DNA of 46,106 nucleotides. Source: a virus. The translations under genes and the position numbers were made by a program. Each line of letters opens with the position of its first letter. Position 1 is the first letter of the stretch. The notes under the pieces are model-generated. The model did no database searches. It was not told where the DNA came from and worked only from the letters and a program-made list of their open reading frames with translations. Positions 1 to 46,106 of the stretch are shown piece by piece. The stretch is from positions 1 to 46,106 of IMG/VR virus record IMGVR_UViG_3300023179_000178; one strand, given 5' to 3'.

Positions 1-357
1 CTGATCAACGTAATCTTCGTCTATTACTCCTTCACAATTTGCTAGTATTAGTCCATTTTTGAATGATAGTCCTGATCTAGGATGCAAACGAATAGAACAG
101 CGAAGAGGAATATTAAATTTAAGACCAGTAGGAATTAAAACTCTAGCTCTTGGAGGAATAATTAAACACCCATTTTCATCTGAAACTAAGGTGCAAGTAT
201 CTTCTGTGCTGCTACCTCTATAAGTGACTTCTGTAGGAATTATTGCTTTAACTGCTGTGCCCGCAGGAATACAGGAGTGCAAATCAAAACAAGCAGAAAA
301 TTTTGTGGCGTATGAAGGAACTATAGCTTCAGGAACACACTTAAAAACACCTAACAT
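1..357 (-). CDS. dut: dUTPase (dUTP pyrophosphatase), C-terminus missing
   Basis: Hydrolyses dUTP to dUMP and pyrophosphate, which keeps uracil out of phage DNA and feeds dTMP synthesis. The visible 119 codons start at an ATG at 357-355 and run off the window edge. The trimeric dUTPase motifs are readable: an AGFDL-equivalent segment near the start (SACFDL), then PRSGLSFKNG (motif 2, catalytic serine region) and GVIDEDY (motif 3, with the catalytic Asp). The last two motifs are close together and in the right order for the family. The gene sits 12 bp downstream of regA in the replication operon and has no clear Shine-Dalgarno (SD) sequence, so it may depend on translation of regA. The C-terminal P-loop-like motif 5 would lie outside the window. 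Confidence 0.88.
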   Translation of the reverse strand, partial: MLGVFKCVPEAIVPSYATKFSACFDLHSCIPAGTAVKAIIPTEVTYRGSSTEDTCTLVSDENGCLIIPPRARVLIPTGLKFNIPLRCSIRLHPRSGLSFKNGLILANCEGVIDEDYVDQ

Positions 358-369
358 AATATAGATACT

Positions 370-810
370 TTATTTTGGAGATTTATTCTCCTTTTTCTTA
401 GAGTTACCTATATTATACTTTGCTTCTAACTTCCATTCAATCTTTTCTTTATGAGGTACTATCTTAATAGTTGAGATTGGAGCTATAGGACTCTCGCTTT
501 TGGATTTATCAACCAAAGTAACCAATTTCCATTCGGCTAGAATATTGGCTATAGTATTTCTTCTGGCTAAATCATCTTGGGAAATTTCTGTGGGTTTTCC
601 ATCTAACTTAAACAACTCTTTGAAGTGTACAATATAGTATCTACTTTCTTTGGTTGTTTTATCTCGCTTATGTAAAATATGACACGACTGGTACAGAGTC
701 TTATCCTTTTTGGATGCAACACCAATTCTGGTAAGAGTCTCCTTAACCTTGAGGAAATCGTCAGGAGAAGTAAGAGTTATTTCGATTAAAGTATCAATCA
801 CGCTAGACAT
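370..810 (-). CDS. regA: RegA translational repressor
   Basis: RegA binds phage early mRNAs at their start regions and represses translation of replication genes, including clamp and clamp-loader genes in T4. The protein is closely similar to T4 RegA as I know it: IEITLTSPDDFLKVKETLTR near the N-terminus, then LYQSCHILHK, YYIVHFKEL and a C-terminal EWKLEAKYNIG. I chose the ATG at 810 (146 aa) because it has an AGGAA SD 5 bases upstream. A longer reading from a TTG at 828 adds six residues without similarity. T4 RegA is about 122 aa; the surplus here is a short N-terminal extension and a lysine-rich C-terminal tail. It follows gp62 and one small gene, as in T4 where regA ends the 45-44-62 cluster. 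Confidence 0.95.
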   Translation of the reverse strand: MSSVIDTLIEITLTSPDDFLKVKETLTRIGVASKKDKTLYQSCHILHKRDKTTKESRYYIVHFKELFKLDGKPTEISQDDLARRNTIANILAEWKLVTLVDKSKSESPIAPISTIKIVPHKEKIEWKLEAKYNIGNSKKKENKSPK

Positions 811-844
811 TAAATTTCCTAATACCAAAAAAGCTACTTAACAG

Positions 845-1039
845 CTACTTTCTATTTAGTAGTTTTCGTATCACAAACGCTATGATTGAAGATTTTTCTG
901 GACAAATTTGTTTTTTGATCTGTCGCAAAACATTATTACAGTCTTTTATGTTTTGATTGTTATCTTCTATTAGCAATTCTATCTGCTTAACAATATCGCA
1001 TAGTTCTTCTACAGAAGAGGATTTTAGTTCCTTTTTCAC
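845..1039 (-). CDS. small hypothetical protein between gp62 and RegA
   Basis: A 64-aa protein with no family I recognise. Residues 8-45 are rich in Glu, Ile, Gln and Asn and look like one helix or a short coiled coil. The C-terminus is basic (RKLLNRK) with a hydrophobic IIAFVI stretch. Its ATG overlaps the gp62 stop (1036-1039), which is typical of translational coupling and argues that the gene is real. T4 has no gene between 62 and regA, so this is an insertion in the replication operon. The function is unknown. Confidence 0.65.
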   Translation of the reverse strand: MKKELKSSSVEELCDIVKQIELLIEDNNQNIKDCNNVLRQIKKQICPEKSSIIAFVIRKLLNRK

Positions 1040-1434
1040 TTTGAAACTCCTCCCTTGAACAGCTTGCTCTTCATATACTCGATATCATCTTTGGAGAACA
1101 GCGAGAGCATTTCACGTCCTCTGACCTCATTACACTGATGATATTCGCATATAACTTCTATATCTTCTTGTCGCTGATGTTTTATGTACTTAAAATATCT
1201 CTTGTGCTTTTTGATAGCATGAAAATAATAGTCATACTGCATATGCTTGGGTAAATGAGCATTTTTATTCATTTCGTTTGCATATAGCACTGTCGAGGTA
1301 TCCATCGACAAGAAACGATTGATCATGTAAGAATTATACTCTCGCTCATTCTCTTCACTAAGAATGTTCTTTTTAAGATGCGAGATGTCATTCAAAAAAT
1401 CAAACAGCGTAGTTTTATTACTATCGTTTGTCAT
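1036..1434 (-). CDS. 62: clamp-loader small subunit gp62
   Basis: gp62 is the single small subunit that completes the gp44/gp62 clamp loader, which opens and loads the gp45 ring on primer-template junctions. The call rests on LFDFLNDISHLKKNIL, then YNSYMINRFLSMDTSTVLYANEMN, a T4 gp62 hallmark pattern, and on its place directly after gp44. It is 132 aa against about 187 aa in T4, so the C-terminal half is shorter. Its start overlaps the gp44 stop (GTATGA), as in T4 where the two are translationally coupled to set the subunit ratio. Confidence 0.92.
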   Translation of the reverse strand: MTNDSNKTTLFDFLNDISHLKKNILSEENEREYNSYMINRFLSMDTSTVLYANEMNKNAHLPKHMQYDYYFHAIKKHKRYFKYIKHQRQEDIEVICEYHQCNEVRGREMLSLFSKDDIEYMKSKLFKGGVSK

Positions 1435-2381
1435 ACAAATTTACAAGTGAGGCCTAATTCAACTAAACAAGCCATCAGATTTATTTCTTGGTCGGCAACC
1501 ATAGTGTTCATATATTTGGCAATAGTAACTATGGCATTAGGTATAGAAGATGGTTCCATATGTTCTTTGAGATGATCATATAGCTTTCTATATATCATTA
1601 CAGGATCGTTGTCAGAGTTCTCTACAACCCAACTTCTTACATCTGCAAAGTCTTTCTCTTTAAGACTTCGATATAGTCTGGTTATGTTAATATCACCAGC
1701 AAACGATAAAATACCTTCGTCTATTTTTCCATACTGCTTGCTGAAAGACTGTAGTTCATTCAGCAATCGACGAAAATCAGGAAAGTATTTAACTACCACA
1801 TTAGCTAAAACTTTACCATCAAACTCTACACTTTCTTGCTCAAGAATCTTTACTACTCGTTTGTAGCAAAGCTCGATTATCTTTTTCTTTTCTTCTTTAG
1901 GAATCTTAAACTCCTTTACTGAGCACCTACTCTGCAAAGGATCGATAATCTTATTCTTGAAGTTACATGTTAGAATAAACGAGCAGTTCTTTGAAAACTC
2001 TTCCATAACACCACGCAGAGCTGGTTGGAAGCTCTGAGGGTTTAGATAATCAGCCTCGTCTAGAATGATTACCTTTCTCTTACCATTAAATGAAAGAGAT
2101 GAAGCAAATTGCTTAACGGTAGTTCTCAGCGTATCAATGTTTCTATCATCTGATGCGTTAATAAGGATGCTGGTATAATCTAACTCATCACATAGAGCTT
2201 TAGCAACCGTAGTTTTTCCTATACCTGCTGTACCACAAAATAGCATATGTGGCAATTCACCAGTGTTTACTATTCCTCTGAAAATTTCTTTTAGCTTTTG
2301 TGGAAGGATGCAATCATCTATATTATGAGGCCTGTATTTTTCCATCCAAAGGATGTGCTTTCTGTCTTGCGTATTTTCCAT
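1431..2381 (-). CDS. 44: clamp-loader AAA+ ATPase subunit gp44
   Basis: gp44 is the ATPase subunit of the sliding-clamp loader (RFC/DnaX-like AAA+). The Walker A motif GTAGIGKTT is at residues 50-58, the Walker B IILDEAD at about 105-111, and the SRC arginine-finger motif at 151-153. The N-terminal WMEKYRP is the RFC box found in clamp loaders. The length (316 aa) matches T4 gp44 (319 aa). The gene lies between two small unknown genes and gp62. There is no strong SD before the ATG, and a 6-bp hairpin covers the stop of the preceding gene (2407-2424). Weak initiation of this kind would make the message a plausible RegA target, which is inference. Confidence 0.97.
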   Translation of the reverse strand: MENTQDRKHILWMEKYRPHNIDDCILPQKLKEIFRGIVNTGELPHMLFCGTAGIGKTTVAKALCDELDYTSILINASDDRNIDTLRTTVKQFASSLSFNGKRKVIILDEADYLNPQSFQPALRGVMEEFSKNCSFILTCNFKNKIIDPLQSRCSVKEFKIPKEEKKKIIELCYKRVVKILEQESVEFDGKVLANVVVKYFPDFRRLLNELQSFSKQYGKIDEGILSFAGDINITRLYRSLKEKDFADVRSWVVENSDNDPVMIYRKLYDHLKEHMEPSSIPNAIVTIAKYMNTMVADQEINLMACLVELGLTCKFV

Positions 2382-2406
2382 ATTTCACAATCAAATAATA
2401 AATGTT

Positions 2407-2424
2407 GAGCTATTATTGTAGCTC
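2407..2424 (-). promoter_or_regulatory. hairpin over the stop codon upstream of gp44
   Basis: On the minus strand GAGCTA and TAGCTC pair perfectly around a CAATAA loop that contains the TAA of the 91-aa gene. No T-tract follows, so it is not a classical terminator. It may be an mRNA processing or stability element between the 91-aa gene and gp44, or chance in AT-rich DNA. Confidence 0.35.
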
Positions 2425-2688
2425 TTCTTGCTGTATATTGCTAGACATTTCTGATCTTTGTTTTACATCCAAATCTAGCTCAGTCAACACCTTATTTGTC
2501 ATCTCGGTTGCAGTATTGACATCAACCTTCTGACACAGCGCAGAAAATATAACCGCTTTAGTTAGCAGATAAACGTTATACTTTACCAAATGTCCTAAGA
2601 TTAGGAATTCACGATTGTAATCTAACGTATTACTAGATTCAGGTTTACTCTGACTTTTGCTCTTGCTTGCTGTCTTTTTCCGTGTCAT
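2413..2688 (-). CDS. hypothetical protein between clamp and clamp loader
   Basis: A 91-aa protein I cannot assign. The first 20 residues are a Lys/Ser-rich basic tail (SKSKSQSKPESS). Residues about 27-75 look like a compact helical domain with a hydrophobic core (FLILGHLVKYNVYLLTKAVIFSALC). The end is Gln/Glu-rich. It overlaps the preceding 76-aa gene by 44 bases in another frame, has an upstream GGAG SD, and is followed by gp44. The basic tail would suit nucleic-acid or clamp association, but this is only a guess. Confidence 0.6.
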   Translation of the reverse strand: MTRKKTASKSKSQSKPESSNTLDYNREFLILGHLVKYNVYLLTKAVIFSALCQKVDVNTATEMTNKVLTELDLDVKQRSEMSSNIQQEELQ

Positions 2689-2875
2689 TGGACTCCTGTA
2701 AACGTTTTAGTGCTTCTTTATATTCTGCGATACGAGACTTTAGTTTGGCAATTCTAACAGGACTTTTTGCTGTTAGTAACTGATATTCTAAAACCTCGAT
2801 TGCTCGCTCCGCATGAATAGTCATACGAACACGAGCTTTCTTGGTATATTCATCTAGGGTTAGTTCGCTGGACAT
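2645..2875 (-). CDS. small helical hypothetical protein downstream of gp45
   Basis: A 76-aa, highly charged protein predicted to be nearly all helix (ERAIEVLEYQLL, RIAKLKSRIAEYKEALKRLQE), with a Lys/Glu/Gln tail. The ATG at 2875 overlaps the gp45 stop as TAATG, so it is almost certainly translated by coupling; an alternative TTG start at 2899 would extend it into gp45. It occupies the position where T4 carries small genes of unknown role near 45 (45.1/45.2), but I see no clear sequence match. A clamp-linked accessory function is possible. Confidence 0.62.
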   Translation of the reverse strand: MSSELTLDEYTKKARVRMTIHAERAIEVLEYQLLTAKSPVRIAKLKSRIAEYKEALKRLQESNDTEKDSKQEQKSE

Positions 2876-3546
2876 TAGTTGGCTTCCATTACGATCCAAT
2901 AGTGAACATTAGTAGTTTTACCCACAAAATGTGCTACTGTAGGAGAAACTTCTACATCATAGGAATCTGGTAACAATTTAAGATTCTCAAATAGCATATT
3001 GTAAGTCTCAGACTTGTTAGATGTTCCATCAACAGTTAGAGTAAACTTATTTTGTGTTGAGCGAGATGAAAGATCATGCACAACAACCTTAACATCACTT
3101 TCTGATCCTACAAAACTAACGTGAGTCAAAGACAATAGCGAGGCGTTTTGTCGCAAAGACTTTAAATCCTCATCAGTCAAAGTAAATCGATGTACGATAG
3201 ACTTCTCATCAAACACCGAAGGGATCTTCTTTCTAATTTGTGTTGCATCCTGTACTGTAGAAGGATCGGAGTAAAAATACTCCAAGTTACTCTTCTTACC
3301 GTTAAAAACAACTTTGTCAGTTTGAAACTCCAAATCGGAGCTTTCATGTGCGCTACTTACACCCAAAAACTCGTTGAGATTATAAATCGCAAAGTCTGTG
3401 GGAATATTCTCTTGAATACTAGCATCAGCTACAATTCGCTTCTGAGGATCTACAGTAACGATGGACTTTCCCTTATAGATGCGAATCGTATTATTAATTT
3501 CTGAAAAGTTTTTCAGAATCTTTAGGGTATCGTTAGACAAATTCAT
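2875..3546 (-). CDS. 45: sliding clamp gp45
   Basis: gp45 is the trimeric ring that tethers DNA polymerase and, when tracking on DNA, activates late transcription through gp55/gp33. The N-terminus MNLSNDTLKILKNFSEIN matches the T4 pattern MKLSKDT..LLKNFATIN. IPTDFAIYNLNEFLGV corresponds to T4 DFDVAIYDLNGFLGI, and YSDPSTV to AADPSTV. The length (223 aa) is almost identical to T4 (228 aa). The SD AGGAG is 7 bases before the ATG. A 13-bp perfect inverted repeat sits just upstream in the leader (3568-3605). It is the first gene of the 45-44-62-regA cluster. Confidence 0.96.
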   Translation of the reverse strand: MNLSNDTLKILKNFSEINNTIRIYKGKSIVTVDPQKRIVADASIQENIPTDFAIYNLNEFLGVSSAHESSDLEFQTDKVVFNGKKSNLEYFYSDPSTVQDATQIRKKIPSVFDEKSIVHRFTLTDEDLKSLRQNASLLSLTHVSFVGSESDVKVVVHDLSSRSTQNKFTLTVDGTSNKSETYNMLFENLKLLPDSYDVEVSPTVAHFVGKTTNVHYWIVMEAN

Positions 3547-3567
3547 TTCAAAACTCCTCTGAAATAT

Positions 3568-3605
3568 AGTGACTTAATATAGCACTAAGCCGATATTAAG
3601 TCACT
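3568..3605 (-). repeat. 13-bp perfect inverted repeat in the gp45 leader
   Basis: AGTGACTTAATAT at 3568-3580 is the exact reverse complement of 3593-3605, with a 12-base spacer. It lies between the HTH-protein stop and the gp45 SD. As RNA it would form a stable hairpin ending about 15 bases before the SD. It is not followed by a T-run, so an operator, RNA-processing or stability role is more likely than termination. Confidence 0.6.
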
Positions 3606-3621
3606 TTAATTTAAGTATTAA

Positions 3622-3882
3622 TTAAGCACCAAAGGACTCTAGAAGAGTATCTGGAGTCTTAGAAACATGGAGACGGTAAGCAGTTACCTTACGTCCACGA
3701 TTAACACCACCCTTCATCTTTACCTTATTGGTAAAGATAGGAAATCCAGCCTCACGAAGCTCAAAAATACGAGCAGCAAGACGCTTGATTCCATACTTAG
3801 TTCGAGCCTCGCTAACAGTAAGATTCTTACCACTAGATAGACGACGAACGAGCTTTACATTTTGCGACGTTGTGTTTGTCAT
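3622..3882 (-). CDS. small winged-helix/HTH protein (HTH_39-like)
   Basis: An 86-aa basic protein. Residues 12-48 (LSSGKNLTVSEARTKYGIKRLAARIFELREAGFPI, read in parts) match the pattern of the phage HTH_39 family: a first helix, a turn and a recognition helix around RLAARIFELR. A hairpin wing with the basic run TNKVKMKGGVNRGRKVTAYRL follows. It is predicted to bind DNA, and the target is unknown. It has its own near-consensus promoter (3907-3935) and an AGAGGA SD, and it sits just upstream of the gp45 palindrome, a candidate operator. It follows the terminator of the CobS-like gene. Confidence 0.75.
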   Translation of the reverse strand: MTNTTSQNVKLVRRLSSGKNLTVSEARTKYGIKRLAARIFELREAGFPIFTNKVKMKGGVNRGRKVTAYRLHVSKTPDTLLESFGA

Positions 3883-3906
3883 AAATTATCCTCTTTATAT
3901 TATAAA

Positions 3907-3935
3907 GAATAAAGTTAATTAAGTGAAATGTCACT
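3907..3935 (-). promoter_or_regulatory. sigma70-type promoter for the HTH gene
   Basis: On the minus strand TTCACT (3935-3930) is followed after 17 bases by a perfect TATAAT (3912-3907). Predicted initiation is 6-7 bases downstream, giving a very short leader that begins at or near the SD. It is the best candidate for transcription of the HTH-gp45-44-62-regA cluster by host RNA polymerase. Confidence 0.6.
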
Positions 3936-3986
3936 TTGAATAATACAATATCATATAGAGAGATGCTTTACAAGAAAATAAACAAT

Positions 3987-4019
3987 AAAAAAGCCCACTT
4001 TGTTTTTGGCAAAGTGGGC
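3987..4019 (-). terminator. rho-independent terminator after the CobS-like gene
   Basis: A perfect 10-bp stem (GCCCACTTTG, 3993-4002 with 4010-4019) and 7-base loop are followed on the minus strand by six T residues (A-run at 3987-3992). It separates the metallopeptidase/AAA+ cassette from the replication cluster. Confidence 0.9.
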
Positions 4020-4044
4020 GAGGAATGTAGTTATTATGGAACTA

Positions 4045-5298
4045 TTATGATTGATTAGTCAAAATAGAAAGAATATCGTGTTCTTCCGCTTTTAACTCTT
4101 CACTCTCATTTACGGAATCTTGTTTTGAATCCATATCCACTGTTAAGTATGGATCTATGTTCTCATAGAAGTTCATAAATGAGATTTTGGTGCTTTCATC
4201 GAATCGTGCAATACACAACTCGATAGCTTGGCGGCGGCGGTCACCCACGGACTTTTTGTCACTCTCTTCTGGGTGTCCAAGAATTGCATAGGCATTTACA
4301 ATATGAACCAATCGACGGGTACTAATCAAGTCTGAAGTTCCACCAGTCTCAAAGGTCTTGCGAGTACCAAATGCCCAAGTAACCAGCTTGGAAATAAAAT
4401 CGTCAATAACATCGGATTTTAAATCGTGAGAGGCAAACAGCTTCTTGAGAATACTCTTTTCTACTCGCTCTTCTGGATACTTCTGCTCGAACGTAGCACA
4501 GAAACGCTCAAGAAAAGCCTCATTAAGAATGTTGGTTCCTACAAATTTACCAGTTTCAGAACCCTGACCCTTGGTGTTTGCGGTGGCCACAATAGTAAAA
4601 CCAGGAGCTGGCTTTACATACTGATTAATCTTCTTGAGAAGTATACCTTTACCCTCAAGAATTGGTTGCAAACAAAGTAGCTTGTTACTGCCAAGATCAA
4701 CTTCATCCAACAACAAAACACCACCAGAGCGCATAGCACGAATTACGGGACCATCGAACCATTTTGTGCTATCGTTTACAAGTCTGAATCCTCCTAGAAG
4801 ATCATCCTCGTCGGTTTCAATAGTGATGTTTACTCGAAACAATTCACGATTATGTTGAGCGCAGGCTTGCTCGACACCGAATGTTTTACCATTACCAGAA
4901 AGACCTGTGATGAACATTGGGTAAAACAATCGTGATGAAATAATCTTAGAGATTAAATCAAAGTCACCGTGTTTAACAAACAGCTTGTCAATCTCAGGAA
5001 CCAAACACTCACGATGGACCTCGCCTATAAAATTGTGTATAACCGCAGGTTCGGTTGATACAGAAGTAGGAGCTGGTGCAGGAACAGAAGTGCTATCAGT
5101 CATGACAGGCTTATTACTAGAAGGAACATGGTACTCACCACGAGATAACTTATACTCGCTAGAGTTTACAAACCAATTATAGTTAGTAAAATTATGCCGC
5201 TTGGTAAACTCAATCAACTCTTTTCGACGGAAAGGTGTGTTGCCGAATTTACTAGCCAAGGCATCAAGGAACTCTTTACGATTTTTATTGGTATTCAT
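4045..5298 (-). CDS. CobS/MoxR-like AAA+ ATPase
   Basis: A hexameric-type AAA+ ATPase of the CobS/MoxR/dynein-related branch (AAA_5), of the kind annotated cobS in T4-like marine phages. Walker A GLSGNGKT is at 132-139, with ETDEDDLLGG after it, Walker B VLLLDEVD at about 194-201, and sensor 1 around ATANT (239-242). Residues 1-58 form a small basic domain that may be a winged helix (PFRRKELIEFTKRHNF), followed by a Pro/Ser/Thr linker. CobS itself works with CobT and CobN to insert cobalt into corrin. No CobN is visible, and the VWA partner two genes upstream carries a metallopeptidase domain, so a MoxR-VWA remodelling pair is an equally good reading. It has its own sigma70-type promoter and terminator. 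Confidence 0.85.
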   Translation of the reverse strand: MNTNKNRKEFLDALASKFGNTPFRRKELIEFTKRHNFTNYNWFVNSSEYKLSRGEYHVPSSNKPVMTDSTSVPAPAPTSVSTEPAVIHNFIGEVHRECLVPEIDKLFVKHGDFDLISKIISSRLFYPMFITGLSGNGKTFGVEQACAQHNRELFRVNITIETDEDDLLGGFRLVNDSTKWFDGPVIRAMRSGGVLLLDEVDLGSNKLLCLQPILEGKGILLKKINQYVKPAPGFTIVATANTKGQGSETGKFVGTNILNEAFLERFCATFEQKYPEERVEKSILKKLFASHDLKSDVIDDFISKLVTWAFGTRKTFETGGTSDLISTRRLVHIVNAYAILGHPEESDKKSVGDRRRQAIELCIARFDESTKISFMNFYENIDPYLTVDMDSKQDSVNESEELKAEEHDILSILTNQS

Positions 5299-5334
5299 GA
5301 TATAATCCTCACAATAACTACATTATATAACTAT

Positions 5335-5363
5335 ATTTTACAGGAATCGGTCGAATATGTCAA
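5335..5363 (-). promoter_or_regulatory. sigma70-type promoter for the CobS-like gene
   Basis: A perfect TTGACA (5363-5358) and TAAAAT (5340-5335) are separated by 17 bases on the minus strand, about 37 bases before the ATG. The sequence context GTTGACAT is the same as in the promoter at 8206-8234, suggesting a shared early-promoter type. Confidence 0.8.
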
Positions 5364-5391
5364 CAAATATATTCAACGTAATATCAATAAC

Positions 5392-5964
5392 TTAGCGTTT
5401 TTCTAATTTCTCTTGTAACGCTCTAGGCATCAGCCCCTGAGGACATTCAACCGACTCGAATGTAAACTTACGATCACCCTTCATCTTAGTATAATACGTT
5501 CCTAGCTTCTGTGGCGTGAACCTACCAGCTACTACTTCTGTGTTAAGACCAGGCCATCTACCCGAAGCTGTGCCTATAAGAACACCCTTGTCTTTGGTTG
5601 CATCTTTATAAAAGATTGAGTCTTGATTGAACTTAACACCCATCTTAATAAGAAAATCTCGTAGTTTACCAGAATCGTTTGCCGACGACATGACCAAAAA
5701 GGACTTTTCCTGAACCTTTCGCTCGTCATCTTGACCCAGATTCTCAATGTAAAACCCAGTTACTTGAATGTAACCGAAACCTGCTTGACGTATTAGTGTA
5801 GCTAATTCCTTGTTTCTAGCTTCATTCTTTTTAACATCAAGCTCACCTCTATAAGCAGTAATCAGACCAATGTTTGATTCATTAGTATGCTGCCAAATAC
5901 GAGACAAGCTCTTTACGCTTGCCTCGTGAAGTAGCCTTTGTTTGAATGATTGAATGAGTCTCAT
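5392..5964 (-). CDS. DUF3293-like hypothetical protein
   Basis: A 190-aa protein. The arrangement GLITAYRGE ... NEARNKELATLIRQAGFGYIQVTGFY ... EKSFLV ... LRDFLIKMGVKFNQDSIFY resembles the DUF3293 fold pattern (TAYNP..., paired Glu/Asn, E-S-F-V, and a G..F.Q.A/SI motif). The second half (PGLNTEVVAGRFTPQKLG, YYTKMKGDRKFTFESV) is specific to phage versions. The biochemical role of DUF3293 is not established to my knowledge. It is sandwiched between the metallopeptidase-VWA gene (4-bp gap) and the CobS-like gene, so it probably works with them. The family call comes from motif reading only. Confidence 0.5.
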   Translation of the reverse strand: MRLIQSFKQRLLHEASVKSLSRIWQHTNESNIGLITAYRGELDVKKNEARNKELATLIRQAGFGYIQVTGFYIENLGQDDERKVQEKSFLVMSSANDSGKLRDFLIKMGVKFNQDSIFYKDATKDKGVLIGTASGRWPGLNTEVVAGRFTPQKLGTYYTKMKGDRKFTFESVECPQGLMPRALQEKLEKR

Positions 5965-5968
5965 ACTA

Positions 5969-8173
5969 CTATGATATATGATCTATAAAACGATTCAATA
6001 AGATTCTGTTTGTCATCTTCTGTTTCATAAAGTTACTAAAGTTTTTAGTAACAGCCTTTAAGGTCTTCTTAACTTGCTTTTGATCATCCCAATCTATAGT
6101 TGTATCAACATCACCTTCAAAGTCATCAGAGCCTATGCTAAGAGTATGACCAGCAGGAATCATATAATACGCATCATATCCAGAAACATTATTTAATTCA
6201 CAAAACTTATTGTTCTTAAAATTATCTAAGTGTTTATTTAGCTCCTTTGTGTTTGACTCTGTGCGTTCCAATATATAAGACAATTCTCGCTTCTTAATAA
6301 TATGAAAACCTATGACTTTCACACCATTGGTTTCTCGTAGTATGTTAAGCATATCTGCTGTGCAATTTTTAATCTGCCATTGTTTGCGAGTCTTGGAATC
6401 TCTAATATAATGGTTTAGTTTTGAAGCGTTCCAACCGAATCTTCTGCTAGTGCCTATATATTTTTCTTGACCAGTTCCATCGTTGCAAACAAGTCCGTGA
6501 GTATCTTCACCATCAGTTAAGAAAATGGTGTTTACAATATCTAATCTATACTTCTCACGAAACTCCTTAACAAGCTGTGTAGCAGCAAGGATTGCGGGAA
6601 CCATAGGAGTAGTGTTAAGAGTTTCCTGAGGAGGAACACCACCGTAATATTGTCCTGTGTAGTGTCTCATTATACAAATAATGTTTTTAAGAGCTACGTT
6701 AAACTCGTTTCCTGACATCGTATTGCTGAAATAGTGTCTAAGACAAAATGAATCATGAAACATCAACTCACCAGGAACTGAAGGGTGTTTCTGTAATCCT
6801 TGACGAGATGCATAAGCATCAGTAAATCCATAAACATCAAACGGTATATTCACACGACGACAAAATAGAACCAAGTTAAGCAACTGCTCATAGGTTCCGG
6901 CGATGTTCTCGGTCATGCTACTGCTCATATCAATGAACATGACTAAACCATGACTTTTACCCTGAGGAGTGATGGTTAGCTTTTTAAAGATATCATCATT
7001 ATAGCGATAAGAGTAAACCTTATTGGTGTCCAACTTACCAGTGCGAGAAGTAAGAGAGCGAACATCCAGTTTAGCCTTCTTTTTCATCTCAAAGAGATTA
7101 GCAAGCTGATTTACCGTATTCTTATTAACGTTCTTGAATCGCTCAACATCAGCTTGTAAATTATCGTATATCTGAGGATAGTGTTTAGAATAAAAATTGG
7201 TAATCTGTTGGTGAACCGTTTTGTAATCCACAACCAATTTATCTAACTGTATTTTAGGAACGTTGGCATAAAATGTTTCTAAAACGGACGTATCGACCAA
7301 TTTTTGAATCTCGGAATCAAAATGACTTTGTGTTTCCGAGAACACCTTTGGTCTTTCGGCGGATTCTGTTTCAGAACCTTCACCAGAATCATTATTGGTA
7401 GTGTTATCAGAGGATGTTTGATTGTTAGTTCCATTAGAGGAACTTTGCTGAACGTCATCAGATTTACCAAACTGTTCTGAAGATTGAGACTGTGAACCAC
7501 CTTGTTGCGAGGATGGTGAATTAGAAGAGTTGGACATATCCTTAGACTCAAGATTATCGGAAGAATTCTGCTCAGACTGAGCTTGCTTATCACCTTGAGA
7601 TTCTGGGTTTTCTTCTACAAATTGTTTTAATTCTGTAGCAATCTTAATTACATCAGAAAAGGTTTTGCATGCCGATATCTTGTCTAACCAAGGCATCTCG
7701 GCTTCACTAAAAGGAACCTTAGCATAACCAAAATGACCAATCTTAAAATGAAGATTAAGTCTATCTAAAAGACCATAAGATTCGATGTCACGATCTTTTG
7801 TACCAAACAAATTGGACTTCTCTAGCTCATTATAACCGGCACGAAAAGCACGAACGGTGCCTGGATATAAATTCTGAATCATCTTTTCGATGCGAACATC
7901 CTCGACAATGTTTACAACCTGTTTAAAATCTACGTTGGCATGTTTAATGATCTCCTTTTCCCATTCATCTTTAGGTGTATAGAGAGCGTGGCCTACCTCG
8001 TGAGAGATGAGAAGAGTATAAACATCATCAGATATATTTTTCCAGTTAGGAAGAAGTAACTTGCGGTTGATCAAATCAAAACCAGCCGTAGGAACATTGG
8101 CGTGTTCTACTAAGATATTTTCCTTAGCCATTAACTTGGCGAGTATCTCTTTTGAAGAAATTCTAGTTGACAT
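5969..8173 (-). CDS. zinc metallopeptidase-VWA protein (CobT-like)
   Basis: A 734-aa two-domain protein. The N-terminal half has a zinc-peptidase motif HEVGH at about residues 58-62, with NIVEDVRIEKMI some 30 residues later supplying a likely third metal ligand. A Ser/Asn/Gln/Asp-rich linker spans about 190-280. The C-terminal von Willebrand A domain has a complete MIDAS: D-x-S-x-S (FIDMSSSMT, near 415), a Thr in NTTPM (near 522) and TDGED (near 554). Such proteins pair with CobS/MoxR AAA+ ATPases and are often labelled cobT in phages. I chose the ATG at 8173 because GAGG lies 7-8 bases upstream; a GTG one codon earlier is less likely. It has its own promoter. A protein-processing role is inferred. 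Confidence 0.82.
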   Translation of the reverse strand: MSTRISSKEILAKLMAKENILVEHANVPTAGFDLINRKLLLPNWKNISDDVYTLLISHEVGHALYTPKDEWEKEIIKHANVDFKQVVNIVEDVRIEKMIQNLYPGTVRAFRAGYNELEKSNLFGTKDRDIESYGLLDRLNLHFKIGHFGYAKVPFSEAEMPWLDKISACKTFSDVIKIATELKQFVEENPESQGDKQAQSEQNSSDNLESKDMSNSSNSPSSQQGGSQSQSSEQFGKSDDVQQSSSNGTNNQTSSDNTTNNDSGEGSETESAERPKVFSETQSHFDSEIQKLVDTSVLETFYANVPKIQLDKLVVDYKTVHQQITNFYSKHYPQIYDNLQADVERFKNVNKNTVNQLANLFEMKKKAKLDVRSLTSRTGKLDTNKVYSYRYNDDIFKKLTITPQGKSHGLVMFIDMSSSMTENIAGTYEQLLNLVLFCRRVNIPFDVYGFTDAYASRQGLQKHPSVPGELMFHDSFCLRHYFSNTMSGNEFNVALKNIICIMRHYTGQYYGGVPPQETLNTTPMVPAILAATQLVKEFREKYRLDIVNTIFLTDGEDTHGLVCNDGTGQEKYIGTSRRFGWNASKLNHYIRDSKTRKQWQIKNCTADMLNILRETNGVKVIGFHIIKKRELSYILERTESNTKELNKHLDNFKNNKFCELNNVSGYDAYYMIPAGHTLSIGSDDFEGDVDTTIDWDDQKQVKKTLKAVTKNFSNFMKQKMTNRILLNRFIDHIS

Positions 8174-8205
8174 CACAACACCTCATCATAATAACTTACA
8201 TAATA

Positions 8206-8234
8206 AGTATATCAAATGATGGAAACAATGTCAA
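8206..8234 (-). promoter_or_regulatory. sigma70-type promoter for the metallopeptidase-VWA gene
   Basis: A perfect TTGACA (8234-8229) and TATACT (8211-8206) with a 17-base spacer lie in the only sizeable gap of this region, about 33 bases before the ATG. It marks the start of the VWA-DUF3293-CobS unit. Confidence 0.8.
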
Positions 8235-8256
8235 CAACTATATTATTAGTAAATAA

Positions 8257-8529
8257 CTATTTGTTTTTATTAGGTTTTTTATACTTTAAGTAAAGTAAAA
8301 TGTTCGTTCCAACTAGCATGGTGTTAAATGTATAATTGAAAAGCAAAGGAGCTTGGGCTGTAGTAAAGAATACATATATCCCCATAAACGCACAACCAAA
8401 ACCCCAAAGTAAAAGAGTCACTAGAGATAGACCTGTAACATCTTTTTTTCTTAGTGTAGTAATCAACTGAGGTGCTGAGGAAAAGGCCAACAGAATTGCT
8501 CCTATATGACCTATTATATTGACTAACAT
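8257..8529 (-). CDS. SemiSWEET-type PQ-loop membrane protein
   Basis: A 90-aa triple-helix membrane protein. Helices are at about 3-24, 36-55 and 61-83. The signature PQ sits at residues 20-21 (SSAPQLITTLRKKDVTGLS), with the charged loop and GLSL motif that follow it in SemiSWEET sugar transporters, and an Asn in helix 3 (LFNYTFN) at the usual substrate-binding position. Bacterial SemiSWEETs are about 90-100 aa and work as dimers passing mono- or disaccharides across the inner membrane. The ATG overlaps the stop of the glycosyltransferase gene, so the two are co-translated. A sugar supply role next to a glycosyltransferase is inference; another small substrate is possible. Confidence 0.82.
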   Translation of the reverse strand: MLVNIIGHIGAILLAFSSAPQLITTLRKKDVTGLSLVTLLLWGFGCAFMGIYVFFTTAQAPLLFNYTFNTMLVGTNILLYLKYKKPNKNK

Positions 8530-9476
8530 GATTCAAAAACTGATAAAAATTCCTGTCTTAAATTTTGCTTCTCTCGTTCTATATCTCGCACAACATTAGA
8601 AAAATATCTGTCTCTAATCGTAAGATTGGTAGATATCTCATTCATTTTATCGTTAAGCTCTATTTTATCAGACACAAAAAAGTAATCTTCTATGTTGTAA
8701 CCAGACATAGTAACATTTTTGATACAATTTCTATCAAAAAATAATACCACCCCGTTACTAACACACTCATAAAATCTGTCAGCCAAGTGACTATATCGAT
8801 CTTGATGTATTCGCTTATCTTCTACATACACAGAAAACTTAACTCTATTAAGCGTAGAATCGTTTCTGCCCCATACCAACTTATCAACAAATCGTGCGGA
8901 TAGCCCATTCATTTTAAATCTAGTTACATTTTTAGCACTTGTGCTTACAATGGCATTTTGATAATATTCGTTTATATATTGCTGTCGATCTGGACGAAAC
9001 ATACCATAATACATTAGTTCATATGGGCGTGTCTCAAATGGTTTTTGATTTATTTCATCTCTATATGCAGTTACATTCATGTTTAACACATGAATCTTTT
9101 TTGATGTGGTTAAAACGTCCTTTCCATGCCCATCTTTTAAATTTGTAATTACTTCATATCCTCTTTTATGAAAATATTTGGCTATAGAAGAGTTCAAGGA
9201 TAATGCATATTCATTATACAACCAATACAACTTGGCATTTGGATGTTTCTTCATCACTGTGATAATTTCATCAAACTTTGCATAGTACGAGGAATAGAAG
9301 TAAACTATTGCATCAATATTTCTGTGACAATCGGCTTTTACATAATCTTCATATTGAAGCAGTTCACAACCAGGAACATTATTGCAGATCCATCTGACAA
9401 TACGATAACACGCCATTAAATTTTTAGAGCTTAAATGATGACTGTATGGACCTATAAACAACACTCGCTTTAGCAT
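8523..9476 (-). CDS. GT-B glycosyltransferase resembling T4 beta-glucosyltransferase
   Basis: A 317-aa protein. The N-terminal half has a Rossmann-like start (KRVLFIGPYS) and alternating strands. The middle PYELMYYGMFRPDRQQYI parallels T4 BGT (DVIYGGSFRSGQRES). The C-terminal HLADRFYECVSNGVVLFFDRN followed by DYFFVSDKIELNDKMNEI parallels BGT TLRVWETMASDAVMLIDEE and FYVNNRAELIDRVNEL. BGT transfers glucose from UDP-glucose to hydroxymethylcytosine in DNA. The similarity is recognisable but distant, so the acceptor could be another modified base or a glycan. The gene overlaps both neighbours (246-aa protein and PQ-loop protein), forming one translation unit. Confidence 0.6.
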   Translation of the reverse strand: MLKRVLFIGPYSHHLSSKNLMACYRIVRWICNNVPGCELLQYEDYVKADCHRNIDAIVYFYSSYYAKFDEIITVMKKHPNAKLYWLYNEYALSLNSSIAKYFHKRGYEVITNLKDGHGKDVLTTSKKIHVLNMNVTAYRDEINQKPFETRPYELMYYGMFRPDRQQYINEYYQNAIVSTSAKNVTRFKMNGLSARFVDKLVWGRNDSTLNRVKFSVYVEDKRIHQDRYSHLADRFYECVSNGVVLFFDRNCIKNVTMSGYNIEDYFFVSDKIELNDKMNEISTNLTIRDRYFSNVVRDIEREKQNLRQEFLSVFESC

Positions 9477-10210
9477 GGAATTATTTTCTCTAGTTTATTG
9501 AAGTTTATTCTGGTTGTTTTGATCTTGTCTTTATTAATTTTAAAATAGTCCAGCACTGTATTCATTTGATCTATACTATCGCATTTGATAGTAAAATCTG
9601 GATAGGTCTTACTTCTAAAGAATCTTTCATTTACATCATCAACTTCAAATGGGCTTGATATTTTGTTTGCAATTCTATTAAAATCGTTGTATGAGATTTC
9701 ATTTTCATTGGTCTTAAAAAACTTTTGTGTGCGAAAGTTTTGCTCAAGAGTTTTTAAAACTATAGTGACACTAAATTGCTTTTTAATTTTAACAACTTCT
9801 TCTTGTATTTCTTTAACGTCCAAATTTACATCGTCTAAGTCAACCAAATACATAAGATCTAATTGATTGCAATCAAACTCACAATTATCAACTTCTGTAG
9901 GTTGATTATACTTCTTTTTAATTTTATGATACAGCAAAGTTACATTTGACTGTATATTAGACATATACAGATCAAACTTTTCATCGTATTCTCCTGGTAC
10001 TAATATAGCAAGACACTCTTGCGTATTAGTTTTAACTAAAGAATGATAAACTGAAAGACTCACTCCATATAGCTTTTTATCAGTCTCGCTGACATAAACT
10101 GGAGTGTTTTGTAAATATGTACTGTTTTCGATTAAAGTTAAATAATGAAAACAGCTATCATCATGTTCTGATACATCAATATCAGACACTTTAATCTTTA
10201 CACAATTCAT
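9470..10210 (-). CDS. unknown 246-aa protein
   Basis: I do not recognise this protein. It is soluble in appearance, with no membrane segment, and rich in Asp, Asn and Lys. Two regions look like alpha/beta repeats: residues about 28-150, and a C-terminal part with ERFFRSKTYPDFTIKCDSIDQMNTVLDYF. The YPDFTIKCDS..D segment suggests a ferredoxin-like or RNA-binding strand-helix unit, but this is only pattern reading. It starts 2 bases after the ClpP-like gene and overlaps the glycosyltransferase start, so it belongs to the same operon. Confidence 0.7.
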   Translation of the reverse strand: MNCVKIKVSDIDVSEHDDSCFHYLTLIENSTYLQNTPVYVSETDKKLYGVSLSVYHSLVKTNTQECLAILVPGEYDEKFDLYMSNIQSNVTLLYHKIKKKYNQPTEVDNCEFDCNQLDLMYLVDLDDVNLDVKEIQEEVVKIKKQFSVTIVLKTLEQNFRTQKFFKTNENEISYNDFNRIANKISSPFEVDDVNERFFRSKTYPDFTIKCDSIDQMNTVLDYFKINKDKIKTTRINFNKLEKIIPC

Positions 10211-10211
10211 A

Positions 10212-10844
10212 TTACTTCACTTTCTTTGCTTTCTTGTTTTTCTTTTCCTTGTTTTGAGGAATCTGTTTTATTGCAAATGATTTTACCACATCCACATTAA
10301 ACAAAGAATCAATTACTGGTAATCCAATATGATCTGCTAATCCTAGTTTGAGAACCTCTTTTGAGTCCAAATACCAATTAACGTGCTTTTTCTCGGCAAC
10401 TAATTTTTGAAAAAATCCTTTGGGTTTTCCACAAGATTCATTTAACATTTCAAAAATTTTGATATTCAATCTTTCTGCTTCTCCAACATCAGCTTTAAGT
10501 TCTTCAATTTTTCCAAATGATACTGTAGCTGCATCGTGAACCATTACTGTAGAATTACTTCCCACAAATCTAAGACTTTTAGACCCTCCGCAGGCCAGTA
10601 ATATACTACCACAACTCATAGCCTTTCCAAGAGCCACCGTAGCCACAGGCTTTGTTGCGGTAGAAATTATATCCAACATAGCAAGAAGAGAATATATTTC
10701 TCCACCATAGCTATCAATAAAAATAGGAATTATGGGCAAAGCACTATTATTTAAATCATCAAAATCTACTTTAAAATTTTTGACACCATATTCAGAAAAT
10801 TCGTTGACGAGGATGGCGTTTTTTATTTTAGGGTCTGCACTCAT
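10212..10844 (-). CDS. ClpP-like serine protease with Asp-to-Asn change
   Basis: A 210-aa protein of the ClpP/crotonase fold. PIFIDSYGGEI (about 40-50) corresponds to ClpP YINSPGG. GKAMSCGSILLACG contains the nucleophile Ser77. RFVGSNSTVMVHDA contains the catalytic His103. NWYLDSKEVLKLGLADHIG aligns with DRFLSAPEAVEYGLVDSIL, placing Asn156 where ClpP has its catalytic Asp. The Lys-rich tail replaces the usual end. I chose the second ATG (10844), which has an AGAGG SD 6 bases upstream; the first ATG at 10871 has none. It is separate from the prohead protease gp21 (22501-23160), so it is not obviously a head-maturation enzyme. It follows gp46 in the recombination operon. Confidence 0.85.
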   Translation of the reverse strand: MSADPKIKNAILVNEFSEYGVKNFKVDFDDLNNSALPIIPIFIDSYGGEIYSLLAMLDIISTATKPVATVALGKAMSCGSILLACGGSKSLRFVGSNSTVMVHDAATVSFGKIEELKADVGEAERLNIKIFEMLNESCGKPKGFFQKLVAEKKHVNWYLDSKEVLKLGLADHIGLPVIDSLFNVDVVKSFAIKQIPQNKEKKNKKAKKVK

Positions 10845-10873
10845 AATATTCCTCTCAATGCAACAAGACATAA

Positions 10874-12586
10874 TTAAATTATCGTACTAAAATTTTTAGA
10901 CTTTGTAAAGCGAATAGTTTTTTTAAATTTGTCGGATATGGTTTCTTTATGAGAAATTACAAAAATGTTGGTATCACGAAACATATCCGAGTTTAAGAGC
11001 ATCAAAACATTTTCTGTGGCTTGTGTATCAAGATAGCTATCTAATACTTCATCCATGATAAGAAGATTGGTGTTTACACTATTCTTCATTTTGGCGATTG
11101 TGCGCCAAGTAAACAGTAAAGCCAAATCTATTCGCTGTTTTTCACCTTCGCTGAAGTTTTCATAAGCAAACTCATCACGTCCTCTGCTCTTGATACTTTC
11201 ATTGAACTCTTCATCAATATTAAAGGTAACAAAGAAATTCATGGCATTTAAGAATATATTTGTGTGCTTGTTAATTAGAGGAAGATATTGCTTAATAATT
11301 CTGGCTTTAACACCACTGTCTTTTAGTAGTGCTGTAGCCAAATCATGAATATTTTTATCTAATGCATATTGCTCTTTATTGTTTTCCAGTTTAGTGGAAG
11401 TTTCTTGCAATTCGTTTAGCTTATCTACACAATCTTTGGGTGCAGATTCTTGATTTTTCATATCGATTGTGTCTTTGGCAATCTTTTTGATAAACTGATT
11501 GATACCATCAATCATACTTTGATTTTTTACAATTTGACTTTGTATTATATCAATCTCATCTTCTATTTGTTTGGACTCTTCTAACTTTAATAGCAGCTTA
11601 CTCATAGCAGAGTCAACATCAGCTAGACCTGTTTGCCACTCTGTTATTTTGTCCATCTTCTTTGTTATTTCCATATGTTTAAAATCAACAGGAATGTTTT
11701 GCCTACAAGTAGGACAATTATTGTTTTCCTCATAAAACAAAATTTCCTTTTTAGATTTTTTAATGTTAGAGTCTAACTTATTTTTAATATCTTTTATCTT
11801 GGTAATTTGTATGACAACATCATCTTTAAAGTTAAGTTTGGTCTTTAACTCAACAATATTGTTTTTTAATTCTAGATTCTGTTGTTCTATAGTCAACATC
11901 TGTTGTTTATTTTTTTCTATAATAGCAAGATTTTCCTGAATTTTTTCTTGCTTGCTTTGTGACAAGTCTGAAATATACTTGTTTTGCAAATCAATCTTTT
12001 CTTTGATTATGGACAAATTAAACTCGTTTTCTTGAGCAACGTTCTTGAGATTGGATATTTTCTGCTTTAGTATTGTATTCATCACAGAAAATATTTCTAT
12101 ATCCAAAAGTCCTTCGATAATAACTCGTCTGTCTGCTGGTTTAAGCTGCATGAATGGTGTAAAGTTACTGGCTCCAAGAACTATAATCTGCGTGAACGCC
12201 TTAAAATTAAATTTAAGTATGCTTCGCTCCAAATACTGCTGATAATCTTTTGAGTGCGAGTCTTGATTGATAAGCACATCATCACAGTAAATCTCAAACA
12301 CTGTGGGTTTTATACCTCTGCGAATCAAATAGTTTTGTGTTCCTACTGTAAACTCTACCTCAACCAAACAATTCTTTTGGTTGATCATGTTGACTAATTG
12401 ATTCTTGTTGATATTTCTAAAAGGACGATTAAACAGTCCAAATGCTATAGCATCTAGCAGTGTGCTTTTTCCACTACCACTTTGACCTAATAGAATAGTA
12501 GTATGATTACTACTCAAGTCAATTTCTGTAAAATTGTTGCCGGTGGATAAAAGATTCTTCCATCGCACCTTCTTAAAAATTATCAT
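10874..12586 (-). CDS. 46: recombination endonuclease subunit gp46 (Rad50/SbcC-like)
   Basis: The ATPase partner of gp47 in resecting DNA ends for recombination-dependent replication and in degrading host DNA. Walker A GQSGSGKST is at 34-42. Two long coiled-coil arms flank a zinc-hook CPTC at 291-294. The ABC signature FSEGEKQRID is at about 478-487 and Walker B LLIMDEVLD at about 508-516. The length of 570 aa matches T4 gp46 (560 aa). Its ATG overlaps the gp47 stop as ATGA, so the two subunits are translationally coupled. Confidence 0.97.
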   Translation of the reverse strand: MIIFKKVRWKNLLSTGNNFTEIDLSSNHTTILLGQSGSGKSTLLDAIAFGLFNRPFRNINKNQLVNMINQKNCLVEVEFTVGTQNYLIRRGIKPTVFEIYCDDVLINQDSHSKDYQQYLERSILKFNFKAFTQIIVLGASNFTPFMQLKPADRRVIIEGLLDIEIFSVMNTILKQKISNLKNVAQENEFNLSIIKEKIDLQNKYISDLSQSKQEKIQENLAIIEKNKQQMLTIEQQNLELKNNIVELKTKLNFKDDVVIQITKIKDIKNKLDSNIKKSKKEILFYEENNNCPTCRQNIPVDFKHMEITKKMDKITEWQTGLADVDSAMSKLLLKLEESKQIEDEIDIIQSQIVKNQSMIDGINQFIKKIAKDTIDMKNQESAPKDCVDKLNELQETSTKLENNKEQYALDKNIHDLATALLKDSGVKARIIKQYLPLINKHTNIFLNAMNFFVTFNIDEEFNESIKSRGRDEFAYENFSEGEKQRIDLALLFTWRTIAKMKNSVNTNLLIMDEVLDSYLDTQATENVLMLLNSDMFRDTNIFVISHKETISDKFKKTIRFTKSKNFSTII

Positions 12587-13668
12587 CAGCTATTACTTTG
12601 AATATGCTCATTACTATTTAATGCTTCGATATAAAGCTCTCGAAGCAAATCATTCAAGGCATTTTTATGCTCATCTACATTTAGCGTATCAACACATTCT
12701 TTTAATATTGTAAGAGTATCTTTGGCCTGATCAATATCATCCTGATCTGAAAGTCCATTTTCAAATGCAGACTCAATCACCGAAATATCTGCTGGATTAT
12801 TTTTTTGTAGATTCTCAAAGTATTGATCAAACCAATAGGGATTATTTTTCTTTTGAACTATGACCTTTACAAACTTACCGGCAATATCTGAATGATTCTT
12901 GTTCATCAGTGAATCATATGTTTCATCAGTATCGTTGTAGTAAATTTTATGAAACATCTGAATTGGGTTTTCTATAAACTGCAATTCTAGTGTTTCAGTA
13001 TCCAATACATGAAAACCCTTTGCTGAGCCATAGTCACCCCACATCATAGCATAAGGAGCACCAAGATAATGAATATTGCTCATTGATGATTTTTGGTGAA
13101 AATGTCCTGTAAGAGTCATATAATACTTGTCGAACATATCACTGCGGTAGCCATGATTAGTATTAATATGTCCTGCATACATCTCAAAACCTATTAGCTC
13201 AAGATGTCCTGCACATATATGCGCTTTAGACTCTTCAATCATCTTAAAGGACTGCTCTTGATTGTCCTCACAGATCCAAGGTACATATAAAAACTTTCTA
13301 CCTGCAATATCGGCTTCCGTAGGCTCTACAAATATATTGAACTTGGGGTAAATCTTTAGTAGCTCTTCTACACTATTAACTTTGTTGGTATTCTTGTAGT
13401 AAGTGTCGTGATTACCAATTAGTATATCAACACGATCACACCAATCATGCAGCGGTTTAAACACACGATTTTGCCAAGCATGTAGTGTACTAAAATTAAT
13501 GTACTTGCGACGGTCAAACGTATCACCTAAATGCAACACAGTTTTTATATCATGTTGCTTTAGATAAGGAAAAAATACGTCCTCATAGAATTTTAAAAAA
13601 AATTCGTTGAGATTTTGATTGTCGTTACCGGCACCACAATGGGTGTCGGTTATAATAGCAACTTTCAT
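12586..13668 (-). CDS. 47: recombination endonuclease subunit gp47 (Mre11/SbcD-like)
   Basis: The metal-dependent nuclease partner of gp46. The calcineurin-like phosphoesterase motifs are all present in order: DTH at 8-10, GDTFDRR at 48-54, GNHD at 85-88, GHLE at 154-157 and GHFH at 188-191. The length (360 aa) is close to T4 gp47 (339 aa). The start overlaps the stop of the small RHH candidate (TAATG). The complete active site predicts a functional Mn-dependent exonuclease and endonuclease. Confidence 0.97.
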   Translation of the reverse strand: MKVAIITDTHCGAGNDNQNLNEFFLKFYEDVFFPYLKQHDIKTVLHLGDTFDRRKYINFSTLHAWQNRVFKPLHDWCDRVDILIGNHDTYYKNTNKVNSVEELLKIYPKFNIFVEPTEADIAGRKFLYVPWICEDNQEQSFKMIEESKAHICAGHLELIGFEMYAGHINTNHGYRSDMFDKYYMTLTGHFHQKSSMSNIHYLGAPYAMMWGDYGSAKGFHVLDTETLELQFIENPIQMFHKIYYNDTDETYDSLMNKNHSDIAGKFVKVIVQKKNNPYWFDQYFENLQKNNPADISVIESAFENGLSDQDDIDQAKDTLTILKECVDTLNVDEHKNALNDLLRELYIEALNSNEHIQSNS

Positions 13669-13934
13669 TAAACCTTATAGCCTTCGCTCTCAAGTTTTCG
13701 TCTGAGAATATGACGAACGGCATCTCCTATAGAAACAAATTTTCCTTCTTTTACCAAAGAAGTTAAATCATCTAGCACATCAGATTCCAAATCAAGAGAA
13801 ACTTCTACAGAATTATCCGAAATCTTTTCGTATGTGCTACCATTTACTGTAATATAATCGGGGTTTATTTTCTTTTTGGTAGGTTTTACAGTCTTTTTGT
13901 TTTTTACCATAATCAAGTATCTGTTGGACTCCAT
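13668..13934 (-). CDS. ribbon-helix-helix-like small protein
   Basis: An 88-aa protein with a Lys-rich N-terminal tail. Residues about 42-84 look like a CopG/RHH DNA-binding fold: a strand VEVSLDL, helix VLDDLTSLVKEG, then a second helix SIGDAVRHILRRKLE. The pattern D..L..LVKEG.F.SI.DAVR.IL matches many RHH proteins. The start is uncertain: an ATG at 13934 overlaps the upstream gene by 22 bases, while another at 13910 sits 2 bases after that gene's TGA; neither has a convincing SD. It precedes gp47 (TAATG). A repressor or clamp-associated role is possible. Confidence 0.68.
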   Translation of the reverse strand: MESNRYLIMVKNKKTVKPTKKKINPDYITVNGSTYEKISDNSVEVSLDLESDVLDDLTSLVKEGKFVSIGDAVRHILRRKLESEGYKV

Positions 13935-14239
13935 CCACCATTGGATGTAGTCGTATTTGTTACATACAATATACTATACAGTGAATCGATTGTGGCTTCA
14001 AGATTTTTTCCGCTATTTTTATATTCTCTGATAACATCCAAAACTTTATCGGTAACATTCGTAGGTGGCACTAACTTTAAATCATCTAGTAATTTGGCAT
14101 ACACATCTTTGGAAGTATGTGTTCTGGTTTGGCAGTGATGATATAAACTATCCAATATTGCCTGTTTTTTAATTTGCTCGCTCATAGCAGGATCAAAGTC
14201 AGGATCATTCCATATACGTTTTACAAAACCAAATGTCAT
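13913..14239 (-). CDS. hypothetical protein between gp55 and gp47
   Basis: A 108-aa protein of unknown function. It is mostly helical in appearance, with QIKKQAILDSLYHHCQ and KLLDDLKLVPP...DKVLDVIREYKNSGKNLEATIDSLYSIL, and ends in a Thr/Asn/Gly-rich tail. The start overlaps the gp55 stop as ATGA and its own stop overlaps the next gene, so it is part of a continuous translation unit. No similarity to gp33, the co-activator expected near gp55 in function, is apparent. Confidence 0.7.
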   Translation of the reverse strand: MTFGFVKRIWNDPDFDPAMSEQIKKQAILDSLYHHCQTRTHTSKDVYAKLLDDLKLVPPTNVTDKVLDVIREYKNSGKNLEATIDSLYSILYVTNTTTSNGGWSPTDT

Positions 14240-14826
14240 TGTTCAGGTATATCATCGTACTGATCAAACATTTCGTCAAAATCACGCTTTTTATTTTTGC
14301 GCTTTTTGCTGTTTTCTTTGGCTTTCTTTTTCTTGTTTTCTTTACTTTTTTCAAACTTTTCTACGAACTCATACATGTTTAGATCCGCTTGATCGCTACC
14401 GTATTTGGTGTTTTGTAAGTGTTCGCTGTCAGCTACATCATGTATTAAATTTTCTGCAATTAGACGATACTTGGTATATAGTTGCTTTTTTTCTCTTTCT
14501 ATTCTACGCACAAAAGCAAAGTATATAATTTGAGTAAAGTAAGCAAATGGATTTTTACTTTTCTTAGGATCAAAGTTGTTTATATACTGCAAACTGTTTT
14601 CAACACCGTCACTAATCATTTCTTCACGAAATGGATAATTCATAAAGTTGGGTTTATTAGCCAACTTGTTAGCAATAGACAATATACACTCACCAATATA
14701 ATTAGTAACCTGTGGCAATGGTTCTTTAGATCGCTTTGCTTTCTTGACAGCAGCGATATATTCTTTCATTTCTTTGTAAAATTCTGCATTATTGACGTAG
14801 TGCAGCTTTTTCTCATTTTCGTCCAT
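14236..14826 (-). CDS. 55: late-transcription sigma factor gp55
   Basis: gp55 replaces sigma70 on host RNA polymerase and recognises the TATAAATA-type late promoters. The match to T4 gp55 is clear: YVNNAEF near the start, FREEMISDGVENSLQYINNFDPKKSKNPFAYFTQIIYFAFVRRIEREKKQ (read in parts), then KKY-like and a charged linker. The C-terminal DFDEMFDQYDD resembles the hydrophobic-acidic clamp-binding tail of T4 gp55. I use the ATG at 14826 (196 aa); a GTG six codons upstream is possible. A Lys-rich insertion (KKKAKENSKKRKNKKR) before the tail is longer than in T4. Its predicted targets are listed as promoters in this window. Confidence 0.93.
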   Translation of the reverse strand: MDENEKKLHYVNNAEFYKEMKEYIAAVKKAKRSKEPLPQVTNYIGECILSIANKLANKPNFMNYPFREEMISDGVENSLQYINNFDPKKSKNPFAYFTQIIYFAFVRRIEREKKQLYTKYRLIAENLIHDVADSEHLQNTKYGSDQADLNMYEFVEKFEKSKENKKKKAKENSKKRKNKKRDFDEMFDQYDDIPEQ

Positions 14827-15152
14827 ATAAAGATGATAGCACACAATAATTCTTTTACAAGAAATTATTAAAATTTTTTAATGATTTTTGAGGCCTTGGT
14901 CTGATAGGAGATAAAAATCTTATTATGTCCTATAGTGCTATTAAAAGATATAAAGATTATAAAAAGTCTTATGCGAAGGCACTACAAGCCTATATATACA
15001 ACCAGAATCAAAAAAAACAAGAAAACCAAAACCAATCAAAAAAAAGTTAATAGGATGCAAAAATAGTTTAACCTATAGCTGTGTATAGAACAGCGATTCC
15101 TATTGATTTTTGACTTGGTAGGCTACTGAAATCGTTATGCTTTAGGAAGCGT
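14827..15152 (-). other. 326-bp region without a minus-strand gene
   Basis: The longest stretch in the window without a minus-strand gene. On the plus strand it holds a 41-codon ORF (14925-15050). A weak 5-bp hairpin (15078-15094, GCTGT/ACAGC) follows. On the minus strand I see a TATAAT (about 14960) without a good -35. There is no tRNA and no T-tract terminator. It separates the uvsW/Sm-like unit from gp55 and may contain the gp55 promoter. Confidence 0.5.
14925..15050 (+). CDS. possible plus-strand microprotein (41 aa)
   Basis: A 41-codon ORF opposite to all other genes, placed in the largest gene-free gap. The product is strongly basic and Tyr/Lys-rich at first (YKDYKKSYAKALQAYIY), likely an amphipathic helix, and then Gln/Asn/Lys-rich. 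A GGAG at 14907-14910 is 14 bases before the ATG, too far for a standard SD. No promoter is evident on the plus strand. It could equally be chance in AT-rich DNA. Confidence 0.28.
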   Translation: MSYSAIKRYKDYKKSYAKALQAYIYNQNQKKQENQNQSKKS

Positions 15153-15596
15153 TTATTGATAGTCGTCGTCGTCAAACTTATGGTTTTTAAGTATCTTAAT
15201 TAGCTTCTTTTGTAAGTCTTGGCTATCATCAGAAGTGTTTTCTTCAGTCTTTACATTTTCTGATTGAGCTTCTGCTTCTGCTTGCTGTAATAGTTGACTT
15301 GCAATAACCAATTCATAATAGTGCTCTTCTAGTTCCTGTGTAGGACGTCCCAACGTTAAAATCTTGTTTTTATCCAAAGGTAGCATATCTTCACTTATTG
15401 CTGGAACCCAATCAGAAAGATATATGGAGTGGGCTCTTGCTTCTTTATCATAAGTGCAATTTATTTTTAAAGGACCTGTAATGAAAAGTAAATTGTCGTG
15501 AGTGTAACCATCTTCAGCATCAGTTACGTCTCTACCGTCTTGAACGATACCAATCAATTCTTCGCCTGTTGTTAGTTTTAAAACTTTTAATGACAT
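15153..15596 (-). CDS. Sm/Lsm-like domain protein
   Basis: A 147-aa acidic protein. The N-terminal 100 residues (LKVLKLTTGEELIGIVQD, LLFITGPLKI, IYLSDWVPAISED, KILTLGRPTQELEEHY) show the strand pattern of a small beta-barrel of Sm/Hfq type seen in conserved proteins of T4-like marine phages: TTGEE..G, a P..I strand, L..W.P and an I.T strand. The C-terminus is Gln/Glu/Asp-rich and ends in DDDDY. If Sm-like it may form rings and bind RNA, but no function is known to me. It starts 12 bases after uvsW, from the ATG at 15596 following a TTG. Confidence 0.55.
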   Translation of the reverse strand: MSLKVLKLTTGEELIGIVQDGRDVTDAEDGYTHDNLLFITGPLKINCTYDKEARAHSIYLSDWVPAISEDMLPLDKNKILTLGRPTQELEEHYYELVIASQLLQQAEAEAQSENVKTEENTSDDSQDLQKKLIKILKNHKFDDDDYQ

Positions 15597-15607
15597 CAAT
15601 CTATTTA

Positions 15608-17083
15608 TTAAAACAAATTTACTTTGTGCAGCTTGTACTTAAACTTCTCTTCATTGTATATCTTAACTCTCTCTAAAAAATGTTTTACAGCAAAATTTTT
15701 ATGAGATTTATCGGTCATATCATCAACAATATCATACAGTTTAGCTTTATCTGAATGATCACCAATACGAAGCGTTCTTCCTATAGACTGTAGTGTTTTA
15801 ATTCTGCTTTTTGTTGGTGATGCAAAAATAATATTTTCAAGATTGCGAATGTTGATTCCAGTACTAAAGACTCCGCTAGATGCCACAATTATGGCGTCTC
15901 GTTCATTTTCAGTTATTTGTCTAACTTGCTCTCGTGTTTCAGCATCAGTTTCTCCTGAAACAAAAAACACTTTTCTATCGGGATTAAGTTTATGAGCTTT
16001 TTCTTTGATCATCTCGTACAAAACTTTTCCGTGTAATTCCACCAACTGAAATATTACCAAACAGTTGGTTTTGGTACTAACAGCCAAATTTCTAATGAAC
16101 GTGTTTCGCTTTTCATTTTGTACAAGAAATTTAATTTCTTCTTGATAGTTGTCTTTTTTATGTGCTTTAATAATATCATTGTCATATTTTAATACTACGC
16201 ACTCAATGTTTAATTCAGCTAATTGTTTTTTCTCCATTAACTTCTTTGTAGTTGTTACGGAGAATGTTGTGCCAAAAAGACCTTCTAACACTAGCTTGTG
16301 TGTTTGTGTGCCGTCTAATGTGCCTGTGGTTCCGAATCTATACTTACAATTTTCAAGTTTTGTCATAATGCTGACGAGACTTTTTGCTTTGAATAAGTGT
16401 ACTTCGTCTCCTATGACCATATCAAACTGATCAAACCAAGATTTAGGTAATTTATAGATAGATTGCCATGTAGAAATGACCACCTTTTTATTAGAAATTT
16501 TATCTTGACCACCGTAAATAGGATGAATTACTTTATCAACACAATATTCAGGTTGATTTTTTGCATACTCTTTAAAATCAGAGTACATCTGGGAAACAAG
16601 AGAAATTGTAGGAACAATTATTAAGGTTTTTTTGTTGTAATATCTTGTAAGAGCATATATGATAAGACTCTTACCAGAACCTGTAGGAGAAAGTAACAAT
16701 GACCTATGAGACTTTATTGCGTGTTGTATTGCTGATAGTTGGTAGTCTCGTGCTTCAAATGGAAGTTCAAGAGTATCTAAAAACTTCTTACAGCTATCAA
16801 GAGAAAAATCAGTCTTTTTTGTTATATCAGAATCTATCTCAACATCATAATTTCTGGACTTGCAAAACTCTTTTAAATATGGAAGAAGTCCAACATAAAT
16901 GGTACCATTCATTAGATTGTATAGTCTTACGTTGCCATCCCACATTCGCATTTTATATGCGGGCATGAATTGATAACCAGGAACTTTGAACTTAAAAAAG
17001 TCCGATAGCTCTCGATGAATCGATGAGGAAGTATCTACGCTTAGATAAACTTCGTTTGCTTTTTTAACTATCAGTTTTTCCAT
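15608..17083 (-). CDS. uvsW: UvsW RNA-DNA and branch-migration helicase
   Basis: An SF2 helicase that unwinds R-loops and branched DNA, switching T4 from origin- to recombination-dependent replication. The N-terminal region has PAYKMRMWDGNVRLY, the UvsW DNA-binding domain signature. Walker A SPTGSGKS is at about 132-139 and the DEVH box at 226-229 (T4 has DECH). FGTTGT is motif III and SIGRTLRIG motif VI. I start at the ATG at 17083 (491 aa); an upstream GTG would add three residues. A CATAAATA box (17117-17124) lies upstream, in line with late expression of T4 uvsW. Confidence 0.95.
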   Translation of the reverse strand: MEKLIVKKANEVYLSVDTSSSIHRELSDFFKFKVPGYQFMPAYKMRMWDGNVRLYNLMNGTIYVGLLPYLKEFCKSRNYDVEIDSDITKKTDFSLDSCKKFLDTLELPFEARDYQLSAIQHAIKSHRSLLLSPTGSGKSLIIYALTRYYNKKTLIIVPTISLVSQMYSDFKEYAKNQPEYCVDKVIHPIYGGQDKISNKKVVISTWQSIYKLPKSWFDQFDMVIGDEVHLFKAKSLVSIMTKLENCKYRFGTTGTLDGTQTHKLVLEGLFGTTFSVTTTKKLMEKKQLAELNIECVVLKYDNDIIKAHKKDNYQEEIKFLVQNEKRNTFIRNLAVSTKTNCLVIFQLVELHGKVLYEMIKEKAHKLNPDRKVFFVSGETDAETREQVRQITENERDAIIVASSGVFSTGINIRNLENIIFASPTKSRIKTLQSIGRTLRIGDHSDKAKLYDIVDDMTDKSHKNFAVKHFLERVKIYNEEKFKYKLHKVNLF

Positions 17084-17116
17084 CAATATCACAACAGAAT
17101 AATATTTTCTGTTGGA

Positions 17117-17124
17117 TATTTATG
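17117..17124 (-). promoter_or_regulatory. late-promoter-like box before uvsW
   Basis: CATAAATA on the minus strand, 34 bases before the uvsW ATG. It matches the NATAAATA pattern found before structural genes in this window. T4 uvsW is known as a late-regulated gene, which supports the call. Confidence 0.55.
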
Positions 17125-17145
17125 TCAGAAAAATAAGCTGATTCC

Positions 17146-17259
17146 TTAGCTCAATATAGCAATAGTGATAATTATCATTCGATAAAGAGACACAAGACCC
17201 ATAATTAAGCCCAAAATAGCTGCTATCATAAAAAGTAATAAAAATGGACTTTTATTCAT
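17146..17259 (-). CDS. 37-aa single-helix membrane microprotein
   Basis: A 37-codon gene placed exactly after the UvsY stop (TAA then ATG). The product is almost entirely hydrophobic: residues 5-24 (PFLLLFMIAAILGLIMGLVS) and 28-36 (MIIITIAIL) would form one or two short membrane helices with a YR break. No family is recognised. Tight coupling to uvsY and a clean hydrophobic profile argue for a real gene. It might be an inner-membrane regulator or lysis-related peptide; nothing in the sequence decides this. Confidence 0.6.
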   Translation of the reverse strand: MNKSPFLLLFMIAAILGLIMGLVSLYRMIIITIAILS

Positions 17260-17691
17260 TTAGGCACCGCTAGTAAATCGTATAAAGTCAATAGCGTTCT
17301 TAATTAAGAATCCACGTCCATTTAGTGTTTTGATAATACTTTCCAATAGCTCTACTTTTTCACGTTGTACTTGGAGTTTTAGTAATTTGGTAATTACATC
17401 TTTGTCGGCATCTATGTAAACTTGTAAATCGTTTTTTAAAACAAACTGAAATGGTTCCCAACCAAGATCCTTTAGGTCTTCTTGTGATAGTTTTCCATTA
17501 TAATACTCATGCTTGAGTTTATAGAATTGTTTATACTCAAGCTCTTCTGATTTAAGTTGGATTTTTTCACGCAAATATATTTTGTAATATTTGCTATGCA
17601 GCATGGGAATTTTAAGACTCTCGTTATCGAGGTCTGTTCTATCTATTTTAGAGTCTTGTTCCCAAAGTGATTCAATTTCTTCTAGCTTCAT
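17260..17691 (-). CDS. uvsY: UvsY recombination mediator
   Basis: UvsY loads UvsX recombinase onto gp32-coated single-stranded DNA. The 143-aa product agrees in length with T4 UvsY (137 aa) and shares its pattern: MKLEEIESLWEQDSKID at the start, Y/K-rich helices, YYNGK (T4 YYSGR), ADKDV, and the end NGRGFLIKNAIDFIRF (T4 KSRGFAIKHIQDMRAF). I chose the ATG at 17691 because it overlaps the upstream stop as TAATG; the longer reading from 17715 begins with unrelated residues. UvsX itself is not in the window. Confidence 0.94.
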   Translation of the reverse strand: MKLEEIESLWEQDSKIDRTDLDNESLKIPMLHSKYYKIYLREKIQLKSEELEYKQFYKLKHEYYNGKLSQEDLKDLGWEPFQFVLKNDLQVYIDADKDVITKLLKLQVQREKVELLESIIKTLNGRGFLIKNAIDFIRFTSGA

Positions 17692-17945
17692 TATGTTACA
17701 CGATATGCATACCAATTATCTCTATAGTCACACTCTTTAGAGTAATCATCATACAACAGGTCATCTTGTCTTGCAAAGTTATTAATTTTGTAATTAATAG
17801 TTATGGTACCAAAGTACATACTATCGAATAAAGCTGGATTATTTTCTATTACTTCCGCAAACACAGTATCTCCGGTATAAGGAAATACCACAACCATAAA
17901 GTCGCCTTGCTTTAGTGTTTCCACCCAATCGGGAACTTTATTCAT
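17691..17945 (-). CDS. hypothetical protein upstream of UvsY
   Basis: An 84-aa acidic, aromatic-rich protein with no family I recognise. GDFMVVVFPYTGDTVFAEVIENN looks like a small beta-barrel (SH3-like) start, followed by YFGTITINYK and an end rich in Asp and Tyr (DDYSKECDYRDNWYAYRV). It overlaps the metallopeptidase gene by 8 bases and uvsY by TAATG, so it is translated from the same message. Confidence 0.7.
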   Translation of the reverse strand: MNKVPDWVETLKQGDFMVVVFPYTGDTVFAEVIENNPALFDSMYFGTITINYKINNFARQDDLLYDDYSKECDYRDNWYAYRVT

Positions 17946-18288
17946 CGTCGCCAGAGTTTTGCATCACCCATTCAAGAAATTCGGGATTATCGTTGAATAC
18001 AGTATGTAGTCCATTTGCCAGCTTTCGGACTACTTTTTCCTCTTCACGAAGATTTCTAAAATTAATATCAAACATATAAACAACACCATGTAACATCTCA
18101 TGTAAAATGGTGTTTACAATCTCTGATCGTTTTTGTGCTGTAGAAAATGCAATTCTACCATCTTCCGGTAAGCACATGCCCACAGCTTTGTGTTTAATAC
18201 TCCACTTTTTTGAACGTGGAATAAGTTTGAAGTCCAAATAACCAATTTTGATTCTCTTTGGGCGTTTTCTTCTAATTGTTTTAGACAT
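17938..18288 (-). CDS. small zinc metallopeptidase-like protein
   Basis: A 116-aa basic protein with an HExxH zinc site, HEMLHG at residues 63-68, followed by REEEKVVRKLANGL (about 81-94) that may supply the third ligand. The N-terminal half (KIGYLDFKLIPR...GRIAFST) forms the sheet that precedes the motif in small phage and plasmid metallopeptidases of the SprT/ImmA-like group. Substrate and role are unknown. It has an AGGAG SD and starts 8 bases after the tail-tube-like gene. Confidence 0.72.
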   Translation of the reverse strand: MSKTIRRKRPKRIKIGYLDFKLIPRSKKWSIKHKAVGMCLPEDGRIAFSTAQKRSEIVNTILHEMLHGVVYMFDINFRNLREEEKVVRKLANGLHTVFNDNPEFLEWVMQNSGDDE

Positions 18289-18296
18289 ACAAACTC

Positions 18297-18866
18297 CTAT
18301 ACAACAAGTTTCTCAACTGTAAAATAATCATATTTAAAACTAACCGACGCTGTTACATATAAAACATCCGTTTCTCGGGTATCAAAGACCATTTCACCAA
18401 GACTAACTGGATGCAAGTCAACAAAAGTGATCTTTAATATAGGATTATTCTGACTGGTGTTTATTAGTAATGTGCCTTGTCCATATATCGCACCGTGTGT
18501 TCTTTGTGGTAGTGGACGTTTTGATACAACACCATTTAAATCTGGAGTTAAACCTTCTTTCATTTTACCATACTGCTCTATACTTTCAGGGAAACCAATA
18601 CCTTGCATCCAAGAAAAGATTTCATACCAGTTGTATAGACCCTCACTGACCTTGAAATCAACTGACAGTTCACCAAATTCTAAGTGATCTCCCGTATATT
18701 GTATCTTTGCAAACGGCGTGGCGCTACCATTAACCGCTACAGGAATATTTAAATCGGGAATATTAATTTTTTGTACAAAGTAATTAAAGTCGGTAAGTTT
18801 ATCGACTCGAAATTCAAAATTAAGAGGTGATTGAAAATTTCGATTTTCAACATCTGTTATTGGCAT
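18297..18866 (-). CDS. tail-tube-like virion protein
   Basis: A 189-aa protein with the layout of the gp19/gp54 tail-tube superfamily: PLNFEFRVDKL, FVQKINIPDLNIP, then HLEFGELSVDFKVSEGLYNWYEIFSWMQGIGFPES (read in parts), and a C-terminal YVTASVSFKYDYF that parallels the gp19 end FNYDYW. It is distinct from the two gp19 copies at 25044-26293. Similar proteins occur next to gp23 in marine T4-like phages. It could be a baseplate tube initiator or cap protein, but that is inference. Its expression after the gp23 terminator relies on its own promoter (18898-18905). Confidence 0.65.
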   Translation of the reverse strand: MPITDVENRNFQSPLNFEFRVDKLTDFNYFVQKINIPDLNIPVAVNGSATPFAKIQYTGDHLEFGELSVDFKVSEGLYNWYEIFSWMQGIGFPESIEQYGKMKEGLTPDLNGVVSKRPLPQRTHGAIYGQGTLLINTSQNNPILKITFVDLHPVSLGEMVFDTRETDVLYVTASVSFKYDYFTVEKLVV

Positions 18867-18897
18867 ATTTGGAATCTCGACTGTTGATTGTTCATAC

Positions 18898-18905
18898 TAT
18901 TTATG
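18898..18905 (-). promoter_or_regulatory. late-promoter-like box after the gp23 terminator
   Basis: CATAAATA on the minus strand, 31 bases before the tail-tube-like gene. It overlaps a possible sigma70 arrangement (TTGACG, 18 bases, TATCAT), so this unit may be transcribed both before and after the gp55 switch. Confidence 0.6.
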
Positions 18906-18986
18906 ATATAGCGTCTATAGAACAAGCGTCAAGAAAAATATAACCAGTGTTTTTGGACAATATTTTTTGTAATATAATCAAAGACA

Positions 18987-19017
18987 TAAAAAAAGGGAGC
19001 ACAAGGCTCCCTTTTTT
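18987..19017 (-). terminator. rho-independent terminator after gp23
   Basis: GGGAGC (18995-19000) pairs with GCTCCC (19006-19011) around a 5-base loop, and a flanking A-run pairs with a T-run, giving a U-tract in either direction. It closes the head-gene transcription unit just after the major capsid gene. Confidence 0.92.
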
Positions 19018-19040
19018 CTGGATCTATTAACCCTCTAAAA

Positions 19041-20354
19041 TTAGAGAAGGTTAGTTACCTTAACCTTGCGGTAGTAGGTATTAGCTCCATCACCAAGTCC
19101 CGCACCTGCAGTTACGCTTGATGTCGAGAAAGGATTAGCTACAAGCCCGTAACGAGTCTTGAATCCAATCTTTGGTTGGAACGATCCTTGATCTACTGCA
19201 CGAACCATCTGGAGTGGAACGTATGGGCAGTAGAACAATCCAGCATCATACTGGTTAGCACCCTTGAATCCAGCAACAATAAAGTGCTGACCAAGTGGAG
19301 CAAATGGGTCGATATAAACCTTGAAACGTCCGTTAAGAACTCCAACGAATGTGTTTCCAGTGTCATCAACTGAGAGCGAATCCTTGAGAGCAGAACCACA
19401 ATCAAGAAGTCCTGCAACACTCAAAGCACTTGCAGTATCGCTATCACAGATGAGGATGTTTCCACGTCCACGTCGTGTTTCCTTAGCGATTGCATTAGCT
19501 TCACGCTCAATCTGAACCATCAGACCCTTGTACTTCTCAACAGACCAACGTCCGTTAGAATCTACATCGAGATTGAATGTTCCAGCAGAAGCAACACCGT
19601 GTTGAGCACCAGTCTTTGCACTCTTGTAAATTGTACGAATAACCTCACGATTGATCTCCGCAAGGATCTCAGCCGAAAGGATATTAGCAAGCTCAGTCTC
19701 AGCATCAAGCCCGTGTACTGCACGAAGATCTTGAGCAAGTTCCATCGAGTATTCAGCCTTGAGAGCACGAGTCTTAGCTTCAACGCTTACTTTCTCGATA
19801 GAGAACGCCATCTCTGGGAAAGCATTATCGTTTACTGGAGGATTGCTGTTCAATCCAGTACCCTTAGCTTCACCATCAGAAGTTGACATTCCGGTTCCAG
19901 CAGAAAGAGATCCATCAAATGGATCTGCCGCCCCGGCGTGTGAACCATCACCAGTGTGTGCTGTGTTAGCTTCGTTAAAGAGAGCTTCAGCACCACTTTG
20001 TGATGTGTAGCGACTCTTCATAGCAAAGATGAGTCCGGTAGGAGCCTTCATTGGTTGAACACCACAAACATCAAACGCCATCAAATTAGGCAGCGCACGA
20101 CGAAGTAGAGAGATCAAAACAGGATCATAACCCTGCATCTTAGAACCAACATCACTCTTAGCAGTGCTAGGAGTTGTGAGCCCGCTATTAACTGGAGCAT
20201 CTTCAGTAATCATTCGCTCCTTGCGAGACTCGTTAAGTTGATTCTCCAAGAGGACAGTTAGAACTGCTCTCTTATGAGCATCACGCACCTCTGGCAAATC
20301 AGGGTGGTTAAGCACCTTTTCCCATTTCTTTTGAAGTTCATCAGTGAGATACAT
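19041..20354 (-). CDS. 23: major capsid protein gp23
   Basis: The shell protein that builds the hexamers of the head. The 437-aa product shows the marine T4-like gp23 pattern: an N-terminal prosegment (MYLTDELQKKWEKVLNHPDLPEV...), then PVLISLLRRALPNLMAFDVCGVQPM, GLIFAMKSRY, SIEKVSVEAKTRALKAEYSMELAQDL, and YIDPFAP near the C-terminus. T4 gp23 is cut by gp21 after its first 65 residues; an equivalent removal is expected here. The SD AAGGAG is strong and a GATAAATA late box lies upstream. No gp24 pentamer paralogue is adjacent, so gp23 may form the vertices too. Confidence 0.97.
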   Translation of the reverse strand: MYLTDELQKKWEKVLNHPDLPEVRDAHKRAVLTVLLENQLNESRKERMITEDAPVNSGLTTPSTAKSDVGSKMQGYDPVLISLLRRALPNLMAFDVCGVQPMKAPTGLIFAMKSRYTSQSGAEALFNEANTAHTGDGSHAGAADPFDGSLSAGTGMSTSDGEAKGTGLNSNPPVNDNAFPEMAFSIEKVSVEAKTRALKAEYSMELAQDLRAVHGLDAETELANILSAEILAEINREVIRTIYKSAKTGAQHGVASAGTFNLDVDSNGRWSVEKYKGLMVQIEREANAIAKETRRGRGNILICDSDTASALSVAGLLDCGSALKDSLSVDDTGNTFVGVLNGRFKVYIDPFAPLGQHFIVAGFKGANQYDAGLFYCPYVPLQMVRAVDQGSFQPKIGFKTRYGLVANPFSTSSVTAGAGLGDGANTYYRKVKVTNLL

Positions 20355-20400
20355 TTTACATTCTCCTTTTAAAACAATTAAGAACTGTTCCTCTATAAGC

Positions 20401-20408
20401 TATTTATC
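20401..20408 (-). promoter_or_regulatory. late-promoter box for gp23
   Basis: GATAAATA on the minus strand, 47 bases upstream of the gp23 ATG, in the gap after gp22. It would give gp23 extra transcription beyond read-through from gp22, as expected for the most abundant protein. Confidence 0.7.
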
Positions 20409-20412
20409 ATTT

Positions 20413-21642
20413 TTATCTTTTCACCATTCTGGAGATGGTATCCGCAAAAACATCAACCTCAGTTGCGATCTTTGGTTGATCTTGCTGCGTCAAACCACCT
20501 TCAGTCAATAAAGAAGCATCAATGTCACGGGAGCTGGTAGAGGTTTTTGGAAAATATGTTTCCTTAATCACCTTGAGCTTCTGACCAAATGATTGTGTAT
20601 TCTCGAAAGATACACCTTCGCAAAGTTCTTGGAACTTTGCTGCATCACTTACAGTCATTCCTTCAGTGAGCTTCTTGATAATTGAAGACTTCTTGAGACG
20701 AATATTTTCCTTACGGAGTTCCACACTCTTTACGAGTTCATCATTAAGTTCTTTCTCAAGTTTCTTTATCTTATGCTCCTGCTCTGAAAGAATATTAGCC
20801 TTCTCAGCAGGAACTTCAATATAATGACTCTCGAAAAGATTCTTCAATCCAACGATAAACTTTTCAGTAATCTCGGAACGAAGTGCACCTTCAATAGCCA
20901 CTTTATTGTCTTTCATCCACTCTTCAACAACATAATCAAGATAACCATCAACCTTGTTTACAAGAGTATCAGAAACTTTCTTTTTATTGCTAGCCAACTT
21001 TTTGTTGTAGCTTTCTACTAATTTCTTGCTTTGAGCTGCGGCACGTTTCTTAGATGTGCGCTTAACAGCAGCCTCAAAAATAGAAGCAACCTTGGTCTTG
21101 AACGATTCTGGAAGCTCCTCGTCCTTAGTAAGAGCATCTGTGGCTTCCTTAACTGCTTCCTCTTCCTCTTCAGCCAACTTTTCCTCTTCCTCTTCGTCTA
21201 GCTTAACGTCTTCCTCTTCCTTGAGTTCAGCGTCTTCCTCTTCAGAAACCATATCATCTTCGTCGTGATCTTCAGACTCAGCCTTCATCTTGAGTTCAGC
21301 ATCTTCAGACTCAGCTTTCATCTCTGCTTCGTCCTCTTCCTTGAGTTCAGCATCTTCCTCTTCAGAAACCATATCATCAGCATCCTTGTCCTCAGACTCA
21401 GCTTTCATCTCAGCCTCATCTTCCTCAGAAACCATATCATCAGCATCCTTGTCCTCAGACTCAGCCTTCATATCTGCCTCGTCCTCTTCGGTTACTTCTG
21501 TCTTATCCTCGGTTTCCTCTTCGGCAACCTTCTTTGCTTTTAGTGATTCTGGTGTAGTAGCAGCGGCGTCAGAAGAGTGTGTAGGTACATCAGCTTCAGC
21601 ACTCTCACGGATGTCTCTCAAAAACTTTGATGTAATTGCCAT
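20413..21642 (-). CDS. 22: prohead scaffolding core protein gp22
   Basis: The main internal scaffold of the prohead, degraded by gp21 during maturation. The 409-aa product is extremely acidic. Residues about 45-165 consist of Glu/Asp/Ala/Ser/Met repeats (unit about 21 aa, EAEMKAESEDKDADDMVSE), then a Lys-rich and coiled-coil half (KLVESYNKKLASNKKKV, EHKIKKLEKELNDELVKS). The end VFADTISRMVKR is typical of gp22 proteins. T4 gp22 is 269 aa; the acidic repeats account for the difference. It lies directly before gp23 as in T4, with SD GGGAG and late box TATAAATA upstream. Confidence 0.92.
   Translation of the reverse strand: MAITSKFLRDIRESAEADVPTHSSDAAATTPESLKAKKVAEEETEDKTEVTEEDEADMKAESEDKDADDMVSEEDEAEMKAESEDKDADDMVSEEEDAELKEEDEAEMKAESEDAELKMKAESEDHDEDDMVSEEEDAELKEEEDVKLDEEEEEKLAEEEEEAVKEATDALTKDEELPESFKTKVASIFEAAVKRTSKKRAAAQSKKLVESYNKKLASNKKKVSDTLVNKVDGYLDYVVEEWMKDNKVAIEGALRSEITEKFIVGLKNLFESHYIEVPAEKANILSEQEHKIKKLEKELNDELVKSVELRKENIRLKKSSIIKKLTEGMTVSDAAKFQELCEGVSFENTQSFGQKLKVIKETYFPKTSTSSRDIDASLLTEGGLTQQDQPKIATEVDVFADTISRMVKR
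21365..21490 (-). repeat. 63-bp tandem repeat inside gp22
   Basis: Two adjacent 63-bp units (21365-21427 and 21428-21490) nearly identical in sequence encode the 21-residue acidic unit. More diverged copies flank them. In-frame units of this type can expand or contract by slippage without breaking the gene. Confidence 0.85.
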
Positions 21643-21685
21643 GGTAATAACTCCCTGAATATTATATTTTGCTCTAAGGCATTTT

Positions 21686-21693
21686 TATTTATA
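21686..21693 (-). promoter_or_regulatory. late promoter for gp22
   Basis: A perfect T4-type TATAAATA on the minus strand, 44 bases before the gp22 ATG and just after the stop of the 116-aa gene. Confidence 0.8.
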
Positions 21694-21698
21694 TATTT

Positions 21699-22049
21699 TC
21701 AATCTTCTCTTACCCTTACGAAAATCTCTTGCTCAAGTTTGGCTAAGTTATCAAACGTAACCAAAACTGTCACTTGATAATCGTAATCATCTTGTCCACC
21801 AGCCACAATAACTCTCACCGATGTTCTCTGTGGAGCCAAAACCAAAGGAGTAGAAGAAACCAAAAATGTATTTGCATCTTCTACTTGATTTGGAAACTTG
21901 CGTTTCCAACGTTTTGCTGTTGCTTGTGTTTCGATAATTTCTTTGGCACCTCGAGGCAATATATGAAGTTTTCCAAAACTAATATCTATAGGCAACACCT
22001 CATTAGGTTGTTTGATGTGCGTTATTAGATTAGAAACTCCGATATTCAT
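21699..22049 (-). CDS. hypothetical virion-associated protein
   Basis: A 116-aa protein of unknown family. The C-terminal half is a series of beta strands (NTFLVSSTPLVLAPQRTSVRVIVAG, YDYQVTVLVTFDNLAKLEQEIFVRV), an immunoglobulin-like or jelly-roll pattern. The middle carries a basic patch (AKRWKRKF). It sits between gp21 and gp22, where T4 has no gene, starting 3 bases after the 146-aa gene. A head decoration or capsid-linked role is inferred only from position and strand content. Confidence 0.65.
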   Translation of the reverse strand: MNIGVSNLITHIKQPNEVLPIDISFGKLHILPRGAKEIIETQATAKRWKRKFPNQVEDANTFLVSSTPLVLAPQRTSVRVIVAGGQDDYDYQVTVLVTFDNLAKLEQEIFVRVRED

Positions 22050-22052
22050 ATA

Positions 22053-22493
22053 TTACAAATTAAAAATTTTATTTGGAACTGCTCCAACATTTCCGCTCCA
22101 ATTTATTGTTACATTGGCTCCTGTAGTAGTTAAACCACTATTATTGGTTCCAGAAATGCCTGTAGCGGTGTCGATATATGCAATTAATTCAGATTGAGCA
22201 TCGGTAGCTAATGTGTTTTGTTTTACTATAATAAGAGATTTGATAACTCGTCCAGAAGGAACGTCCGTAACTACTTTGGGGTCTGCACTAGCTACACCGT
22301 TAGTTACTGTTTTTCCTACAAGAGCTGTTGATAGTGCAATTCTACTAGCAGTAGGAACATCTACTAAAGTTTGATGATCTTTACTAGCAACATAAGAACT
22401 GTTTAGCAAAATCACTTTAAACGTATCTCGTGTCCAAGAAATATCACCATTAAGAAATTTCTCACGAGCTTTGTCATAGACAAAATTTGCCAT
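22053..22493 (-). CDS. predicted structural protein between gp21 and gp22
   Basis: A 146-aa protein starting MANFVYDKAREKFLNGDISW..DTFKVILLNSSY. This is the pattern of a phage structural family in which a short helix (the ...KFLNG.I.W segment) is followed by a beta-sandwich. The later LIAYIDTATGISG and TINWSG...NKIFNL close the domain. Such proteins occur in head-gene clusters of many phages, but I know no proven role. The SD AGGA is well placed and the gene begins 7 bases after gp21. Confidence 0.72.
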   Translation of the reverse strand: MANFVYDKAREKFLNGDISWTRDTFKVILLNSSYVASKDHQTLVDVPTASRIALSTALVGKTVTNGVASADPKVVTDVPSGRVIKSLIIVKQNTLATDAQSELIAYIDTATGISGTNNSGLTTTGANVTINWSGNVGAVPNKIFNL

Positions 22494-22500
22494 AATTTTC

Positions 22501-23160
22501 CTACTTTTTCTCTAGCTTCTTAATGAAATTTTCAAATGCTTTAACGCTAACTTCTTTGATCTTTTTTGCAGGAGCTTTCATTATGGTTTTCTTATACTCG
22601 TGTATGTCTTTTTCAAGTAATATACCATTATGCCAAACCCACTCTTTGCCTTCCATGATACCGTTTACAAAAGCATCCGGAGCAGACGGATCAGCCACAA
22701 TATCTGCTGCGGTGGCAAGATAAAAATCATCCTGTACAATTTGCACGTCATGTCCTTCTGTTTTGATCGAGCCCATTCCACGACTCGATACACCCAACCT
22801 CGCTCCTTCATCTATTAATGCCTTTACGATATTACCATTTGGTGTACTAAGTATCTTTGCTTTACCAATAAAGTTGGCTCCTTCAGCACGAAGATCTGTG
22901 ATCATGTGTGAAACTCGATCAAGATTGATTGTGGGTCCATCTGGATGTCCTAATTCTCCAAACGCTCGCTTCTTATCAACGTACTCGCTCACATATCTGG
23001 TAATTTCACGATCAAGCATTTCTTGTGGATACATTCTGCCGTTCCTATTTTTTAGTTCGGCTTGCATGAATACGCCTTCAATAAAGTAATTTTTTTGTGC
23101 ATTATCGGCACCTTCTTTAATTACTTTGATCTCTTCTGTGACTTCGCAAATAAGTTTCAT
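22501..23160 (-). CDS. 21: prohead core protease gp21
   Basis: The protease that matures the prohead by cutting gp23, gp22 and core proteins. The 219-aa product shows FIEGVFMQAELKNRNGRMYP, then AFGELGHPDGPTINLDRVSHMI, which carries the catalytic His of the herpesvirus-like (S78/U9) prohead protease fold, and LGVSSRGMGSI, containing the catalytic Ser. I use the ATG at 23160 because marine T4-like homologues begin MKLI.E; an in-frame ATG at 23187 lies within the preceding gene and lacks an SD. It follows the gp67-like gene, as in T4. Confidence 0.94.
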   Translation of the reverse strand: MKLICEVTEEIKVIKEGADNAQKNYFIEGVFMQAELKNRNGRMYPQEMLDREITRYVSEYVDKKRAFGELGHPDGPTINLDRVSHMITDLRAEGANFIGKAKILSTPNGNIVKALIDEGARLGVSSRGMGSIKTEGHDVQIVQDDFYLATAADIVADPSAPDAFVNGIMEGKEWVWHNGILLEKDIHEYKKTIMKAPAKKIKEVSVKAFENFIKKLEKK

Positions 23161-23164
23161 TTGA

Positions 23165-23347
23165 TTACTTTGTCTTTGTAGCGTCATTAATTATAGACTT
23201 GGCCATTTCCTTTTCCTTCTTATCAATAGCTCTGCGAACTTTGGAAAGAAGTGCTTCTTTGATGTTCTTTTTCATCAGTACAGCATTACCCTTGGAAATA
23301 GCATTAAGAGCCTTTTCAACTAAACTTTTTTCTTTGGATTTTGACAT
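23165..23347 (-). CDS. gp67-like small prohead core protein
   Basis: A 60-aa Lys-rich helical protein in the T4 position of gene 67 (between 20 and 21). A faint pattern match exists with T4 gp67: KGNAVLMKKNIKEALLSK...KKEKEMAKSII against SNDLVAARKLFAEAMAAR...KEEKIAIARNFL. The acidic C-terminal tail of T4 gp67 is missing. gp67 is a prohead core protein needed for correct head shape. The late box AATAAATA (23367-23374) lies upstream. Confidence 0.6.
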   Translation of the reverse strand: MSKSKEKSLVEKALNAISKGNAVLMKKNIKEALLSKVRRAIDKKEKEMAKSIINDATKTK

Positions 23348-23366
23348 AGTAATTTCTCCTGTTTAT

Positions 23367-23374
23367 TATTTATT
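23367..23374 (-). promoter_or_regulatory. late-promoter-like box before the gp67-like gene
   Basis: AATAAATA on the minus strand, 20 bases before the ATG, in the short gap after gp20. It deviates from the T4 consensus in the first base only. Confidence 0.5.
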
Positions 23375-23377
23375 GGT

Positions 23378-24994
23378 TTATGTATCTAACTCTCCGTCAT
23401 AAATTTCCACAATATCGTCTATATTAGTTTTGGGTTCTAACATAGGTTCTTGTGTTGTTGAATCTTCATTATTGGATTCTTGATTGTTAGTGTCACCATA
23501 TATTTTCTTTTCAGCTTTAATTTGAGAATCAATTTCTGCTTGCTCTTCTTCCGTTTGTCTCAATATATTTTGTCTAATCCATTGAACTGAAAAATATTTG
23601 TTGGAGTATGGATCTAATGCTTGTAGCATTTCCATTCTGCTCTTGATCATTTCTATTTCTTTTAATTCTGCATAGTGATTGTCGGCATTAAAATCAAATC
23701 TGATGTTTTCTCTAATGCTGGTCCATTCTTCGGGGTTTATAATATTTTTTAATACAAGCTGCTTCTTTAGTAGCTCATCAAACAAATGACTGAATCGTAG
23801 TCTTACACGATGTATAAACTTGGCAAATTTTACTTCGTCACGAGAAATTTCTGCTGCACGACCCAACTGAAACCCGCTATTTGAATCTAATCGTGAGAGA
23901 GGAACGTTTAATGCACGATACACTTTCTTTTGAAAGTATTCTACGTCTTGCATTTCACCAAGATTTTCACCACCCGGAAGAGTTTCAATGGAAGTTCCTT
24001 GTGAACCTTCACGTCGAGGTAGCCAGTAATCTTCCAACATGGATAAGAATCGTCTATCATCTCGCATTTCTCCAGTTTCAATATTGTACTGAAGTTTGTT
24101 TCGATATCGATTCATTACGCTGCGAAGATAATCATCAGCCTTGGTCTTAGGCAAATTACCTACATCAACGTAAAAGATTCTGCGCTCTGGTGCACGAGCA
24201 ATACGATAGATGACAAGAGCATCTTCCATCATCTTTAGCTGATTGATGGGCTTAATGGCTTTGTGCAAGTTAGAAAGAATGGATGCCGAATACTTATCAA
24301 CTATGCCAGAATGAACGTAACAAATAGAATCTGTAGTAATCTTTACGCCACCCATAGTAGCAATAGGACTATAGGAATTGGATGCATTAAATTGAATACC
24401 TCTGCTGTTGTAGGTAAAATATTCATCAAGAATTTTTACTAATTCAACACCAGTTTTTTCATCTATCTCCCGTTCAATTTCTCGCACTTTTCTTATCTGT
24501 CTAGGATCAACGTATCTAAGTTCAGCAATACCTTTTGATTTGTTGTTTTCATCCAATATAACATGATAGTATAATCTACCGTCAATATACCACTTTCTAA
24601 CGATTTCGTATGCTTGATTGTTCCAATCCAGTAGAGAAAGAATATTTCTAAACTCTTCCTCAATTTTAGTTTTTACGGACTTAGCAACTTTTACTTTTTC
24701 TAAGTTGATTTTTATAGGATCACTATGTCCATCTATCACTAACATTTCGTTGACAATATCATCTACAGCAAAGTCAACGTCTGGTAAAAGTGAAAGCTCT
24801 CGATATCTGGTAACTAACTCATATTCATTTTTTACGGTTGCATCAAAGTCAATGTATGCACCATAGGCTCCAGCTAAGCCTTCTACGTTTACCGCACCGT
24901 CTTGATTTTCGGGAAGTACAAAAGAGCGAGCAGTTTCTTGTTTCTGCTCTTCTTTAGTTTTCTTTATTTTCCAACCAAATATATTAAATTCCAT
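23378..24994 (-). CDS. 20: portal vertex protein gp20
   Basis: Forms the dodecameric portal through which DNA is packaged. The 538-aa product has the gp20 landmarks: an N-terminal MEFNIFGWKI, YRELSLLPDVDFAVDDIVNEMLV, WYIDGRLYYHVILDE, LRYVDPRQIRKVREI, the very conserved APERRIFYVDVGNLPK..A..YLR, and RREGSQGTSIETLPGGENLGEMQDVEYFQKKVYRALNVPLSRL (read in parts). T4 gp20 is 524 aa. A perfect late promoter is upstream. Confidence 0.98.
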   Translation of the reverse strand: MEFNIFGWKIKKTKEEQKQETARSFVLPENQDGAVNVEGLAGAYGAYIDFDATVKNEYELVTRYRELSLLPDVDFAVDDIVNEMLVIDGHSDPIKINLEKVKVAKSVKTKIEEEFRNILSLLDWNNQAYEIVRKWYIDGRLYYHVILDENNKSKGIAELRYVDPRQIRKVREIEREIDEKTGVELVKILDEYFTYNSRGIQFNASNSYSPIATMGGVKITTDSICYVHSGIVDKYSASILSNLHKAIKPINQLKMMEDALVIYRIARAPERRIFYVDVGNLPKTKADDYLRSVMNRYRNKLQYNIETGEMRDDRRFLSMLEDYWLPRREGSQGTSIETLPGGENLGEMQDVEYFQKKVYRALNVPLSRLDSNSGFQLGRAAEISRDEVKFAKFIHRVRLRFSHLFDELLKKQLVLKNIINPEEWTSIRENIRFDFNADNHYAELKEIEMIKSRMEMLQALDPYSNKYFSVQWIRQNILRQTEEEQAEIDSQIKAEKKIYGDTNNQESNNEDSTTQEPMLEPKTNIDDIVEIYDGELDT

Positions 24995-25020
24995 TTATCA
25001 CCCCGCATCAATTACAACAT

Positions 25021-25028
25021 TATTTATA
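25021..25028 (-). promoter_or_regulatory. late promoter for gp20
   Basis: TATAAATA on the minus strand, 27 bases before the gp20 ATG, a perfect match to the T4 late consensus, in the gap after the second gp19 gene. Confidence 0.8.
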
Positions 25029-25043
25029 GTGCTATATTTTTAA

Positions 25044-25616
25044 CTATCCTGCATCCCAATAATCATATCTAAGTGTTACTGAAAACTCTTCAATAGTATT
25101 TTCATTATCCCAAGAAAGTTCGGTGCTGGATATTTCTGTTGGAAATAAATTGTTTAGCACATAGACTCGTATTAAATTGCCTTTTTGTCCAAAGTGTCTA
25201 ACAACACCAGTTTGTTGATATGTATCAGGAGAAGATGTAACACCATTTTTAAAGTTACTGGCATGTCCATTCATAGCAGACAACCAATGTTCAAAGGACT
25301 TTCTAACACTAAAATCTTCATCATTAATTACTGTTATTGTCCAAGGCTCAAATGTTCTGGATCCAACACAACTAACTTTTCTTCCCATGTATGGTATTTC
25401 TATCACACCTACAGAACTGCCTGGTATAGAAGTTGCTTTACACAAAAAGGTTAATTTTTCTTGAGATGTTGTTAGACCTAGTGGTGTAACATCCAAAATA
25501 TCACTGGTGGTAGTCAATATGCTTGGTGGTAAAGTTATTTGCACCTCAAATAGTGATGATCTGGCACCACCTTTTGATAACGCATTTGATTTGAATTTGT
25601 CTATGTTAAAAGCCAT
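25044..25616 (-). CDS. 19: tail-tube protein gp19, second copy
   Basis: A 190-aa paralogue of the neighbouring gp19. Shared landmarks are MAFNI..FK, GGARSSLF.VQ, CKATSIP, GRK, RTFEPW.ITVINDEDF, EHW..A.NGH, NENTIEEF.VT and a YDYW end. Roughly half of the residues agree between copies. gp19 stacks as hexamer rings to make the inner tube. T4 has one copy; here two adjacent genes with separate late boxes suggest either a minor tube component or a specialised ring. Which copy makes the bulk tube cannot be told from sequence. Confidence 0.92.
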   Translation of the reverse strand: MAFNIDKFKSNALSKGGARSSLFEVQITLPPSILTTTSDILDVTPLGLTTSQEKLTFLCKATSIPGSSVGVIEIPYMGRKVSCVGSRTFEPWTITVINDEDFSVRKSFEHWLSAMNGHASNFKNGVTSSPDTYQQTGVVRHFGQKGNLIRVYVLNNLFPTEISSTELSWDNENTIEEFSVTLRYDYWDAG

Positions 25617-25627
25617 ATGCCTATAGT

Positions 25628-25652
25628 AAAACGCCTTCTCTAAAGGAAGGCG
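25628..25652 (-). terminator. hairpin between the two gp19 genes
   Basis: A perfect 7-bp stem (CGCCTTC, 25632-25638, with 25646-25652) and 7-base loop are followed on the minus strand by only four T residues. This is a plausible weak terminator after the first gp19, giving it separate and probably higher mRNA levels. Confidence 0.6.
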
Positions 25653-25671
25653 AGTTACTACTATTTAGTTG

Positions 25672-25678
25672 TTAAAGA
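25672..25678 (-). promoter_or_regulatory. CTAAATA box before the second gp19 gene
   Basis: CTAAATA on the minus strand, 56 bases upstream of the start and upstream of the hairpin at 25628-25652. CTAAATA is reported as a late-promoter variant in cyanophages. Its position on the wrong side of a possible terminator weakens the call. Confidence 0.4.
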
Positions 25679-25687
25679 AAAACTATC

Positions 25688-26293
25688 TTAGAGAACTCCA
25701 AGATCAGCCGAAGCATCAATTTCCCAGTAATCATAGTTAAATGTTACTGTAAACTCTTCGATAGTGTTTTCATTTTCCCATGCAAGCTCAATATTTGAAA
25801 GCTCAGTTGGGAAAATATTAACAAACTTATATGCACGAATAGCAAACTGCTCAGGACCTTTGCTAAACTGTCGCACAATAGCTGTAGTCTGATAATCTGC
25901 AGGACGTGAAGTAACGCCTGAGTTGTTGATGTTAGTTGAATGTCCGTTGATAGAAGCCATCCAATGTTCCATGGTCTTACGAATCATAAAATCTTCATCG
26001 TTGATTACAGTAATAGACCAAGGCTCAAATGTTCTGGCTCCAGCAACCTTAGTCTTACGTCCAAAGTATGGAACATCGATTGCAGTCACGGTGCTAGGTG
26101 GAATAGAAGTTGCTTTACACATGAAAGCAATCTTTCTCTCTACAACTGGTGCAGGAAGTCCCGCAGCATCAATAACACCATTATCTGTAGGATCGGACAA
26201 GTTTTGTGGAAGATTCAGTTGTACTTGAAAGAGTGACGAACGTGCACCACCATAAGTGAGCTGATTCTTAAATTGATTGATGTTAAATGCCAT
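25688..26293 (-). CDS. 19: tail-tube protein gp19, first copy
   Basis: Tail-tube subunit, directly after the sheath gene as in T4. The 201-aa product has MAFNINQFKNQLTYGGARSSLFQVQLNLP (read in parts), FMCKATSIPPSTV, GARTFEPWSITVINDEDF, MEHWMASINGH and NENTIEEFTVTFNYDYWE. T4 gp19 is 163 aa; the insertion near residues 30-50 (DPTDNGVIDAAGLPAP) is typical of marine relatives. The late box CATAAATA overlaps the gp18 stop just upstream. A second paralogue follows at 25044-25616. Confidence 0.95.
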   Translation of the reverse strand: MAFNINQFKNQLTYGGARSSLFQVQLNLPQNLSDPTDNGVIDAAGLPAPVVERKIAFMCKATSIPPSTVTAIDVPYFGRKTKVAGARTFEPWSITVINDEDFMIRKTMEHWMASINGHSTNINNSGVTSRPADYQTTAIVRQFSKGPEQFAIRAYKFVNIFPTELSNIELAWENENTIEEFTVTFNYDYWEIDASADLGVL

Positions 26294-26314
26294 GTTTTAT
26301 CTCCTCGTTTGTAT

Positions 26315-26322
26315 TATTTATG
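26315..26322 (-). promoter_or_regulatory. late promoter for gp19
   Basis: CATAAATA on the minus strand, 22 bases before the gp19 ATG, overlapping the gp18 stop codon. Confidence 0.65.
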
Positions 26323-28294
26323 CCTTTCCAACAATTTCGGAGAAGTCAACACCAGTTCTAACTGCAATAAAGTTCAACTGAATGAAATTAATTGCTCTAG
26401 CTGGTTTAATATAAATGTCTCCTACAAACTCATTTCTGTCGATAACTTCGGCGGTATTGTTAGTTCGGTCGCAAACAACCTTGAAGTCATAAATTCCTCG
26501 TCGTGCTTGTACGTCACGAAGGAATGGCTCAACAAGACTGCGGAACTGCTGACGAGTAAACTCGTCGTTGAACTCAAACAACATAAATTTAGCAGCACGA
26601 GCAATAGCTTTCTCAAGAACGATAAACAATCGTCGAACGTTAATTCGGTCGAAAGCACTTGGTTTAGCAAGCATGGTCTTATCACCAAACAAAATGGTTC
26701 CTTGACCCTGAGTTGCGATTACAGGATTAACTCCTGCTAGATATAGATCATCTCGCTCTGCTTTGAATGGATTCCAAGCAAGTTTAACAACGTTCTTAAT
26801 TTGTCCACGATTATATCCTGCAGGAGACCACCAAGGATCTTGGTTTACGTCAGTACGAACGCAAAGCCCCGCAATATCTCCGTTAAGTGGAACCCATCGA
26901 TAAACGTCATTGTACTTATCATACTGCATCTTCCATCCGCTGTCCATAACAGCATAAGAGGAAGAAATGTTTAGATCGTTGTTTCTGAATGAAAGAATAT
27001 CATCTCTTTCACTACCAGGATTTCCTACTACAGCATCCTTAGGAGGTGAAATAAACGCTACGCAATCCATTCTGCTTTCGCACACGTTACTAACAACAGT
27101 GTTGCACAAACTAGCTGGTGCTTCTCCCATAAGAACTAGAGAAACATCTACAAGCTCTCCATTGGCAAACAACTCATATCCTTCAACACGATTTCCTAAA
27201 ATTGTTTCATCTTCATCTGAGTTATTTGAATCAACTCCACCTTTCATCACTTTGGTATGAGGAACGTGCTCTGCATCAGAAGCAGTTGGGAAAAAGTCCT
27301 CACCAGCATCTGCTTTTGAACCCCAGTTTTCTGTAGTATAAACATGATCTATCCAACGAATGTACTCAGAATTTCTGTTAATTACGTTGACATAGTAGTT
27401 TGTTGAACCATCTTCTTTCATAGCATCTGACGCCTTAGAAAGAAGCGAGTATCTCTCAAGAACAGTACCTGCGCTACCAGTTATTTTTCCATCAGCATCA
27501 ATAACTACAACGTGTAGCTCATCTCCGCTTCCACCTCCTGCTTGAACAGGAGTTGAGGTAGTAGGTGCAAACCCAATAACATCTGCGAATTCCCACTTAG
27601 CAATTACAGTAGCACCAGAAAGTGCGGTGCTTAAATTTTCCTCAAGCACAAGTGTGTCCGCTCCGGTTACTTCAGCAACTTTAATTTCTTGCTTAGAAGC
27701 AGAGTGTTTGATGATGGTGCCTTTGGTAATTTGTTTTGTAAAATCTGTTCCTGTTCCTGTAAGAACTTTTTGCCCTTTGGCTCCAGATACTGTTCCTACA
27801 ACATTTTGTGAAAATGCCTTTGCACTAGCACAAACAGAAACCTTAATGCTATTTCCTAACTCACCAGGAAATCTTGCTGCAAACGCACCTTTATTTTCGA
27901 TGCCGTTAGAATGATTCTTCTCATAATCATCATCATTTTCAATAAGAACACCAACACCATCCGCAGCACCGACTCCTGAAGTTGCGTTTCTTGCATCATC
28001 ACCAGCAACTCTAACTATGCGAAGTTTATTTCCATATGCAAGAAAGTTGGCGCAAGTAAAGAAAGAACTAGCTACAGCATTAGAAGCAGCCAAAGATTCT
28101 GGGCTGGTTTTATCATGAACTGGTTTTCCAAATCGTTTAGCAAGCTGATTCTCATCTCCTACTAGAACGATTTGATTGAGAGGCCCCCAACGAAATACAC
28201 CAGCATAAGCACCATCGGTTGTGGATACTGCTGGAACTATAGTGGTAAGATCCTTTTCGGTTACTACTACTCCAGGCGATACTTGAAATCCCAT
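26318..28294 (-). CDS. 18: contractile tail sheath protein gp18
   Basis: The sheath subunit, contracting on infection to drive the tube through the cell envelope. The 658-aa product matches T4 gp18 in length (659 aa). The N-terminal SPGVVVTEKDLTTIVPAVSTTDGAYAGVFRWGP is the classical sheath start (read in parts), with variable surface domains in the middle and a C-terminal DKTMLAKPSAFDRINVRRLFIVLEKAI, typical of the conserved sheath core. SD AAGGAG and late promoter TATAAATA precede it. Confidence 0.98.
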   Translation of the reverse strand: MGFQVSPGVVVTEKDLTTIVPAVSTTDGAYAGVFRWGPLNQIVLVGDENQLAKRFGKPVHDKTSPESLAASNAVASSFFTCANFLAYGNKLRIVRVAGDDARNATSGVGAADGVGVLIENDDDYEKNHSNGIENKGAFAARFPGELGNSIKVSVCASAKAFSQNVVGTVSGAKGQKVLTGTGTDFTKQITKGTIIKHSASKQEIKVAEVTGADTLVLEENLSTALSGATVIAKWEFADVIGFAPTTSTPVQAGGGSGDELHVVVIDADGKITGSAGTVLERYSLLSKASDAMKEDGSTNYYVNVINRNSEYIRWIDHVYTTENWGSKADAGEDFFPTASDAEHVPHTKVMKGGVDSNNSDEDETILGNRVEGYELFANGELVDVSLVLMGEAPASLCNTVVSNVCESRMDCVAFISPPKDAVVGNPGSERDDILSFRNNDLNISSSYAVMDSGWKMQYDKYNDVYRWVPLNGDIAGLCVRTDVNQDPWWSPAGYNRGQIKNVVKLAWNPFKAERDDLYLAGVNPVIATQGQGTILFGDKTMLAKPSAFDRINVRRLFIVLEKAIARAAKFMLFEFNDEFTRQQFRSLVEPFLRDVQARRGIYDFKVVCDRTNNTAEVIDRNEFVGDIYIKPARAINFIQLNFIAVRTGVDFSEIVGKA

Positions 28295-28354
28295 GTCTAT
28301 CTCCTTGTGGTTAAAGCGAAATCACTATAGAGTTTGGTATAATTTATTGCTTTG

Positions 28355-28362
28355 TATTTATA
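28355..28362 (-). promoter_or_regulatory. late promoter for gp18
   Basis: A perfect TATAAATA on the minus strand, 61 bases before the gp18 ATG, in the 107-bp gap after gp17. Confidence 0.8.
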
Positions 28363-28401
28363 CAAACGCATTTCTACTAACAATATGTTGCACAATGGAT
28401 A

Positions 28402-30099
28402 TTACTCGTCTTTATTCCAAAAGAATCCATCAGCATCAAAATAGCTGTTTGGATGTGCTTCTTCCCACCAGTTTCCTTCGTCGTCTTTGAACGATTCTTT
28501 GGTTTCAGATCCATCGTTGATAAATCCAAAGGGCAAAATCTCTTCTTGCATACTTTCTATTTTTTCTTCTGCAATTTTCTTTCTTATATCGGTGTCTGTA
28601 AGCTCTTTGAATGAGGTTTGTGCAGTCAACCAAGCAAACAGAACCAAAGTAATAGTAAGATCGTCATGACATCCTGCTTCAGCAGCAAATGAAGCATGAG
28701 TAGCCACAAATGAAGTAAGCTCCGAGATAGTGTCAAAATCTTCTATTATTAGCTTATTACTTTCCAATAGACTCTTTAAATTGGAGCATCCTATGGATTT
28801 TATTTGCTGCGTCATCTTTATTCCAAGTTTAGAGTTCTTTTTGAACCCTGAACTGATTTTTTGGCCACCTCGACCCATGTTTGTGGTCGAGAATATGTTT
28901 TCATACTCCAAGTCATTGTGCAAAATTTCTACAACTTGCATACCTATAGAATTTGTTTCTGCTAGAATGTGTGCGTTGTTGTATTTTGTTGCTACGTTGT
29001 AAATTACTGTGGGATACACCATAGGTGATATTTTGTTGTTGTAGTATTTGGCCACTAACTTATATGGCATTTGACTACAATCCATAACAGTAAACGCTGA
29101 GTAGTCTAGATTTTGTCCCTCGCTGGTATCCACGCTTAAAACATAAGTGTGACCTTCTTTAGGCATCTCGTATATCTCAAGCTCATTGATCTTCTGTATG
29201 GGTGATACCCAAGTCATAGCACTAAGTTTCGCTGAACTAATAAGAGTATTTGATGACCCTAAGAATGAACATCCAAACTCTTGATCAAACTTTTCTTGCC
29301 CTAGCTGTTTGATTTGATCTTCTGCCCACGCTTCGTCCCTACCGGGCACCACACTCCAGTGTGCTTCAATAGGCACATAAAGGTTTCTCTTGTGTACTGC
29401 ATCAGTCCAATATTTGTAGAACAGGTTCATTCCGTTTGGTGTACTTACCATAATAACCTTAGTGGTCTTACCGGAAGAAATGGTAGGATACACAGAAGTA
29501 ATGAACTCTTCTGCTATATTCTTTGGTACGAACGCAAACTCGTCGAGAAAGATAATGTTGTAGGTGCTACCTCGTGCTGCGCTTGATGCAGTAGCGGCTG
29601 CGATTACTTTACTGCCGTTTTCTAGCTCAATAGATCCTTTGTTCCAAGAAACTACACCTTGTTGCATCCATAAAGGTATGTGCTCATATGCTAACTGTAG
29701 TTTCGCTAATATGTCTCGTGACGTACTGGCTTTGTTAGCAAGTATGGCAATGTTTTGCATAGGTCCAAATAGTGCTGTCCATAAAATGTAAGCAATAGTT
29801 ACTGTAGATTTACCCACCTGTCTAGGAAGTTTAGCTATTGTAAAGCGATTGTTTATGTACGAACCCAGCAACTCTTTTTGAAACTTGTACAAATCAAAAG
29901 GCACTAACCCTCTATCAACGTGAACGATCTTCATGTATCGCTCAATAAAGTAAATAGGGTCCCGCATACACTTAATGCGCTCTTCTATTTGTTCTTTAGT
30001 AAAGATAAACTGAACCCCTGCACTTTTTAAGTTAGGGTTGCTTTTGTAGTTTTTGACGCCGTTAGGTGTCAGTTGTTGAAACTGTGGAGTATTACTCAT
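28402..30099 (-). CDS. 17: terminase large subunit gp17 (packaging ATPase-nuclease)
   Basis: Powers DNA packaging and cuts the concatemer. In this 565-aa protein the Walker A-type motif LPRQVGKST is at about 91-99 and Walker B IIFLDEF at 182-188. STPNGMNLFYKYW is coupling motif III. The RNase H-type nuclease begins with LSVDTSEG (Asp near 324) and has later acidic residues in HILAETNS and GCHDDLT. T4 gp17 is 610 aa. Its ATG overlaps the gp16 stop by 8 bases. Confidence 0.98.
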   Translation of the reverse strand: MSNTPQFQQLTPNGVKNYKSNPNLKSAGVQFIFTKEQIEERIKCMRDPIYFIERYMKIVHVDRGLVPFDLYKFQKELLGSYINNRFTIAKLPRQVGKSTVTIAYILWTALFGPMQNIAILANKASTSRDILAKLQLAYEHIPLWMQQGVVSWNKGSIELENGSKVIAAATASSAARGSTYNIIFLDEFAFVPKNIAEEFITSVYPTISSGKTTKVIMVSTPNGMNLFYKYWTDAVHKRNLYVPIEAHWSVVPGRDEAWAEDQIKQLGQEKFDQEFGCSFLGSSNTLISSAKLSAMTWVSPIQKINELEIYEMPKEGHTYVLSVDTSEGQNLDYSAFTVMDCSQMPYKLVAKYYNNKISPMVYPTVIYNVATKYNNAHILAETNSIGMQVVEILHNDLEYENIFSTTNMGRGGQKISSGFKKNSKLGIKMTQQIKSIGCSNLKSLLESNKLIIEDFDTISELTSFVATHASFAAEAGCHDDLTITLVLFAWLTAQTSFKELTDTDIRKKIAEEKIESMQEEILPFGFINDGSETKESFKDDEGNWWEEAHPNSYFDADGFFWNKDE

Positions 30100-30625
30100 C
30101 TGTAGGCTTTTTAATGCTCATTTTGGATATAATCTCATCAAGCTGTGCAGTGTTACCAACAAATAGATTATTGTTGACTACTTCAGGTTGGTTTTTAAGG
30201 ATAACACCTTCTATCTTGGCTTTTTGCTGGTGTATTGTCATTAAATCTTTCTGTGCGTTTGCAATAGTGTTGACAAGTAGTGCTACTACTTCATACGCTC
30301 TAGGATGCTGGCTCTGATCCGCAATTTGTACAAGGTTGTTAAGAGCTTCAACACTGCGCTCAGTGATAGCGTAAATGTTAGTGCGAATGTAGTTGTAGTC
30401 AGTTTTTAAATCATCACCAGTTTGTGGTGCTGTAACTACTGGCTTTTCTTCAAACTGTACTGGGTTTAATTTGACATCATTGGTCTTAAACTCACCACGA
30501 GTAATAACAGAATCTTTCTTTTGATCTTGTGTAGCAAATTCCTGAATAATTTTTAAATCATCTTCAGTAGCAACAAAAGATGTAGTTTCAGTTTCATATT
30601 TTTTAATAATGTCTTTTTCACTCAT
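30092..30625 (-). CDS. 16: terminase small subunit gp16
   Basis: Forms rings that recognise DNA and stimulate gp17. The 177-aa product has a divergent acidic N-terminus and the conserved central part DYNYIRTNIYAITERSVEALNNLV, QSQHPRAYEVVALLVNTIANAQKDLMTIHQ (read in parts), matching the T4 gp16 oligomerisation helices. The Asn-rich C-terminal segment (NNNLFVGNTAQLDEII) is the expected gp17-interaction tail. It has a GAGAG SD and sits between gp15 and gp17 as in T4. Confidence 0.95.
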   Translation of the reverse strand: MSEKDIIKKYETETTSFVATEDDLKIIQEFATQDQKKDSVITRGEFKTNDVKLNPVQFEEKPVVTAPQTGDDLKTDYNYIRTNIYAITERSVEALNNLVQIADQSQHPRAYEVVALLVNTIANAQKDLMTIHQQKAKIEGVILKNQPEVVNNNLFVGNTAQLDEIISKMSIKKPTDE

Positions 30626-30642
30626 ACATTTCTCTCTATGTG

Positions 30643-31536
30643 TTATGATAATTCAGGTGGTTCCACTTTAGTTTTAGACGGTATTACATCTGGTGTAATT
30701 TTGTTTGTGGGATTTACATCATCTCCTGTAGCAGGATCTCTAACTTTACCATCAAAAAATCCTTCAAACGATTCTGTATAACCAAATTCATCTCTATATG
30801 TAGCATCTTCTGGGGTTACTGATAATGTACCTCTAGCAGCTCTAGCAACGGTTTGTAGTTGTCTTGGATCTTGTAAATCTGCAACAGCAGCATTGTACAC
30901 ATCTGTGATTGCTGTGGTAATAAGCTCTTTGTTGACCATGGGTCCATAAAACATAGCTTTTATATCAAACGTAAGTGTCCAAATAATATCTCTGCGAGAA
31001 GTCCAATCATCTTCGTAGTTGTCTTGTAGTGCTACGGAGTTTAGTACAATAGCAATATCGTCTTTATACTCCATTTCAGGAATACTATTGATTGTTATAG
31101 TAAACGCCGGAGTAAACCAAGGAAGTATTTGTTCAATAATTTGATTGGCATCATTGATATATTTTGAAATTATGTTTAATTCCATACCTATCTTATATGG
31201 AACACCTTGATACTGTCTAATGACATCACTAGGAACACCAGTTATTGGAGCAGCATTTTTCTTTATGGTGTTTAGCTTGCGTTGTGAGTCATACTCGATG
31301 CTAGAAATTTGAAAACTCATGCGAGGTAGTTTAATAGCAAAGTTTCTGTTTAGCTCAGGATCTTCCAGTGTTCGCACCAAGTATCGTTCAGCAGGACCAT
31401 ACGCCAAAGGAACTTTCAATCGTTCAAGCTCTGTGCTGTTTTCTCCACGTTTAACAACGTAAATGTTGGCAAAAATAGCACCAAAACTAGCAACAATCTT
31501 TCTTAGTGTATTGTGATAGAAAGGTTGTCCAAACAC
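30643..31536 (-). CDS. 15: tail sheath stabiliser and completion protein gp15
   Basis: gp15 caps the tail end and joins it to the neck. The 297-aa product follows T4 gp15 (272 aa): start MFGQPFYHNTLRK...GAIFANIYV, then LPRMSFQI, GVPYKIGMELNIISKYINDANQIIEQILPWFTPAF and WTSRRDIIWTLTFDIKAMFYGP (read in parts). The C-terminus is Pro/Thr/Lys-rich. The start codon is GTG at 31536, with AGGA 9 bases upstream inside the gp14 end, so expression is probably coupled to gp14. Confidence 0.95.
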   Translation of the reverse strand: MFGQPFYHNTLRKIVASFGAIFANIYVVKRGENSTELERLKVPLAYGPAERYLVRTLEDPELNRNFAIKLPRMSFQISSIEYDSQRKLNTIKKNAAPITGVPSDVIRQYQGVPYKIGMELNIISKYINDANQIIEQILPWFTPAFTITINSIPEMEYKDDIAIVLNSVALQDNYEDDWTSRRDIIWTLTFDIKAMFYGPMVNKELITTAITDVYNAAVADLQDPRQLQTVARAARGTLSVTPEDATYRDEFGYTESFEGFFDGKVRDPATGDDVNPTNKITPDVIPSKTKVEPPELS

Positions 31537-31538
31537 GA

Positions 31539-32387
31539 TTATTCATCCTCTGAAAATGGGTTGTTCTCGGTAAAATCAATCACAACAAAATCTCGATTCT
31601 TGGCACCAAAATCATCTTGTATGTTTCCGGTGTTAATTGGTGCTGCTACATTAGCGGTAACGTTACTGACACTACCTTTAATTTGTCCTTCAGAGACACT
31701 AAAAGATTGAAAAAGATTTTTAACTTTTACTTGTGTTTCCGATAGTTGCATCACTACAGTAGCACGAGCAGTAGCCCCAATAGCAGATGGTCCTTGATAG
31801 ATAATTTCATCTTCTTGAAATGTGCCTGAAACATCACTAATATCTAAAATAAAAGTTTGAGAACCTTCATCAGCAATTTCGTCAATAACATCAATACCAG
31901 TATTAACTTCTTCGTCTTGAACTGCAAACTGCTCACATTGTAAATCGTAGGTGTAAAATTCTCCTAAATTATAAAATACAGAATCTTCTTTAACAAAACG
32001 TATTTCGTATAGTGCGTCAGCAATACTCAATGGTAAATAAATTAAATCGCCTTCACGAGGCCGTGATAGCTCTTTACCAAATATTTTGACAAAGCTGGAT
32101 CTGGAGATAGTAAGAGTAATTTGATTTTTGATCTCTAGTCCAAATTTCTTGAAAATATCACCATCTCCTTCAAATCCATCTACGTTCTTGATGTACACTT
32201 CGATGTGATGATAATCATCAAAGTGTGCTAGAGGATCTTCTCGAAATAGTGAATCTATCTTTTCGTTGGTTCTAGGGATATAAATGGCATTTATGGCATG
32301 AATTTTTATGACTTCTTCTACTAAGTCACTTACAAGACTCTGCTCTTGCGTTTGATGATACAAGTTAAAATATTTGTTGTTGGCCAC
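31539..32387 (-). CDS. 14: neck protein gp14
   Basis: A neck component linking head and tail. The 282-aa product has YFNLYHQTQEQSLVSDLVEEVIKIH..NAIYIPR near the start and FGLEIKNQITLTISRSSFVKIF, RPREGDLIYLPLS..LYEIRFV, typical of gp14. T4 gp14 is 256 aa; residues about 180-245 are an extra beta-rich insertion (TGTF..DEIIYQGPSAIGATARATVV) of the surface-repeat type also seen in gp13 here. The start is GTG at 32387 with SD GAGGTG 5 bases upstream. A late box CATAAATA precedes it. Confidence 0.95.
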   Translation of the reverse strand: MANNKYFNLYHQTQEQSLVSDLVEEVIKIHAINAIYIPRTNEKIDSLFREDPLAHFDDYHHIEVYIKNVDGFEGDGDIFKKFGLEIKNQITLTISRSSFVKIFGKELSRPREGDLIYLPLSIADALYEIRFVKEDSVFYNLGEFYTYDLQCEQFAVQDEEVNTGIDVIDEIADEGSQTFILDISDVSGTFQEDEIIYQGPSAIGATARATVVMQLSETQVKVKNLFQSFSVSEGQIKGSVSNVTANVAAPINTGNIQDDFGAKNRDFVVIDFTENNPFSEDE

Positions 32388-32406
32388 TTACTCACCTCTC
32401 TATGTG

Positions 32407-32414
32407 TATTTATG
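32407..32414 (-). promoter_or_regulatory. late promoter for gp14
   Basis: CATAAATA on the minus strand, 20 bases before the GTG start of gp14, in the gap after gp13. Confidence 0.65.
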
Positions 32415-32430
32415 ATATGTAATCCAAACA

Positions 32431-33672
32431 TTAGCCAACAAAAAAGTCTGGTGGTAACTCAAACTCTTTACGCACTCGCTCTCGCAAAGTTTCTAAATCG
32501 GCTTTGGCTTCATCATAAATTTGTTGTCCATTTAGTGTGACACCACCTGGTAGTGCTACTCCCGAGAACTTTTTAAGATTGGTTCCCCACTGTAGTTTAA
32601 TTAAATTATATGCATACTCTCTAACAAACTCGTCTGAGTAAATTTCAAGATATATGGAAGGATCTAGTGCTACCCACGCTTCTAGTATTATCCATTTTCC
32701 TACCAAAAAATCTTCAACGTCTAAGTACACACGATCTGTTTTTCTATTGAATCGTATACCCTTTGCACCACGAAACATAAATTCCCACATACCTATATAC
32801 CGTTGGTATATGTCATAGGTCACCAAATCAGTCGAGGCTAAATTAAACATATTGTTGAGCGCAAATTGATACTGAAAGTCAAACATTCCTCCTAAGTTTC
32901 CACCAATCGTAGATGATTCTTGTGGAATAATATTAGTGATAGATAGTGCTTTTCTTCCCACGTTAATGTATTTGTTATCACAATCACCAAGGAATACAGC
33001 AGCGTCAGTGTTTAAAATTTCTACTGTATCAGTTGTATTGTTAATCGTTACGGTTTCACCCTTTCGCAATCTATTGTCTGTTAAATGTTTTATTCTAATA
33101 ATTTTTCCATCAACACTTTTATCAAACACAGATGCCGTTGCACCACTTGTAACACCAGTTAAAATCGTTCCTCGTTCTAAGTTTGATGTATATGGTGTTT
33201 CTAATTCTATGGAAGAAGCAGTAACTTGATAGTGCAAATATGCTCGCTCAACACCATCAAAATGATAATCTCTAAAGTACATAAGAGCTTCATCTATGCG
33301 ATCTTCTATTTGATCTTCATCTACGTTTATGTCTATTACAGGAGCTCCTAATCTTCGCAAACACCAATGTATTAAATTTTTTCTACCTTCAAGTGCAGCT
33401 CCGCTAGGAACAATATCTGGAGGAGGTGGTGTATATGAATCAATTATATAATTTACTAATATAACATCTGTTTCTTCCATTTCTGTAGAAGCATTAAACA
33501 AAATGGTTTTGTCAGATATTGTGTAGTCATTATCTACACCAACGTTTTGCAAAACACCATTCAAGAACACTTGCTCACTGTTTGGACTAGGACTATTAGC
33601 CAATACATATGTTCGCAAATCGACTTTGTTAGGCTTTTCTCGACATACAAAAGATTGTGTATTTGTTGCCAT
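32431..33672 (-). CDS. 13: neck protein gp13, long form
   Basis: Head-completion neck protein. The core, about residues 95-413, carries NLIHWCLRRLGAPVIDINVDEDQIEDRIDEALMYFRDYHFDGVERAYL (read in parts) and YQRYIGMWEFMFRGAKGIRFNRKTDRVYLD, patterns of marine gp13. Two additions stand out. An N-terminal domain (residues 1-80, QVFLNGVLQNVGVDNDYTISDKTILFN) also occurs at the end of the fibre gene at 44677. A barrel-like insertion at about 165-215 (RGTILTGVTSGATASVF...LRKGETVTI) is the second. At 413 aa it is longer than T4 gp13 (309 aa). SD AGGA precedes the ATG. Confidence 0.9.
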   Translation of the reverse strand: MATNTQSFVCREKPNKVDLRTYVLANSPSPNSEQVFLNGVLQNVGVDNDYTISDKTILFNASTEMEETDVILVNYIIDSYTPPPPDIVPSGAALEGRKNLIHWCLRRLGAPVIDINVDEDQIEDRIDEALMYFRDYHFDGVERAYLHYQVTASSIELETPYTSNLERGTILTGVTSGATASVFDKSVDGKIIRIKHLTDNRLRKGETVTINNTTDTVEILNTDAAVFLGDCDNKYINVGRKALSITNIIPQESSTIGGNLGGMFDFQYQFALNNMFNLASTDLVTYDIYQRYIGMWEFMFRGAKGIRFNRKTDRVYLDVEDFLVGKWIILEAWVALDPSIYLEIYSDEFVREYAYNLIKLQWGTNLKKFSGVALPGGVTLNGQQIYDEAKADLETLRERVRKEFELPPDFFVG

Positions 33673-33681
33673 ATTCCTATC

Positions 33682-36312
33682 CTAGGTTTTAATTATGTAA
33701 TTTAAAATTAAGTAGTTGTGATTGCGAGTATTTGTGCTTGTGTATGTGTTGTCTATATTGCCGTCTGCTCCACCAGTTACTTTTCCAATGCTTCCAGAGG
33801 CAGCTACGTTAGTTGTTGAAAGTGTTTGTCCAGCAGCAGTTCCCGTGTGTATATGAGATCCACCAGTCACAGAACCATATACTGTATGTGCGTGTTGTCC
33901 TTCTGTGCCACCACCAATCCAGCCACTGACATCATGCCAGTGAGCACCTTCTGAACCTCCACCAATCCAACCGGAGACATCATGACTATGTTCGCCTGAT
34001 GTTGTTCCAGCACCGTTTGTGCCAAGATTTGGTACCGTAAAGCTATCGTTATAATTATTATTTCGGGATATTTCTGGATATCTATATGATTCGCCTGAAG
34101 ATCCATCGGCTTGCGCCGCTCTTACTGCATGACTATGTGCACCACCATAATTTGCACCTAAATCAAATGAGTGACCATGACCACCGCCGGTTCCTGTGTT
34201 CAAATCGAATGAGTGGCCGTGACCTCCTAAAGTATCAGTATACAAAGAAAATGAGTGTGTGTGACCTCCATCAGCATTTATTGTAAGAGAGGATGACCCG
34301 TGCGTATGCGCTATGTTTGTGCTTAGAGTTGTTCCGGAGCCCGTGGTGTTGTGATAGTGACCAGAGACCGTTACTGCATGATTGTGTTGTAAAGAACGAC
34401 TTGCTTCTGTGACACCATCATTACCACCTAATGTAGTATTAACTGTGCTGCCCATACCTACGATAGCTCGACTTCTTAAATCTGGTAGTGTAAACGTAGT
34501 AGCAGCACCAGCTTGATCTGTAGTTCCGGCTTGATATGCAGAACCTCCATAAGTATTACTGATAACCGCATGAAGTTGTCGATATGTGTAAGTGTTTACA
34601 GAACTACCATTACACAATAACCACCCAGATGGTGCAGAACCCCCCGCAAATGCAATAACACTTCCAGCAGGCGCACTAAATCCAGCACTTTGAAGATATG
34701 TGATAGTAGGTGAGTTAATATTTCCAGATGCATCAACAGACATTAATGCTGTTCCTGTACTGTCTTGTACTTCAAGCATATTGGCAGTTTGAGATGCAGA
34801 TTCTTTTAGTATAAGACCTTTACTAGATGCAGATGTTGTTTGTATGGTTTTTGTTCCAGTTATTGTTTGTGCTCCTGTGGTTACAACACCTCTTGCAGCA
34901 GCACTAGCGTCTGGTAAATTTAATGTGTGTGTAGAACCTGTACTAGAAATATTGAAATCTGTTCCTGTGGTTCCTGTAGCAATAGATTGTGCGCTAGAAG
35001 TTAAAGAATTAATAGAGGTAACTCTACTAGCAGTGGCTTTCCATATTGCGTTGCCTGTAGTAGTATCTTTAGTTAAAACGTGTTCATTAGTAGCAGAACT
35101 AACTTGAGTTAAATTGTTTATTGCACTTTGAGCAGAAGTGGCTCCAGTGCCACCCACAGAAATTTGTATTGTGCTGGCGTCCCAAGATCCTAAAGTAATA
35201 GCACCTTGCGGATTAATACTTAATACTGGAGTAAAAGAAATGTTTTGTAATTCTAAAAGATTTCCCGTTTGACTCGCCGCACCACGAATAATAACACCAA
35301 CACTGCTAGACAAGCTAGATTCAAAAGTTTTAGTACCAGTAAAAGTTTGATTTGATGTAGTAACTAATCCTCGTTTGCTATATGCAGCATCAGGAATATT
35401 AAAAGTATGAACACCATTAGCAGTAGATATATTAAAATCACTACCACTGGTTCCTGTGATCAAAGTTTGTGCAGAAGATTGAGAAGAATTTAACGATACT
35501 ATACCAATAGTTGGTAAGTTTTGATTTACCCAATTTGTTCCGTCGTATGTTAATACCTGACCTGTAGTGCTGCTTTGTAATGCAACATCAGTTAAATCGT
35601 TTAGTGTAGTTGGTATAAATGGTGAATTGGTAAGATCGTCATAACTTCCACTAAATGTGTTGTCTTGTAAATTGACCCATTTGGAACCATTATACTTTAA
35701 TACTTGTCCTGAAGTGGGAGTAGTAATAGTAACATCATCGTGCTCACTTATATTTCTATAAGGAGGCTCAGCTTCAATATCGGATATTCTGTTGTCCAGT
35801 CCGGATATTTCTTGTCCTAAAATTACATCAGAATCTTGTAAATTAGAGATGTTGCTTTCTGCGGTATCTAATCGATTGCCAAGTGTTGTTTGTACATTTG
35901 TTATTTGATTAGTAATATCAGTGGCAAAGTTAGCATTATTTCCCAATGCTTGAGCTAATTCGTTTAGTGTATCTAGAGTTCCAGGTGCGCTGTTGACCAA
36001 ATCTGCAATAGTATCGTCAACAAACTTTTTATTGGAAGCCTCGTTAGAAAAATTAGGAATTTCATTAACAATAACTCTTCGTCGCTTTTCATCAACGTGA
36101 AGATTTACTGTGGAAACTATTAACTCAATATCAGCTTGTGTTAGTGTAGTTTGATCCAATCTTTCAACATCAACAGAAGTTCCAGTAGCTGTTGGTGTTA
36201 TTCCAATAATCTTAAAGGTAGCTACACCATTTTCCAAAATGCCTAAAGACTCCAACTCAACTTTGAGTCTTTCTATATCAACATTTTGTTTTGTGGTGTT
36301 TATCAGTGTCAT
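33682..36312 (-). CDS. tail-collar fibre protein, His-rich tip (gp12/wac position)
   Basis: An 876-aa fibre immediately upstream of gp13, where T4 has genes 12 and wac. The N-terminal 100 residues include a conserved NKKFVDDTIADLV. A coiled-coil stretch runs about 110-190. Repeats with GQVLKYNGSKWVN and two ASQT.N-LEVQ modules follow. A Phage Tail Collar domain covers about 550-660 (AGSVIAFAGGSAPSGWLLCNG), ending in PDLRSRAIVGMG. After it come about eleven H-x-H pairs (HTH, HGH, HSH, HWH), resembling the iron-coordinating needle of T4 gp37. It ends NYLILNYIIKT. This is probably a short tail fibre or receptor-binding protein. Confidence 0.85.
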   Translation of the reverse strand: MTLINTTKQNVDIERLKVELESLGILENGVATFKIIGITPTATGTSVDVERLDQTTLTQADIELIVSTVNLHVDEKRRRVIVNEIPNFSNEASNKKFVDDTIADLVNSAPGTLDTLNELAQALGNNANFATDITNQITNVQTTLGNRLDTAESNISNLQDSDVILGQEISGLDNRISDIEAEPPYRNISEHDDVTITTPTSGQVLKYNGSKWVNLQDNTFSGSYDDLTNSPFIPTTLNDLTDVALQSSTTGQVLTYDGTNWVNQNLPTIGIVSLNSSQSSAQTLITGTSGSDFNISTANGVHTFNIPDAAYSKRGLVTTSNQTFTGTKTFESSLSSSVGVIIRGAASQTGNLLELQNISFTPVLSINPQGAITLGSWDASTIQISVGGTGATSAQSAINNLTQVSSATNEHVLTKDTTTGNAIWKATASRVTSINSLTSSAQSIATGTTGTDFNISSTGSTHTLNLPDASAAARGVVTTGAQTITGTKTIQTTSASSKGLILKESASQTANMLEVQDSTGTALMSVDASGNINSPTITYLQSAGFSAPAGSVIAFAGGSAPSGWLLCNGSSVNTYTYRQLHAVISNTYGGSAYQAGTTDQAGAATTFTLPDLRSRAIVGMGSTVNTTLGGNDGVTEASRSLQHNHAVTVSGHYHNTTGSGTTLSTNIAHTHGSSSLTINADGGHTHSFSLYTDTLGGHGHSFDLNTGTGGGHGHSFDLGANYGGAHSHAVRAAQADGSSGESYRYPEISRNNNYNDSFTVPNLGTNGAGTTSGEHSHDVSGWIGGGSEGAHWHDVSGWIGGGTEGQHAHTVYGSVTGGSHIHTGTAAGQTLSTTNVAASGSIGKVTGGADGNIDNTYTSTNTRNHNYLILNYIIKT

Positions 36313-36339
36313 GAGTGTAAATCCAAATATGCTATTAAG

Positions 36340-36347
36340 TATTTATT
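36340..36347 (-). promoter_or_regulatory. late-promoter-like box before the 876-aa fibre
   Basis: AATAAATA on the minus strand, 28 bases before the ATG, in the gap between the two collar fibres. Confidence 0.5.
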
Positions 36348-36368
36348 TACACTCGCACCTGCTAGTGC

Positions 36369-38321
36369 TTATGTCTTTATGATATAATTTACAATAAGAT
36401 AGTTATTGTTGTTTTTTGTGTTACTTGATATCGATTGATCGCTATTACCATCTACTCCTCCTGTTACTTTTCCTATTCTTCCTGTAGGAGTTTTGCTAGT
36501 TGCAGCTAAACTTTGTCCTGCTGCTGTTAAAGATATTGAAGATACTGTGTGAGTATGATCCATAGTAGCACTTGCGCCACCTGTGGCAAATGCATGAGTA
36601 TGATCAATATTTGTGCTGTTTATAGATATTCCTGTGGTGGAGGCCCATGTATAGTTGCCGGAATCATATGCGATTGCATACTGTCCTCCCGGAACATCAT
36701 AATCATAATCAACTCGTATTCCTGTCTGATTACCACTACCATCACCTAATCCTGGATTTGCATTAACCGTTTGTCTGTGTGCATGAGTAGGATCATAAAT
36801 TGTATGTCCGTGTGATGCATTAGAATTCATGGCATTGGTAGTACCAGAATGTGTATGTGCCAAATTTGTGTTGCTCAATGTTATAGAACCTGTTACTGCG
36901 GATGTTCCATGACTGTGTGCAATATCTACTGCTAATGTAGAACCTACACCAGACATATCATGATAATGGCCTGGAACAGTAACCGTATGTGAATGTGTTA
37001 AAGATCTGGATGCAGAATCATTACCATCATGAGCACCTAAACTATCTGAACTGCCTTTGCCAGTAGGAACTCTTCTACGCAGATCAGGAACTTTAAAATA
37101 TCCTACAGCTAAAGATCCTAAGTCACCATTACTATTGTAAGTTGTGCCTATTACGTTATACAAATTTTGATAATCGGTAATTAAATATGATTGACCATCG
37201 CACATCAACCATCCACTTGGTGCTACACTACCTCCGTAAGCAATAATAGCGCCTGGAAAAGATATTATGCCTTGTTGAATATTGGTTATAGTAGGCGAAA
37301 TTAAATTACCACTAGCATCAATACCGGCAATAATAGCACCGTTGTTGGCTTGTACTTCTAGTAAATTTGCTGTTTGACTTGCAGCAGCTTTAATAATAAT
37401 AGGTTTTGTTGTGCTAGTGTTGGCTTCTATAGTGTTAGAGTTTACAAATTCTGTTCCGTTGTGTACAACAAATTGCCCCTTGGTTGCTGTGCTGATGGTA
37501 ACATCACTCAAATCTGTTAGTGCAGTTGGTATTGTGGGGTTATTTGTTAAATCTGTATATGATCCGCTAGTAGCAACAGTTGCGAGCGATGGCTTACCAG
37601 TAAGATCTGCATAAGCTCCACTAAAAAGAGTTGGCTTATCGGAAAGATCATTATACGAACCACCAAACAAAGAAGGTTTATTTGTTAAATCTGTATATGA
37701 TCCGCTAGTAGCAACAGGTTTTAAAGAGCTTGAAATAGATGTGATTTGATTTTGTAAATTAATATCCGCATTTTCTCTAGTTGTTTGTTCTGTGGATAAT
37801 TGAGTAGATAGTGTAGTCGAAACTGTTTGATCACCTTGCTGAATGTTAGTTGCTAGTAATTGATCTGCTTGTTGTAATGATTGAACACTACTTTCTAAAC
37901 TTGTTATATCAGTTTCTAGTTGATTGATTTGTGTAGCGATGGTTGTAGCAAAATTAGAATCGTTGTTTAATGCTGTTGATAATTCCATTAAAGTATCAAG
38001 AGCAGCATTGGCATTTGGACCAATAATATCATCAATCTTATTATCAACAAACTCTTTGTTTGTAGCATCATATATTTCAGTTGCTTGTTCTTTTACTTGC
38101 AGTTTTCTTTTTTGTTGATCTTGATGTGTGCTTATTATGGATTCAGCTAGTGCAGTTTCTTGTGGACTTAGTGAATCAAAATTATCTGCATTAATAATTT
38201 CGCATTGAAACCCAGTTGCCGTAGGAGTAATAGACAATACTTTTAGAACACCTGATTGTTCTAAGTCTTGTTTTAGTTTAGCAATATCAATGCTAAGAGA
38301 GACACCTGAGATAATTGCCAT
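36369..38321 (-). CDS. tail-collar fibre protein, paralogue of the 876-aa fibre
   Basis: A 650-aa fibre with the same plan as its neighbour. The N-terminus is related (DIAKLKQDLEQSGVLKVLSITPTATG against DIERLKVELESLGILENGVATFKIIGITPTATG, read in parts). A long Gln/Thr-rich coiled coil spans about 130-190, followed by repeats of the SGSY.DLTNKPS type; a 39-bp stretch recurs exactly at 37541-37579 and 37679-37717. A Tail Collar domain is at about 355-455 (GWLMCDGQSY ... PDLRRRVPTG). A shorter set of H-x-H pairs and the end NYLIVNYIIKT follow, nearly identical to the neighbour's end. The two probably arose by duplication with divergence of the middle and tip. Confidence 0.85.
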   Translation of the reverse strand: MAIISGVSLSIDIAKLKQDLEQSGVLKVLSITPTATGFQCEIINADNFDSLSPQETALAESIISTHQDQQKRKLQVKEQATEIYDATNKEFVDNKIDDIIGPNANAALDTLMELSTALNNDSNFATTIATQINQLETDITSLESSVQSLQQADQLLATNIQQGDQTVSTTLSTQLSTEQTTRENADINLQNQITSISSSLKPVATSGSYTDLTNKPSLFGGSYNDLSDKPTLFSGAYADLTGKPSLATVATSGSYTDLTNNPTIPTALTDLSDVTISTATKGQFVVHNGTEFVNSNTIEANTSTTKPIIIKAAASQTANLLEVQANNGAIIAGIDASGNLISPTITNIQQGIISFPGAIIAYGGSVAPSGWLMCDGQSYLITDYQNLYNVIGTTYNSNGDLGSLAVGYFKVPDLRRRVPTGKGSSDSLGAHDGNDSASRSLTHSHTVTVPGHYHDMSGVGSTLAVDIAHSHGTSAVTGSITLSNTNLAHTHSGTTNAMNSNASHGHTIYDPTHAHRQTVNANPGLGDGSGNQTGIRVDYDYDVPGGQYAIAYDSGNYTWASTTGISINSTNIDHTHAFATGGASATMDHTHTVSSISLTAAGQSLAATSKTPTGRIGKVTGGVDGNSDQSISSNTKNNNNYLIVNYIIKT

Positions 38322-38335
38322 ATAACAAAAGCACC

Positions 38336-38818
38336 TTACTTATCGTCTTTTTTGGTCTTCTTTGGTGGCAACCGTCTCTCCCTTTCGTTAGAAAAAATTA
38401 TTATTAGATCCTTTAGTACAGAATGATTACTGATTCTGTCCATGTTTTCCAAGATTGATTTCATTTCTGTTAAAGCTATGAAACCAGATACAATACTTTC
38501 TATAGGAAAATCGAAGCCTACCAATAGATATTTATGCACAACATATGTCACTATTATGGTTGTGCAGTAAACAAATGTCTTTGCTATGGTTCTTGACATT
38601 GCCGAGCTGGTAATCGCAGCTTTTTCTTTTATGGAAGCCAATATTCCTGTGACTAAATCCACAAAGATTAAAAATAATACAGCAAAAATTACAGTGGCAA
38701 TAGGAGCTAAAAAGGACGCAATTAAAAGAACAATACTTTTAAAAAATCCACTAATAGTAAAGCTGTCCGACACAGACTGTGCGTACTGTTTTAGTATGCA
38801 GTAAAAGTGATGTGTCAT
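38336..38818 (-). CDS. holin of the phage_holin_4 type
   Basis: A 160-aa inner-membrane protein. Hydrophobic segments lie at about 24-40, 43-60 and 82-105. Between them DLVTGILASIKEKAAITSSAMSRTIAKT is the holin_4 (toxin-secretion/phage-lysis) family pattern, and GFIALTEMKSILENMDRI closes the domain. The charged tail (ERERRLPPKKTKK) would face the cytoplasm. It lies between fibre genes; no endolysin is visible in the window. T4 uses an unrelated holin (gpt). The SD lies in the loop of a small hairpin (38823-38839), a possible timing device. Confidence 0.8.
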   Translation of the reverse strand: MTHHFYCILKQYAQSVSDSFTISGFFKSIVLLIASFLAPIATVIFAVLFLIFVDLVTGILASIKEKAAITSSAMSRTIAKTFVYCTTIIVTYVVHKYLLVGFDFPIESIVSGFIALTEMKSILENMDRISNHSVLKDLIIIFSNERERRLPPKKTKKDDK

Positions 38819-38822
38819 AACC

Positions 38823-38839
38823 TAGATTCCTTAAATCTA
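38823..38839 (-). promoter_or_regulatory. hairpin presenting the holin SD
   Basis: On the minus strand TAGATT and AATCTA pair perfectly around the loop TAAGG, so that AAGGA, 9 bases from the holin ATG, lies in and next to the loop. The stem is short and AT-rich, so regulation is only a possibility. Confidence 0.4.
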
Positions 38840-38866
38840 ATTCACGTTACATCATTTTATAGTAAA

Positions 38867-41800
38867 TTATAGTCCAAAATATGTTTTTGTATTATCATAC
38901 AAAGTTGAAATTTGAGTATTACTTAGTGCGTTATTGTACAATCTCACTGAAGATAATCGACCACTTAATGGATATCCGGCCGAGACGCCAGGGTTGCTTT
39001 CCCAAGCCCCAGCCATTATCATATTTGCCTGAGTAATTGTATGACTGGTTCGCACCGCACTTTGCGTAGCATGTAGTGTTCCATTAAAATATATTCTTAG
39101 TGCCAAGCCATCATAGCTTGCGGTTAGCATCATCCAATTTCCTGCGGTCATTCCAGCAGGATAGGAGGATACCATACTATTAGATCCGGAAGATACAGTT
39201 GCACCACTACATCTAAAATAAAAACTATTACTAAACATAAAAAACTCAAACAATCCACCTAAATGTGAGACAAGACCGCCTTGGCTGATGCTATCTGGTC
39301 GTACCCATACATTTACAGTAAAATTTGTAACACTTCCCCAAGGAACTTGTGAATTAAATCTTCCGTATGATCCACCAGAAAATGATATTGATTTTGGGTC
39401 TGCGCTATTAAACGTAGTGCTACCAAATAAAGTAGCGTTGTTTGCAGAACCACTTATATCATTCCATGCAGTGCCTGAACCAGAATAGCTGCTAGAATTA
39501 GCAGCATTTAATGAAAATAACATAGGAGTAATTTTACTCTTTTGAGCATCATACAGAGCTAAAACTTCTGCTGCTGTTAAAACTCTGGTATATGCAACCG
39601 CAGATGATATGTTTCCATCAAAATATCTAGTAGAATCAAATCGGCCTAACACCCAAGCTGAGTTTGCTATGTTTGGAGTTCCATCGGTTCCTTCAAGTGC
39701 TCCCGCAACTTCAACTCCGTTTATGTATATTTTTGTTGTGGTTGAAACTGCTCCGGCAGCTTTTGTAATCATTATGTGATACCAAGTGTTTGTATTAAGT
39801 GCCGAGCTTGCTCTCCATCGTGTGTTCCAAAAATCTAAGGCTGGACGTCCTTGAAACATGGTAATGGCCAATCCTCCTAGGTTTGTTCCTGTAGAATTAT
39901 TTCCTATGAAAGAAGTATAATCTCCTGGTAGACTATTCATTTTAACCCAGCCACCTATAGTAAATGCGGCGTTGCCAGAGATTCCTAAGTTAGAGTTTCC
40001 TAGAACATATTGATTTGTTCCATTAAAACGAAGACTATCAACACCATCGCTTACGTCATATGAAGGAGAATTAATTAACGTTCCTGTTCCAAACGCTGTG
40101 GTCAAATTAAATAATCTACTAGGCTCCGAAGGTAAATATGAAGTGCCAGTTGCCATATCAACATACAGTGCTGTGCTATCGGAAATTCCGCTATCAGTTA
40201 AGTTCCAATTTCCTGATTTAGAATTTTCATACGCCAAACGAGACCAAGTTACACCACTATTAGTTGAGCGATGTAGTCGAGCCGCCGCCAATGAAATTTC
40301 TCCACTCGTTGAATATGAGCCAGCCAACATTCTGGTTCCATCACCGGATACTGATATAGCTCCACCCCAGGTTCTTTGTCCACCAGGAACTCCAGGCGTT
40401 CTTTGTGTCCAGGTGACTCCACTATCTGATGATGTGTGTATGTATCCGCCAGTTCCTGGATGTGCAACAGGAGCAATAGCAGCTAAAACAGAACCATCCG
40501 ATGAACAAGATATTCCGTTCCATGCTCGTAGCTGATCAGTGACTCTTGCCGTCCAAGTAGCACCGCTATCTGATGATGTAAATATGTATCCGTTTGGAAT
40601 ACTACTTGCTCCACCACCTTCAACAACCGCCGCCAATTTTGTACCATCTGCGCTTGTACAACAGTTTCGCCAAGCTCTTGCACTATCTCTTGCGGTCCAG
40701 TTGACTCCGCTATCGGTCGAGGTATAAATTTGTCCGTTATATACAGTTGCCACCAAGTTAGTTCCGTTTGAGTTAGCGGCTATTCCATGCCAGCTTCTTG
40801 CGGTGTCAGACATTCTTGCAGTCCAAGTGACACCACCATCAGTAGATGTGTATATGAAGCCGGGATTAACGGTGGCTGCCATAAAACTACCATCAGAGCT
40901 TATCGTAACTCTTGCCCAGTTTCTGCTTCCTGAGCCAGTTTGTTGAGTCCAAGTTTCTCCGCTGTTTGTTGATGTCCAGATATTTCCTCCGGAATGAGCA
41001 GCCACTACTTTTGTTCCATCTGATGAACATGCAATACCAACCCACGTTCTCAGAGCATCTGTGACTCTTGGTTTCCAAGTATCACCTCCATCATCGGATT
41101 TAAAAATATAGGATGCACTACACGCAAACATTTTTGAATTGGTATTTGATACTGCCGCACCATACCAGTTTTGATATAGTGTTGCATGTTTAGATATTAA
41201 GAAAGCTCGTGCGGCAACACCATTACTATAAGGTACTCCACCATATTCAACTGAATTGACTTGTTTACCACTTGCTGATATAAGAGGACCTTTACCAGTA
41301 AAATCATCATTTAAATTGTGTTGATAATTTGCCCAGCCTATAAGAGTTCGTGAATAATTTTCGGTATTCATTCCGACATTGGCCAACATTCCTGGCATAG
41401 TTACTTGTCCGGTTGCTTCTCCGCTAGTTCTAACATTAGGTCCTAATTTCCATGAACCAATATTTTGATTAAATGCAGTTGCACCATTAAGAATGTTATT
41501 GTATATATAAACAGAAGATGTATCCCAATTTCCTATTGGCTGATTAAATGAGGTTGCATTTTGAAACATGAATGAAAGATTGATATTTGCACCAACTGTG
41601 GTGTTTAGTGTCCAGTTGTTTATACTAGAACTACCACCGTTGTTAAATGCCGTAGCTCCAGAAAACATAGAACTTAAATTTGTGGCCTTTGATATGTTCC
41701 ATGAACCAATGTTTTGATTAAATGCCGTAGCTCCAGAAAACATAGAACTTAAATTTGTGGCCTTTGATATGTTCCATGAACCAATGTTTTGATTAAATGT

Positions 41801-42343
41801 AGTTGCGCCCTGAAACATCTGGGAAAAATTTGTAACATTCGATACGTTCCAAGTAGATACGTTTGGATTATTAAAAGTAGTACAATTATAAAACATCGCC
41901 GCAAGGCTAGTAATATTAACATTACTAGTAACATTAGATGGAAGAGTTGCGGGGATTTCAGTAAGACTTGATTGATTTCCTATTGATAATCGTGTTAAGT
42001 TTGTTACATTTCCCCAACTTAATACTTTTGTTAATTTTAATAAGTTTGTATTTGCGGATGTTGAAGATAGTCCAATCGCCACAGCAGATCCACTTATTTT
42101 AATTTGATAAGTTCCTGCGGTTGAATATGTTTTGTTTAATGAAACATCGGTAAAACTTCCTGCCGTTGTATAAGAGTTGGTTGTTCCATCACCCCAGTCT
42201 ATATTTAAGTTATATGGACCAGATGCAAACACATTATATGTTAGACCTGAACTTAATGCGGTATTAATTTCCAAGACCATGGCATCAGGCGCCTGGCCTT
42301 TTTGAAATACTAAACCTTTTGAGGCTCCAAAAGAAACTGGCAT
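38867..42343 (-). CDS. large multi-domain adhesin/tail fibre protein
   Basis: A 1158-aa protein with a mosaic of surface domains. Residues about 25-90 are PKD-like (YNLNIDWGDGTTNSY...GTYQIKI). About 145-345 are BspA/DUF285 repeats (MF.GAT.FNQNIGSWN), two units of which are perfect DNA copies. About 405-745 contain at least seven Asp-box (BNR) motifs, S-x-D-x-G-x-T-W, as in sialidase or VPS10-type propellers. About 765-955 and 985-1155 are two LamG/ConA-like lectin domains (FTIGGWVKM, FTVNVWVRP). There is no signal peptide, in line with assembly into the virion. SD GGGAG precedes it. A receptor-binding fibre is the best reading; glycan binding or cleavage is possible, but no sialidase active-site set is evident. 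Confidence 0.82.
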   Translation of the reverse strand: MPVSFGASKGLVFQKGQAPDAMVLEINTALSSGLTYNVFASGPYNLNIDWGDGTTNSYTTAGSFTDVSLNKTYSTAGTYQIKISGSAVAIGLSSTSANTNLLKLTKVLSWGNVTNLTRLSIGNQSSLTEIPATLPSNVTSNVNITSLAAMFYNCTTFNNPNVSTWNVSNVTNFSQMFQGATTFNQNIGSWNISKATNLSSMFSGATAFNQNIGSWNISKATNLSSMFSGATAFNNGGSSSINNWTLNTTVGANINLSFMFQNATSFNQPIGNWDTSSVYIYNNILNGATAFNQNIGSWKLGPNVRTSGEATGQVTMPGMLANVGMNTENYSRTLIGWANYQHNLNDDFTGKGPLISASGKQVNSVEYGGVPYSNGVAARAFLISKHATLYQNWYGAAVSNTNSKMFACSASYIFKSDDGGDTWKPRVTDALRTWVGIACSSDGTKVVAAHSGGNIWTSTNSGETWTQQTGSGSRNWARVTISSDGSFMAATVNPGFIYTSTDGGVTWTARMSDTARSWHGIAANSNGTNLVATVYNGQIYTSTDSGVNWTARDSARAWRNCCTSADGTKLAAVVEGGGASSIPNGYIFTSSDSGATWTARVTDQLRAWNGISCSSDGSVLAAIAPVAHPGTGGYIHTSSDSGVTWTQRTPGVPGGQRTWGGAISVSGDGTRMLAGSYSTSGEISLAAARLHRSTNSGVTWSRLAYENSKSGNWNLTDSGISDSTALYVDMATGTSYLPSEPSRLFNLTTAFGTGTLINSPSYDVSDGVDSLRFNGTNQYVLGNSNLGISGNAAFTIGGWVKMNSLPGDYTSFIGNNSTGTNLGGLAITMFQGRPALDFWNTRWRASSALNTNTWYHIMITKAAGAVSTTTKIYINGVEVAGALEGTDGTPNIANSAWVLGRFDSTRYFDGNISSAVAYTRVLTAAEVLALYDAQKSKITPMLFSLNAANSSSYSGSGTAWNDISGSANNATLFGSTTFNSADPKSISFSGGSYGRFNSQVPWGSVTNFTVNVWVRPDSISQGGLVSHLGGLFEFFMFSNSFYFRCSGATVSSGSNSMVSSYPAGMTAGNWMMLTASYDGLALRIYFNGTLHATQSAVRTSHTITQANMIMAGAWESNPGVSAGYPLSGRLSSVRLYNNALSNTQISTLYDNTKTYFGL
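41643..41792 (-). repeat. perfect 75-bp tandem duplication in the adhesin gene
   Basis: 41643-41717 and 41718-41792 are identical. Each unit encodes one 25-residue DUF285 repeat (GATAFNQNIGSWNISKATNL plus five residues). The absence of even silent differences points to a recent duplication. Confidence 0.95.
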
Positions 42344-42362
42344 ACTAACTCCCTAAAATCTA

Positions 42363-44627
42363 TTAGCTAAAGTTTGTTGTAGCAGAACCAAATACTCTAA
42401 CAGTACCAGCACTATCTCTAACAATAATGAATGTAATAATATCAGTATTTGCTGTTGCTGTAGGCGCAGAACCTCCGCTCCATTGAATTCCGTTTGTAAT
42501 TGCAGTTCCATTTACAGAGCAAGCATCACCGTATGTGTACGAAGCGTTACCAGCAAGCACAACAGTAATTGTAGTTACCTTGCTGTTTTCTGTTGGTACG
42601 TTTGTAAATGCCCAAGTTGTTACACTAGCACTAAGAGCGCCGAGTACAGCATTTCCTCCAGCAGTATTAACAGTCAGTGTTCCAGAACTTGGAGCAAGTG
42701 ATGTGTTAAAGGCATTTGCTACTGTTTCTGTGTACCTTCCGGCATGAAGTGTGTTTACAATAGCTACGTTGCCCGAAGCATCTCCAGTGATGCGAGAAGC
42801 ATTACCAAATCTAATATCCATGCAATCTTGAGCTGCGCTTGCAGTTCGTCCTAAAGCCAACGCATTACTACCGGCATTTGCGTTATACCCAACAGCCATG
42901 GAATATTGCTGTGTCGTCATTCCTTGGTTAGTATAGGCTCCTATAGATACGTTATACGAAGCGTTGTTGCTTGCATTAAAAGGATCAACTCCCATACCAG
43001 CATTACGTCCTAATGCAGTGTTATGAGTTCCTCTTAAATAACCTGCTGCGTATGCTCCAACTGCGGTGTTGTCGTTGCCTGTTGTTACTGATTGTGCTGC
43101 CCAGTGACCAACACCAACGTTAAATTGTCCTGTAGATTTTTCATTTAATGCAACGTTACCAACAGCAACGTTAAATCCACCGGTTCCCGCACCTGTAAAG
43201 TTTTGATTTCCAACACGCACATCACTTGCACCAGGCCCCTTTCCAACAACAATATTGTCTGAAGATACTTGAAGGTTTGCGGCAGCCGTTACTGCTCCAG
43301 CAGAACTTACAGAAAATAATGCAGTACCTCCACTGTTTTGTACTTCAAACAAATTTGCTGTTTGAGATGCGGCCGCCTTTACAAGTATTCCTCTTGTTCC
43401 AGGAACAGCAGGGGTTCCAGCGTTATTGCCTAAGTCCACATGAAGTCTTGCTAGAGGATTAAAAGGTCCATTACCAATACCTAAGTTACCGGAACTATTA
43501 AGTCTCATTCTTTCCGCTACAAAGTCTCCTTCACCATCCGCAGTTGTATAGAACTCAAAACGCCCAGGCATATCATTACTAGCACCAGGTGTTCCGTCAA
43601 TAGCGGCATATATACCAGCGGCACGATTATAACCAGTGCCGTTCCATCCTCTAAATGTAACTCCTCCAACATAAGATCCTGCTGGAACAATAGCATTTGA
43701 TGCACCAGAACGATTAAAAACAATATTTTGGGCATCACTAGACACCGCAAAAATGTTTGTGCCTGCACTATCTTGTACTTCCAATAAGTTTGCAGTTTGA
43801 GATGCAGCGCCTTTTACAATTAAAGGTTTAACCGCAGCGCCTGAAGCCTCTATCGTATTTGAATTTACAAACTGAGTTCCGTCATGAACAATAAATTGTC
43901 CCTTAGCAGCACTTGTAACAGCAACATCAGTTAAACTATCAAGAGAGGATACTAAAGTTGGTTTATTACTAAGATCGGTATACGAACCGCTTGTTGCAAC
44001 CGTAGCAAGACCACTAACATCACTTGCGGTAATATTAGCATTAACCCAAGCAGTACCGTTATACTCAAGGAACTGTCCGTTTGCTGGTGATGTCAATGTG
44101 GCAAAACTGGCAAGAGTTGGCTTGTTGCTGAGATCAGCATACGAACCACTTGTGGCGACTGTAGCAAGAGATGGCTTATTAGTAAGATCGTTATACGATC
44201 CGCTAGTTGCAACTGTAGCAAGAGATGGCTTACCAGTAAGGTCTGCATAAGCACCGCTAAATGTGCTATCCGCAGCATTTGCCCAGCCCGTTCCGTTATA
44301 CTTCAACACTTGTCCAGATGATGGAGAAGTAATTGCTACACCACCTAAATCGGCAATGTTTGGTGCTCCTGCACTTTGAATAGTAGCAAGATCTCCTTCA
44401 AGAGCGTCAACACGACTATCCAAACTTGTGATGTCAGCAGCAATAGTACCACCCAAGTTGATGGTTACATCACCAGTACCTGTATCGGCACCAGTTGAGC
44501 TTATGCTTATGTTAGATCCTGCAACAACCTTTGCGATAACAGATTGACCCGACGTAGCGACATCCAAATCTACACGTTGAACACTTCCATCTTTAAGTTG
44601 TTTTCCAGAAACTTCTGTCTTTGACAT
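42363..44627 (-). CDS. tail fibre protein with YadA-like repeats
   Basis: A 754-aa fibre. The N-terminus (SGKQLKDGSVQRVDLDV) and a coiled coil with SLDSRVDALEGDLATIQ are attachment-type regions. Then come repeats ATSGSY.DL.NKP.L (four or more), GQFIVHDGTQFVNSNTIEA and two AASQTANL.EVQ modules. At about 490-610 are trimeric-autotransporter-like head repeats (NVAVGN.AL, NTAVGAYA, NTALGRNA, SMAVGYNANAGSNALALGR). The C-terminal 120 residues are a beta-rich tip domain with low similarity to anything I know. An in-frame 126-bp segment is identical to the neighbouring fibre gene. A late box lies upstream. Confidence 0.82.
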   Translation of the reverse strand: MSKTEVSGKQLKDGSVQRVDLDVATSGQSVIAKVVAGSNISISSTGADTGTGDVTINLGGTIAADITSLDSRVDALEGDLATIQSAGAPNIADLGGVAITSPSSGQVLKYNGTGWANAADSTFSGAYADLTGKPSLATVATSGSYNDLTNKPSLATVATSGSYADLSNKPTLASFATLTSPANGQFLEYNGTAWVNANITASDVSGLATVATSGSYTDLSNKPTLVSSLDSLTDVAVTSAAKGQFIVHDGTQFVNSNTIEASGAAVKPLIVKGAASQTANLLEVQDSAGTNIFAVSSDAQNIVFNRSGASNAIVPAGSYVGGVTFRGWNGTGYNRAAGIYAAIDGTPGASNDMPGRFEFYTTADGEGDFVAERMRLNSSGNLGIGNGPFNPLARLHVDLGNNAGTPAVPGTRGILVKAAASQTANLFEVQNSGGTALFSVSSAGAVTAAANLQVSSDNIVVGKGPGASDVRVGNQNFTGAGTGGFNVAVGNVALNEKSTGQFNVGVGHWAAQSVTTGNDNTAVGAYAAGYLRGTHNTALGRNAGMGVDPFNASNNASYNVSIGAYTNQGMTTQQYSMAVGYNANAGSNALALGRTASAAQDCMDIRFGNASRITGDASGNVAIVNTLHAGRYTETVANAFNTSLAPSSGTLTVNTAGGNAVLGALSASVTTWAFTNVPTENSKVTTITVVLAGNASYTYGDACSVNGTAITNGIQWSGGSAPTATANTDIITFIIVRDSAGTVRVFGSATTNFS
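43796..43921 (-). repeat. 126-bp direct repeat, copy in the 754-aa fibre gene
   Basis: Identical base for base to 45981-46106 and in the same reading frame of the adjacent fibre gene. It encodes the region from TSAAKGQF to the start of the AASQTANL module. The second copy is cut by the window edge, so the true repeat is probably longer. Confidence 0.95.
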
Positions 44628-44670
44628 GGTACTTATCCTTTCTTTAGGTTTATTAAGCTATAAGTTAAAC

Positions 44671-44678
44671 TATTTATT
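44671..44678 (-). promoter_or_regulatory. late-promoter-like box before the 754-aa fibre
   Basis: AATAAATA on the minus strand, 44 bases before the ATG, overlapping the stop codon of the upstream fibre gene. Confidence 0.5.
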
Positions 44679-46106
44679 AAACAAAGTAATACACAACTAA
44701 TTTCCATCCAGATTCAGGAGCACTATTGAATGTTATAGTAGCACCAGAAATTGTGTAATCTTCACTAGCACCTTCTGACTGTAGGAGGCCGTTCAAGAAT
44801 ACTTGAACATAAGCTCCAGCATTAGGTGTTGCAGCAAGTACAAACTCAGTTTCTGTTCCATCAACTAATGAAGTCAAAACTTCTTTGGTTGGTGTGTATA
44901 TTGTTGGTTTGTTGCTAAGATCAACATATGAACCACTTGTTGCTACAGCAGCAAGCGAGGGTTTGTTTGTAAGATCGTTATATGAACCACTGAATAGTGT
45001 TGGTTTGTTACTAAGGTCTGTGTAAGATCCGCTAGTTGCAACTGCATGAAGTCCAGTTACACGAGCAACAGGAACTGTTCCAGCAGCTACTCTACCGTCT
45101 TTATCAACAGAGAACAATACTGTACCCGCACTGGTTTGTGCTTCAAACAAGTTTGCTGTTTGTGACGCAGCCGCCTGAACAACAACACCTTTAGATGATG
45201 CAGAACCAGGGCCAACCCAAAGAGTTCCATAGTTGTCTCGGTCTATGTAAACTTTTGCAGTTGCATTTGCTCCAGTATAGAAGAAAAATGCGTGACTTCC
45301 TCGATCATACAAAAGTCTTCCGTGATAATCTTCGTTTGGTGCGGCGAAATCAATGAATCCTCCATTGTTTCCTACCATGTCCATGACACCGTATGCGCTT
45401 ACTGAAGCATTTAAATAAACACCTTGTGCACTGTACGATGAATTACCACTTCCAATTCCTGTAACACCAAGTCCTCCTCCAGCATATGTTGAGAACATTC
45501 CTGATGTTATTGTACCACTATTACTGATGGACAGCAGAGAAGTGCCCGAACTGTTTTGTGCTTCAAACAAGTTTGCACTTTGAGATGCAGCACCTTGAAC
45601 AATAAGACCTTTCATCGTTGTAGCTTTAGGCACTACATGAAGTTGTGCTCCAGGAGACGTTATTCCTATGCCCACCTCGCCTGAGGACAATCCGGTGATG
45701 ACACGGCCTGTTCCGCCACCACCCCATGCAATAGACATAGCGTTGGTGCCAGCACTTGTAAAAGAACCAAGGGCAAGACCACTTTCGCCTACAGTGGTGC
45801 TTCTCCCGAGGGCCACACCATTAAAGCTACCGTTAGTAGTTAGAGTCATACCACTTCCTGAATTACCAAAACCGATACTTCCTACCGCCGTGATGGTACT
45901 AGCAAAGTTTGCAGCACCAGCAGAAGAAATACTGGCTAATGCAGTACCTCCACTGTTTTGTACTTCAAACAAATTTGCTGTTTGAGATGCAGCGCCTTTT
46001 ACAATTAAAGGTTTAACCGCAGCGCCTGAAGCCTCTATCGTATTTGAATTTACAAACTGAGTTCCGTCATGAACAATAAATTGTCCCTTAGCAGCACTTG
46101 TAACAG
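44677..46106 (-). CDS. tail fibre protein, N-terminus outside the window
   Basis: At least 476 codons of a fibre continue past the window edge. A TTG near 45972 could be read as a start, but the frame stays open to 46106 with the same module as the 754-aa fibre, so the gene is truncated here. It holds three AASQ(T/S)ANLFE(V/A)Q modules, YadA-like stretches (VALGRSTTVGESGLALGSFTSAGTNAMSIAWG, read in parts), GSYTDLSNKPTL repeats, and a C-terminal domain QVFLNGLLQSEGASEDYTISGATITFN that also forms the N-terminus of gp13 here. It is probably part of the long tail fibre. Confidence 0.85.
   Translation of the reverse strand, partial: VTSAAKGQFIVHDGTQFVNSNTIEASGAAVKPLIVKGAASQTANLFEVQNSGGTALASISSAGAANFASTITAVGSIGFGNSGSGMTLTTNGSFNGVALGRSTTVGESGLALGSFTSAGTNAMSIAWGGGGTGRVITGLSSGEVGIGITSPGAQLHVVPKATTMKGLIVQGAASQSANLFEAQNSSGTSLLSISNSGTITSGMFSTYAGGGLGVTGIGSGNSSYSAQGVYLNASVSAYGVMDMVGNNGGFIDFAAPNEDYHGRLLYDRGSHAFFFYTGANATAKVYIDRDNYGTLWVGPGSASSKGVVVQAAASQTANLFEAQTSAGTVLFSVDKDGRVAAGTVPVARVTGLHAVATSGSYTDLSNKPTLFSGSYNDLTNKPSLAAVATSGSYVDLSNKPTIYTPTKEVLTSLVDGTETEFVLAATPNAGAYVQVFLNGLLQSEGASEDYTISGATITFNSAPESGWKLVVYYFV
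45981..46106 (-). repeat. 126-bp direct repeat, copy in the partial fibre gene
   Basis: Exact copy of 43796-43921, reaching the last base of the window. Together the pair could support homologous recombination deleting or swapping about 2.2 kb of fibre sequence. Confidence 0.95.

Follow-up and report, generated by a model that had tools for sequence, protein, structure and literature searches.

We analysed a stretch of viral DNA of 46,106 nucleotides (IMG/VR record IMGVR_UViG_3300023179_000178, positions 1 to 46,106; hereafter the window), which belongs to a T4-like virus of bacteria. Three open reading frames, two promoters and one terminator are present in its sequence, as a first-pass annotation made from the letters alone had described them, including the strong terminator that closes the unit; this terminator (4019-3993) lies just outside the range 4045-8234 to which that annotation had assigned the unit. 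The features, all on the minus strand, are as follows.

8206-8234, minus: TTGACA-17-TATACT, sigma70-type promoter 30 nt upstream of the GTG of the VWA gene (consensus matched at 11/12)
5969-8176, minus: VWA protein, 735 aa, GTG start (phrog_459, E 5e-186)
7601-8176, minus: N-terminal domain (residues 1-192), predicted to adopt a minigluzincin/ArdC-like fold (pLDDT 90, pTM 0.85)
7988-8002, minus: HEVGH, putative zinc-binding/catalytic motif, residues 59-63 (HExxH in 150/150 homologues with residues at that position)
7901-7903, minus: E92, probable third zinc ligand (151/151 homologues)
7355-7588, minus: Ser/Gln/Asn-rich disordered linker, residues 197-274 (AlphaFold pLDDT <50)
6917-6931, minus: MIDAS DxSxS, D416-x-S418-x-S420 (invariant, 151/151)
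6608-6610, minus: MIDAS T523 (invariant, 151/151)
6512-6514, minus: MIDAS D555 (invariant, 151/151)
5392-5964, minus: very probable S-adenosylmethionine (SAM) lyase, 190 aa (Pfam PF23780, 50 bits against a cut-off of 28, E 3.7e-13)
5617-5757, minus: putative SAM lyase active-site positions G70, Y72, E86, Q114-D115-S116 (from homologue conservation)
5335-5363, minus: TTGACA-17-TAAAAT, sigma70-type promoter 37 nt upstream of the ATG of the AAA+ gene (consensus matched at 11/12)
4045-5298, minus: MoxR/CobS/midasin-type AAA+ ATPase, 417 aa, ATG start (phrog_249, E 1.5e-106; AAA_5)
4882-4905, minus: Walker A, residues 132-139 (G132, G137, K138 and T139 invariant, 171/171)
4702-4716, minus: Walker B, LLLDE, residues 195-199 (L197, D198 and E199 invariant, 171/171)
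3993-4019, minus: intrinsic terminator (10-bp perfect stem and T-run)

The VWA protein runs from an N-terminal zincin-like domain through a low-complexity linker to a C-terminal MIDAS-VWA domain, and the full MIDAS and N-terminal HEVGH previously noted in it were both located and are invariant in relatives. Modelled with AlphaFold and compared by Foldseek, the VWA domain has a fold like that of NorD of the NorQD complex (E 9e-5) and also like the midasin MIDAS; sequence and profile searches of the PDB with the VWA protein returned nothing significant. No Pfam family matches the N-terminal domain. When its model was compared with the PDB by Foldseek, the top eight matches were all zincin-type proteins, including selecase, minigluzincins and ArdC, at E-values (0.08-0.36) that are not significant. 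With E-values no better than 0.08, it is the consistency among the top matches, together with the motif, that supports the assignment as a zincin. The N-terminal part of the VWA protein is probably a zinc protease domain: the predicted fold, the conserved HExxH and E92 support the zinc-peptidase-like domain proposed earlier. The PDB relatives of the AAA+ protein are midasin, CobS, NorQ and CbbQ, with midasin modules the closest; its AAA_5, midasin, CobS and NorQ matches and intact Walker A and B motifs agree with its first designation as a MoxR/CobS-like ATPase.

Linkage and expression of the outer genes

The AAA+/VWA pair has already been published for phages (PMC7824862; PMC8651126), and its two genes stay together. 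Among loci seeded with the VWA protein, 75 of 80 had the AAA+ gene following in the same orientation, and of the five that did not, four are truncated by the end of the contig; loci seeded with the AAA+ protein held both genes in 65 of 80, most of the remainder being cut by contig ends. No exception of strand or order was found in either set. Isolates and phage contigs from MAGs repeatedly show the frame gp47-gp46-VWA-AAA-gp45-gp44, and by these comparisons of sequence the pairing of the two genes is very old among T4-like phages. A genome contig scan for cellular homologues of the pair gave 12 contigs; since nearly all have adjoining T4-type replication genes, these were set aside as phage contigs in host bins.

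The near-consensus sigma70 promoters reported for both outer genes were found, each matching at 11 of 12 positions and each set in a GTTGACAT context. Scanning for the consensus by itself gave a count not above chance (52 found against 46.5 expected in 12 kb), and sites of at least 11/12 over the whole window numbered 3 against 2.6 expected. Because these counts match those of shuffles, the scan alone was rejected as promoter evidence, and the case rests on position and conservation. An 11/12 site stands at the same place before the AAA+ gene in four related loci (L002, L003, L004 and L082), and one precedes the VWA gene in L082, with none in L003 or L004. More broadly, 16 of 130 regions upstream of VWA genes and 24 of 173 upstream of AAA+ genes in relatives hold an 11/12 site, with about 0.4 expected in each case. 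The T4-late motif NATAAATA is not enriched upstream of either gene in relatives; in the window it occurs 13 times, always on the coding strand and mostly preceding structural genes, and never near the three genes. Since sigma70-type instead of T4-late promoters are found here and in relatives, the pair is probably expressed early in infection, as first proposed, with a strong sigma70 site in a minority (12-14%) of relatives' upstream regions. Searching the literature for transcriptome data on when cobS is expressed turned up no paper naming the gene. In L099, L002 and L082 the terminator recurs 26-32 nt beyond the AAA+ stop codon, with differing stem sequences and the pairing kept; none was found after the AAA+ stop in L003, L181, L182 or L184.

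Proposed function of the pair

One operon here holds two separate devices, the AAA+/VWA pair and the SAM lyase. We favour, at a probability of about 0.58, an early AAA+/VWA machine for remodelling and proteolysis, with a separate, mobile SAM lyase as cargo in the same operon. The products of the outer genes would form a remodelling machine, driven by ATP and produced early in infection, in which an AAA+ ring of the MoxR clade (the CobS/NorQ/CbbQ/midasin group) would work with the VWA protein. The latter may hold the substrate or the ring through its MIDAS, with the putative zinc-protease domain tethered by the flexible linker; the ring would unfold a target protein and the protease domain would cleave it, with docking, zinc chemistry and cleavage all presumed. 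Candidate targets are a host protein, or a replication or transcription protein encoded beside the pair. Because HExxH and the MIDAS are conserved, the N-terminal domain is predicted as zincin-like, CobN was absent from the 15 records searched and the promoters are of early type, remodelling and proteolysis are favoured over cobalt insertion and late virion assembly.

Virion assembly was proposed for the MoxR AAA+-vWA pair by Iyer et al. 2021 (PMC7824862); the pair would then be a chaperone and cochaperone with a maturation protease, folding or processing structural proteins. MoxR-VWA pairs serve as assembly chaperones elsewhere (PMC7159879), a MoxR-vWA pair for tail formation in Acidianus two-tailed virus offers a parallel, and head maturation in phages employs proteases. 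However, the pair is encoded in the replication cluster and outside the structural cluster, both genes have sigma70-type rather than late promoters in the window and in relatives, and a gp21-type head protease is already encoded at 22501-23187, which makes a role in assembly unlikely.

Alternatively, the pair might remodel the phage's own replication or recombination complexes in a midasin-like manner, acting on gp46/47 or on clamp/clamp-loader assemblies. Its constant place between gp47-gp46 and gp45-gp44, the midasin modules as closest solved relatives of the ATPase and the early-type promoters would fit this, but the support comes down to gene neighbourhood, the invariant protease site is left unexplained by this reading itself, and T4-type phages without the pair replicate. 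We consider such a role improbable.

We give little credence to a cobalamin role, proposed for the cobST genes of phages and archaeal viruses (PMC8651126), in which the two proteins would act as CobS and CobT, borrow the host CobN and raise cobalamin supply. The AAA+ protein does match TIGR01650 CobS (E 1e-18) and solved CobS chains, but its score of 67.6 bits is set against an equivalog cut-off of 558.55. VWA proteins named CobT in other phages have the same N-terminal fold, and a weak CobT (PF06213) match occurs in 1 of 58 relatives (E 0.0026); the window VWA protein has no PF06213 match, and local hhalign against cellular CobT gave a probability of 4%. HExxH, invariant in the phage family, is missing from the corresponding alignment position of 24 cellular CobT proteins. 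One HExxH in a CobT frame, L273, was rejected as not equivalent: it lies at position 31 in an open frame 750 long, well ahead of the E-x-A-R helix (position 209). None of the 15 records searched, from phages or carrying phage sequence, had CobN; several are complete phage genomes, and the window's own record is a fragment. The predicted protease domain and the missing CobN, which the first-pass annotation had held against cobalt insertion, do count against it.

The middle gene

The label 'DUF3293-like' first given to the middle protein does not stand, as that match falls below threshold (23.4 bits against a cut-off of 25) and the family that passes is S-AdoMet_lyase, PF23780. The PF23780 match spans residues 34-162 of 190, so the protein has extra residues at both ends, and a profile of the middle protein finds the T3 SAM lyase 7ock (E 0.0042). 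Four of its active-site positions (G70, E86, Q114 and D115) are kept in 75/75 homologues and two (Y72 and S116) in 71/75; they line up with the Svi3-3 active site (G56, Y58, E69, Q104-E105-S106; PMC7877911), with D115 in place of E105. By sequence, the middle gene very probably encodes a SAM lyase that destroys the methyl donor of bacterial restriction defences. As expected from its family, the enzyme would split S-adenosylmethionine into methylthioadenosine and homoserine lactone; defence systems that need SAM, among them type I/III restriction-modification and BREX, would then be starved of it. None of the three proteins had a match in PADLOC.

On comparison of loci, the SAM lyase gene is mobile cargo that entered the VWA-AAA gap on more than one occasion. 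It is absent from most loci with the pair, including that of the sister phage L099, and often stands free without the pair; outside the window's clade, relatives often have it under late promoters, the opposite type to the pair. In the window it is probably read from the VWA promoter. That all three genes form one cassette, with the middle protein as adaptor or substrate of the machine, is most implausible: the 4 nt between the VWA and SAM lyase genes here, their overlap in L003 and the occupation of the gap by genes of two or more distinct SAM-lyase clades would suit it, but the complete active site, the gene's absence from most pairs and its promoter type in relatives speak against it. Routine separation of the three genes, which the first-pass annotation had named as evidence against its own reading, is thus seen for the middle gene and not for the linked outer two; of that reading, the MoxR-VWA pair and the early-type promoters stand, and the single cassette and the role given to the middle gene fall. 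A narrower form of the reading we favour is put forward only tentatively: the pair, core to the T4-like phages of the ocean and long assigned to cobalamin biosynthesis, would be an early machine that feeds one specific host protein to its tethered zinc protease, and, as a separate matter, neighbouring SAM lyases in many relatives would be produced late, carried in the virion and delivered together with the DNA against SAM-dependent defences.

Comparison with known systems

cobS has been listed among the core genes of marine T4-like cyanophages (PMC3037559) and counted as an auxiliary vitamin-B12 gene (e.g. PMC10665884); databases misname the AAA+/VWA pair as vitamin-B12 genes. The published readings of the pair conflict (PMC8651126 versus PMC7824862), and neither proposed function fits well with an intact protease site that cellular CobT lacks, the absence of CobN from the records searched and promoters of early type. 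The function of the pair can now be tested in culturable phage-host pairs. The pair itself is of a known kind; new here are the timing evidence and the corrected middle gene, which passes from a label of unknown function to a defined, very probable enzyme, with SAM lyases moving within T4-like replication clusters.

The window proteins belong with PHROG families 249 (AAA+) and 459 (VWA). Compared by description, the jumbo-phage MoxR AAA+-vWA pair with an N-terminal metallopeptidase (PMC7824862) appears to be the same kind of gene pair, with the same domain architecture; the window differs in its T4-like phage, its evidence for early expression and its inserted SAM lyase. Cobaltochelatase CobS/CobT shares the CobS-type AAA+ fold and a MIDAS-bearing VWA partner, whereas the phage AAA+ protein scores far under the CobS cut-off, the phage HExxH is intact where cellular CobT lacks it, and CobN was not found in the records searched. 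NorQ, CbbQ and midasin are the best solved AAA+ relatives, and NorD and midasin the best fold matches of the VWA domain, but the phage VWA protein has an additional, predicted zinc-protease domain. That domain has its best, though not significant, fold matches in minigluzincins/selecase and the antirestriction protein ArdC, with HExxH and a downstream Glu in common; unlike these, it is part of a VWA protein that pairs with an AAA+ ring. Finally, the middle protein has the G-x-Y...E...Q-(E/D)-S active site in common with the phage SAM lyases T3 SAMase and Svi3-3, differing from Svi3-3 in the D that replaces E105 and from the family in its additional terminal residues.

Gene context of the VWA-AAA+ pair

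The window, a 46-kb metagenomic fragment, belongs by its PHROG matches to a T4-like myovirus. It encodes the gp44 clamp loader and gp45 clamp, recombination nuclease gp46/gp47, late sigma factor gp55, a UvsW-like helicase, UvsY and a T4 structural set (gp23, gp22, gp21, gp20, tail tube, sheath and large terminase), with the assigned genes in minus-strand orientation. Two tail-tube genes (gp19-type, phrog_45) stand in tandem at 25044-25616(-) and 25688-26293(-), and a third, more distant gp19-type gene lies at 18297-18866. The VWA, SAM lyase and AAA+ genes are placed in the replication cluster, with gp46/gp47 on one side and gp45/gp44 on the other.

Features in and around the VWA-AAA+ region of the window
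10212-10871, minus strand: ClpP-like serine protease, between gp46 and the VWA gene (Clp protease E 3e-21)
8257-8529, minus strand: short PQ-loop membrane protein, just upstream of the VWA promoter (PF04193 E 1e-11)
8206-8234, minus strand: putative VWA promoter
5969-8176, minus strand: VWA gene (735 aa)
5392-5964, minus strand: predicted SAM lyase gene (190 aa)
5335-5363, minus strand: putative AAA+ promoter
4045-5298, minus strand: AAA+ gene (417 aa)
3993-4019, minus strand: putative terminator
3622-3882, minus strand: small winged-helix protein, between the AAA+ gene and gp45 (HTH_39 E 4e-13)

The ClpP-like gene is held in the same position in five loci from close relatives (L003, L004, L082, L099 and L181) and was not detected at more distant VWA-AAA+ pairs. 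PQ-loop-like genes occupy the same position in L082 and L099, and the winged-helix gene is conserved in L002, L003, L082 and L099. Upstream of VWA, L082 (5563-7206) and L099 (5636-7342) encode a protein of ~550 aa, that of L082 bearing a TSPPYF motif like DNA methyltransferases; the counterpart region of the window holds a glycosyltransferase-like gene (8523-9476) and a gene of unnamed function (9470-10210).

The VWA and AAA+ genes form an old pair. Loci were gathered by pattern scans, and several are near duplicates. The AAA+ gene lies downstream on the same strand in 75 of 80 VWA-seeded loci, a fraction that, like the other locus fractions here, is not a population frequency, since the scans are biased towards close relatives and SAM lyase served as its own seed for the loci in that set. 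In four of the five loci without it, the contig stops 0-242 nt from the VWA gene; L078, the fifth, has 2.1 kb left, with undetermined bases directly after VWA. The VWA gene was present in 65/80 AAA+-seeded loci; those without it have <1.2 kb (13 loci) or 1.2-1.6 kb (two) upstream. No exception in strand or order was found among all loci. The frame gp47-gp46-...-VWA-...-AAA-...-gp45-gp44 is common to cyanophages, Pelagibacter phage Mosig and phage contigs hidden in MAGs, and 463 phage records hold VWA relatives at E up to 1e-3, with mostly Synechococcus and Prochlorococcus hosts and 'peptidase' as the usual annotation.

Identity and mobility of the middle gene

The middle gene product, labelled 'DUF3293-like' in the first-pass annotation, falls below the DUF3293 cut-off and instead passes Pfam S-AdoMet_lyase (E 3.7e-13), identifying it as a predicted SAM lyase. 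Its G70, Y72, E86 and Q114-D115-S116 correspond to G56, Y58, E69 and Q104-E105-S106 described for Svi3-3 (PMC7877911), and four of these positions hold in 75/75 homologues. A profile of seven relatives retrieved the T3 SAM lyase from the PDB (E 0.0042), with E86 aligned to the second of its paired glutamates, E68, which is needed in vivo (PMC7877911).

On its distribution and promoters, this gene is cargo. The three genes had been described as one cassette, yet the SAM lyase gene is absent from most pairs: it lies between both outer genes in 32 of 179 two-gene loci (all fetched loci, including SAM-lyase-seeded ones) and, within the VWA-seeded set, in L002, L003 and L004 only. The AAA+ tree shows at least 7 changes between presence and absence of the gene, and in the sister phage L099 (AAA+ 78% identical) only 102 nt of gene-free sequence separates the outer genes. 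The SAM lyase tree puts in-slot copies into at least two clades, well separated and with free-standing copies between them, the long branches leaving details unsure. Gaps between VWA and AAA+ differ greatly in length, and the site seems to be a hot spot for inserted genes. In L003 (13130-14930), two unassigned ORFs are inserted between the SAM lyase and AAA+ genes.

Promoters and timing of expression

The ORFs, HEVGH and MIDAS claimed at first pass were all found in the window, as were the Walker motifs and both sigma70-type promoters; each promoter is an 11/12 match, and their ends lie 30 and 37 nt upstream of the start codons of the outer genes. Counts of consensus matches in the window are by themselves no evidence for promoters, so the case is carried by site position and conservation. 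TTGACA-18-TATACT precedes the AAA+ gene in 4/4 close relatives first examined (L002, L003, L004 and L082); L082 also has a site before VWA, and L003/L004 have none of these sites there. In the wider family, sigma70-type sites lie upstream of VWA in 16/130 regions and of AAA+ in 24/173, vs 0.4 in shuffles for each. L099, L002 and L082 have an equally spaced terminator, its stem sequences differing with complementarity kept; a perfect-stem terminator was absent in four other relatives checked.

The minus (coding) strand of the window carries 13 copies of the T4 late promoter motif NATAAATA (e.g. 28362, 25028, 21693, 20408), and the plus strand 0. The majority are 20-61 nt upstream of genes, including those for sheath, tail tube, portal, scaffold, capsid and fibres; none was found near the VWA, SAM lyase or AAA+ genes. 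In this uncultured phage the copies cleanly mark out the late genes. In relatives the motif was not enriched before VWA (3 vs 7 expected) or AAA+ (15 vs 10.4 expected). As sequence evidence, enriched sigma70-type sites together with an unenriched late motif argue for early expression of the pair, and against a role in late virion assembly.

The motif lies upstream of the SAM lyase gene in 28/72 regions vs 3.1 expected, usually at a distance of 10-35 nt from the start. Outside the window's clade, L185, L197, L217, L230, L252 and others have it at that 10-35 nt spacing. No sigma70-type site was found before this gene in relatives' upstream regions. This pattern suggests that many T4-like phages of other clades make the SAM lyase late and possibly package it. 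In S-CREM2 the SAM hydrolase homologue was detected among virion-associated proteins by mass spectrometry, with the authors requesting verification of such proteins (PMC10665884). Members of the window's own clade lack the late motif, apart from L003/L004 (at 57 nt), and the window gene starts 4 nt after VWA; it is therefore probably read from the VWA promoter.

The peptidase reading and a proposed machine

By its matches (AAA_5, midasin modules, CobS, NorQ and CbbQ), the AAA+ protein groups with ATPases of the MoxR clade. The N-terminal domain of the VWA protein, folded alone, reached pLDDT 90, and its best eight PDB matches, among them selecase, jannalysin, abylysin and ArdC, were all zincin-type, each at E >0.05. 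The zinc-peptidase motif reported at first pass proved invariant: HExxH is present in 150/150 homologues covering that position, and N89, E92, D93 and R95 are kept in 151/151. E92, 29 residues past H63 in the next long helix, is a plausible third zinc ligand.

A cobaltochelatase identity for the pair was rejected on the CobS score of the AAA+ protein (67.6 bits against a cut-off of 558.6), the lack of CobN in the records searched (0/15, phage or phage-bearing), in line with the earlier claim, and the HExxH contrast with CobT. In 24 CobT proteins taken from the phylum to which a Porticoccaceae MAG belongs, a common E-x-A-R-x-E-A helix aligns with E92-D93-V-R95-I-E97, and the site equivalent to HExxH lacks that motif in 24/24; a comparison of the two family profiles (probability 4%) gave too weak a match to establish homology. 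The comparison bears on a published disagreement: the cyanophage 'peptidase' label was called a mistaken annotation of cobT (PMC8651126), whereas a metallopeptidase-vWA-MoxR pair in jumbo phages was proposed to act in virion assembly (PMC7824862). An HExxH that never varies speaks for the metallopeptidase reading.

For the proposed machine, the analysis shows the architecture, the gene linkage, the conserved residues, the fold models and the promoter type, whereas the AAA+-VWA complex, zinc, cleavage and target are inferred. The phage would make the AAA+ ring and VWA protein early in infection, and the tethered protease domain would cut what the ring opens; the SAM lyase would work independently, depleting SAM and so probably countering defences of the host. 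Closest to the VWA domain model were NorD bound to NorQ and the midasin MIDAS domain, both VWA partners of such MoxR-clade rings, and the phage MIDAS may, as NorQD and midasin suggest, contact the ring or the substrate.
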